Source of the DNA: Deltaproteobacteria bacterium
GTDB lineage: Bacteria; Desulfobacterota; Dissulfuribacteria; Dissulfuribacterales; QOAL01
Length of the DNA: 39,783 bases
Direction: 5' to 3'
NCBI GenBank assembly: GCA_026995935.1
Contig: JALWNK010000051.1
Location: 1 to 39,783 of the forward strand
Part shown: positions 1-39,783 of the stretch, in pieces
Position numbering within the stretch: position 1 is the first letter of the stretch
How the letters are laid out: each line of letters starts with the position of its first letter
Made by a program: the position numbers and the translations under genes
The notes under the pieces: model-generated
The model's database searches: none
What the model saw: only the letters and a program-made list of their open reading frames with translations
Told to the model about the DNA's origin: nothing

Positions 1-1148
1 ACAGATGCGGTTATAATGCCAAAGGCGGAGACCACCTGGGTAAGCTGGCCCTGCTTGGAAAGCTCTGCCAAGGAAAGAGTAATGGCGTCCACGTCCGTAA
101 GCCCTGAAAAAAAGGAGACAACATAAACCCCTGCATCCCCATACCTGCTTCTTACAAAGGAGCTTGCCCCGTAAACGACACCAAAAAGGATGCCAAACTT
201 CACTGCCTCGCTGAGCTGCAGGGGATTTTTTGCAAAGGTCTCTGAAATTTCAATATCCGCAGGAGGAGAGCTCCTGTAAAGGAAGTAGGTGAAGACGAGC
301 CCTGAAAGGGTTGCCCCCATAAAGGGCATGAGTATCTTTTCTGCAAGTGCAGGAAATATTATGAAAAGAAGAATCAAGACGCGCAGGAACATAAAGGTGC
401 AGGCAATGGCAATACCCCCAGCCACGTGAACCGTCACCTGTTTCTTGACAGCCGCTATCCTTGAAAGTGACACGGTGACTGCAGTTGATGAAACCATTCC
501 CCCGAGGGCCCCAGTAAGGAAAAGGCCCCTTTTGTGTCCAAAGACCTTTATGGCAGCATAGCCCACAAAGGAAATGGCAGAGATTATCACTGCCATGAGC
601 CACGTCTTATAGGGGTTAAAGAGATGGTACGGCCCCATCATCCTGTTTGGAAGAATGGGAAGGACGAGAAAGGTCATTGCAAGAAGAAGAACCGCCGCAT
701 TGATGTCTTCTGAAGTTATTCTTGCCTCAACCTTTCTGAGCTTTGGCTTGATCTCAAGGAGGACTATTATGAGAACACCGATGAATACCGCATATTTTTC
801 CATGTGAAGGCTCACAAGAAGGCCCAGAAGAAAGGTGGCAATGGCGGAAAAATGGGTGGTGGAACCGTAATCAAGCCCTTCTTCCCCTTCAGTGATGGAG
901 CGGCTCACCTTAAGATAGTAGGCCGTAAGTATTACGAGCCCGGTGATAAAGCCGGAAATCAACGCGATGCCGGAAATATCCCTGCTGATAAGCCCGGACA
1001 TGTAACCTGCCAGGGCAATAATGGAAAAGGTCCTTGAGCCGGCAAAGCTCTTTTCATCCCGGCTCAAGTGGTAGATGGAGCGCTGCATGCCTATCATGAA
1101 TCCAAGGACTGCAGCAACAAGTATGGATCTGATTATCTGGATGTCCAT
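1..1148 (-). CDS. MgtC/SapB-DUF4010 family membrane protein (partial, 3' end off the window)
   Basis: The frame is open from ATG at 1148 down to the window edge (382 residues, no stop), so the C-terminus is missing. The start follows AAGGGAG about 2-8 bases upstream. The first ~130 residues have the MgtC layout: a hydrophobic helix ending in GFMIGMQRS, then a SxAGSRTFSIIALAG segment like the GxRTxxLVxLG of MgtC proteins. The rest is a multi-helix domain of the DUF4010 type, with GALGGMVSSTAVTVSLSRIA around residues 200-225. Known MgtC/DUF4010 fusions are inner-membrane proteins of about 410-430 residues and unsettled function, so roughly 30-50 residues are probably lost here. It is divergent from the 1293-4138 operon, with 144 bases between the two starts. 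The family assignment is good; the substrate or role is unknown. Confidence 0.8.
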   Translation of the reverse strand, partial: MDIQIIRSILVAAVLGFMIGMQRSIYHLSRDEKSFAGSRTFSIIALAGYMSGLISRDISGIALISGFITGLVILTAYYLKVSRSITEGEEGLDYGSTTHFSAIATFLLGLLVSLHMEKYAVFIGVLIIVLLEIKPKLRKVEARITSEDINAAVLLLAMTFLVLPILPNRMMGPYHLFNPYKTWLMAVIISAISFVGYAAIKVFGHKRGLFLTGALGGMVSSTAVTVSLSRIAAVKKQVTVHVAGGIAIACTFMFLRVLILLFIIFPALAEKILMPFMGATLSGLVFTYFLYRSSPPADIEISETFAKNPLQLSEAVKFGILFGVVYGASSFVRSRYGDAGVYVVSFFSGLTDVDAITLSLAELSKQGQLTQVVSAFGIITAS

Positions 1149-1292
1149 TCTCCCTTAAGAATCCTCCCAGTTCCTTTGTCCTTCTCATAATAGATGACAT
1201 AACAGCTGGCTCCAAGAAAAATGGCCGTTTCCTTTGACTCTTAAAATAGTTAATATTAGTTATTGATCAAAAAAGGAGAGCCTGCAGACATC

Positions 1293-2087
1293 ATGGGAGC
1301 CACATACAAGATACATCCAATAGTTGTAGGCACAAAGATATTTGATAAGGGCATGATGACCTATCAGCACGATTACGGGAAAACCTACACCATTCCCATT
1401 TACTCATGGCTTATCGAAGGAGGGGACAAGAACATCCTGGTGGATACGGGCCTCATGGGTGTCATCCAGTCAGAAGACCGCGAAAAGGCCATAGGTGGAA
1501 GGATTTACACCTTTGAAGAGGGCCTTGAAAAATGGAATCTCAAGCCTGAAGACATAGACATTGTCATCCACACACACCTTCACAACGATCACTGTGAAAA
1601 CGATTTTAAGTGCGTAAATGCAAGGTTCTATGCCCATGAACTCGAGTTTGACTCCTGCTACAACCCCCATCCCCTGGATTTCCGCTACATGGCAGATTTC
1701 GTCCAGGAGCTTGATGAACAGGGTCTCATGGAGCATCTGAGTGAGGACAGGGAGATCCTGCCTGGCATAAGGATGGTTCACATGCCTGCCCACACAAGGG
1801 GCGGCATGAGCGTATTCATTGAAACGGATATGGGGACTGCTGCCATTAGTGGCTTCTGCACCATACTTGAAAACTTCTTTCCTCCGGTCCAGATAAGGGC
1901 CATGGAGATGGAAGTGATACCTCCCGGGACCCACGTAAACACCTACCAGGCCTATGACATGGTTAAAAGGCTTAAGCGTGAGGCAGACCTTCCCCTGCCC
2001 CTTCACGAGCCCATGTTCGCAAACGTTGACACCATTCCAGACGACCTGCCGGAAAGCTACCATGAAATACTCAAAGGGACAGATTAA
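1293..2087 (+). CDS. MBL-fold metallo-hydrolase, lactonase-like
   Basis: A 264-residue protein of the metallo-beta-lactamase fold, closest in layout to the N-acyl-homoserine-lactonase-like branch. Visible metal motifs are HTHLHNDH (H95, H97, D99, H100), PAHTRGG (H167) and a late LHEP (H238). At the place where most family members have the bridging Asp (usually GD after a hydrophobic strand) this protein reads ISGFCT (residues 186-190), so the usual ligand is not evident. ATG at 1293 is preceded by AAAGGAGAG (13-base gap); a TTG 30 bases upstream is in frame but has no ribosome site. The 3' end overlaps the next gene by 26 bases, which suggests translational coupling. Cytoplasmic, with no signal peptide. 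Lactonase activity is only a guess, since MBL sequences are poor guides to substrate. Confidence 0.8.
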   Translation: MGATYKIHPIVVGTKIFDKGMMTYQHDYGKTYTIPIYSWLIEGGDKNILVDTGLMGVIQSEDREKAIGGRIYTFEEGLEKWNLKPEDIDIVIHTHLHNDHCENDFKCVNARFYAHELEFDSCYNPHPLDFRYMADFVQELDEQGLMEHLSEDREILPGIRMVHMPAHTRGGMSVFIETDMGTAAISGFCTILENFFPPVQIRAMEMEVIPPGTHVNTYQAYDMVKRLKREADLPLPLHEPMFANVDTIPDDLPESYHEILKGTD

Positions 2088-2517
2088 CAGGGTTTTCGTG
2101 GTAAGGCTTGAAGACGGCGATGTGGTCCATGAATGCCTTGAGGAGCTGGCACGCAGGGAAGGAATCAAGGCTGCTGCCGTAATCGCAGTTGGCGGAGCAG
2201 ACAGGGAAAGCAGACTGGTGGTAGGCCCTCAAAAGGGGCGCGGTGACAACCCTGTTACGCCCAACAAGGCCACACTTTCAGAGGTGCACGAGGTTGTTGG
2301 AACAGGAACCATCTTTCAAGACCAGGATGGCTCCCCCTTGGTACACATGCACTTTGCCTGTGGCAGAGGGGTGGAAACCATAACGGGGTGCATCAGGGAA
2401 GGCGTAAAAACGTGGCACATACTTGAACTTATTCTGTTTGAAATCGAGGGAACGGATGCCATAAGAAAACTTGATAAAAGCCTTGGCTTTAAACTACTTG
2501 AACCAGAAGGAGAGTGA
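2062..2517 (+). CDS. PPC/DUF296 domain protein
   Basis: A 151-residue single-domain protein of the PPC/DUF296 family. Evidence is the start VFVVRLEDGDVVHECLEELA, the AAVIAVGGADR strand-turn, and VHMHFACGR (H95, H97) with a later WHILELILFE (H119). These match the histidines thought to bind zinc in bacterial members. The family includes plant AT-hook proteins, but bacterial members lack the AT-hook, as here, and their role is unsettled. The start at 2062 gives the family's usual length; upstream in-frame codons would lie deep inside the MBL gene. Its initiation region is inside the last 26 bases of the MBL gene, and LolA starts 3 bases after its stop, so the three are almost certainly co-transcribed. 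Confidence 0.8.
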   Translation: MKYSKGQINRVFVVRLEDGDVVHECLEELARREGIKAAAVIAVGGADRESRLVVGPQKGRGDNPVTPNKATLSEVHEVVGTGTIFQDQDGSPLVHMHFACGRGVETITGCIREGVKTWHILELILFEIEGTDAIRKLDKSLGFKLLEPEGE

Positions 2518-2520
2518 CCT

Positions 2521-3210
2521 TTGAATAATAAAGGAAAAACAATTAATTTTTTTGGGGTGGCATGGGCCTTTTTGTGCGTGTTCCTTCTTCTTGCCTGTTT
2601 TAAGGCTGCTCACGTTGTGGCAAGGCCTGGGAAACCCTGCACTTTCGTTATAGACGGGCTCCAGAAGAGATACGATTCCACCAGAGACATCAGCGCCCAG
2701 TTTTTTCAGGAGACCATTGTCCCTGGAGATCCAGAACCTGTAAAGGCATCAGGCAGGGTCTATTTCAAAAGGCCGCATCTCATGCGCTGGGACTACGAAA
2801 AGCCGGAAAAACAGCTCATAGTCACAAGCGGAACCAGGGTATATGTCTTTGAGCCAGAGGCCAACCAGGTGAGCATACTTTCCAGAAAACAGTTTCTTTC
2901 CACCAAGGTCAGCAGAGCCTTTTTCTTTGGAAAGGGTGACATCCAGCGTGACTTCAAGGTAAAAGGCTGCATGCTGACAAGGGATGGCTGGGTGCTGAGT
3001 CTTGAGCCAAAACAGTCTATCGTACAGCTAAAGAGCCTTAAACTCACCATAGACAAGAAGGACTTTTTAGTAAAAAAGACCGAGATAGAAGATCAGATGG
3101 GAAGCCGCACCGTTATCACGTTCAAAAATATCAGGGTCAACACCAACATGGACCCAAAGCTCTTCGAGTTTACACCTCCAAAGGGTGTAGAAATCTTCAA
3201 TGCAGGATAG
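2521..3210 (+). CDS. lolA: Outer-membrane lipoprotein carrier protein LolA
   Basis: A 229-residue exported protein of the LolA family, which carries lipoproteins across the periplasm from the LolCDE transporter to the outer membrane. Evidence: an N-terminal hydrophobic segment (about residues 10-25), then the typical order ISAQFFQETI, ASGRVYFKRPHLMRWDY, SGTRVYVFEPEANQV and a C-terminal TVITFKNIRVNTNMDPKLFEFTPPKGVEI. The start is TTG at 2521, with GGAGAG 8 bases upstream; no ATG fits the signal sequence. Oddity: the hydrophobic segment ends FLLLAC (C26), which resembles a lipobox, although HVVA followed by R would also be a signal peptidase I site. Classical LolA is soluble, so a membrane-anchored variant is possible. 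It lies between a DUF296 gene and nadA in one operon. Confidence 0.88.
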   Translation: MNNKGKTINFFGVAWAFLCVFLLLACFKAAHVVARPGKPCTFVIDGLQKRYDSTRDISAQFFQETIVPGDPEPVKASGRVYFKRPHLMRWDYEKPEKQLIVTSGTRVYVFEPEANQVSILSRKQFLSTKVSRAFFFGKGDIQRDFKVKGCMLTRDGWVLSLEPKQSIVQLKSLKLTIDKKDFLVKKTEIEDQMGSRTVITFKNIRVNTNMDPKLFEFTPPKGVEIFNAG

Positions 3211-3220
3211 AGGTGAAGAG

Positions 3221-4138
3221 ATGGAAAATACCCAGGAACTTACAAAGAAGATAAGGGAGCTAGCCAGGGAGAAAAACGCCATAATACTTGCCCACAACTA
3301 CCAGATTCCAGAGGTCCAGGACCTTGCTGACCTTACAGGAGACTCCCTGGCACTTAGCATACAGGCATCCAAGACGGATGCAGAGATCATCGTATTCTGT
3401 GGAGTTCACTTCATGGCAGAGGCGGCAAGCATAGTCTGCCCTGACAAGAAGGTGGTAATCCCAGTAAAGGATGCTGGGTGCGCCATGGCTGACATGCTCA
3501 CTGCAGAGCAGCTCAGGCAGTTCAAGGACCGTCACCCAGGTGTGCCCGTTGTAACCTACGTAAATTCAACTGCAGAGGTAAAGGCAGGAAGCGACATCTG
3601 CTGCACCTCGGCAAATGCCATACAGGTGGTCAAGTGGACAAAGAGCCCTGAGGTTATCATGACTCCGGACAGGAACCTCGCTGCATGGGTTCGCCGCCAC
3701 ACGGATCAGACAATTTATTCATGGGACGGCTACTGCCCCATCCACGACGAGCTTACGGTGGAGGCAGTGAAAAAGGCAATGACTGAGCACCCAGATGCCG
3801 TCCTCATGGCGCACCCGGAATGTCCTGAAAGCGTGCTTGAGCTTGCTCACATTGTAAGAAGCACAAGTGGAATGCTTAAATACGCAAAGGAATCAGACCA
3901 CAGGGAGTACATAGTGGCCACTGAAACCGGGCTCCTTCATCCACTTAGAAAACAGAACCCTGAAAAAAAATTCTACCCCGCCTCTCCAGACATGGTGTGC
4001 AAGGACATGAAAAAGACGGGCCTAAAAGAGATACTCTCCGCCCTTGAAAGGGAGGAGCCAGTGGTAAAGGTGCCAGAAGAGATAAGGGTCAAGGCCTACA
4101 AGGCAGTTGAAAGGATGATGGAGGTCCCAAGGGATTAA
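3221..4138 (+). CDS. nadA: Quinolinate synthase NadA
   Basis: Condenses iminoaspartate with dihydroxyacetone phosphate to quinolinate in NAD synthesis; it is a cytoplasmic [4Fe-4S] enzyme. The 305-residue protein shows the family landmarks: ILAHNYQIPEVQDLADLTGD (residues 22-41), FCGVHFMAEAA, AGCAMAD (C87), VTYVNSTAEVKA, GYCPIHDEL (C172), HPECP, and MVCKDMKKTGL (C260). C87, C172 and C260 match the three cluster ligands. ATG 3221 is chosen because GAGGTG lies 7 bases upstream; an in-frame ATG at 3200 would add seven residues and overlap lolA. Neither nadB nor nadC is adjacent. A rho-independent terminator follows immediately. Confidence 0.95.
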   Translation: MENTQELTKKIRELAREKNAIILAHNYQIPEVQDLADLTGDSLALSIQASKTDAEIIVFCGVHFMAEAASIVCPDKKVVIPVKDAGCAMADMLTAEQLRQFKDRHPGVPVVTYVNSTAEVKAGSDICCTSANAIQVVKWTKSPEVIMTPDRNLAAWVRRHTDQTIYSWDGYCPIHDELTVEAVKKAMTEHPDAVLMAHPECPESVLELAHIVRSTSGMLKYAKESDHREYIVATETGLLHPLRKQNPEKKFYPASPDMVCKDMKKTGLKEILSALEREEPVVKVPEEIRVKAYKAVERMMEVPRD

Positions 4139-4177
4139 AAAAGGGGGCCTGGAATGTGCCAATGGCCCCTTTTTCTT
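4139..4177. terminator. Bidirectional rho-independent terminator between nadA and serA
   Basis: AAAAGGGGGCC at 4139-4149 and GGCCCCTTTTT at 4164-4174 form a G/C stem with one bulged G and a 14-base loop, with an A-run on the left and a T-run on the right. It starts at the nadA stop and lies before the serA stop, so it can serve both converging transcripts. Confidence 0.85.
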
Positions 4178-4203
4178 ATTTTATCCCGGTGGGAAAAATC
4201 CGT

Positions 4204-5784
4204 TTACAGCTCCACAGGTATCACCTTTGATACTCCATCTTGCTGGGCGAGTCTTTCAAGCACCTCGTCAGAGGCCTTTTCGTCCGTGGTCAGGAGGATC
4301 ACGTTTCTGTGATGGCCCGGGTCCTGGCCCACCTGCATCCTTGCGATATTTATGCCTGCCTCTCCCAGGGTAAGCCCTATCCTTCCGATAACACCCGGCC
4401 TGTCCTCGTTGTAGATGAGGAGCATGTGGCCTTCTGGTACGGCCTCGAGGGTAAAGTCGTTTATGCGCACAAGCCTTGGCTCTGTCTTACCAAATATGGT
4501 GCCTGCCAGGACCTCTTCACCGTTACTCGTGGTGACCTTGAGCTCAAGGAGGTTATTGAAGTTTTCACAGGTTTCGCTCTTTGACTCCACCACCTTTATG
4601 CCCCTTTCCTTTGCGATTATCGGGGCGTTTACAAAGTTTACGTCCTCCCTGAGGACTGGGGCAAGGAGGTTCTTCAGTATTGTTACGGTCACAGGGGCCG
4701 TGTCTATGTCTGCCAGATCTCCCTGGTAGGAGATCTCAACCCCCTTAAGAGCGCCGTCAAGCACCTGGGCCACAAAGGCACCGCACTTTTCAGCCAGATT
4801 CAGCACTGGCCCAAGGACCTTCAGTGCCTCCCCGCTCACTGAGGGAACGTTGACTGCGTTTCTGACCTCGCCTTTTATGAGGTAGTCTGCTATCTGGCGG
4901 GCCACTGCCACTGCCACGTTCTCCTGGGCCTCCCGGGTGGAGGCACCAAGGTGAGGGGTGCAGATAAAGTTGTCCAGGTGAAGCAGCGGGTTTTCAAGGG
5001 TGGTGGGCTCCTTTTCAAAGACATCCAGGGCTGCAGCTGCAAGCTTTCCAGAGGTCAGGGCCTCGTACAGGTCTGCCTCATTTACAATGCCTCCGCGGGC
5101 GCAGTTCAGCACCATGGCCCCTTTCTTCATCTTGTCGAAAAGCTCCTTGTTAAGCATGCCCCTGGTCTCATCAGTAAGGGGGGTGTGGACAGAGACGTAA
5201 TCCGCCCTTGAAAGGAGGGTGTCAAGGTCAACAAGCTCTATTCCAAGCTTTTCTGCCATCTCTGGATTCATGTACGGGTCATATGCCACAACCTTCATCT
5301 TAAGGCCCTTGGCAAGCTGGGCAACTATGGCCCCAATGCGTCCGCTTCCTATTATGCCAAGGGTCTTTCCAGCAACCTCCTGTCCCATGAACTTCTTCTT
5401 CTCCCACTTGCCCTGTTTCATGGACATGGTGGCCTGTGGAATGTGGCGTGACATGGCAAGGATCATGGCTATGGTGTGCTCTGCGGCAGAGTTGGTGTTT
5501 CCGCCAGGGGTGTTCATTACCACCACACCCTTCTTGTTGCATGCCTCTATATCCACGTTGTCAAGGCCTGTGCCTGCCCTTCCCACAACCTTGAGCCTTT
5601 CTGCATGCTCAAGGAGTTCCGGTGTGACCTTGGTGGCGCTCCTGATTACGAGCGCATCCACATCCTTTATGGCCTCGTACAATTCCTCCGGGGAAAGCCC
5701 CAGCTTCTCCTCCACCTCCAGCCCTGCCTCACGGAGTATGTCGATTCCTTCCTGGGCTATTGGATTAGAAATAAGTACCTTCAT
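4204..5784 (-). CDS. serA: D-3-phosphoglycerate dehydrogenase
   Basis: First step of serine synthesis: oxidises 3-phosphoglycerate to 3-phosphohydroxypyruvate with NAD+. The 526 residues match the long (type 1) SerA form. There is a substrate domain (1-95), a Rossmann domain with GIIGSGRIG (residues 143-151) and YDPY, the catalytic Arg in NCARGG (R230), the catalytic His in TPHLGAST (H278), an intervening ASB-like domain (about 320-450) and a C-terminal ACT domain (LLIYNEDRPGVIGRIG, about 455-526) that usually binds serine. ATG 5784 is preceded by AAGGGAATC. It lies 24 bases downstream of a class V aminotransferase in the same direction, and the two give consecutive steps of the pathway. Feedback control by serine is inferred from the ACT domain. 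Confidence 0.95.
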   Translation of the reverse strand: MKVLISNPIAQEGIDILREAGLEVEEKLGLSPEELYEAIKDVDALVIRSATKVTPELLEHAERLKVVGRAGTGLDNVDIEACNKKGVVVMNTPGGNTNSAAEHTIAMILAMSRHIPQATMSMKQGKWEKKKFMGQEVAGKTLGIIGSGRIGAIVAQLAKGLKMKVVAYDPYMNPEMAEKLGIELVDLDTLLSRADYVSVHTPLTDETRGMLNKELFDKMKKGAMVLNCARGGIVNEADLYEALTSGKLAAAALDVFEKEPTTLENPLLHLDNFICTPHLGASTREAQENVAVAVARQIADYLIKGEVRNAVNVPSVSGEALKVLGPVLNLAEKCGAFVAQVLDGALKGVEISYQGDLADIDTAPVTVTILKNLLAPVLREDVNFVNAPIIAKERGIKVVESKSETCENFNNLLELKVTTSNGEEVLAGTIFGKTEPRLVRINDFTLEAVPEGHMLLIYNEDRPGVIGRIGLTLGEAGINIARMQVGQDPGHHRNVILLTTDEKASDEVLERLAQQDGVSKVIPVEL

Positions 5785-5808
5785 GATATCGATTCCCTTT
5801 CTGAGATT

Positions 5809-6948
5809 TTAGTTGTTTGCAAAAAATTCCTGGCAGGCAGCCACGCCTGAACCAAGGGGGACCTTGTGGCCAAGCTCGTTGAGCGCCCTTTCAACCGCGG
5901 CGACCGCAATGATCATGTCCCATTCACACAGGTATCCGTAGTGAGATATCCTGAATATCTTACCCTTGAGCTGTGCCTGGCCTCCGGCAATAGTAATACC
6001 ATAATCCTCTCTCAAAATTTTTACCACGTCCTGGCCGTTAACACCCTCAGGGGCACAAATGACGGTTATGGCCTCAGAAGGATCCTTTGGAAACTGCTCG
6101 AGCCCCATGGCTTCAACTGCAGCCTTAACCGCGCCTGAAAGACGCCTGTGGTGGGCAAAGAGGTTTTCAAGCCCCATCTGCCTGAACTGCTTCAGCACCT
6201 CTCCAAGGCCTATGATGAGAGAAACGGCAGGGGTATAGGCGGTTGTCTCTTTGGCAAGGGCCTTTCTCTCCTTGAGGAAGTTGAAATAATATCTTGGGGC
6301 CTTGGCCTTTTCTGCCATCTTCCAGGCCTTTTCGCTCACACTCACTACTGCCAAGCCTGGGGGCAGAGAAAGGGACTTCTGGGAACCTGTTACAACAACG
6401 TCAAGATTCCACTCATCCACCTTCATGTCATAGACCCCAAGGGCGCTTATGGCATCCACCACAAACACCGTGTCTGGCTTGTCGGCAATCATCCGGCCAA
6501 GCTCTTCAACAGGGTGCTTAACCCCAGTAGAAGTCTCGTGGGCCTGAACGAATACCGCCTTTGCATCCGGATGTTCATCAAGGGCCGCCTTTACCTGGGC
6601 AGGATCAACGGCATGTCCCCACTCCACGTTGATATCAACTGTTTCGACCCCGTAGGTCTGGCAAAGCTCGCTCCATCGCTCACCAAACTTTCCTGCAACT
6701 ACGCAGATAGCCTTATCCCCTGGGGAAAGGAGGTTGGCCACACTTGCCTCCATGCCCCCTGTGCCAGAAGAGGCAAAGATCAGGCAATCGTTGTTGGTCT
6801 GGTAAAGGTACTTGAGGTCCTTCCTGACCTCGGTGAGAATGCCTGAAAACTGTGGTGACCTGTGATGGATGAGGGGCTCTGACATCACAGACATCACGTG
6901 TGGGTCAACCGCCACTGGCCCTGGGGCCATTAGATATCTTTTCTTCAT
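5809..6948 (-). CDS. Class V aminotransferase, probably the phosphoserine aminotransferase of this pathway
   Basis: A 379-residue PLP enzyme of the serine-pyruvate/alanine-glyoxylate branch of class V. It begins RYLMAPGPVAVDP, has the phosphate-binding ASSGTGGMEA (residues 59-68), VVDAISALG (D165) and the Schiff-base lysine in GSQKSLSLPPG (K191). Length is normal. GGGAGGATAG sits directly before ATG 6948. It is first in a two-gene operon with serA, so it most likely transaminates 3-phosphohydroxypyruvate, replacing a classical SerC. That role is inferred from context; serine-glyoxylate or alanine-glyoxylate transamination is the alternative. The last residues (EFFANN) run almost into the serA ribosome site. 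Confidence 0.88.
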   Translation of the reverse strand: MKKRYLMAPGPVAVDPHVMSVMSEPLIHHRSPQFSGILTEVRKDLKYLYQTNNDCLIFASSGTGGMEASVANLLSPGDKAICVVAGKFGERWSELCQTYGVETVDINVEWGHAVDPAQVKAALDEHPDAKAVFVQAHETSTGVKHPVEELGRMIADKPDTVFVVDAISALGVYDMKVDEWNLDVVVTGSQKSLSLPPGLAVVSVSEKAWKMAEKAKAPRYYFNFLKERKALAKETTAYTPAVSLIIGLGEVLKQFRQMGLENLFAHHRRLSGAVKAAVEAMGLEQFPKDPSEAITVICAPEGVNGQDVVKILREDYGITIAGGQAQLKGKIFRISHYGYLCEWDMIIAVAAVERALNELGHKVPLGSGVAACQEFFANN

Positions 6949-7057
6949 CTATCCTCCCTGTTCAAAAAGGCCCAAGACTTAAGAATTTGAATCGGCCTTA
7001 AAAAATGAGTTTCTTTTTATTAAAAATGAATAGATTTTCACCTTAACAGGCAACTTG

Positions 7058-8644
7058 TCAAGGCTCAATAGAAGATGCCCCGTATCCACCACCTCCAGGG
7101 GTCCTTATCTCGAGGCCTTCGCCAGCGTCCACCTCAAAGACGCACTTTCCTGGAAGCTCAAGGGGTTTGGAAGAGCCTTTTTTAAAAAGAAGGTTCCTTC
7201 CCCTTTTTCCGTCTTCACCACCCTGAAGGCCGTAGGGAGCAAAACGGCGTCTTTCAGTCAGAAGCGAGACGGTACACGGCTCAAGAAACCTGTACCTCCT
7301 GACAATACCGTCTCCGCCCCTGTAAAGGCCCTTTCCACCAGAACCGTCCCTTAGCCCGTACGTCTCGATCATCATGGGATAGGTCTGCTCTAAGGCCTCA
7401 ACTGGCGTATTGAGCGTGTTTGTCATGTGGACCTGCACCCCTGACATGCCGTCTCCGCGAGGGCTTGCCCCCATGCCTCCCCCGATTGTTTCGTAGTAGG
7501 TGAAGGATGTGGACGACCCAAGGGCTGAACCTATGGCGATATTGTTCATGGTTCCACAGCCTGCAGCGGGTATTCTTTCAGGTATTGCCTTTGAAAGGGC
7601 CCCGAATACTGCATCCACTATACGCTGGGATGTTTCCACGTTTCCTGCAGCAACAGGAGCAGGAGGAAGGGAGTTCAGGAGGCAGCCCTCGGGGGCCTTT
7701 ATGCGAACTGGCTCAAGGGAGCCGGCATTTACAGGATAGCCCTCGCCAACGAGACAGAAAAAGCAGTAGTAAACCGCTGAACGGGTAACACTCATGGTTG
7801 CGTTTATGCAGCTTTCCGCCTGTGGTGCAGTGCCTGAAAAATCCACCACTGCTTCTTGACCTTCCACCTTTAGGCTGACCCTTATGGGCACAGGGGTGCC
7901 ATGTACGCCGTCGTCATCCATGAAGTCCTCAAATTCATACAGGCCATCTGGTATCTCGCTTATGGCCGAATGCATGAACCTTCTGCCATAGCCCAAAAGG
8001 TGCGGAAGGATCTCCATGAAACGATTCTGGCCAAAACGGCGCAAGGTCTCCCTTATCCTCTGCTCGCCCCTGTAGAGGCAGGCTATCTGTGCCCTAATGT
8101 CCCCTGCCCTTTCCCGTGGATTCCTCATCTGGTCAATGAGCTCGTGGAGATAATCCTCCAGTATCTCACCTCGGACACTCAGGTAAGAAGGGGATATGAG
8201 CACCCCTTCCTCATCCAGCGACCTGGAAAGTCCCATGGAGCCTGGGATCTTTGCGCCAACATCGGCGTGGTGGGCCCTTGCTGCAATAAAAAAGAGGAGC
8301 TCCTCACCCTTTTCATCAAAGACCCCGGAAACCAGGGTAATATCTGGAAGGTGTGTGCCACCCTTAAATGGATCATTGGTTATGATTATGTCCCCTGGGG
8401 CAAGATCAAACTCGGCCCTAACCATCTTGATGACGTCAGGCATTGCCCCGAGGTGCACCGGGATGTGGGCGGCCTGGGCAAGAAGGCGCGCCTTGGCATC
8501 AAATATGGAGCATGAAAAATCACGCCTTTCCTTAATGTTTGATGAAAAGGCAGAACGCTGAAGCACTATGCCCATTTCTTCTGAGATGGCCCCAAGGTGT
8601 CTGTTGACAACCTGGATGTCGATTGGAGTTACCATTTTGGCCAT
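7058..8644 (-). CDS. Hydantoinase B / oxoprolinase-type subunit (HyuB family)
   Basis: A 528-residue protein of the HyuB family, the B subunit of ATP-dependent N-methylhydantoinase, 5-oxoprolinase and acetone carboxylase-type enzymes. Landmarks: DIQVVNRHLGAISEEMG near the N-terminus, RRDFSCSIFDAKARLLAQAAHIPVHLGAM (about 39-67), DIIITNDPFKGGTHLPDITLV (about 85-105), FSGTAPQAESCINATMSVTRSA, and a Gly-rich C-terminus ending EIRTPGGGGYG. Length is as expected. AAGGAG lies 7 bases before ATG 8644. The partner HyuA subunit, usually adjacent, is absent here: the neighbours are tRNA-Arg and the ser operon. The substrate therefore cannot be stated. Confidence 0.88.
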   Translation of the reverse strand: MAKMVTPIDIQVVNRHLGAISEEMGIVLQRSAFSSNIKERRDFSCSIFDAKARLLAQAAHIPVHLGAMPDVIKMVRAEFDLAPGDIIITNDPFKGGTHLPDITLVSGVFDEKGEELLFFIAARAHHADVGAKIPGSMGLSRSLDEEGVLISPSYLSVRGEILEDYLHELIDQMRNPRERAGDIRAQIACLYRGEQRIRETLRRFGQNRFMEILPHLLGYGRRFMHSAISEIPDGLYEFEDFMDDDGVHGTPVPIRVSLKVEGQEAVVDFSGTAPQAESCINATMSVTRSAVYYCFFCLVGEGYPVNAGSLEPVRIKAPEGCLLNSLPPAPVAAGNVETSQRIVDAVFGALSKAIPERIPAAGCGTMNNIAIGSALGSSTSFTYYETIGGGMGASPRGDGMSGVQVHMTNTLNTPVEALEQTYPMMIETYGLRDGSGGKGLYRGGDGIVRRYRFLEPCTVSLLTERRRFAPYGLQGGEDGKRGRNLLFKKGSSKPLELPGKCVFEVDAGEGLEIRTPGGGGYGASSIEP

Positions 8645-8683
8645 TCTGCTCCTTTCTTGTGGAATTGACGCTTTAGACGCTTC

Positions 8684-8712
8684 ATTTAAAGCAAACCCGG
8701 CGTAATTGACAA
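8684..8712 (-). promoter_or_regulatory. Possible sigma-70 promoter for the HyuB-like gene
   Basis: On the minus strand TTGTCA (8712-8707), a 17-base spacer and TTAAAT (8689-8684) sit about 40 bases before the HyuB start. The -35 occupies nearly the same bases as the -35 of the tRNA promoter on the other strand. The -10 is weak. Confidence 0.35.
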
Positions 8713-8734
8713 GGTGTTACGGGATGTTTAGGAT
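8706..8734 (+). promoter_or_regulatory. Sigma-70 promoter of tRNA-Arg
   Basis: TTGACA (8706-8711), a 17-base spacer and TAGGAT (8729-8734) give a near-consensus promoter about 26 bases upstream of the mature tRNA 5' end, leaving a short leader for RNase P. Confidence 0.75.
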
Positions 8735-8760
8735 AAAAATCCCTCTTTATGTAAGCGCGC

Positions 8761-8837
<77 letters not shown>

Positions 8838-8843
8838 GCATTT

Positions 8844-10814
8844 TCAATTATCCCAAAGAAGCTCACTAAGGCCTGAAAATCTCACTGTTTGCCTTTTTAC
8901 ACATTTTTTCAGGGCATCTATTGTTCCGTAAATGATTAACTCCTTCTTGGCACGGGTTATTGCAGTATAAAGAAGTTCCCTTCCAATAAGGGGTGAGTCC
9001 TCTGGTGGCAGGATGAAGAGGACCTTTTCAAACTCTGAACCCTGGCTACGATGCACGGTTACCGCCCAGGCAGGTTCAAAGGCAGAAAGACGAGAGGGCG
9101 AAAACATCCTTGGGCCCTGCTTTGGTTCAGGGAAAAGGACCTTCATTGCTCCGTTCTCATCAGGCCAGCAAAGGCCTATATCGCCGTTAAAGAGCCTTAT
9201 AAAGTAATCGTTCTTGTTTATTATGATGGGAAGCCCCTTAAAAAGCCCCTGCCTGCCCTCGGCGCCTGCCCCTGCAATCACCCTTGACACAAAGCTGTTC
9301 ACGGCCTGAACACCAAGGCGTCCCTTTCTCACCCCGCAAAGAATTTTCATATGATTTAGCCTTTTAAGGGCCTCTTCTGTCTGGCCCTTTGAACAAAGAC
9401 CCCTTACATCCTCTCCTGCAAAATCTTCAATAAAGCCAAAGATGTCCTTTTCTTCAGGGGTTACAAGGCGTACATCTGGAAATTTATCCGATGAGACAAT
9501 TTTAAGGACGCCCTGGAGATCCCCTTCATTCACCTTGCTTGAAAGCTCGTCTATTCCGCTCCCCTTCCTGAACCTGAAGTTGTGGCTTAAAGTCACTATG
9601 CAGTCCTTGAGGGGCTGAGTTTTACCGCCGCCTTTTTCAAGGCCAGACAGGTCCTGGCCTATTTCTTTTGCAAGTGAAATAAAGTCCTTTGAATAGCAGA
9701 AGCTGCTTGCTCCTGTGCATATGTCCCTTAGTACGCATCCAGCCTCCACTGATGCCAGCTGGTTCTTGTCGCCAATCAGCACAAGGGAGGCATCTTCTTT
9801 CAACGCCTCCACCAGGTGAACCATCATAGGGAGGTCCACCATTGAGGCCTCATCAACTATTACTACCTGAAATCCAAGGGGATTTTCCCTATCGAACCTG
9901 TAGGCCCCGGGAGTTCGGCCTGCTCCTAGAAGCCTGTGAATGGTTAAGGCCTCCATTGGTATGGACTCCATGAGTTCGCCTGGAAGCCCAAGGTCAACTG
10001 CCGCCTTCCTTACAGATTCACTAAGCCTTGCTGCCGCCTTGCCAGTAGGGGCGCAAAGGGCCATCTTGACAGCCCCTTCTGACGCCCTTTGCATTACGGC
10101 CATCAAGGCTGCCACCGTCCTTGTCTTACCCGTCCCGGGCCCCCCTGAAATTACAAGAAGGCTGTGCTCAAGTCCGTTTGCAACAGCAATCTTTTGCCAG
10201 TCAGGGCTTGGGGCCTTATCCACGGGAAACAACCTGTCAAGAAGTTCAAGACCCGCATCCCTTTTTGTGAAAAAGCCGGGAGTTTTTCGCGCACGATGAA
10301 GAAGTCCCCTGGCAAGGCGGATTTCATAACTATGATACCTGCTTAGATAAAGCCTTTTTCCAGAAAAAACAAATGGCCTGTCACTTTGAGCGTTCCCTAC
10401 CAAAAAAGAGCATGAAATGGCATGAGAAAGCCTTTCTGAAAGTTGCTTCCACGGATTCAGATTTGTGCCTTTGCTTCCTTCCCTAAAAGCCCTTGACACC
10501 TCAGGAAAACATTCAAGAATCGGCTCAATATCCATATCTCCAAGAATTCCCCTTAGACCCTCCTCACTCATCTCAAGGCACGTATGCCCCTCTTGAAGAC
10601 CAAGGCCAAGGAGCATGGCAGAAAACATGGCCCACTCAACATCATTTGGTGCACTTTCTGGAAAGCTCTCCCCAGACTCGTTACTCTGCCCCGCGCTCCC
10701 CCTTATCTCCATCCTTGCTACAAACCTTGCTAGCTCAACACATGTGCGCGAAAAACTTCCTGTAACCTGGGCGTTATGAAGCGTCTCTATTAAAAGATCC
10801 GGGCTAATAGGCAT
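8844..10814 (-). CDS. recD: Exodeoxyribonuclease V alpha subunit (RecD)
   Basis: The 5'-3' helicase subunit of RecBCD, which resects double-strand breaks and degrades linear DNA. 656 residues, slightly longer than the E. coli protein. An N-terminal all-helical domain (1-190) that contacts RecC is followed by a superfamily 1 helicase: Walker A GGPGTGKT (224-231), APTGKAAARL, DEASMVD (motif II), IGDKNQLASVEAG (motif III), WAVTVHRSQGSEFEKV (motif V) and LLYTAITRAKKEL (motif VI). The start is 3 bases after the recB stop, whose ending GGGGAG acts as the ribosome site. It is last in recC-recB-recD. All helicase motifs look intact. Confidence 0.93.
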   Translation of the reverse strand: MPISPDLLIETLHNAQVTGSFSRTCVELARFVARMEIRGSAGQSNESGESFPESAPNDVEWAMFSAMLLGLGLQEGHTCLEMSEEGLRGILGDMDIEPILECFPEVSRAFREGSKGTNLNPWKQLSERLSHAISCSFLVGNAQSDRPFVFSGKRLYLSRYHSYEIRLARGLLHRARKTPGFFTKRDAGLELLDRLFPVDKAPSPDWQKIAVANGLEHSLLVISGGPGTGKTRTVAALMAVMQRASEGAVKMALCAPTGKAAARLSESVRKAAVDLGLPGELMESIPMEALTIHRLLGAGRTPGAYRFDRENPLGFQVVIVDEASMVDLPMMVHLVEALKEDASLVLIGDKNQLASVEAGCVLRDICTGASSFCYSKDFISLAKEIGQDLSGLEKGGGKTQPLKDCIVTLSHNFRFRKGSGIDELSSKVNEGDLQGVLKIVSSDKFPDVRLVTPEEKDIFGFIEDFAGEDVRGLCSKGQTEEALKRLNHMKILCGVRKGRLGVQAVNSFVSRVIAGAGAEGRQGLFKGLPIIINKNDYFIRLFNGDIGLCWPDENGAMKVLFPEPKQGPRMFSPSRLSAFEPAWAVTVHRSQGSEFEKVLFILPPEDSPLIGRELLYTAITRAKKELIIYGTIDALKKCVKRQTVRFSGLSELLWDN

Positions 10815-10817
10815 CTC

Positions 10818-13800
10818 TTACTCCCCTTTTGGCGTAACGACTTCTGACTCTTGTCTAAAGAGCCAAGTGTATCTTTTTTTAAGCTCCGTTGGAGAAATGA
10901 ATATCACCCCGGTCCCTTTTAAAGATTCGTCCTCACCCGTCATGCCCCTAACAAAGAGATAGAAGACGCCTCCGAAGTGTTCTTCCCTCCTATAGCCTTG
11001 TCTGAATGTTGACAGGTAGCTATCCAGTGCCCCTGCGTATAGGGCGGCCTGGAGCCAGTAGTTGTGCTGATCCATTGCCCTTTCAAGGTTTTTTCGCACA
11101 TAATCTTCATGGGAAAGCCCCAGCCAGTTGGTCTTGTAATCAAGGAGATAAAAACGGTCATTGTATTCAAAGACTAGGTCAATATAGCCCTTTATAACGC
11201 CCTTTTTTAGTTCAAGCCCTGAAACCGTTACACTTTCCCAGAACTCTTCACCACATGCCCAGTGAAAGTCCATTTCCTTGACAATCTTTTTAGGGTCAAG
11301 CAGGTTGAGCCTTAGCCCTGGCTCAAGCTCTGAGGAGACCACCTTGTTCACCATGTCCGCAAGTACATTTGCCCATGAAGGGTCAATGTCATACTGGTTG
11401 AGGGCCTTTTCCGCCTCTTTTTTAAAATCATGGAGGCTACCCCTAAAATCAACTTCCTCAAATATCTTGTGAACACAGCTTCCTGCCTCAGGCCCCCTGG
11501 GAAAGGCAGCCATGCCGCTGGCCTCGGAAAAAAGATCCAGGCTTTCATGAAGCGTAATAGGCTCAAGGTCCTCTCCAGTTGTTGATGAAAGGCCTGTAAA
11601 GCTCGTTCTTCCCCAGCTCTGCTTTACAAGGGGACAGGAGGAAATCTTTGGAAGATCCACGCGGCCAAGGCGCCCTCTTACAAGACGTACCCTTTTGGCA
11701 TCTCTTGCCACCTCTTCAATATCCCTTCTCCAAAGGATTTTAAAGCCCTTTTCCCTGGGAAAAAGCCTTTCAAGATGGGCCCTTAGGAATGCACCCTTAT
11801 CTTCCGCTGGTTCTGACTCTTTTTCGACACTGCCTGAAAAGGTCTCCTGTTCCTTACACCATATCTTGAGATTCTGGACATATTGTGCATGGGTCAGAAT
11901 GGTGTTTTTTACTATTTCTGGAAGTTCCTTACTGGCAACCTCCTTAAAAACCTTACCTTTTTCAACAAGGCCCCTTCCAGGCTTTATACCCTTTGGACAA
12001 TCATCTCCAAGGCCTTCCTTAATCCCTGCAAGCAACAGGTCCCAGATTATGGAGCCTGAGGAATCCTCCGCAAACAGGCCAACAAACATCTTGCACTTGG
12101 CCCTTGTAAGGGCGACGTATGCCAGGCGCACCTCTTCTGCCCGTGCCTGTGACAGGGCAAACTGTTCTTCCTCCTGACTCAAAACGAATCTTGCGCGCCC
12201 GTCCCTGCCCTGCCTGTCAAAGACAAAGGAGGCAGGGGAGACGGGAAGGACGTATGCGTCCCTTTTGCTGCTGTAAAATCTAGAGAGGGAATCGCACTTG
12301 ATGCCCAGTTCCCCAATGTAGGGCAGAAAGACAATGGGAAATTCAAGGCCCTTACTCATGTGGTAGGTCATTACCTTTACAAGATTTTCGTCTGTCTCAA
12401 GCCTAAGCCTCTTTTCATCCTGATCAAAGCCAGGATCATCAATGGCCTTTTTAAGCCACAAAAGGAGCCTTGAAGGGCCTGGATGCGCCCTTTCTGCATC
12501 GGAAAGAAGCTCGGCCAGCTGACGAAGGTTTGTAAGTCTCCTTTGGCCATCACTCAGGGAAAGAAGCCTCCTTGGAACCTCAAAGCGGTAAAAGAAGGCC
12601 CTAAGCGCAACCATTATTCCCTTTTTGTTCCAAAGCTGCCTAAGCTCAAGAAAGGAATTTACAATGCCCTCCCACCTCTCTTCGTCCCTTTGGACCCTTA
12701 GAAGGCCCTCTGCGTCATAACCCATGACCGTTGTACAAAGGGCAGTGGAAACCGCCTGTTGGCTAAAGGGGGAAATAAGCGCATTTAAGATGTAAAGAAG
12801 CTCCCTTGCCTCTGTGGATTCAAATATATTTGATGGCCCATAGTAAATGGAGTATATGCCAAGGTCGTAGAGGGCGTCTCGAACCTTGCCAGCCTGGTAG
12901 TGGGACCTTACAAGCACTGCAATATCGCCTGCCTCAACCGCTTTTCTCTCTCCTTGAGGCCCCTCCATCACCAGGCGTCCTTCCTGGGAAAGGCTTAAAA
13001 GGCTTGCTATCTTGCTGGCTGTCACCCTGGCAGGATCGATTTCTTCCTGGTTATCATCTCTTACTTCCTTGGAAAGGGCACTCTCTTCCTGAATTTGAGC
13101 GTCAAGGCCACCAACCCAAAACTCAATGCCTACATCAGGCCACGCGTGGCTCTTGGAACCTGCCCCATGGCTGTCAAGCAACTTGAGCCTCCAGTTGTTC
13201 TCCTCCCTTGCCCTTACAGGCAAAAAATCTATGCCCTCAAGGACAAATGGATTTTCAGCCTGAGAGAAAATGGTGTTTACACCCTCAACAAGGGGGGGAG
13301 ACGAACGCCAGTTGGTGTCAAGGTCCCATCGAGAGGACTCCCTGGTCTTCTCTTTTGCCTTTAAATAAGTGAATATGTCTGCGCCCCTGAAACCGTAGAT
13401 GGCCTGCTTTGGATCCCCTATTAGAAACAGTCGGGACCTTTCTGAGTCGTCATATATGCTGCTAAATATCTCCCACTGAATGGCGTCCGTGTCCTGAAAC
13501 TCATCTATCATGGCCACCTTGTAGCGCATGCTTAGAAGGCGGCAAAGCCTTTTGCCTCCCGGCCCTGTAAGGCTTTTGTGCACCATCTTCAGCATGTCAT
13601 CGTAGGAAATAGCCCCTATTTCCCTCTTCTTTTGTTCAAAATAGGTCCTTGAAAATTCCCTTAGCTCATAAAGCAAACAAGAAACAAGCCTTTCCCTTAT
13701 GCCAAAGTGATTTAAGAGAGGGAAATAGCCCTCCAAAAGACCGCTGATCCTTTCCCTCACCTCATGTGAAATCTCTTGCCCGGAACCATCACAAAGCCAG

Positions 13801-14894
13801 CATCTAACGGCTTCCTTAAAGAGGTTGTAAGAAGCATGGTCAATCGGAAGTTTTCCGCGAAGCCTTTTCCCTGGTTTAAGGCTTGACCGTTTTATGAGCT
13901 TTTCAAAAAGCCTTTCTCTAAGCCAGATCTTTCTTGGAAGTGTCTCCCTTAAAGCACAGGCAAAAAAAACCGAGTTTGAAGCAGACTCAAATAGGCGAAT
14001 TTCTGGAAGGGTCCTTGAAATGAGGTCATCAAAGGCCTCCCACTCTTTTTTCACCCACGTGCTTATCCACTTCTTAGAATTGGTCTTGATCTTTTCTTGA
14101 AGCCCTTTTTCTAGGTGGTCAGTCAGCTCAGCCAGCAAATCTTGAAGGATAAGCCTTGTCTCTTTCTTAAGTGCCTTTCCAATTTGCCCTGAAACCCGCC
14201 TTGCCTCCTTCTGTTTCTTTTTGAATAGAGCGTACTCCTTTCTTATGGAGTCCAAATCCACCTTGGGCAGGATAACCGGTTCAGGAAGCCTCAAGAGCTC
14301 CTCCAATTTGTCAAAAAGAAACTGTGCTGGATCCCTTGTGCTAAGGACGTCTATTAAAACGGAAAGAAAATCTTCTTCCAGGCGGGAGACTTTTGAACGC
14401 AGAAACTCTCTGCAGGCAGGAAGGTAGAGCTCCTCCTCCATTACCACATCCTTTGGCTCACCTCCTGCCTTGGCCTCAAAGGAAAACTCCCTAAGTACCC
14501 TTTGGCAAAAACCGTGGATGGTAAAGACCGCTGCCTGATCCATTCCAAGAAGGGCAAGCCTTAGCCGCCTCTTTGCCTCATCCTCCCCAACCTTTTTGAC
14601 TGCATGTTCCACCACGGCCCTTAGCACTTCATCGGGCTGTTGATCAGGGTCTTTAAGGGTCGAGCCTAAGTATCCAAGGGCATCCTCGAGTCTTTTTCGT
14701 ATCTTTGCCCGAAGCTCCTCGGTTGCGGCATTGGTGAAAGTGACAACCAATATATCTTCGGGCATAAGCGCCTCTTCCATTACCAGGCGAAGGTAGATGC
14801 CTGTAATGGTGAAGGTCTTTCCAGTGCCGGCACTTGCCTCAATCAGGCTGTAGCCAGAAAGTTTAAGCCTGGTGAGATCCTTAAGGGGTTTCAT
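10818..14894 (-). CDS. recB: Exodeoxyribonuclease V beta subunit (RecB)
   Basis: The 3'-5' helicase and nuclease subunit of RecBCD. With the ATG at 14894 it has 1358 residues, longer than E. coli RecB (1180). UvrD-type helicase motifs: EASAGTGKTFTI (19-30), VVTFTNAATEELR, AMIDEFQDTDAIQWEIF, LIGDPKQAIYGFRGAD, VMTYHMSKGLEFPIVFLP and LAYVALTRAK. The C-terminal nuclease domain has GYIDLVFEYNDRFYLLDYKTN (D1252, K1254), the metal-binding core of the RecB nuclease. ATG 14894 overlaps the recC stop as ATGA, with GGGGAGAGCAGG upstream, and is preferred to an in-frame start 27 bases earlier. The motor and nuclease residues appear complete. Confidence 0.94.
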   Translation of the reverse strand: MKPLKDLTRLKLSGYSLIEASAGTGKTFTITGIYLRLVMEEALMPEDILVVTFTNAATEELRAKIRKRLEDALGYLGSTLKDPDQQPDEVLRAVVEHAVKKVGEDEAKRRLRLALLGMDQAAVFTIHGFCQRVLREFSFEAKAGGEPKDVVMEEELYLPACREFLRSKVSRLEEDFLSVLIDVLSTRDPAQFLFDKLEELLRLPEPVILPKVDLDSIRKEYALFKKKQKEARRVSGQIGKALKKETRLILQDLLAELTDHLEKGLQEKIKTNSKKWISTWVKKEWEAFDDLISRTLPEIRLFESASNSVFFACALRETLPRKIWLRERLFEKLIKRSSLKPGKRLRGKLPIDHASYNLFKEAVRCWLCDGSGQEISHEVRERISGLLEGYFPLLNHFGIRERLVSCLLYELREFSRTYFEQKKREIGAISYDDMLKMVHKSLTGPGGKRLCRLLSMRYKVAMIDEFQDTDAIQWEIFSSIYDDSERSRLFLIGDPKQAIYGFRGADIFTYLKAKEKTRESSRWDLDTNWRSSPPLVEGVNTIFSQAENPFVLEGIDFLPVRAREENNWRLKLLDSHGAGSKSHAWPDVGIEFWVGGLDAQIQEESALSKEVRDDNQEEIDPARVTASKIASLLSLSQEGRLVMEGPQGERKAVEAGDIAVLVRSHYQAGKVRDALYDLGIYSIYYGPSNIFESTEARELLYILNALISPFSQQAVSTALCTTVMGYDAEGLLRVQRDEERWEGIVNSFLELRQLWNKKGIMVALRAFFYRFEVPRRLLSLSDGQRRLTNLRQLAELLSDAERAHPGPSRLLLWLKKAIDDPGFDQDEKRLRLETDENLVKVMTYHMSKGLEFPIVFLPYIGELGIKCDSLSRFYSSKRDAYVLPVSPASFVFDRQGRDGRARFVLSQEEEQFALSQARAEEVRLAYVALTRAKCKMFVGLFAEDSSGSIIWDLLLAGIKEGLGDDCPKGIKPGRGLVEKGKVFKEVASKELPEIVKNTILTHAQYVQNLKIWCKEQETFSGSVEKESEPAEDKGAFLRAHLERLFPREKGFKILWRRDIEEVARDAKRVRLVRGRLGRVDLPKISSCPLVKQSWGRTSFTGLSSTTGEDLEPITLHESLDLFSEASGMAAFPRGPEAGSCVHKIFEEVDFRGSLHDFKKEAEKALNQYDIDPSWANVLADMVNKVVSSELEPGLRLNLLDPKKIVKEMDFHWACGEEFWESVTVSGLELKKGVIKGYIDLVFEYNDRFYLLDYKTNWLGLSHEDYVRKNLERAMDQHNYWLQAALYAGALDSYLSTFRQGYRREEHFGGVFYLFVRGMTGEDESLKGTGVIFISPTELKKRYTWLFRQESEVVTPKGE

Positions 14895-17800
14895 CCTGCT
14901 CTCCCCTTGGCCATTGCCCAAAACATTGGCGCACAGACCTTAAGACTTGCCTCTACAAACCGGTTATCCCTAAGAAGATGCTTTGGAATCCTTGTTTTTC
15001 CCCTGGTCAGATAAAGCAACCATGGGTCCCTGTATTTGCTCCCGAACCTCTCTGCATTTTCCACATCTCGTAAAATCCTTTTTATTGCATCTGCAATATC
15101 ATCCTCGCCTGCATCATTAGCACCCACAGGGCTCCACCTTTCCACCTCAGCCTTCTTGGGTTTGGGTTGAAGAGATTTTGCAAGCCGGTAAGAAACCTTA
15201 GGCCAGAAGGGAACAAGGCCTTTTTTCCCGTTGAGGAAAAGCTCAAGGAGGTTCCTTGAAAAGTCCCTTGCATACTCAAAAGGGACTGGGATAAATACGG
15301 CATCCTTTTGGGCAGTTGAAAAAACACCTTGGCCAACCTCCTGGCCGCCACTTGATGCGCACCAAAGAAGATGCCTTACCCAGAAACATATCTTCATGCC
15401 CTCAGACATGGCTGGCCTTAGTTCAAAAAGCCCCCCATCTGCCTTTTTCTTTCCTGCACTGCCGCGTACGCGTACTTGAAAGGGCGATTCCTCTCCGTTC
15501 ATGTCAAAGGTTAAGTCCACACCTGCCTGCCCCTCAGGGCAAAAGTCCCTGCCAAGACGTCCCAGAAGTGGCAAAAGCTCCCTTTCCACCTTCTCATTCC
15601 ATATTGCCCTTGCAAGAGCATTATCCGGAAGCAGCCCCTCCAGGGTAAGCTTGAAAAAGAGCCGGTCAAAAAAGGTGGTGTCAATACTTTCCCCTGCCCC
15701 AAGGGCCTCTGCCATTTTCTCAAGCATCCGTATTTCACTGAAATAATCGAGGCTGTAGGATTCATGATCATCCAGGGCTTCCTCCCCCACGTCCACATTT
15801 ATGGAAAGAAGGTTTTTCATGAAAAATTTTAGCGGATGCCCCAGAAAGGAGATGAGCTCATCCATAGTTAAATGGTGGACAAGGGCCTGTTCTTCATCAA
15901 GGAGATGGCCGAGGTCCGAGGGCCATTTAGCCACAGGCTTTACTGGTGAAGGACTGATGACTTTGCCATGCTCATCAATTGGAAGCCACTCCCTGGCGTA
16001 GGTAACAAGCTTTTCATCCCTGGCCTCAAGATAACCCTGGCCAAAGGGCTGAAGGGGATGCTGAGTTATAAGGTCTTCCCGTATCACCTCTCTGCCAGTA
16101 CGCGACAACGCTCTTGTAAGGCTGTCAACAAGTTCTGTCACCACAGTTGAAGGATCAAGCTCCTGGTTGTCGTTTTCGCGTCTTCCGATATAGGTGATTA
16201 TCAAACGATCCCTGACAGACATGAGGGTTTCAAGGAAAAGATATCTGTCTTCGTCGCGTCTTATGCGGTCTCCAGGTCTTGGGTGTCTTGCCATGAGGTC
16301 ATAGGCAGGGCGTGCAGACTGTCGGGGAAAGTCTCCCTGGTTCATTCCAAGAAGACATATCACCCTGAAGGGCAAGGCCCTTAGGGGAACAAGGCTAGAA
16401 AAGAGCACCTTTCCGGAGATGAAGGTTGAACGCGAGGGCGGGGAAGAAAAACGGTCCCTAATGGATGCAAGAGCCGCCTCAAAGGGCACAGAGTCAACCC
16501 CTGTCAGGGAGATGTCTTCAAAAAGCCCTTCAAGGGGGTAAATAAGCTCCTCTCTAAGCTCAGCGCTCCAGTCCTCCTCCTGGGCAAGAAACTCACCTAT
16601 GGCCCCTTTGAACAGGTCGAGCCAGCCCCTTGGTGACATCCCTTTGTCTCCTGGCTCAAGGAGCCTGGCTCTTAAACGCTCAAGACCAAAGACAAAGGCT
16701 GAAAGGGTGGCTAAGTGGCCTAGGCCTTCGCCCTCAATGGGCCTTTCAAGGGGCTTTACCTGGTAGCCAGGGGTAATCTCTGTTATTTCGTGGCCATCCA
16801 TTATGCCAGTCAACATGAGCCTGTCCAGGCCAAAGAGCCACGTGTTGGTCTGGCACCTTGTGCCATCTGAAAGGGTCCTTATGCCGCGCCTTATGCCACT
16901 TTTTCTAACCCACTGCCTTATGGAAAAAAGGCCGTCTCCATCAAGATCAAGGCGCCTTGAGACAACAGGATCTCCCAAAAGGTCAACAACCTCTGGGGCC
17001 GTGAACTCACCTGTGGCAACACTAAGAAGAGACAAAAAAGCACTCACCCAAGGAGAAGACCTTTCAAGGCCAATGTCTGAAATGGTGAATGGAATTCTTC
17101 GTTCCTCAGGGGCCTGGCCAAAGACTGCCTCCACAATATCTGCATAAAGGGAAATGTCGGGTGCCATGACTGCCACATGATGGGGCTCAAGGGTCTTATC
17201 CTTCAAAAAGGCGTCAACCAGCCTGTCATGAAGTACTTCCACCTCCCTGATTCTGCTGTGACAGCTATGTATCTCAATGGAGTCGTCCACGCTCAGGGCC
17301 ACACCTTCCCCGTCTCCATCACCTGAAACCTCTTCAAGCTCCTTCATTTCAAGAACAGAGGTCTGAAGGGCATTTAGAAGGCTTTTATTGCCAGGTTCTA
17401 CTGCCAGCTCCTCACCTTTTGCAAAATCAAGCCCGTAAAACCCCATCAAGAACTGGCGCCCAGCAAGGCCCAAAGAGGCCAATAGCCTGTTTCCAACAGG
17501 AAAGAGTCTGTCGAGAGTTTCCTGGTCGTAATGGCGCTCAAGGCCAAGCCTCTTTCTCTCGGGAACTATGTCCAGCCAGTACTCCCTGCATGCAGAAAGG
17601 TGGTAGAACTGCACCTGACAGATGCTTGAAAGGGCATGAAGAACCTCCATGTGAAGGGGAGGCATATAGGAGACGCCAAATACGTAAAGGGTCTTTGGCA
17701 AGGCGTCAAGAATATCCCCTATCCCCTGAATGGTTCTGCCCCCTGTGCCTGTATCCGCATAACTTTTATCACTTTGCTCCATAAGGGCCTTTGCAAGACG

Positions 17801-18397
17801 TACCATGTAGCCTGCCTTGAACCTCTCCCCTGCCCTTTCACAAAGAAGCCGCCAAAGCCCTGCCTGCCACCTTGTCTCGCTTTCTTTAAAGGCACTCGAA
17901 GAGCGCGCCTCTTCCCACTCCTTGAGCATGTCGTAGCGGTAGTTCAGGTACCTGTCAAAGACATCTGCAAGCTGCCCTGAAAGCTCGTAAAGTCCTGATG
18001 GCCCAAATCGCCTTGCATAATCAAGAAGTTCGTCAAGGCCTGACTCTTTCACGAAATAATCACTGCCTGAATCAAGTTCATGTAACAGGCCGAATACGAG
18101 CCACCTGAGCCTTTGGCGACCAATGGCTTCCTGTTGTCCAGACGAAAGATCATGAGACCTTAGCCACCCTGAAAGCTCGTAAACATAAGAGCCAAGGAGC
18201 CTGAAACGCAGATTTGCACACACCCCTTTCGTTTCTGCCAACTTTATGGCAAGCCACTGGGCCATCTCGTAGTTGTTTACGAGAATGACATCCGGGCGGA
18301 AGGAAAACCGCCTCCTTTTTGCGGCCACAAGCTCTGCAGCAAGACGCTCTGCCAGGGCTTCAAGCCTGTTTGATTGAAATAATGTCAGGCCTTTCAT
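14891..18397 (-). CDS. recC: Exodeoxyribonuclease V gamma subunit (RecC)
   Basis: The scaffold and Chi-scanning subunit of RecBCD, which has a dead helicase fold. 1168 residues against 1122 in E. coli. It starts LTLFQSNRLEALAERLAAEL, the typical RecC opening, then VILVNNYEMAQWLAIKLAE and CANLRFRLLGSYVYEL. Further landmarks are IEIHSCHSRIREVEVLHDRL (about 370-390), HHVAVMAPDISLYADIVEAVF and LPFRVICLLGMNQGDFPRQSARPAYDLM. The Walker A lysine is absent, as in other RecC proteins. First gene of recC-recB-recD; there is no ptrA between recC and recB as in E. coli. No strong promoter is evident upstream. Which Chi sequence it reads cannot be told from here. Confidence 0.92.
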   Translation of the reverse strand: MKGLTLFQSNRLEALAERLAAELVAAKRRRFSFRPDVILVNNYEMAQWLAIKLAETKGVCANLRFRLLGSYVYELSGWLRSHDLSSGQQEAIGRQRLRWLVFGLLHELDSGSDYFVKESGLDELLDYARRFGPSGLYELSGQLADVFDRYLNYRYDMLKEWEEARSSSAFKESETRWQAGLWRLLCERAGERFKAGYMVRLAKALMEQSDKSYADTGTGGRTIQGIGDILDALPKTLYVFGVSYMPPLHMEVLHALSSICQVQFYHLSACREYWLDIVPERKRLGLERHYDQETLDRLFPVGNRLLASLGLAGRQFLMGFYGLDFAKGEELAVEPGNKSLLNALQTSVLEMKELEEVSGDGDGEGVALSVDDSIEIHSCHSRIREVEVLHDRLVDAFLKDKTLEPHHVAVMAPDISLYADIVEAVFGQAPEERRIPFTISDIGLERSSPWVSAFLSLLSVATGEFTAPEVVDLLGDPVVSRRLDLDGDGLFSIRQWVRKSGIRRGIRTLSDGTRCQTNTWLFGLDRLMLTGIMDGHEITEITPGYQVKPLERPIEGEGLGHLATLSAFVFGLERLRARLLEPGDKGMSPRGWLDLFKGAIGEFLAQEEDWSAELREELIYPLEGLFEDISLTGVDSVPFEAALASIRDRFSSPPSRSTFISGKVLFSSLVPLRALPFRVICLLGMNQGDFPRQSARPAYDLMARHPRPGDRIRRDEDRYLFLETLMSVRDRLIITYIGRRENDNQELDPSTVVTELVDSLTRALSRTGREVIREDLITQHPLQPFGQGYLEARDEKLVTYAREWLPIDEHGKVISPSPVKPVAKWPSDLGHLLDEEQALVHHLTMDELISFLGHPLKFFMKNLLSINVDVGEEALDDHESYSLDYFSEIRMLEKMAEALGAGESIDTTFFDRLFFKLTLEGLLPDNALARAIWNEKVERELLPLLGRLGRDFCPEGQAGVDLTFDMNGEESPFQVRVRGSAGKKKADGGLFELRPAMSEGMKICFWVRHLLWCASSGGQEVGQGVFSTAQKDAVFIPVPFEYARDFSRNLLELFLNGKKGLVPFWPKVSYRLAKSLQPKPKKAEVERWSPVGANDAGEDDIADAIKRILRDVENAERFGSKYRDPWLLYLTRGKTRIPKHLLRDNRFVEASLKVCAPMFWAMAKGRAG

Positions 18398-19037
18398 TTA
18401 ATTTTTGTTTTTAAACCTTTGGCCATGGTGTAGGTAGATAAGTTTTAAAGAAGATACAGTCCATTTCTAAAACCAACACACCTGACCCATAAGCGTACAC
18501 CTTGTTATCCACTCCAAAATCATCCTGTTAAGATTGAATATTTTAACAATAACTTAGTGGTGTGGCCAATCCTCGCACTCTGCCAAGTAAGATTTTGGAT
18601 TAAAAGCAGAAAAAAAACCGCCTAAATCGCCGGGGCACATTGCATGAGAAAAAAGTTTGTTGGTTAAGCGAAAATGAGACTTTTGGATTTTGGCACTGTG
18701 AGGTATTTTTACCCCGTGTGGCTCCCTTTGGTAGCCAGCCAGAACCTCTCCGGCAAGGCCAAGCCCTTCGCCTGCTCCACTTTGTTTCGCAGCCTGGACA
18801 GGCTTACCTTAACGTTCTGAACCTGAAGGTGCCCACGAAGAGAGAACGCCTACTTTTGCCCCTGGCTCAAGAACTTTTAGCATTCTAAATATTAAGCTGG
18901 GTCTCATATACATTGTTTCCTTTTTCCATTTCCCTCATTTCCTCCTCTTCTGGCTGAATGGTATTTCTCCCTTACTCACTCTTATACCCCAGATTTACCG
19001 GCCTTCCTCTTTTTCTAATTCACGAACTTATTTTTTC
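18398..19037. other. AT-rich intergenic stretch, no supported gene
   Basis: About 640 bases between divergent recC and the 19121 gene. The only open frame of note (18640-18888, +, 82 codons) has no ribosome site and an unlikely composition, and both strands of 18700-18890 carry scattered stops in other frames. This part is visibly richer in G+C than its surroundings and could be a decayed remnant, but I recognise no family. Nothing else is supported. Confidence 0.4.
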
Positions 19038-19066
19038 TTGACTTTCTATCTTTTTGCTACTGTAAT
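19038..19066 (+). promoter_or_regulatory. Sigma-70 promoter for the DUF1566 protein gene
   Basis: TTGACT (19038-19043), a 17-base spacer and TGTAAT (19061-19066) are close to consensus and lie in an AT-rich stretch. Initiation near 19073 would give a leader of about 48 bases that carries AAAGGAGGGGG just before the ATG at 19121. Confidence 0.65.
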
Positions 19067-19120
19067 TATTCATTATCATTTTTTATTGTTGTAAGAATAA
19101 CAAAAGATAAAGGAGGGGGT

Positions 19121-20368
19121 ATGGAAAGCAAGAAATTGTTTCTAACCGTAATGATTATGGCTGTTTTGTGTTGGGCCCCTGCTGCAAAGGCATTGTGCCC
19201 GGCTCCAGATTCGGTAGCCTCGGTGACAAATGTTGGAGCCTATTATAACGAAGGAGCGGAGTTACCCATTGAGGTCTGGGCTGAAATTACAAATATTTCA
19301 GACGTGCCAAGGGACATCAAGTTTGCCGTTCATATCCATGGACACCTTGTAGATCCTGCTGGAGGAGGATTTTCCCACACCGGCTTTTTGGATCCCGGAG
19401 AAACCTTTTTCTATTATTACAAAGGGGAACGGCCGAACTGGATGGATGGCAATGATGGGTTCCCATACCGTGTTGTGATTACTGTCCCGCAAAGCAATGG
19501 TTTCAAGGCAAAAAATCCTGCAAGAGGAGATGGCATCCTGAAAATGCCTGTCATCAGTGAAAGCGATGTTGTTACAGAAGTCAACCGCGCCCAATATCTG
19601 GGGCATTACCTAGTTGACATAAAATCAACGATACGGAATACAACTGATAATCCAATACAGCCGGGCTGGACAATATCCATCATGAACGTACCTATTTATC
19701 AGGTGGAGCACGTTGCATTGGGTCCACATGAGAGCAAAACATACCATGAAACAATTGATCTCAATCACTTCACCAAACCAGAAGATCCAGACGGATTTGA
19801 TCCAGGCTTTTTTGATGACTGGGGACCTTACCCGATTCGAGTGGTTTCCGGTTCTGCAGGATTTCGGAGTTACGGCTTTTTCAGGCCAAATGATCTATGT
19901 CACTGTAAACCGGAAGTTTGCGGCGACGGAATAGACAACGACTGTAATGGTTATGTTGATGACAACTGTGACCCTGTTGAGGACACTGTTTCCAAAAACT
20001 TCTGCCACGACCTGGAGTGGCAAAAGACGGGTCATAATGGCCAGTTTACGATCTACCTGGCAACTGATTACTGTGCTTCCCTGGGTGATGGTTGGCGGCT
20101 GCCGGCAAAAGACGAGTTGAAAAGTATTGTAGCCTGTCCTGACGGTCCGGAAACCCCGCTGGATGACGGGGTACGCTGTAACGGATGGGATTCGTGGCCA
20201 CATCCTCCCTACTGTTCAGAGGAGTTCAACTGTATGTATAGCAAGTACTGGACAAGCACCCCAGCAGGGGATGGGACTTACTGGATGGTCGATTTTTATA
20301 CAGGTGCATCTGAAACCGTCGACCCGAAAACTACTACCGGTAACGTACGGTGCGTCCGCGAACAATAG
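19121..20368 (+). CDS. Exported protein: tandem beta-domains, MopE-type metal motif, DUF1566 C-terminus
   Basis: A 415-residue exported protein. Signal peptide 1-25 ends AAKA. Residues about 35-125 and 150-246 look like two copies of one beta-sandwich (both run from a strand-rich start through ITNIS or IRNTT to a late FPYRVV or YPIRVV), similar in style to CARDB-type domains. A short Cys/Asp motif, CGDGIDNDCNGYVDDNCD (267-284), is the MopE-type putative metal-binding motif. The C-terminus (about 297-413) is a DUF1566 domain: GWRLPAKDELKSIV, YWTSTPAGDGTYWMVDF, GNVRCVRE. Such proteins are secreted or surface-bound, usually of unknown role. Sixteen-odd cysteines suggest disulfides. The start has a very strong ribosome site. 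It appears monocistronic with its own promoter. Confidence 0.85.
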   Translation: MESKKLFLTVMIMAVLCWAPAAKALCPAPDSVASVTNVGAYYNEGAELPIEVWAEITNISDVPRDIKFAVHIHGHLVDPAGGGFSHTGFLDPGETFFYYYKGERPNWMDGNDGFPYRVVITVPQSNGFKAKNPARGDGILKMPVISESDVVTEVNRAQYLGHYLVDIKSTIRNTTDNPIQPGWTISIMNVPIYQVEHVALGPHESKTYHETIDLNHFTKPEDPDGFDPGFFDDWGPYPIRVVSGSAGFRSYGFFRPNDLCHCKPEVCGDGIDNDCNGYVDDNCDPVEDTVSKNFCHDLEWQKTGHNGQFTIYLATDYCASLGDGWRLPAKDELKSIVACPDGPETPLDDGVRCNGWDSWPHPPYCSEEFNCMYSKYWTSTPAGDGTYWMVDFYTGASETVDPKTTTGNVRCVREQ

Positions 20369-20835
20369 GACTTTCACACCTTACCCGTTGGCTGCTTAAG
20401 TCTGTGTCATAGAAGCCTGACATGAAGGTCGCCGCGATACGCTTGGCTTACCGATGCCGAGGCGGCGACTTTCAACTGAAATAGTGCCCGATTTTTGTAC
20501 AACTTTTTTGTTCTTCTTGCATACATAATAAATCCGACATCCCTCCTTTTCTCAGACTCGCCTTAGTACTTGCCTTCGGCAGTACTCGGCAGAGACACTA
20601 TTTTATTATTTCACAAGAACCTTCAGATTAAATCATGACCATTTCAAACATTACAGTGCTACCCTGTTTGCAGGAATGAACGCTCTGCTTCAGGCTGCAA
20701 AAACCAGGGCCCATGGATACAGAAATATACGAACCTTTATTACCATGATTTACCTCATTTCAGCACCACATGGCCTATTTCTAAAATCCATATGAAACGC
20801 CATAGAACCTAAATTTTTTATTTTTTGAACTTTTC
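20369..20835. other. Intergenic stretch with two hairpins
   Basis: About 470 non-coding bases. GTCGCCGC (20428-20435) and GCGGCGAC (20462-20469) form an 8-bp perfect stem with a 26-base loop, 60 bases after the upstream stop. AGTACT..GCC / GGCAGTACT (20565-20586) forms a second compact hairpin. Neither has a proper U-run. Between them lies one copy of an imperfect direct repeat (20478-20512). I see no gene. Confidence 0.5.
20478..20512 (+). repeat. Imperfect direct repeat, left copy
   Basis: GAAATAGTGCCCGATTTTTG and the bases that follow match 25090-25122 except for two substitutions and two single-base gaps over about 35 bases. A short TCGCCTTAG also recurs downstream of each copy (20558 and 25132). 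The pair brackets the 856-aa gene and lnt. Confidence 0.5.
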
Positions 20836-20864
20836 TTGTCTGTCAGTACACATACGGGTAAATA
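20836..20864 (+). promoter_or_regulatory. Possible sigma-70 promoter for the 856-aa protein gene
   Basis: TTGTCT (20836-20841), 17 bases, TAAATA (20859-20864). Initiation near 20871 would leave a leader of about 36 bases that includes the AAAGGAA before ATG 20907. The match is moderate. Confidence 0.4.
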
Positions 20865-20906
20865 AAACGCAGAGTATGCTCTTTGAGAAACGGAAAGGAA
20901 TCTGAC

Positions 20907-23477
20907 ATGAAGGAAATGGTGAAATCTGTGGCTGTAGAGGCGAAGGAGAGAAAACTTAAAAGTTTCTGGCTTTTCCTCGTTCTTATTTTGTTTGTGCCGG
21001 TCATGGCCCGGGCGGTGATGCTTGACCGGGAGGGCATCAAGGTGGAATCTCTCATAACGGATACCAGCGTGGAATTTGTCGGGCATACTTTTACGCGAGG
21101 CTCATCCACCCGGACCTATCTTTTCGAGTTTCACGGCACCTACAAGGAATTCTGGGACGGAAAACTGGGCAAGACTTTTCCGGTTAACACCAAGGAAAAA
21201 GTGACCTGGAACAGGAAGTCACACCTGTTGTCCGTACATGCGGAAGAAAAAGGATTTTATTTTGATACCGTTTATCAATGCGATATGGACCCTCTTCTAT
21301 CCGTAGACGCGCCACAATGCACACAGACTTCCCATAAAACCAACTGGAAAGGGGATTGGAGCGTGGCATGGGGTGACAGCAGAACGGAGATCGAGCAATT
21401 ACGAGACGGCATTCCCACCGGACGACGTTTCGCACTGACCCTGGAGGCCCTTGCCAAATCCATGAAGGTAGAGGTGTCCAGCAGCAAGGTCAAAAGCCCT
21501 CCGGGCAATGTCCTGCTGACGGTTCACACCGACCCCACTGTGCTGCCTCCCAAGGGATGGCCCGTAACGTTTTGGATTGAGAAAAAATACGGCGGCGTGA
21601 GGTTTAATGATCTCTATGGGAAAGAGGTGGATAACCATCACCATGCCACCCAGCTTAGGGGGAGCACATTTTATCTCCTTCGAAACCTGCAGGCCGGGCA
21701 ATATACCTTCTGGAGCATAATGAATACGACCCTGACCGGGAATCCAATTGCATCCAAAAACCAAGTCATATTCAAGGTAGTCAATGATCTATACACTCCG
21801 GTCATCCTTGTCCCTAAAGAGGGTGCCAAGCTCGGGAAAAAGAGTAAGATAACCGTCCGGGTCGCTGGTGAATCTTCTAATTCTGATATCGAGGACGCAA
21901 GACTCGAGGTTCAATACAGCAAACTCGCAAAGCAGTATCCGTATAAGAAACTCCGGGTGATAAAGTCAGGGAAGGCCCCCTTTTGGCCTGGGGGCGTCTG
22001 GGAATGTTCGTGCCCCATTGGCAACAAGCTTGGGGTCCCTCTCGAGGGGGATTTCCGCATCCGGGCGCGCATGTATTACCAAGACAAGCCCATGGGAGAC
22101 TGGAGTGAGTGGCGGCACTTTCACGTGGGGAAAGAGGTTGTGGCGATTATCGAACGGCCCTTCAAAATTATCTCCCCCGCCGAAGGCCAAATCTACAGCA
22201 ACGAAATCCCGGTGAATATCTCCCTGCCGGGCTTCGTAGGGGAGAATCCACGCCTGACCCTGACCTGGATATGGACCCCCGCCACTAAAAAGGCATCTAA
22301 CGGCCTGGATATCCATGGATTTCCCCATGAACTCATGAAGAAAACCGTGTCCGTCGCCTCCGGCAAGATGGCCCTGCTGACTTACCATGGATCCATGAAG
22401 GTGAAAAGTCTGTACGATAAGGTCAAAAAGGTCATGGGGGGTTCGGCAGGCGGGGGATCTTTCAGTTTACGGGCAGACCTGAAATTCTCCGACTTGCCGC
22501 TCAGGTCCCGTTACGTGACATTTTATGCGGGGATGCTGGGGACGCCCGTGAAAAAGGATGAGGAGAAGAAAAAGGACCTCTCCTATCACATGAATATCAT
22601 GCCGCAGTTCATTTCCATGAATTTTTTTTATCGACCAGGGGAGGATATCAGGGTGCGGCTGCGGAACGCGCCGCGAAACAGGGTCAAATTCGAAGTGCGC
22701 TATCGATCCCCAAAGGGCAAAAGCTTTGCACTGCTGCCCCGGATTCCACACCACTTTACCACAGTTGGAGACACAACTGTCTTGCACCTAAAATTCAAAG
22801 AACCAGGACGGTACCAGATCCGGTTTAAATACGGGGACAGGGCGCGCTGGTGTCCCTGGCGGGGTTTTACTGTTGTTGGAACGAGTCTTAAGGCCGCGAA
22901 CGAAAAAAAGAATCCGAGCCGAATCCAGCCGAAGACACATCTTTCACCTCCTAAAATCGCAGTTCCCATAAAACGCCAGACCTTTGTAAGGACTGAAAGG
23001 ACGGTAAAGGTCAACACTAAGATCCGACATGCCACAGGCTATAAAGTTGCCATGAATGAAAAGAAGAATCTGAGCCGAATTCGGCCGAAGATACATCTTT
23101 CACCTCCTAAAATCGTGGCCCCCTGGGAACACCAGACCTTTATCTTGACGGGAGAGATGGTAAAGGTCAACACCAAGATCCAACACGCTACAGGCTATAA
23201 AGTTGCCATGGAGGTGCAGATTGGAAACCATGGGAGATTCAGCGCCTTCCATCCGCAGATAATCCGACATTCGGGCAAAACGGAAACCAATATGGAAATG
23301 AGTTTGACAAAGACGGGAACATACCGCATTCGGGTAAAACTGGTCGGCGTTTCAAATGCTGCCTGGAGCCCGTGGCGGAGCTTCAAGGTGGACAAGCTTG
23401 CCAAGGCACCGATTCGCAAGACTGCGCCGAAGCCATCTTCCTTAAAGAAGATACGCATGAATCCCACAGGTATTTAA
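20907..23477 (+). CDS. Large exported protein with repeated beta-sandwich modules, unknown function
   Basis: 856 residues from ATG 20907, chosen because AAAGGAA lies about 10 bases upstream; a TTG 24 bases earlier is in frame but has no site. Residues about 19-42 (LKSFWLFLVLILFVPVMARA) form a signal sequence or signal anchor after a basic start. Three segments end alike: FRIRARMYYQ..WSEWRHFHVG, YQIRFKYGDRARWCPWRGFTVVG and YRIRVKLVGVSNAAWSPWRSFKVDK. This points to repeated Ig/fibronectin-like modules. Near the C-terminus a 52-residue unit starting NEKKN and ending HATGYKVAM occurs twice in tandem. No catalytic motif is seen; an adhesive or structural envelope role is inference. A rho-independent terminator follows. 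Confidence 0.8.
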   Translation: MKEMVKSVAVEAKERKLKSFWLFLVLILFVPVMARAVMLDREGIKVESLITDTSVEFVGHTFTRGSSTRTYLFEFHGTYKEFWDGKLGKTFPVNTKEKVTWNRKSHLLSVHAEEKGFYFDTVYQCDMDPLLSVDAPQCTQTSHKTNWKGDWSVAWGDSRTEIEQLRDGIPTGRRFALTLEALAKSMKVEVSSSKVKSPPGNVLLTVHTDPTVLPPKGWPVTFWIEKKYGGVRFNDLYGKEVDNHHHATQLRGSTFYLLRNLQAGQYTFWSIMNTTLTGNPIASKNQVIFKVVNDLYTPVILVPKEGAKLGKKSKITVRVAGESSNSDIEDARLEVQYSKLAKQYPYKKLRVIKSGKAPFWPGGVWECSCPIGNKLGVPLEGDFRIRARMYYQDKPMGDWSEWRHFHVGKEVVAIIERPFKIISPAEGQIYSNEIPVNISLPGFVGENPRLTLTWIWTPATKKASNGLDIHGFPHELMKKTVSVASGKMALLTYHGSMKVKSLYDKVKKVMGGSAGGGSFSLRADLKFSDLPLRSRYVTFYAGMLGTPVKKDEEKKKDLSYHMNIMPQFISMNFFYRPGEDIRVRLRNAPRNRVKFEVRYRSPKGKSFALLPRIPHHFTTVGDTTVLHLKFKEPGRYQIRFKYGDRARWCPWRGFTVVGTSLKAANEKKNPSRIQPKTHLSPPKIAVPIKRQTFVRTERTVKVNTKIRHATGYKVAMNEKKNLSRIRPKIHLSPPKIVAPWEHQTFILTGEMVKVNTKIQHATGYKVAMEVQIGNHGRFSAFHPQIIRHSGKTETNMEMSLTKTGTYRIRVKLVGVSNAAWSPWRSFKVDKLAKAPIRKTAPKPSSLKKIRMNPTGI
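22899..23210 (+). repeat. 156-bp in-frame tandem duplication
   Basis: Two adjacent units, 22899-23054 and 23055-23210, each of 156 bases (52 codons), encode NEKKN.SRI.PK.HLSPPKI and later VKVNTKI.HATGYKVAM. The DNA copies are similar but clearly diverged, mostly in the middle third. The exact length and shared frame indicate duplication inside the gene. Confidence 0.9.
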
Positions 23478-23503
23478 GTCAGGTAGAGTAATTCGGATCA
23501 GAA

Positions 23504-23541
23504 AGAGGCGCTGGACGTTATATTCAGCGCCTCTTCTTTTT
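23504..23541 (+). terminator. Rho-independent terminator after the 856-aa protein gene
   Basis: AGAGGCGCTG (23504-23513) and CAGCGCCTCT (23525-23534) form a perfect 10-bp stem with an 11-base loop, followed by TCTTTTT. The right arm is also the last three codons and stop of the converging lnt gene. Confidence 0.85.
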
Positions 23542-24876
23542 GGAGAGGGGAATCAGTAATATGCCCCCAAAAATACAAAACCATGAAAAAAGGTTTCCAT
23601 ATTTTGTGTAAAATGTCCTTTCTTGGGGAACTGGAATCTTGGCTGTGATGACACAGGGAAGAAAGAGTCTTGGTGCCTTTGCTAAAACCTGGCCATACGG
23701 ACCAATAATCTCGGACGGCCCCGTGTTGGAGGCCACGATGACGGGAACGCGATTTTCCACGGCCCGCAACACCGAGGCCATGTTGTGCTGCTCTGGAGCA
23801 GCGGTCTTTCCAAACCAGTTGTCATTAACAAGTTGTACTACGATCCAGGCCCTGTCTTTCACCGCTTTTCTCACAAAATCCGGGAAGAGATTTTCCCAGC
23901 AGATGATGGGAGTTAAAGGAATCCCATCACCTAAAGAAAAAACTCGATAGGCATTTCCCGGAAGGGATTGAATCGCCTTTGGAACCAGCCAGTCAGGCCA
24001 TGAAATAACCGATGTCAAAGGCAGGTATTCCCCGAACGGCACCAGCAGTCGCTTGCGGTAAGGTGGGGATGTCTGGCCCCTGGAATTAAAGAACCAAGCG
24101 GTATTGTATTCTCGCATTCTGAAAACAATTTTGGACCTGTTCGGTTGTTGTGCTTTTCCAAATTTTGTAAATTCTGAGGCCCCGACAATCAGAGCCGCAT
24201 GAGTTTTTCTGGTGATTCTCCGGATCCAGGCTATGAGCTCTGGATGCCGTTTCAGATCGCGGAGAGCCGTTTCCGGCCAGACAATAAGCGTTGGGTGGAA
24301 ACTGGCGGCCTGATACGTCAGTTGTTCCATACGCCGGCGGGCAAGGGTCCGGCTTTCCGGTGTCTTTCGTTCACTGAGCAAGATACTGGGCTGCACCACG
24401 GCAACCCGGATTTGCCGTGTTTGTACTGGGTGATTCAGACGATGTGACCCTATGAGGAGGCAAAGGCCTATAAAAGCTCCTGCAATCAAGGCTTCTTTCC
24501 AGTTGCGGCGGAGGATAATTTCAACGAAAATTACATTAACCAGGACAATCAAAAAGGTGATTCCATATTCTCCTGTCAAGGCCGCCATCTGCAAAATGGC
24601 AGGGGTCGCGTGCTGACTCCGCGCCAGCGTGGCCCAGGAAAAAGAGAGAAATCCCAGGTGGTTTTGGAAAAATTCGAGCGCCACCCACAAAGCTGGAGTG
24701 AACAGGATGACAAGATATGTTTTTTTTCGGTTATTGAACCATGAAATACCAGCGCACCAGATGGCCGTGAAGGCCCCGTAAAAGATTGCCAGAGGCAAGG
24801 CGTGATAAAACCGAAATCCCGGGATCTGGAAAATCCAGGTGAAGGTTCCCAGCAGGCTAACTGTGCCGGTAAGCAA
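23524..24876 (-). CDS. lnt: Apolipoprotein N-acyltransferase (Lnt); coding extends upstream without a usual start
   Basis: Transfers a fatty acid to the N-terminal cysteine of lipoproteins, the last maturation step before Lol sorting; an inner-membrane enzyme. The 450 residues from TTG 24876 contain several membrane helices, then a nitrilase domain with the E-K-C triad: LIVWPETAL (E202), YRKRLLVPFGEYLP (K275) and TPIICWENLFPDF (C326), plus LVNDNWFGKTAAPEQH and RAVENRVPVI. TTG 24876 is the first standard start in the frame, but it would remove the first helix. In-frame coding runs on for 64 more codons (24877-25068), giving a normal length of about 514 residues. The last codons double as a terminator arm. 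Confidence 0.9.
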   Translation of the reverse strand: MLTGTVSLLGTFTWIFQIPGFRFYHALPLAIFYGAFTAIWCAGISWFNNRKKTYLVILFTPALWVALEFFQNHLGFLSFSWATLARSQHATPAILQMAALTGEYGITFLIVLVNVIFVEIILRRNWKEALIAGAFIGLCLLIGSHRLNHPVQTRQIRVAVVQPSILLSERKTPESRTLARRRMEQLTYQAASFHPTLIVWPETALRDLKRHPELIAWIRRITRKTHAALIVGASEFTKFGKAQQPNRSKIVFRMREYNTAWFFNSRGQTSPPYRKRLLVPFGEYLPLTSVISWPDWLVPKAIQSLPGNAYRVFSLGDGIPLTPIICWENLFPDFVRKAVKDRAWIVVQLVNDNWFGKTAAPEQHNMASVLRAVENRVPVIVASNTGPSEIIGPYGQVLAKAPRLFLPCVITAKIPVPQERTFYTKYGNLFSWFCIFGGILLIPLSKKKRR

Positions 24877-25068
24877 GCCAAGAGTAAATGCGCCGGCAGG
24901 CCGTGTGGCGAAACAAAGGTATATTAGCGGCGAAAGGGCAACCCACGCCAGCCATCCCTGGTTGAAATCAGGGAAAGAAAGGATAAGCAGCAGAGAACTT
25001 CCCAGCGAAAATGCTATTTTATGAACGGTATTGGGAAACCCTGCTCTGCGGCGCTTTTTTCCGACAAT
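24877..25068 (-). other. Uninterrupted N-terminal extension of Lnt lacking ATG/GTG/TTG
   Basis: The 64 in-frame codons upstream of 24876 read KKRRRAGF...KIAFSLGSSLLLIL, then SFPDFNQGWLAWVALSPLIY. This is the positively charged start and first helix expected of Lnt. No ATG, GTG or TTG occurs in this frame. An ATT at 25068 directly follows AAAAAGGAGGT, and a TTG one base on (25067) is out of frame; one extra A in the A6 run (plus-strand T6, 25055-25060) would put that TTG in frame. Options are a rare start codon (ATT or CTG), slippage on A6, or a one-base sequence error. Confidence 0.6.
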
Positions 25069-25089
25069 ACCTCCTTTTTCAGGAGAACA

Positions 25090-25122
25090 GAAATGGTGCC
25101 CGTTTTTGTAAAACTTTTTGTT
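25090..25122 (+). repeat. Imperfect direct repeat, right copy
   Basis: GAAATGGTGCCCGTTTTTGT and the following bases match 20478-20512 in the same orientation. The copy lies just upstream of the lnt reading frame and before the transposase-like remnant. Confidence 0.5.
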
Positions 25123-25245
25123 AATTTTAGTTCGCCTTAGCCTTATCTTTTTTTATGTTGCATGAGCTAACTAACTTTCTATGGGATAGATTTCAACCGT
25201 CCTTCTACAAATCCACTCAAAGAAATCCACCTGCCTTTGCGGCTA

Positions 25246-25440
25246 GAATCCAAGCGGCGCAAGCCTTTTGAAGACCTCGGTTATCATAGGCTGGAATGCA
25301 ATCAGTATATAGTGAAATAAGGCTATTATGTCCTGATCTGCCCTTCTTAAACCCTGAAAGTTCATCAGCGAGAAATCCTCTCTAATCTTACGTTCAATGA
25401 TGAACCAACCATGTACACAATAAAATCTAACAAAAGCAGT
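25246..25440 (-). pseudogene. Probable remnant of a DDE transposase C-terminus
   Basis: On the minus strand an open stretch reads FVRFYCVHGWFIIERKIRED, then FSLMNFQGLRRADQDIIALF and HYILIAFQ. The pattern W-IE-x(4)-K-x-x-x-DF-x-L-x-x-F-x-G-x(8)-L-x-x-L resembles the region after the catalytic Glu in IS4/IS701-like transposases (typically WxIExFFKxxKxDFGLxxFxGR). The rest of the transposase is absent, and no initiation site fits. Upstream codons overlap the start of the 25498 gene. I call it a decayed fragment, not a gene; a chance resemblance is possible. Confidence 0.35.
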
Positions 25441-25497
25441 CTTGACAATGGGAGCCACCTTATTAATTGTGCCTTTAAAGGGATTTGGAGGACTGTC

Positions 25498-27321
25498 GTG
25501 AAACAATGCCGTTTTCTAAACCAAATCTTTTTCCATTTTGCCTTTGTCTTAATGTTTCTATTTTCCTTTTTATTAAGGGATTGCCTTGCCATTTCAGATG
25601 GGGATTATCTTTCAGTCAGTCAGCCAGGCATGAAGCTTGAACTGGCTGGTGGGGACTATGACTATTGGATAGAAACCCCGGAAAAGATAGTTGATCTTCA
25701 GACAGGAAGCTATGAGATAAGGGGAAAATACATATATTTTCATCCGAGTGCCAGTGATATTGGTGACTTAAGGCCTTCAAGGGCTGAGATCATTGATAAA
25801 TGTAGTATCAAATGGGGGAAGGCGGGAATCTTTAGAATGAAGGGATGCGCTCGTTCAAGCGCATCCCCTATGGTTTCAGCACCATCAGTGAGTCCCCAAA
25901 AGGCCAGATCCTTTACTTTAAAAGAAAAAAATGCCTTCCCTAAAAAATGGAGGGTTTTAAAGAAAAAGGTATTTGAGATTTATGTGCCAGATGGTTGCAA
26001 GATCAGGGAAGATACAAAAAATTCTGGGGTTTCTCTTTATTTTAATGGTGGTGAGGCCTGGATAGGGGCAATGCCCAAAAATTCGTGGCAGTTACAGAAT
26101 AAGGCCACAGCAGGATGTAACTTGGAAGGGGCCTTTCAGAAAGGAAGCACTAGCCTTTTCATATGCAGTCCGGATTCAGATGTAAGGCTGGTTCAGCTCG
26201 TTGAAAAAAGCGATAAAAACCCAATTGCAAGTTTTGTTCGGGCAAGGGATTTTTCTACCTTCAAGGCCCTTTCTATTGCCATTTCGTCTATTAAATTCTC
26301 TGGTAAAAAAGGACCTTCTGGCCAAGGTGCCATTTCATTAAATTTTACAAAATGGACTCCACAGGATGGCAGTTTTCAAATTGATATACCAAAGGGCTGG
26401 AGAGCAAGCGGAGGCACTGCGGATTTTGGTGTAAATGGTTATATCAGAATAGTCCAGGTACTTTCACTGGATCAAAACACGGGTTTTCTGGGTGTGTATT
26501 ATCCATTTTACCAGTATGCCCAGACGGTATATGGCTCAAATGGCATTCCACCTCAAGATGCATTGAGTTATGTGAGAAGCAGGTTCTTTAGTGACCTGAG
26601 AAACAATTACAAGATAGAATTTCCCAATCTGCACTTTGATTCGCTTGGCATTGATCAGGCACTTTCACAACGTTTTACTAACCAATGTGAGGCGAATGCT
26701 GCCCGGTACGGCACTAAGTGCACCTCACAAGTGGTGGAAGGGAAGGGATCGTTTCTTAGAAATGGGAGAGAATTTGATATATGGGTTGGGGGCGTAATGG
26801 AATACAATACCATGCCGCTACAGGGCCTGGGTTATCAACATAGATGGGGGCCTGCCCCAATTTATGTGGAGGTTGCCCCAAAGGGTGAGTTTCCTAAATG
26901 GGTAAAGGCCTTTGAGCACATGGCAGAAACCTGGCAACCCAACATGCAGTGGCTTTCAGGCCATTTCAGAAAAGCGGCTGCTGAACAAAGAAGCATAATC
27001 CAACACTACAGGCGCATGTCCAGCATGATACACAAGAATGCTGAAAGGCGTATGAACCAGGGAATGATGGAACACGAGGCGGAAGAAAACGAAAGGATGG
27101 AAGAATTTTATGATACCTTCTACGCCCTTGGAGGCGAAGAGCGTTATGACAATCCTGCTACCGGAGAAGAGATAGACGTCCCGATTGGTGCAGACAAATA
27201 TTTATATGATAACTATTCTCAGACCTGGGTTGGCGTCCGGCAAGATGTCCAGGGCAGTGAGGATCTCATTCAGGCCCTTAAGGAAAAAGGATTTGTGGAG
27301 CTTAGACTTCACCAACATTGA
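25498..27321 (+). CDS. Exported protein of unknown function, 607 aa
   Basis: GTG 25498 is chosen because GGAGG lies 7 bases upstream and because it begins a clean signal peptide: a basic start KQCR, then QIFFHFAFVLMFLFSFLLRDCLA. An in-frame ATG 87 bases earlier would bury that signal. TTGACA at 25442 with an AT-rich -10 region could start transcription just upstream. The mature protein has a beta-rich N-terminal part (about 32-125), a middle domain containing two similar segments (VFEIYVPDGCKIREDTKN and GSFQIDIPKGWRASGGTADF) and a Met/Glu/Arg-rich helical stretch (HYRRMSSMIHKNAERRMNQG). It ends with YDNPATGEEIDVPIGADKYL and a short strand region. I recognise no named family. Periplasmic or surface location is likely. 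It converges on the GH13 gene with a 15-base gap. Confidence 0.8.
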   Translation: MKQCRFLNQIFFHFAFVLMFLFSFLLRDCLAISDGDYLSVSQPGMKLELAGGDYDYWIETPEKIVDLQTGSYEIRGKYIYFHPSASDIGDLRPSRAEIIDKCSIKWGKAGIFRMKGCARSSASPMVSAPSVSPQKARSFTLKEKNAFPKKWRVLKKKVFEIYVPDGCKIREDTKNSGVSLYFNGGEAWIGAMPKNSWQLQNKATAGCNLEGAFQKGSTSLFICSPDSDVRLVQLVEKSDKNPIASFVRARDFSTFKALSIAISSIKFSGKKGPSGQGAISLNFTKWTPQDGSFQIDIPKGWRASGGTADFGVNGYIRIVQVLSLDQNTGFLGVYYPFYQYAQTVYGSNGIPPQDALSYVRSRFFSDLRNNYKIEFPNLHFDSLGIDQALSQRFTNQCEANAARYGTKCTSQVVEGKGSFLRNGREFDIWVGGVMEYNTMPLQGLGYQHRWGPAPIYVEVAPKGEFPKWVKAFEHMAETWQPNMQWLSGHFRKAAAEQRSIIQHYRRMSSMIHKNAERRMNQGMMEHEAEENERMEEFYDTFYALGGEERYDNPATGEEIDVPIGADKYLYDNYSQTWVGVRQDVQGSEDLIQALKEKGFVELRLHQH

Positions 27322-27336
27322 TGGAAGTGGCGTAAT

Positions 27337-29199
27337 TTAAAATCTGCGGGACCAGATGCGCCCGTAGTTACTTGGAATGACAAGATGCTGCGCCACCCCC
27401 GCCCTTACCTCCATTATATTGTCCATGCCATGAAGCCCTTCAACGTAGTCTCCGTCTTCAGGGAAGGAAAAGGAGATGGACTGGTCAAAACTTCCAAAGT
27501 TAAGGGCCACAAGGGTAAATTTTTCGCCAAGGAAACGGGAAAACAGAAGGAGGCCCCTTGACTGGTATGAAGCAAAATCGTTAAAGAAATAGTGGTCTCC
27601 ACGCCTGAGCTCTACGAGATTTTTCCTGAGCTTCAGAAGCCTTCTTACAAGCCCCAATACCTGCTGGCCTGGGTAGTCGTAAAAGTAGTCCCATCTAACA
27701 GGCCTGAACATGAGAACACGGCCAAGTCCCTGTTCGGGAATATAGTAATTTTCTCCAAACTCCTGCCCCTGCCAGAGCATTGGGATGCCTTTTGATGTAA
27801 AAAGAAATATAAGGTATGGCTGGAGCCTGTACCAGAGGTCCCTGTCACCTTCTCCCAGAAGCTCGTTTCCCCTGAAAATCGTCCTGAAATTGCATATGAA
27901 ACGGCTGTGATCATGGTTTTCAATGTACTGCAAGGCGCTCTTTTCAATATGGTCGCCGTTTATCTCCTTTTCCTCTGGAAAACCAAGGAGTCCGGACATG
28001 TAGCCAAGGTCCGTAAGGCTGTTAAAATCACCCCTGGCAACTGCCCTTGCGCTATCAAGGGTGAGATTTTGCCACGTGCAGTTTGAATAGCTCTCCTCAA
28101 GGACCTGTCTGGGCGCCTCAAGCTGTTCAGCGCACTGAATAAGGTTCACGGTTCCGTCTTGTCCGAAAAATCTTTTCCAGTACAGGCTTGAGCCTTCCCC
28201 TTTTTGGGAAACCGTCATCTGGTAGGTGTGGTAAACAAGGTTTGCAAAACCCTTTCCCACTGGGCCGTCCCAATAATTAGGAACGCAGTCGTACCTGAAG
28301 CCGTCTATATGGTAACACTCCAGCCAGTGGTGGTTTACGGTAAGGAAAAAATCCCTGGTAAACTGTCTTGAAAAGTCGGTGCTTTTTCCAAAGTAGTCCT
28401 TGGCAAAAGGACCCATGAAGGGGTTTTCCCTGAAATTGAGGCGGTCATAAAGGTAGAAGTAGGGGAAATGCTCATCCGTATGACCATAAACGGCATCGAT
28501 TATTACCCCCATGCCCCTTTGGTGGGAGGCATCTATGAAGGCCTGCATGTCCCTTCTCTTTCCAAAGCGCTCATCCACGCCAAAGTAGCCTATGGGTAGA
28601 AACCCCCAGTCCACAGTGTTTGAAACGTTAAAAACAGGCATGAGTTCAATGCAGTTTACGCCCAGGTCTGCAAGATAATCGAGTTTCTCAATGGCACCCT
28701 CAATGCTTCCACCAAACTCGGTTATCATGAGCTCATAAATGACAAGGTCCCTGAGCTCAGGCGTTTTCCACTCATTCTCATGCTGGCTCCACTCAAACTG
28801 CTCGTATCCAAGGGTGAAGGCAGAAAGCTTTCCGGTTCCAAACTCCCGTGCGAAGGGGTCCACGATCCAGTCGATTTTCACATTAAGTTTCCGGTTTTCG
28901 AGCTGGTACCTGTAGAGATAGCGCCCAGGCCTTCCCCAGGCAGACCTGGGACCGGGCCTGGAAGCCGGGTCTATCTTTATCCTGGTGCTCCAGCTGTCCC
29001 CGTAGCAGGCGTCAGTGGAATGCCCAAGCTCAAACTTCATGGGTGGAATATCCTGAAGAAACTGATCCCTTTCGTGAATGATTTTGAGATAAAGCCTGTG
29101 GTCATCAGGCGGCCTTATCCAGGGCAGGATGATCCTGAAAGATACCTCTCCGAAGGGGTACTCAATGGCCCCGAGGCCGCTTATGTCTATAAGCTTCAT
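27337..29199 (-). CDS. GH13 alpha-amylase-family glycosidase with N-terminal CBM48-like domain
   Basis: 620 residues. An N-terminal beta-domain (about 1-145, with SWSTRIKIDP and RYLYRYQLENRKLNVKIDWIVDPFAREFG) resembles CBM48 modules of branching and debranching enzymes. The catalytic barrel has all four GH13 regions: DAVYGH (D235), GFRYDCVPN (nucleophile D304), QCAEQLE (acid E358) and ENHDHS (D430). A C-terminal beta-domain follows (LFSRFLGEKFTLVALNFGS). The layout suits an alpha-glucan-acting enzyme such as a branching enzyme or trehalohydrolase relative; region I, DAVYGH instead of DVVYNH, is unusual. There is no signal peptide, so it is cytoplasmic. No glycogen or trehalose genes are adjacent, so the exact specificity is open. 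Confidence 0.9.
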   Translation of the reverse strand: MKLIDISGLGAIEYPFGEVSFRIILPWIRPPDDHRLYLKIIHERDQFLQDIPPMKFELGHSTDACYGDSWSTRIKIDPASRPGPRSAWGRPGRYLYRYQLENRKLNVKIDWIVDPFAREFGTGKLSAFTLGYEQFEWSQHENEWKTPELRDLVIYELMITEFGGSIEGAIEKLDYLADLGVNCIELMPVFNVSNTVDWGFLPIGYFGVDERFGKRRDMQAFIDASHQRGMGVIIDAVYGHTDEHFPYFYLYDRLNFRENPFMGPFAKDYFGKSTDFSRQFTRDFFLTVNHHWLECYHIDGFRYDCVPNYWDGPVGKGFANLVYHTYQMTVSQKGEGSSLYWKRFFGQDGTVNLIQCAEQLEAPRQVLEESYSNCTWQNLTLDSARAVARGDFNSLTDLGYMSGLLGFPEEKEINGDHIEKSALQYIENHDHSRFICNFRTIFRGNELLGEGDRDLWYRLQPYLIFLFTSKGIPMLWQGQEFGENYYIPEQGLGRVLMFRPVRWDYFYDYPGQQVLGLVRRLLKLRKNLVELRRGDHYFFNDFASYQSRGLLLFSRFLGEKFTLVALNFGSFDQSISFSFPEDGDYVEGLHGMDNIMEVRAGVAQHLVIPSNYGRIWSRRF

Positions 29200-29431
29200 A
29201 GGATTTTCCCCCAGGCTAAATGACCCTTTGACACCTGAAATGGAACTTGCACAATTTTTTCATAAAAAACAATAACATCTTAAACTAAGTCTACTTTTGT
29301 CTGGCAGAAATTGAAAGTACCTATTAGGGTTTTAATTGTTGGAGAATGAGTTTCCCAAAAGAAACCATTATAAAAAAAGGCAAGCATTTTGCGTAAGGGC
29401 CTTACAAATATCAAAAGAGAGGAAAGAAGAG

Positions 29432-30328
29432 ATGAAACCTATTTCTCGAAGAAATCTGCTTAAAAAAGGTATTCTTGGTCTTGCGTCCTACACCATTGCC
29501 TCAAGATTAATGGGAAGTATGCCTGCAACTGCAAGTAGGGGATTTGCTACCGGCTCCGGAAATGCAGATCTTCGCTTTCTGCACGTTACAGACACCCATC
29601 TCGACCTTGGAAAACCTGAAACCGTAACCTGGGTGGAGAGGCTTGTTGAAAGGATTAACAGGGACTTTCCCCATGCAGACTTTGTGGTCTTTGGAGGTGA
29701 CAATTTCAACAACAATGTAGCCGGCAAGAAGGATGCGGAAACCTTCAAGAAAATCGCCGACCGCCTCAAATGCCCCTGGTACTCGGTGCGCGGCAACAAG
29801 GAATCCTCGCCTAAGCCGGAAACCGACCCATTGAACCAGAAAGACTATGAAAAGATGTTTTTCACACCCTCCATCAAGGTATCAGGAAGGGACTGGAGCC
29901 TTGAGAAGGGAAGCTACACCATCCTTGGCATTGACACCACCATAGAGCACCACAAAAACGGCCTTTTCACCAAAGAAAGCCTCGATTTTGTGGAAACACA
30001 GCTAAAAAACAACAAGGACCGCCATTTCATCATATTAAACCACCACCCTTATTGGAATTTCTGGGGCGGAAAAGCACAGGCTGACATCCACAAGTATGTG
30101 CTAAACAACGCAGACGAAGTCAAGAAGAGGCTTTTTAAATATCCCAATCTCAGGCTTACCCTTTCAGGCCATAGGCACCTGGATAACGTGACCAAAGAGG
30201 GAGACGTAACGGTCATCTCCACCCTTGGTTTTATTGTATCCCAGGGTGCCAAGAAGGATCACCAGTTTCGTTTTGTGGAAATGAAGGAGGGAAAAGTAAT
30301 ACGCCAGCAGGTAGTGGGTATCCTGTAA
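29432..30328 (+). CDS. Tat-exported calcineurin-like metallophosphoesterase
   Basis: 299 residues from ATG 29432 (AGAGGAAAGAAG upstream). The N-terminus ISRRNLLKKGILGLASYTIA carries a twin-arginine signal (R6, R7), so a folded, metal-loaded enzyme is probably sent to the periplasm. Metallophosphoesterase motifs are complete: DTHLD (D54, H56), GGDN (D90), GNKE (N122), NHHP (H204) and GHRH (H247, H249). The usual GNHE/GNHD motif has Lys instead of His at 123. The substrate may be a phosphoester or nucleotide, but the sequence does not tell. The next gene begins 45 bases downstream, followed by an ATGA-overlapped OmpA gene, so the three are probably one operon. Confidence 0.9.
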   Translation: MKPISRRNLLKKGILGLASYTIASRLMGSMPATASRGFATGSGNADLRFLHVTDTHLDLGKPETVTWVERLVERINRDFPHADFVVFGGDNFNNNVAGKKDAETFKKIADRLKCPWYSVRGNKESSPKPETDPLNQKDYEKMFFTPSIKVSGRDWSLEKGSYTILGIDTTIEHHKNGLFTKESLDFVETQLKNNKDRHFIILNHHPYWNFWGGKAQADIHKYVLNNADEVKKRLFKYPNLRLTLSGHRHLDNVTKEGDVTVISTLGFIVSQGAKKDHQFRFVEMKEGKVIRQQVVGIL

Positions 30329-30373
30329 GTCACTGGAACCTCAGAGCAAATCTAACAAACAAGGAGGAAAGGA

Positions 30374-30937
30374 ATGAGAAGACTTATCATCATGGCAGCG
30401 GTTGCAACCATTTTTCTGACCATCTCTTTTCATGACTTGATGGCAGGAGAGGTCATGGACGAACAGTTTGGTCCTGGCGGATCAAAGGTGGAGCTGGTCA
30501 AGGCGAAGGTGAGAAACGGTGTCCTGACCATTGCTGTCCGCTACGTACATCCATATGAAACCATGACAGCCGAGGAACAAAACCAATTACGTGGGAAAAA
30601 TTGGAGGCGTGAAGCAGACATCAAATCTCGCCAGATTCCCATCAAGTTCAAGGTCAGTAGTGTATTTTATGTTGCCAACGGAAAAAAATATCACGTGCTC
30701 AAGGACAAAAACGGCAACTGGCTGGCATCTCCCGTGGTTGGAGACTACGTAGCAGAACCAGTAGATATAAAAAGCGTAAAGAGGCATTTAAGGAAGGGCG
30801 AGGTGCCGGCGCTCATTCTTGATGCAAATCATCCGGTAAAGATTCTCTGGTTCAAATTTCCAGCGCCGCCAGAGGGCGTTCAGGGAATCGAGTTCCAGAT
30901 ACCCGAGGTAGCCCCCTTTGACGTGGAAATAAAATGA
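30374..30937 (+). CDS. Small exported protein of unknown function
   Basis: 187 residues with a strong ribosome site (AAGGAGGAAAGGA before ATG 30374). Residues 1-25 (LIIMAAVATIFLTISFHDLMAG) form a signal peptide. The mature part alternates short beta segments (VRNGVLTIAVRYVHPYETM, PIKFKVSSVFYVANGKKYHVLKD) and ends IEFQIPEVAPFDVEIK. It has no cysteine in the mature region and no recognised motif. The KKYHVLKDKNGNWLASPV segment resembles the style of small beta-sandwich periplasmic proteins. Its stop overlaps the next start as ATGA, which ties it to the OmpA-like protein. I cannot assign a family. Confidence 0.82.
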   Translation: MRRLIIMAAVATIFLTISFHDLMAGEVMDEQFGPGGSKVELVKAKVRNGVLTIAVRYVHPYETMTAEEQNQLRGKNWRREADIKSRQIPIKFKVSSVFYVANGKKYHVLKDKNGNWLASPVVGDYVAEPVDIKSVKRHLRKGEVPALILDANHPVKILWFKFPAPPEGVQGIEFQIPEVAPFDVEIK

Positions 30938-31647
30938 CCATGAAAAAACTCGGTATCTGGGCCGTAATGGCAATAGTTGTCTGGTCTGTCACACTCGCCA
31001 TGGCTGGTGAGTGGAAGACACCCGAGGATTTCGAAAAGGCCCAAAGGAAAGCGGAAGAGGCTCTGCATCGAACCGGAGCGAACGCGCCTCTAGTGGTTGA
31101 TCTGAACCATGAAAGCGCCATTCCCATCAATTACGACAGTGTTGACATAAGCGGTGGTACCGACACAACTGTCTTGAAAAACGGGAAAAAGCTCGACAAA
31201 AACGCAGGTGAAATCGACATGAATGTCGTTTCCCTCGATCGTGTCATGTCCGAACTTGGGACAAAAACAACTGACACTGCCATTATCATCAACCTGAAAA
31301 ACGATGTGCTTTTTGACTTTGACAAGAGCAATATCAAACCTGAGGCCAGGGTGACCCTTGCCAAGGTTGCTCTTATAATCAAAAAGAAGGCCAGGGACAA
31401 AATTCTCATTGAGGGCCACACGGATTCAAAGGGCAGCGAAGAATACAACCAGCGCCTTTCCGAACGACGTGCCGAAGCCGTTAAAAGGTGGCTTGTAGAA
31501 AGGCATGGCCTGAAACCTGACGGATTCATGGTCAGGGGTTGGGGAGAAACCAGGCCCGTTGCCCCCAATACCAACAAAGACGGCAGTGACAATCCGGCAG
31601 GAAGGGCCTTAAACAGAAGGGTCGTCATCACAATACCGGTCAAGTGA
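30934..31647 (+). CDS. OmpA-family peptidoglycan-binding protein
   Basis: 237 residues from the ATG that overlaps the previous stop (ATGA); ATG 30940, two codons on, is equally possible. Signal peptide about 1-24 (IWAVMAIVVWSVTLAMAG), with no lipobox Cys. A linker (25-115) precedes an OmpA C-terminal domain (about 120-237): LKNDVLFDFDKSNIKPEA, IEGHTDSKGSEEYNQRLSER (D164 and R179, which grip diaminopimelate in known structures), GWGETRPVAPN and GRALNRRVVI. There is no beta-barrel, so it should be a periplasmic protein bound to the cell wall. Its partner is most likely the co-translated 187-aa protein; this is inference. Confidence 0.92.
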   Translation: MTMKKLGIWAVMAIVVWSVTLAMAGEWKTPEDFEKAQRKAEEALHRTGANAPLVVDLNHESAIPINYDSVDISGGTDTTVLKNGKKLDKNAGEIDMNVVSLDRVMSELGTKTTDTAIIINLKNDVLFDFDKSNIKPEARVTLAKVALIIKKKARDKILIEGHTDSKGSEEYNQRLSERRAEAVKRWLVERHGLKPDGFMVRGWGETRPVAPNTNKDGSDNPAGRALNRRVVITIPVK

Positions 31648-31682
31648 ACCTGTAGGCGGCCCCTTTTGTCTGCGCTGAATCC

Positions 31683-31718
31683 TTGTCACAAGAGGCACAA
31701 GCCCTTGTGGAATATAAT
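31683..31718 (+). promoter_or_regulatory. Perfect -10 with upstream CACAAG repeats
   Basis: TATAAT at 31713-31718 lies about 130 bases upstream of the propeller gene. No good -35 sits at 17 bases, but immediately upstream CTTGTCACAAG, then CACAAG, then CCCTTGTG form overlapping inverted and direct copies of one 6-mer. That layout would suit an activator or repressor site. The function is inferred. Confidence 0.35.
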
Positions 31719-31846
31719 TTGCGTATCAGTTGGGGTTATGTCTAACTCAGCATATCTTTTTGCCGGAAAAGAGCGGCTTGACAACCGGGCAACATGGTAA
31801 GTTTAAGGGGTCATTTGGCATTCAAGGTCCATTTCCTGGAGGAAGC

Positions 31847-33487
31847 ATGAAAAAACTATTCTTCTTTCTCTTCCTTGTTTTTTTCATCATTATTTTCAAT
31901 GCCATGCCCTCCTGGGCAGAGCTAGATATGGTGCAGCTTGCCCAGACCCACTCAGACGATGAATTCTTCACAGTGGCCCTTGGCGATGACTACGCCTTTT
32001 GGAGTCACTATTCAAAGGGCATCTACGTATGGGACACATCAAATCCCATAAATGCCGGGCAAAAGATATCTGGGGACGACAAGGTCACGGTCCTTTCCGC
32101 CTCTGGACGAAGGCTTGCCTGGATAGATGACAGTGACGACATACAGGTGTGGGACGGCACATCCATCCATGAAAAGGAGGACGACGTTGTCGACACCATA
32201 TCCCTTTACGGCGACAATATTGCCTTTGTTGAGGAGGACACTGAAAATTTCCTCCACAAGGATACAGAGATATTCCTGAGAATACCGGGAGACAAGATCC
32301 AGATATCGGACAACGACTACGACGACAAGCAGCCCTCTCTTTTCGGCCAGAGCGTTGCGTGGGTGGGGGCACATGACGGCGATAACTTTGATCTTTTCTA
32401 CTGGGACGGAAAAAACGAATACAAGCTTACGGATTCTGATGGAGATGACCTTAACCCCAGCCTTGATAACGGTGCCATTGCCTGGACAGAAGATGATGGT
32501 GATGACTTTGAGATTTTATACTGGAGTGGTGGCGCAAACATACAGATTACAGACGACGACGCAGACGATATCTCTCCTGTTCTTCGTTCTGGAAGGATAG
32601 TTTGGATCAAAAAGGACGGCTCATGCAGCGACATATACATGTGGGACGGCTCTCAAACAAAGAGACTAACTGACAGATGCTATGACAACATAAACTCACT
32701 GGACTTTAACGGACATGCCCTCCTTTGGGCTGCCAGGGAAGGCTCTGAAAGGGGGGTCTACTATGCGAAGCTTCCTGAAACCTCCCGTAAGTTCACTGGC
32801 TGGTGGTATGACCCAAATGAACCAGGAACAGGTGTTGCCACTGAAATAAAGGAAGACAAGATATTCCTTACCTGGTTCACCTATAATGAGGCAGGAAAAA
32901 GCACCTGGTACTCGGCAGGTGGCTTCATGTCCAGCCGGAGCGGCTTTACAGGAAGCCTTTACAAATGGACGGGCTGGCCCTGGGGAAGCGCCTATTCGCC
33001 TCCTGTGCCGGAGATAGTGGGCACAATTGTTGTGGTGTTGAACGAGTTTCCCTCTGAGTCCATTACCTTTACGGCAACCATTGGCAGTACCGTTATAACC
33101 AAGACCTTCAAGCCCTTCATGGAGGATTTTGCACCTGGCCCTGAAGACTCTCGCCATCTTACAGGCTGGTGGTACGATCCATCCTACGACGGCATGGGCT
33201 TTTTCATTGATGCAAGGGGAGGCAGAATGGCCATGGTCTGGTACAATTACAGGGACGACGGAAGTGCCAGATGGTGGACCTCTGACGGTATCTTCCCCAA
33301 CGGCTCTTCTACTTACAGTGACGAATTTGACGGGTGGCAGGGAGGCCAATGTCCTGGCTGCCCCTACAAACCCCCAAAATTAAATGCTGGAGAAGGCGGG
33401 GCAGTGACCATAACCTTTTCTGACGCCTTTCATGCAACTGCCAGCATGGGTACAACAACCCTTCACCTTGAAAGATTTGACTTTTAG
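31847..33487 (+). CDS. Exported Asp-rich beta-propeller with two C-terminal WWDP-type domains
   Basis: 546 residues from ATG 31847, chosen for TGGAGGAAGC upstream and because it opens a signal peptide (1-24, ending PSWA). Residues about 35-310 are TolB-like propeller repeats of roughly 45 residues, each with a strand such as VAWVG or IAWTEDD, then FYWDGK and an acidic loop: DNDYDDKQPSL, DSDGDDLNPSL, DDDADDISPVL. The loops may bind calcium. Two copies of a second domain follow: TGWWYDPNEPGTGVATEI (from 317) and TGWWYDPSYDGMGFFIDA (from 438). Each continues into a W[FY].Y....[SG].[TR]W[YW] strand. The same domain makes up the whole next gene. Location is periplasmic or extracellular; no enzyme motif is seen. 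Confidence 0.85.
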   Translation: MKKLFFFLFLVFFIIIFNAMPSWAELDMVQLAQTHSDDEFFTVALGDDYAFWSHYSKGIYVWDTSNPINAGQKISGDDKVTVLSASGRRLAWIDDSDDIQVWDGTSIHEKEDDVVDTISLYGDNIAFVEEDTENFLHKDTEIFLRIPGDKIQISDNDYDDKQPSLFGQSVAWVGAHDGDNFDLFYWDGKNEYKLTDSDGDDLNPSLDNGAIAWTEDDGDDFEILYWSGGANIQITDDDADDISPVLRSGRIVWIKKDGSCSDIYMWDGSQTKRLTDRCYDNINSLDFNGHALLWAAREGSERGVYYAKLPETSRKFTGWWYDPNEPGTGVATEIKEDKIFLTWFTYNEAGKSTWYSAGGFMSSRSGFTGSLYKWTGWPWGSAYSPPVPEIVGTIVVVLNEFPSESITFTATIGSTVITKTFKPFMEDFAPGPEDSRHLTGWWYDPSYDGMGFFIDARGGRMAMVWYNYRDDGSARWWTSDGIFPNGSSTYSDEFDGWQGGQCPGCPYKPPKLNAGEGGAVTITFSDAFHATASMGTTTLHLERFDF

Positions 33488-33542
33488 ATACCTAAGTCCG
33501 ATGAGCAGTTAAGAGAAAGGTGAAGAACAAGAGGATAACACA

Positions 33543-34340
33543 ATGAAAAGATTTGCACTGATTATTGTCCTTTTTTTGCTAACAAGCGTAGGCCCTGTAA
33601 TGGCAGAGGATTTTAGCGGAATGTGGTGGGACACAAACAGGCCTGGATCAGGTATATACATTGACTACAATGATAATGGCGCAGGTATCTGCGGCTCCTG
33701 GTACCTTTACGATGACAGGGGAAACCCTCAGTGGTTCACCTTCATGGGCAGAGCAGAAAACAATGTCTTTCAGGCAGAGCTTTACCAATTCACAGGTCCA
33801 TCCATGGGCCAGACCTGGGACGAATCCTATATACGAAGCGACACAGTTGGCAATATAACCATTAACTTTTCAAAATCAGACAGTCTCTCCGTATCCTACG
33901 AAATAGAACGTACAACTGGAACATTGAACCTTACAAGGTTTTCAAACGAAAACTGCCGAGGCTCCCTGTGGTGGGATCCAAACAAGCCTGGACAGGGGGT
34001 CGCCCATTTCCATTTCAACGGTTCATCTGGCGAGGACCTCACCGGCATCGTCTGGTACGTTTACGATTCAAACGGGGATCCCATCTGGTACACAGGGGTG
34101 GGAGGCCCAGATGCAACCACCTTTGACGCACTGATGTTTACCGGCCCTGCCTTTGGAGAACCGTGGGATGCATCACTGGTAAAAAGCACCAAGGCCGGAA
34201 CCATTACTGCCAATTTCGACCTCAATTCCCTTAAAAGCAGTTCCATGCCAAGGATTGACATGGGCTTTAACATTGGAGGAATAACGGGCAACCTGAACCT
34301 TGAGCCCTTTACATGCCCTGTGGCGGTGCCCAAAAGGTAG
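33543..34340 (+). CDS. Exported protein made of two WWDP-type domains
   Basis: 265 residues with a signal peptide (1-21, ending VMA) and GAGAAAGG upstream of ATG 33543. The mature protein is two copies of one module: FSGMWWDTNRPGSGIYIDYN (from 24) and RGSLWWDPNKPGQGVAHFHF (from 139). Each is followed by GSWYLYDDRGNPQWFTFMG or GIVWYVYDSNGDPIWYTGVG, then an acquired-loop segment with FTGP..G..WD and a late GTLNL or GNLNL strand. The module is the one found twice at the end of the preceding gene, 55 bases upstream, so the pair likely acts together. Similar Trp-rich repeats are known in exported proteobacterial proteins with no defined function, to my knowledge. Confidence 0.83.
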   Translation: MKRFALIIVLFLLTSVGPVMAEDFSGMWWDTNRPGSGIYIDYNDNGAGICGSWYLYDDRGNPQWFTFMGRAENNVFQAELYQFTGPSMGQTWDESYIRSDTVGNITINFSKSDSLSVSYEIERTTGTLNLTRFSNENCRGSLWWDPNKPGQGVAHFHFNGSSGEDLTGIVWYVYDSNGDPIWYTGVGGPDATTFDALMFTGPAFGEPWDASLVKSTKAGTITANFDLNSLKSSSMPRIDMGFNIGGITGNLNLEPFTCPVAVPKR

Positions 34341-34429
34341 CTCAAACAGACCTGGAATAGACCCGGCAACCTGGCCGTGTGCCTAAACCAGTCCCAATAT
34401 TGTGTTGTTGGAAATCTTGAACGGAAAAG

Positions 34430-35647
34430 CTACCAGGGAAAAGAGGCCATCATCTTGAAGGGTGAAACCTTCACCCTGTCTCCCGCCTTAAGAAAGGAAA
34501 CCCCCTCGGGGATTATCACCACAGAGTTTGAAAAGGCTATGCGCTTAAGCCTGCTTTCTTGAACCACGGGGCTTACAAAGAGGCTTCCCCCTCGAAAACC
34601 TGTTTTTGAAAGAATGAGCTGGGTCCAGTCCCCCCTGCCCTTTAGATCGGCTGTAATGGTGGCGCTCTCAGTAGGTGGGAAACTGCCCTCTTCACCCATT
34701 AGCCTAAGTATCGCTGGAAGGGCCACGAAGAGAAATGCAACGTAGTTTGAAGGAGGCCCCCCTGGCAGGTTAAACACCAGTTTCTGCCCCATCCTTCCCA
34801 TGCACACGCCCTTTCCAGGGCCCATTCTCACCCTCTTAAATAGAAACTCAGCCCCAAGCTCCTCAAAGGTTGCCACAACAAGGTCCCTTTCACCGTCAAG
34901 GACCCCTCCGCTGGTGATTATGACGTCAAAGTCATCGATACAGGTGGCAAGAAGCCTTCTAAGCGCTGCGGCCTCGTCCCTGCAAAGCCTCATCTGGGGC
35001 TTTATGCCAAAAAGCCTGAGCCACGAGGCTATGGTTGCGCGGTTTGAGGGAAATATTTTAAAGGACTCATCAAGAGCGCCTTCTTCTGCAATCTCGCTTC
35101 CAGTTGCCACAATGACCACCCTGGGAAGGCTGAAGACCTGCACCCTGGTAACCCCTGCCCCTACAAGGAGCCCAACCAACCCGGGATCAAGCCGTGTTCC
35201 CTTTCTGACAAGAACCTCTCCCTTTTTGAGATCCGCCCCCCTTGAAAGGATGTTTCTTCCAGGGCTGGTTGAGGCAAGGCATAGGACCTCTTCCCTGGAA
35301 AAGGAGGTGAGCTCTTGGGGAAGAACGGCATCTGCCCCTTGAGGGATAGTGGCCCCGGTCATGATTCGAACCGCCTGGGAAGAAGTGATGGAAACAGCCT
35401 TGTCTTGACCTGCACAAAGATTCTCCGTCACCCTGAGGATTATGGGGCTTTCAGGTGAAGCGTTTTCGATATCAGAGGCCTTTAAGGCAAAACCGTCCTT
35501 TAAAGAGCTGTCCCTTGGGGGAGAATCCACAAAAGAGCGTACATCTTCACTCAAAACCCTGCCAAGGGCCCTGGTGGGATCAACTGCCTCGGTTCCAAGA
35601 ACACTTACGGCTGAAACAATCCCCTGGGCCTCCTTGAATGAAATCAT
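34430..35647 (-). CDS. moeA: Molybdopterin molybdenumtransferase (MoeA family)
   Basis: 405 residues with the MoeA order. An N-terminal domain has PPRDSSLKDGFALKASDI where most members read DNSAMDGYA. Then come RIMTGATIPQGADAVLPQE, the MPT-binding core VVIVATGSEI..KIFPSNRATIASWL, DVIITSGGVLDGERD, and FNLPGGPPSNYVAFLFVALPAIL (usually LPGNPVS). A C-terminal beta-barrel domain closes it. Known MoeA proteins insert molybdate into adenylated molybdopterin. Here the usual SGGVSVG motif is SGGVLDG and the DGYA loop is changed, so divergence of function or metal (Mo against W) is possible. It starts 4 bases after the cysS stop, in an operon with it. No other cofactor gene is present. Confidence 0.87.
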   Translation of the reverse strand: MISFKEAQGIVSAVSVLGTEAVDPTRALGRVLSEDVRSFVDSPPRDSSLKDGFALKASDIENASPESPIILRVTENLCAGQDKAVSITSSQAVRIMTGATIPQGADAVLPQELTSFSREEVLCLASTSPGRNILSRGADLKKGEVLVRKGTRLDPGLVGLLVGAGVTRVQVFSLPRVVIVATGSEIAEEGALDESFKIFPSNRATIASWLRLFGIKPQMRLCRDEAAALRRLLATCIDDFDVIITSGGVLDGERDLVVATFEELGAEFLFKRVRMGPGKGVCMGRMGQKLVFNLPGGPPSNYVAFLFVALPAILRLMGEEGSFPPTESATITADLKGRGDWTQLILSKTGFRGGSLFVSPVVQESRLKRIAFSNSVVIIPEGVSFLKAGDRVKVSPFKMMASFPW

Positions 35648-35651
35648 AACG

Positions 35652-37136
35652 TTAAGCGCCCTTTTGGATTTCCGCAGACCACTTCGTCCCTGAAGGAGTG
35701 TCCTTCAGGAATATGCCCTTTTTTGAAAGCTCATCCCTTATCTCATCCGCCCTCTTGAAGTCCTTCTCCTTTCTTGCCTTGTTCCTCTCATCAATAAGCC
35801 TGTCAAGCTCAGACAGCGTAAGACCTAAGGCCTCAAGGGCCTTTAGATTTCTTTCCTGAAGGTACTTTTCAGGCTCCTCCTTCAGGATTCCAAAAACATC
35901 AGATACCTCCATGACGATGTTTACGCACTCTGCCAAAACATCTTTATAGAGGGCAGAAGGCTTATTCCTTGCACATTCGATAATCCTGTTCAGGTTTCTG
36001 ACTGCATCAAAGAGATAGCCAAGGGCCTTTGCCGTATTAAAGTCATCAGACATAGAGGAGGTGACCTTTTCATCCAGGGCGTGGATGAAGGCGGCAGACT
36101 CATTTACGTGTTCCGGCAGGGGACGTTGCTTCTTAACTGGCATGGATATTATCTCGGCAGCCTCATGGAGGGCATTATAGCACCTGTCAAGGGCAGCGGT
36201 GGCCTCCTTGAGGCTTTCAGGAGAGTAATCCAGGGGGCTTCTGTAGTGTTTTGAAAGGAGAAAAAGCCTAACGGCCTCTGGATGAAAGGCATCTAGGATG
36301 TCCTTTATGGTAATGAAGTTTCCCAAGGACTTTGACATCTTCTCACCCTTTATGGTGACAAAGCCATTGTGGACCCAGTATTTCACAAACTGCTTTCCTG
36401 TTGCGGCCTCTGACTGGGCAATCTCGTTTTCATGGTGCGGAAAGGCAAGATCAAGCCCCCCTCCATGGATGTCAAAGGTTTCACCAAGGTACTTCATGCT
36501 CATGGCAGAGCACTCTATGTGCCAGCCAGGGCGCCCCCTGCCCCATGGACTTTCCCAGCTTGGCTCTCCTGGCTTGGCTGCCTTCCAGAGGGCAAAATCC
36601 AAGGGGTCCTTCTTCTTCTCACCGGGCATAATCCTGGCCCCTGCCATGAGCTGCTCAAGATCGCGCCGTGAGAGCTTGCCATAATCCGGGAAACGCCTTA
36701 CGGCAAAGTAGACGTCACCCTGGGACTCGTAGGCATAACCCCTTTGAATTAACCTTTCAATCAAGGCCACTATGTCGGGTATCTGCTCGGTGGCCCTGGG
36801 CTCTACGTCTGCCCTTTTTACGCCAAGGGCGTCCATGTCCTCGTAGAAATGACCTATCTCCCTTTGAGCCAGCTCTTCAGTGCCTATTCCCTCTTCCTTT
36901 GCCCGGTTTATTATCTTGTCATCTATGTCAGTGAAGTTTCTGACAAAGGTGACGTCATAACCCACCTTTCTAAGAAATCTCACTATGACATCAAAGACCA
37001 CTGCGCTTCTTGCATGCCCTATGTGGCACCTGTCGTAGGCGGTTATGCCGCAGACGTACATACCGATTTTACCTTCTCTTAAGGGTTCAAAGGTCTCCTT
37101 TCTCCTTGTTAGGGTATTGTAGATATTGATGGTCAT
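35652..37136 (-). CDS. cysS: Cysteinyl-tRNA synthetase
   Basis: Charges tRNA-Cys with cysteine in the cytoplasm; class I synthetase of 494 residues from ATG 37136. That start is preceded by AAAGGAAAG and gives the normal family N-terminus INIYNTLTRRKETF; in-frame starts up to 37250 would add 38 atypical residues. Zinc ligands C29, C209, H234 and E238 fall at nearly the same numbers as in E. coli. The HIGH-type motif is CHIGHARS (37-44) and KMSKS is at 266-270. GGGLDLAFPHHENEIAQSEA is present. It is co-oriented and nearly contiguous with moeA downstream, and divergent from nrdJ. Confidence 0.96.
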   Translation of the reverse strand: MTINIYNTLTRRKETFEPLREGKIGMYVCGITAYDRCHIGHARSAVVFDVIVRFLRKVGYDVTFVRNFTDIDDKIINRAKEEGIGTEELAQREIGHFYEDMDALGVKRADVEPRATEQIPDIVALIERLIQRGYAYESQGDVYFAVRRFPDYGKLSRRDLEQLMAGARIMPGEKKKDPLDFALWKAAKPGEPSWESPWGRGRPGWHIECSAMSMKYLGETFDIHGGGLDLAFPHHENEIAQSEAATGKQFVKYWVHNGFVTIKGEKMSKSLGNFITIKDILDAFHPEAVRLFLLSKHYRSPLDYSPESLKEATAALDRCYNALHEAAEIISMPVKKQRPLPEHVNESAAFIHALDEKVTSSMSDDFNTAKALGYLFDAVRNLNRIIECARNKPSALYKDVLAECVNIVMEVSDVFGILKEEPEKYLQERNLKALEALGLTLSELDRLIDERNKARKEKDFKRADEIRDELSKKGIFLKDTPSGTKWSAEIQKGA

Positions 37137-37251
37137 GGGTTTATTTCTTTCCTTTTGTTTCATGATTTGAGATAGTCCCTGAACGGATTTTTTACACAAA
37201 AGATGGGCTTTTAGAAAGAAATTTCTTTTTGAAATCGTATCTCCCTCCAAC

Positions 37252-37280
37252 TTGACAAGCCCCCGAAAATCCCCTATATC
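37252..37280 (+). promoter_or_regulatory. Sigma-70 promoter of nrdJ
   Basis: TTGACA (37252-37257), a 17-base spacer and TATATC (37275-37280) give a strong promoter. Transcription would start near 37287, with a leader of about 78 bases. No cobalamin riboswitch fits in that length. Confidence 0.75.
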
Positions 37281-37296
37281 TTCTACAAAACTTTTT

Positions 37297-37314
37297 CAAT
37301 ATTACTAGATATTG
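37297..37314 (+). promoter_or_regulatory. Palindromic operator candidate upstream of nrdJ
   Basis: CAATAT (37297-37302), spacer TACTAG, ATATTG (37309-37314) form a perfect 6-bp inverted repeat; the central CTAG makes most of it symmetric. It lies about 10-27 bases after the predicted start site, where a repressor would block transcription. AT-rich palindromes in front of reductase genes often bind NrdR, but this one does not match that consensus well, and only one copy is clear. Confidence 0.4.
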
Positions 37315-37364
37315 TATAGTCTGTTGTTGGAATCTTTAAAATAAATCCAGGAGGAGAGAAAAAA

Positions 37365-39584
37365 ATGGAGCTTGAGCTTCCCCGCACTTCCCTGCCCCTT
37401 TCCCATAATGCCCTTGTGGTTCTTGCAAGGCGCTATCTAAAAAGGGATGAGCATGGCCAGGTCATTGAGACCCCTGAAGACATGTTTCGAAGGGTTGCAA
37501 AGGCCATAGCAAGGCCTGATAAGAAATATGACAAAAAGGCGGACACAAAGGCCCTTGCGGAACGTTTTTATGAACTGATGACCTCCTTTCAGTTCATGCC
37601 AAACAGCCCCACCCTCATGAACGCGGGGAGGGTTCTTGGGCAGCTTTCTGCCTGCTTTGTGCTTCCCATTGAGGATTCCATTGAATCCATCTTCGAGGCG
37701 GTAAAGCACACGGCCATGATTCACAAAAGCGGCGGGGGAACAGGCTTTTCCTTCTCCAGGATCAGGCCCGAGGGCGACATAGTCAAGACCACGCACGGAG
37801 TGGCAAGCGGGCCCATCTCCTTCATGACCATATTTGACGTTGCAACGGAAACCATCAAGCAGGGCGGGACAAGAAGAGGTGCCAACATGGGTATCCTAAG
37901 GATAGACCACCCTGACATCGAAAAGTTCATCAAGTGCAAGACACAGACTGACAGGCTGAATAACTTCAACATCTCTGTTGCCATTTCCGAGCAGTTCATG
38001 GCAGCCGTCCACCACGGCGAAAGCTTCCCTCTTATCAATCCTCGCACGGGCCTTGAGGTAAGAAGGCTGCCAGCAGACCAGATATTCTCAGAGATCGTTG
38101 AAGCTGCATGGGAAAGCGGTGAGCCTGGCATAATATTCATAGACCGCATAAACAAGGACAATCCAACCCCACACCTTGGAGAGATAGAAAGCACCAACCC
38201 GTGCGGAGAACAACCCCTTCTTGCATACGAATCCTGCAACCTCGGCTCCATAAATCTTGGAAAATTCGTCACCAAAGAAGGCTCCATAGACTACAATGGG
38301 CTAAAGGAGGTGGTATGGGACGCAGTCCATTTTCTGGATAACGTCATCGATGCAAACAAGTTCCCCCTGCGTGAGATAGAACGCATGACCAGGAAGACCA
38401 GGAAGATAGGCCTGGGGGTCATGGGCTTTGCAGACATGCTTATTGCCATGAAGATACCCTACACCTCCAAAAAGGCAGTGGAGATTGCCCAAAAGGTCAT
38501 GAAGTTTATTGATGATGAATCGAAAAATGCCTCTGCAGAGCTTGCAAAGAAAAGGGGCAACTTTCCTGCCTATGAGGGAAGCATTTATGACACTCCGGAA
38601 ACCCCTTACATGAGAAATGCCACCACCACCACCATTGCTCCCACTGGCACAATCAGCATCATCGCCGGGGCATCAAGCGGTATAGAGCCACTTTTTGCCA
38701 TTAGTTACATAAGAAAGGTCCTTGACGGAAGCGAACTCGTGGAGGCCCACCCGCAATTTGTAAAGGAGATGAAGGAGCGCGGGCTTTACTCTTCTGAGCT
38801 AATGGAGGAGATCGCCTCCACGGGCTCAATCCAGGGATTTGATGAGATCCCTGAGGATATAAAGAAAATCTATGTCACATCCATGGACGTTACCCCTGAG
38901 GATCACATTGCCATCCAGGCTGCCTTTCAGGAGTACACGGACAACGCCGTTTCAAAGACCATAAACTTCCCGCAAGACGCAACGGTTGAAGACGTTAAGA
39001 AGGCCTATATGCTCGCATGGAAAAAGGGCCTAAAGGGCCTTACCATCTACCGTTACGGAAGCAGGCCCGTGCAGGTGCTGAACCTCAAGGAGAAAAAGAC
39101 AGAGACAAAGGCAGAAGCCAAGGAAATGCCAAACGGAAAGATCGCCCCAAGACCAAGACCGAGGCGCACCCGTGGCATTACAGAACGAGTGAGAACCGGG
39201 TGCGGCAACCTCTACGTTACCATCAACTGGGACGATGATGATTTCTGCGAGGTCTTCGCACAGATGGGCAAGGCTGGCGGATGCGCCGCATGCCAGATCG
39301 AGGCGGAAACCAGGCTCGTCTCCCTTGCCCTTCGCTCAGGAGTGAGCCCCAAGGCGATTATAAAGCAACTTTCCGGCATAAGGTGCCCCTCTCCAAGCTG
39401 GGACGAAGGGAAACAGGTACTTTCATGCCCGGATGGAGTGGCCAAGGTACTGGCAGAGGCGGCAGAAGTGGAGATAGAACGAAAAGAACCAAACATAATG
39501 AACTGCCCGGACTGCGGTGCAACTCTGGACTTTGAAGAAGGCTGCGCCCTTTGCCGCTCCTGTGGCTATTCAAAGTGTAGTTGA
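37365..39584 (+). CDS. nrdJ: Class II (adenosylcobalamin-dependent) ribonucleotide reductase
   Basis: Reduces ribonucleotides to deoxyribonucleotides using a cobalamin-derived radical, independent of oxygen. 739 residues, with AGGAGGAGAG before ATG 37365. An N-terminal ATP-cone-like segment is short or absent. Catalytic barrel: FMPNSPTLMNAG (78-89), SACFVLPI (C97), SGGGTGFSFSRIRPEG (122-137), NPCGEQPL (N278, C280, E282), YESCNLGSINL (C291) and APTGTISIIAG. C280 is the expected thiyl radical site and C97/C291 the redox pair. The C-terminus has a linker rich in Lys/Arg (about 600-630) and a zinc-ribbon CPDCGATLDFEEGCALCRSCGYSKCS, whose last cysteines probably re-reduce the active site. No small subunit is adjacent, as expected for this class. 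Confidence 0.96.
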   Translation: MELELPRTSLPLSHNALVVLARRYLKRDEHGQVIETPEDMFRRVAKAIARPDKKYDKKADTKALAERFYELMTSFQFMPNSPTLMNAGRVLGQLSACFVLPIEDSIESIFEAVKHTAMIHKSGGGTGFSFSRIRPEGDIVKTTHGVASGPISFMTIFDVATETIKQGGTRRGANMGILRIDHPDIEKFIKCKTQTDRLNNFNISVAISEQFMAAVHHGESFPLINPRTGLEVRRLPADQIFSEIVEAAWESGEPGIIFIDRINKDNPTPHLGEIESTNPCGEQPLLAYESCNLGSINLGKFVTKEGSIDYNGLKEVVWDAVHFLDNVIDANKFPLREIERMTRKTRKIGLGVMGFADMLIAMKIPYTSKKAVEIAQKVMKFIDDESKNASAELAKKRGNFPAYEGSIYDTPETPYMRNATTTTIAPTGTISIIAGASSGIEPLFAISYIRKVLDGSELVEAHPQFVKEMKERGLYSSELMEEIASTGSIQGFDEIPEDIKKIYVTSMDVTPEDHIAIQAAFQEYTDNAVSKTINFPQDATVEDVKKAYMLAWKKGLKGLTIYRYGSRPVQVLNLKEKKTETKAEAKEMPNGKIAPRPRPRRTRGITERVRTGCGNLYVTINWDDDDFCEVFAQMGKAGGCAACQIEAETRLVSLALRSGVSPKAIIKQLSGIRCPSPSWDEGKQVLSCPDGVAKVLAEAAEVEIERKEPNIMNCPDCGATLDFEEGCALCRSCGYSKCS

Positions 39585-39620
39585 TTTAAGCTCTGGTTAT
39601 TAATGACCTTCCCCCGAAAT

Positions 39621-39783
39621 TGTGGACAGTCTGAAAAGTTGCTACAACAAAATCAGGAGGACTGACATGGTTTCGAAGAGAAGGACGTACACCCGTGAAT
39701 TCAAGGTAGAGACGGTTAACGTGATAACCGGCAGCAACCAGTCTGTTGCTGAGGTAGCCAGAGATCTGGAGATCCACCCCACC
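39621..39783 (+). mobile_element. IS3-family insertion sequence, 5' end only
   Basis: An OrfA-type transposase start lies at 39667. TGTGGACAGTCTGAAAAGTT at 39621-39640 is placed where the left inverted repeat would be and starts TG as IS3-family ends do, but the right end lies outside the window. The element begins about 35 bases after the nrdJ stop. Confidence 0.6.
39667..39783 (+). CDS. IS3-family transposase OrfA, N-terminal fragment (cut by window edge)
   Basis: The 39 visible codons from ATG 39667 read MVSKRRTYTREFKVETVNVI, then SNQSVAEVARDLEIHPT. That is the typical start of IS3/IS911-type OrfA: basic residues, [YF]T.EFK.E.V and a helix-turn-helix that recognises the element ends. AGGAGGACTGAC precedes the start. 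In intact elements OrfA is joined to OrfB by a -1 frameshift; this cannot be checked because the window ends. Confidence 0.88.
   Translation, partial: MVSKRRTYTREFKVETVNVITGSNQSVAEVARDLEIHPT

Follow-up and report, generated by a model that had tools for sequence, protein, structure and literature searches.

Two neighbouring genes carry a tandem pair of Trp-rich WWDP domains, a predicted double-barrel module joined to diverse secreted proteins

Two adjacent genes in the window (the whole 39,783-nucleotide stretch of deltaproteobacterial DNA that was analysed) encode four copies of a Trp-rich domain, referred to here as WWDP, and these are best explained as two instances of one tandem-pair unit. 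The fold and the modular use of this pair are well supported. Our preferred reading, to which we assign a probability of about 0.45, is that the pair acts as a mobile double-barrel binding tag, which would tether secreted cargo to an extracellular target.

Results

Two adjacent genes with four domain copies

The product of gene A (31847..33487, plus strand, 546 aa) is an exported protein in which a beta-propeller precedes two WWDP barrels, as judged from its open reading frame, a propeller match and the domain HMMs. The start at 31847, given by the sequence-only reading, is an ATG preceded by GGAGGAAGC; the ORF listing begins the frame further upstream, at a TTG (31730). A signal peptide, MKKLFFFLFLVFFIIIFNAMPSWA (31847..31918, plus strand), is obvious from the sequence, with a cleavage site placed by eye. 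The propeller (31919..32779, plus strand) is followed by the first barrel, domain A1 (32786..33133, plus strand; HMM 7.8e-50), and the second, domain A2 (33152..33484, plus strand; HMM 5.5e-42). Gene B (33543..34340, plus strand, 265 aa) is an open reading frame located 55 nt past gene A, and encodes a stand-alone exported WWDP pair: an equally obvious signal peptide, MKRFALIIVLFLLTSVGPVMA (33543..33605, plus strand; cleavage site again placed by eye), then domains B1 (33609..33956, plus strand; HMM 6.6e-49) and B2 (33957..34313, plus strand; HMM 3.6e-42). Each of these four copies is a row of the model that scored it. An OmpA-domain gene lies directly upstream of gene A.

The sequence-only reading of this DNA had described four homologous copies in adjacent genes and had placed them correctly. 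All six Smith-Waterman pairings of the copies beat 1000 shuffles each, with z values of 7.7 to 32.4 and a local identity of about 25-38%. The literal string WWDP occurs only in the second copy of gene B (1/4); WWYDP appears twice in gene A, and WWDT in the first copy of gene B. The shared core is made of an invariant Trp within G-x-W, two Gly about 7-9 residues on, and one further Trp; the columns invariant in the 22 copies of the genome are W7, G14, G16 and W41. The second barrel of gene A also contains a QCPGC motif (33347..33361, plus strand). Both Cys are found in 17 of 51 aligned pairs, never a single one, and might form a disulfide.

The gene A propeller

The AlphaFold2 model of full gene A (12 sequences) reached a pLDDT of 83.2 and a pTM of 0.66, the propeller part being better than the pair part. 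In VIA-align, mature residues 1-288 of this model matched propellers with Z scores of about 21-24; the top match was 2gop (Z 23.8, residues 13-288). We counted about seven blades from the strands of the model. Asp and Glu make up 21% of the propeller part, so that the Asp-rich propeller proposed from the sequence is borne out. The propeller resembles the TIGR04275 family (beta_prop_Msarc) through three weak repeat matches (E 7.8e-5), but with 22.3 bits against a curated cut-off of 85 it is not a member.

Calcium dependence had been proposed from the acidic loops. Calcium-binding propellers of the FG-GAP/VCBS type carry the blade loop D-x-[DN]-x-[DN]-G-x-x-[DE]. This motif has no match anywhere in gene A, which contains only looser acidic strings (DDSDD, DNDYD, DSDGD and DDDAD). 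In the alignment, an acidic TD[ST]DGDD loop is kept in all seven rows of gene A type, which counts in favour of the proposal, but the loop at the same position is less acidic in all five propeller-Fn3 rows. A calcium-dependent propeller was therefore not retained as an identification. The sequences give calcium dependence no support, although gene A may still prove to depend on the metal, given the loop shared by all seven rows of its type.

Search for a known family

Scans of Pfam, NCBIfam, PHROGs and PDB gave no significant match to the WWDP region of genes A and B, and a profile search against PDB chains gave none for the pair. Assignment to a known domain family was thus rejected; in Pfam, NCBIfam and PDB no characterised family with a known role was found, and it is such a family that would have spoken against the sequence-only reading. 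Among the best 25 of 26 Pfam families matched by the 51 pairs at E<=10, no family has a calycin name and the AttH-like family (DUF2006, PF09410) is absent. Isolated weak Pfam matches of these pairs were to PF24604 PelB barrel (one member, 2.7e-4) and Cerato-platanin (five members, best 0.0022). The NCBIfam motif NF053582 (motif_MiiA) matched 5/51 pairs at E<=0.1 (best 9e-5); the matches that could be located covered 13-18 residues at no more than 20.5 bits, against a curated cut-off of 24 bits, and 17 genomes scanned gave none above it. Membership of the MiiA motif was set aside, these being short sub-threshold stretches only. Literature searches with WWDP motif strings returned only unrelated HER2 peptides among the matches listed, and no title on a WWDP domain was found; this statement concerns titles.

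Predicted fold and comparison with calycins

Structure prediction was one of the checks proposed earlier. With 51 sequences, AlphaFold2 modelled the gene A pair at a pLDDT of 96.2 and a pTM of 0.91, with eight strands in each domain; the assignment of the pair as two eight-stranded barrels is thus a prediction of high confidence. Strand 1 corresponds to residues 9-12 and 131-134, and a short helix precedes strand 1 of the first barrel.

Foldseek with the pair model and a BFVD search both returned nothing at E<=1e-3; sliding clamps, ranked top by Foldseek with a poor TM, were dismissed as noise. In VIA-align, the first barrel accounts for nearly all of the best matches. These were a de novo barrel (Z 7.1), zebavidin (Z 6.3 over 100 aligned residues, rmsd 3.0), D-aminopeptidase 1ei5 (Z 6.0), avidins (Z about 5.4-6.2 over 96-102 residues), Pab87 2qmi (Z 5.8) and nitrophorins (5.2-5.6). 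Values below 8 may mean a common arrangement only, designed barrels score like avidins, and the second barrel is barely covered; the resemblances of the modelled barrels to solved structures are therefore of fold level only.

The calycin signature, as given in the excerpted text of PMC2954199, consists of a Trp in the first strand, an Arg/Lys in the last strand and a 3-10 helix cap. The Trp of the first-strand GxW is found in both WWDP barrels: in domain 1, G9 is kept in 51/51 and W11 in 50/51 pairs, and in domain 2, G131 in 46/51 and W133 in 50/51. The last-strand Arg/Lys is present in 34/51 first domains (missing in 17/51) and in 46/51 second domains (missing in 5/51). At sequence level, the signature thus appears largely present. 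Three other aromatics, W45, Y159 and W167, are invariant in 51/51 pairs.

We infer, with moderate confidence, that the WWDP barrels are kin of the calycins. Like avidins, lipocalins and FABPs, whose barrels are antiparallel and up-and-down, they are predicted to be eight-stranded, with a helix before strand 1, the strand-1 GxW and usually the last-strand Arg/Lys, which in calycins stacks on the Trp. In the profile searches above they showed no sequence relation to this superfamily. They also differ from it in their tandem arrangement and in being attached to secreted proteases and propellers, and its natural members reach Z scores of only 5-6. AttH-like proteins such as NE1406 (DUF2006, PF09410) also have two lipocalin-like barrels per chain by duplication (PMC2954199, in the excerpted text, as for the points that follow). 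In NE1406 the calycin signature is found in one barrel only, and in WWDP pairs the Arg/Lys is kept more often in one barrel; but those of NE1406 have more strands and a longer, flatter shape, and the source text does not describe them as a mobile module. The absence of 2ich from the VIA-align list leaves room for a likeness of AttH type.

Copies, pairing and history

A profile built from the four copies of genes A and B found 22 WWDP copies in 11 ORFs of the 2.59 Mb genome, two per ORF. Among 58 complete, distinct ORFs from this genome and the contig-scan loci, 57 hold two copies; this set excludes ORFs truncated where a contig ends, as well as L083 and L084, the phage and plasmid loci with their three single-copy ORFs, counts close relatives such as L091 and L095 separately, and has a single one-copy member (L117). 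With redundant loci included, 94/99 ORFs hold two copies. The pair ends no more than 12 aa from the C-terminus in 50 of the 57 complete two-copy ORFs, stands alone in 11/57 and is followed by more than 100 aa in 6/57. In the scan of 17 genomes, the match of some proteobacterial ORFs extends over just one half of the pair model, so that strict pairing, seen in the genome studied here and at most of the loci examined, is not a rule for all genomes.

In a tree of 127 copies, the labels of positions 1 and 2 need 6 and 4 changes, against about 42 when shuffled; the tree rests on 114 columns, which are few, and 32 of its forks stay open. Since the labels stay in register, the pair mostly travels as a unit, and the duplication is old, as had been supposed from the divergence of the copies. 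The first copy of gene A groups with other first copies and its second copy with other second copies, and those of gene B fall in a separate group of 15 rows, which makes A and B old paralogues. One WWDP protein of 314 aa (L051:5289-6230, contig C45 of the same genome) carries a (TDHD)n His/Asp-repeat linker between its barrels, and this linker looks metal-binding.

Fusion partners

A second check suggested beforehand was a search for WWDP domains fused to enzymes. Such fusions exist and most are to proteases. Pfam scans of 39 WWDP proteins, picked by us, gave matches above curated cut-offs in 26 and none in 13. The partners in the 26 comprise seven S8 subtilases, three M12B reprolysin-like metalloproteases, one C39-type peptidase, four propellers (one each of RCC1, sortilin, NHL with TIG, and lactonase-like kind), eight Fn3, one PEBP, one cytochrome c and one PPC. 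Two of the 13 unmatched proteins fall just under cut-off, L091 (LTD and reprolysin) and one on contig C32 of the genome studied here (unrelated). Within this genome, the cargo consists of the gene A propeller, a propeller with Fn3, an S8 subtilase in which HGT and GTSAAAP motifs can be seen by eye, a PPC domain and unannotated regions; the remaining WWDP ORFs encode the pair alone or nearly so. Two hydrophobicity tests for signal peptides, passed by 58/58 proteins, were discarded, as the first also passes the cytosolic CysS and ribonucleotide reductase and the second was uncontrolled.

The modularity of the pair is thus held with high confidence, and the PPC domain offers the closest comparison. 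According to the excerpted text of PMC3327674, PPC (PF04151) is an accessory domain found at the C-terminus of secreted proteases of the S8 and metallo types; protease E495 has two of them there, each of which binds protein substrates, and other roles are credited to PPC domains elsewhere. PPC belongs to a different sequence family: its profile gave no match in genes A and B at E<=1, and in the nine other proteins of the genome it matched (E<=0.1) only residues 46-119 of a 712 aa protein, outside the WWDP pair at 169-390. That protein carries the two modules side by side.

Distribution and neighbourhood

Domain matches were obtained in 12/60 genomes of the lineage (the present one included), which fall in only 2/36 genera, both in its own family, and the pair model matched 5/395 genomes of the phylum. 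One contig scan confirmed 44/83 candidate stretches, from Alpha- and Betaproteobacteria, MAGs of 'Deltaproteobacteria'/Thermodesulfobacteriota, a Desulfovibrio MAG and one Gemmatimonadota MAG. Seventeen genomes reached via 17 of the confirmed loci, and thus selected for holding WWDP, have 2-16 matches each. In a draw of the class around one of them, an Undibacterium (L097), 3/274 genomes matched, the centre included. The family thus has a patchy distribution, with expansion in those genomes that carry it.

Carriage on phages or plasmids was considered and not retained. It is represented by one weak phage record and one plasmid record, the latter obtained with the phage domain as query; gene B as query found none in plasmids, and three scans of viral contigs confirmed none. 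The phage record (Dolichospermum phage Dfl-JY45, L083:3920-5850) has two adjacent genes with one WWDP-like domain each.

Homologues of A and B are adjacent on the same strand in the window and in 6/9 further fetched genomes (G001, G002, G004, G007, G011 and G014; not G006, G008 and G016), which makes 7/12 domain-carrying genomes of the lineage, a count that covers all of the 12 but G003 and G018. Loci L109, L113 and L127 belong to G001, G007 and G011 and were not counted twice. In G011 and G014 the partner upstream of the gene B homologue has about 780 aa; that of G011 (L127) is composed of a propeller, Fn3 and the pair. At L113, a wider order is conserved: p636, p187, OmpA, A, B, MoeA, CysS and RNR, the last three labelled by eye.

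Several other features of these neighbourhoods were recorded. A gene B homologue at L047:5600-9240 is divergent beside an 815 aa protein whose best match in the window is the OmpA-domain protein. Two long ORFs in the window have no Pfam match at the thresholds used, one at 25411-27321 (636 aa, 93% identical in L113) and one at 20883-23477 (864 aa). The minus strand carries a recD-recB-recC-like cluster at 8844-18397, with Pfam matches to AAA_19/UvrD_C_2, UvrD helicase and Exonuc_V_gamma/RecC_C.

Discussion

The unit would consist of two eight-stranded beta-barrels in tandem, calycin-like and of avidin/lipocalin type, used as a mobile and usually C-terminal accessory module. As a tag, it would bring its cargo, the propeller in gene A and elsewhere S8, M12B and C39-type peptidases or other propellers, to a common extracellular target. 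We infer that this target is most likely a protein or peptide, as the enzymes joined to the pair are most often proteases; confidence in any particular ligand is low. Gene B would supply the tag in free form, produced alongside gene A, and this free tag may join the complex of A or occupy the same target. Being paired, C-terminal, promiscuous, secreted and rich in conserved aromatics, the module is most simply accounted for as a binding tag, and the substrate-binding PPC domains may serve as the closest working analogy. The partners include non-proteases, however, and placement at the C-terminus would be compatible with a role in sorting or stability as well. The sequence-only reading had seen in the two genes an exported binding system: the exported and frequently adjacent A-B pair stands, and for the binding role our confidence is moderate. 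A bolder form, in which the pair is an undescribed double-calycin receptor, the secreted proteases and propellers share one target genome-wide, and gene B is a free tag tuning access of the propeller, is a more doubtful proposal.

Other accounts of the pair were weighed against the same data. It could be a C-terminal label for sorting, secretion or anchoring, read by an export or surface-attachment machine and having no ligand beyond that machinery. The position of 50/57 complete pairs within 12 aa of the C-terminus, the presence of 2-16 matches, on unrelated cargo, in each of 17 genomes and an expansion restricted to lineages all fit such a label, but a pair without cargo (11/57 complete two-copy ORFs) or followed by more than 100 aa (6/57) does not, and we consider this account unlikely. 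An assembly or stability module, which would oligomerise or cap the cargo and need no separate ligand, is suggested by analogy with archaeal Pab87. In the excerpted text of PMC2651629, the C-terminal lipocalin domain of Pab87 is crucial for octamer formation. This Pab87/CubicO domain is likewise C-terminal in a peptidase and folds into an eight-stranded barrel; both Pab87 and D-aminopeptidase are among the VIA-align matches, and A and B could pair via their like domains. Pab87, however, has a single barrel, within one enzyme family and with a role in octamer assembly (PMC2651629, same text), whereas WWDP partners are very diverse and 11 pairs stand alone, which renders a purely structural role improbable. 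Finally, each barrel might bind a small hydrophobic molecule or cofactor inside, as lipocalins and avidins do. The calycin-like barrel and the aromatics kept in all 51 pairs (W45, Y159, W167) or in 50 of them (W11) agree with an interior ligand, but the fusion partners are not indicative of small-molecule use, and among these accounts we hold this one to be the least probable.

WWDP is an uncatalogued, paired and mobile module of secreted proteases and propellers, recovered in several bacterial classes from otherwise unannotated stretches. Defining the domain would annotate many hypothetical proteins together, and its fusions to assayable proteases make the target directly testable.
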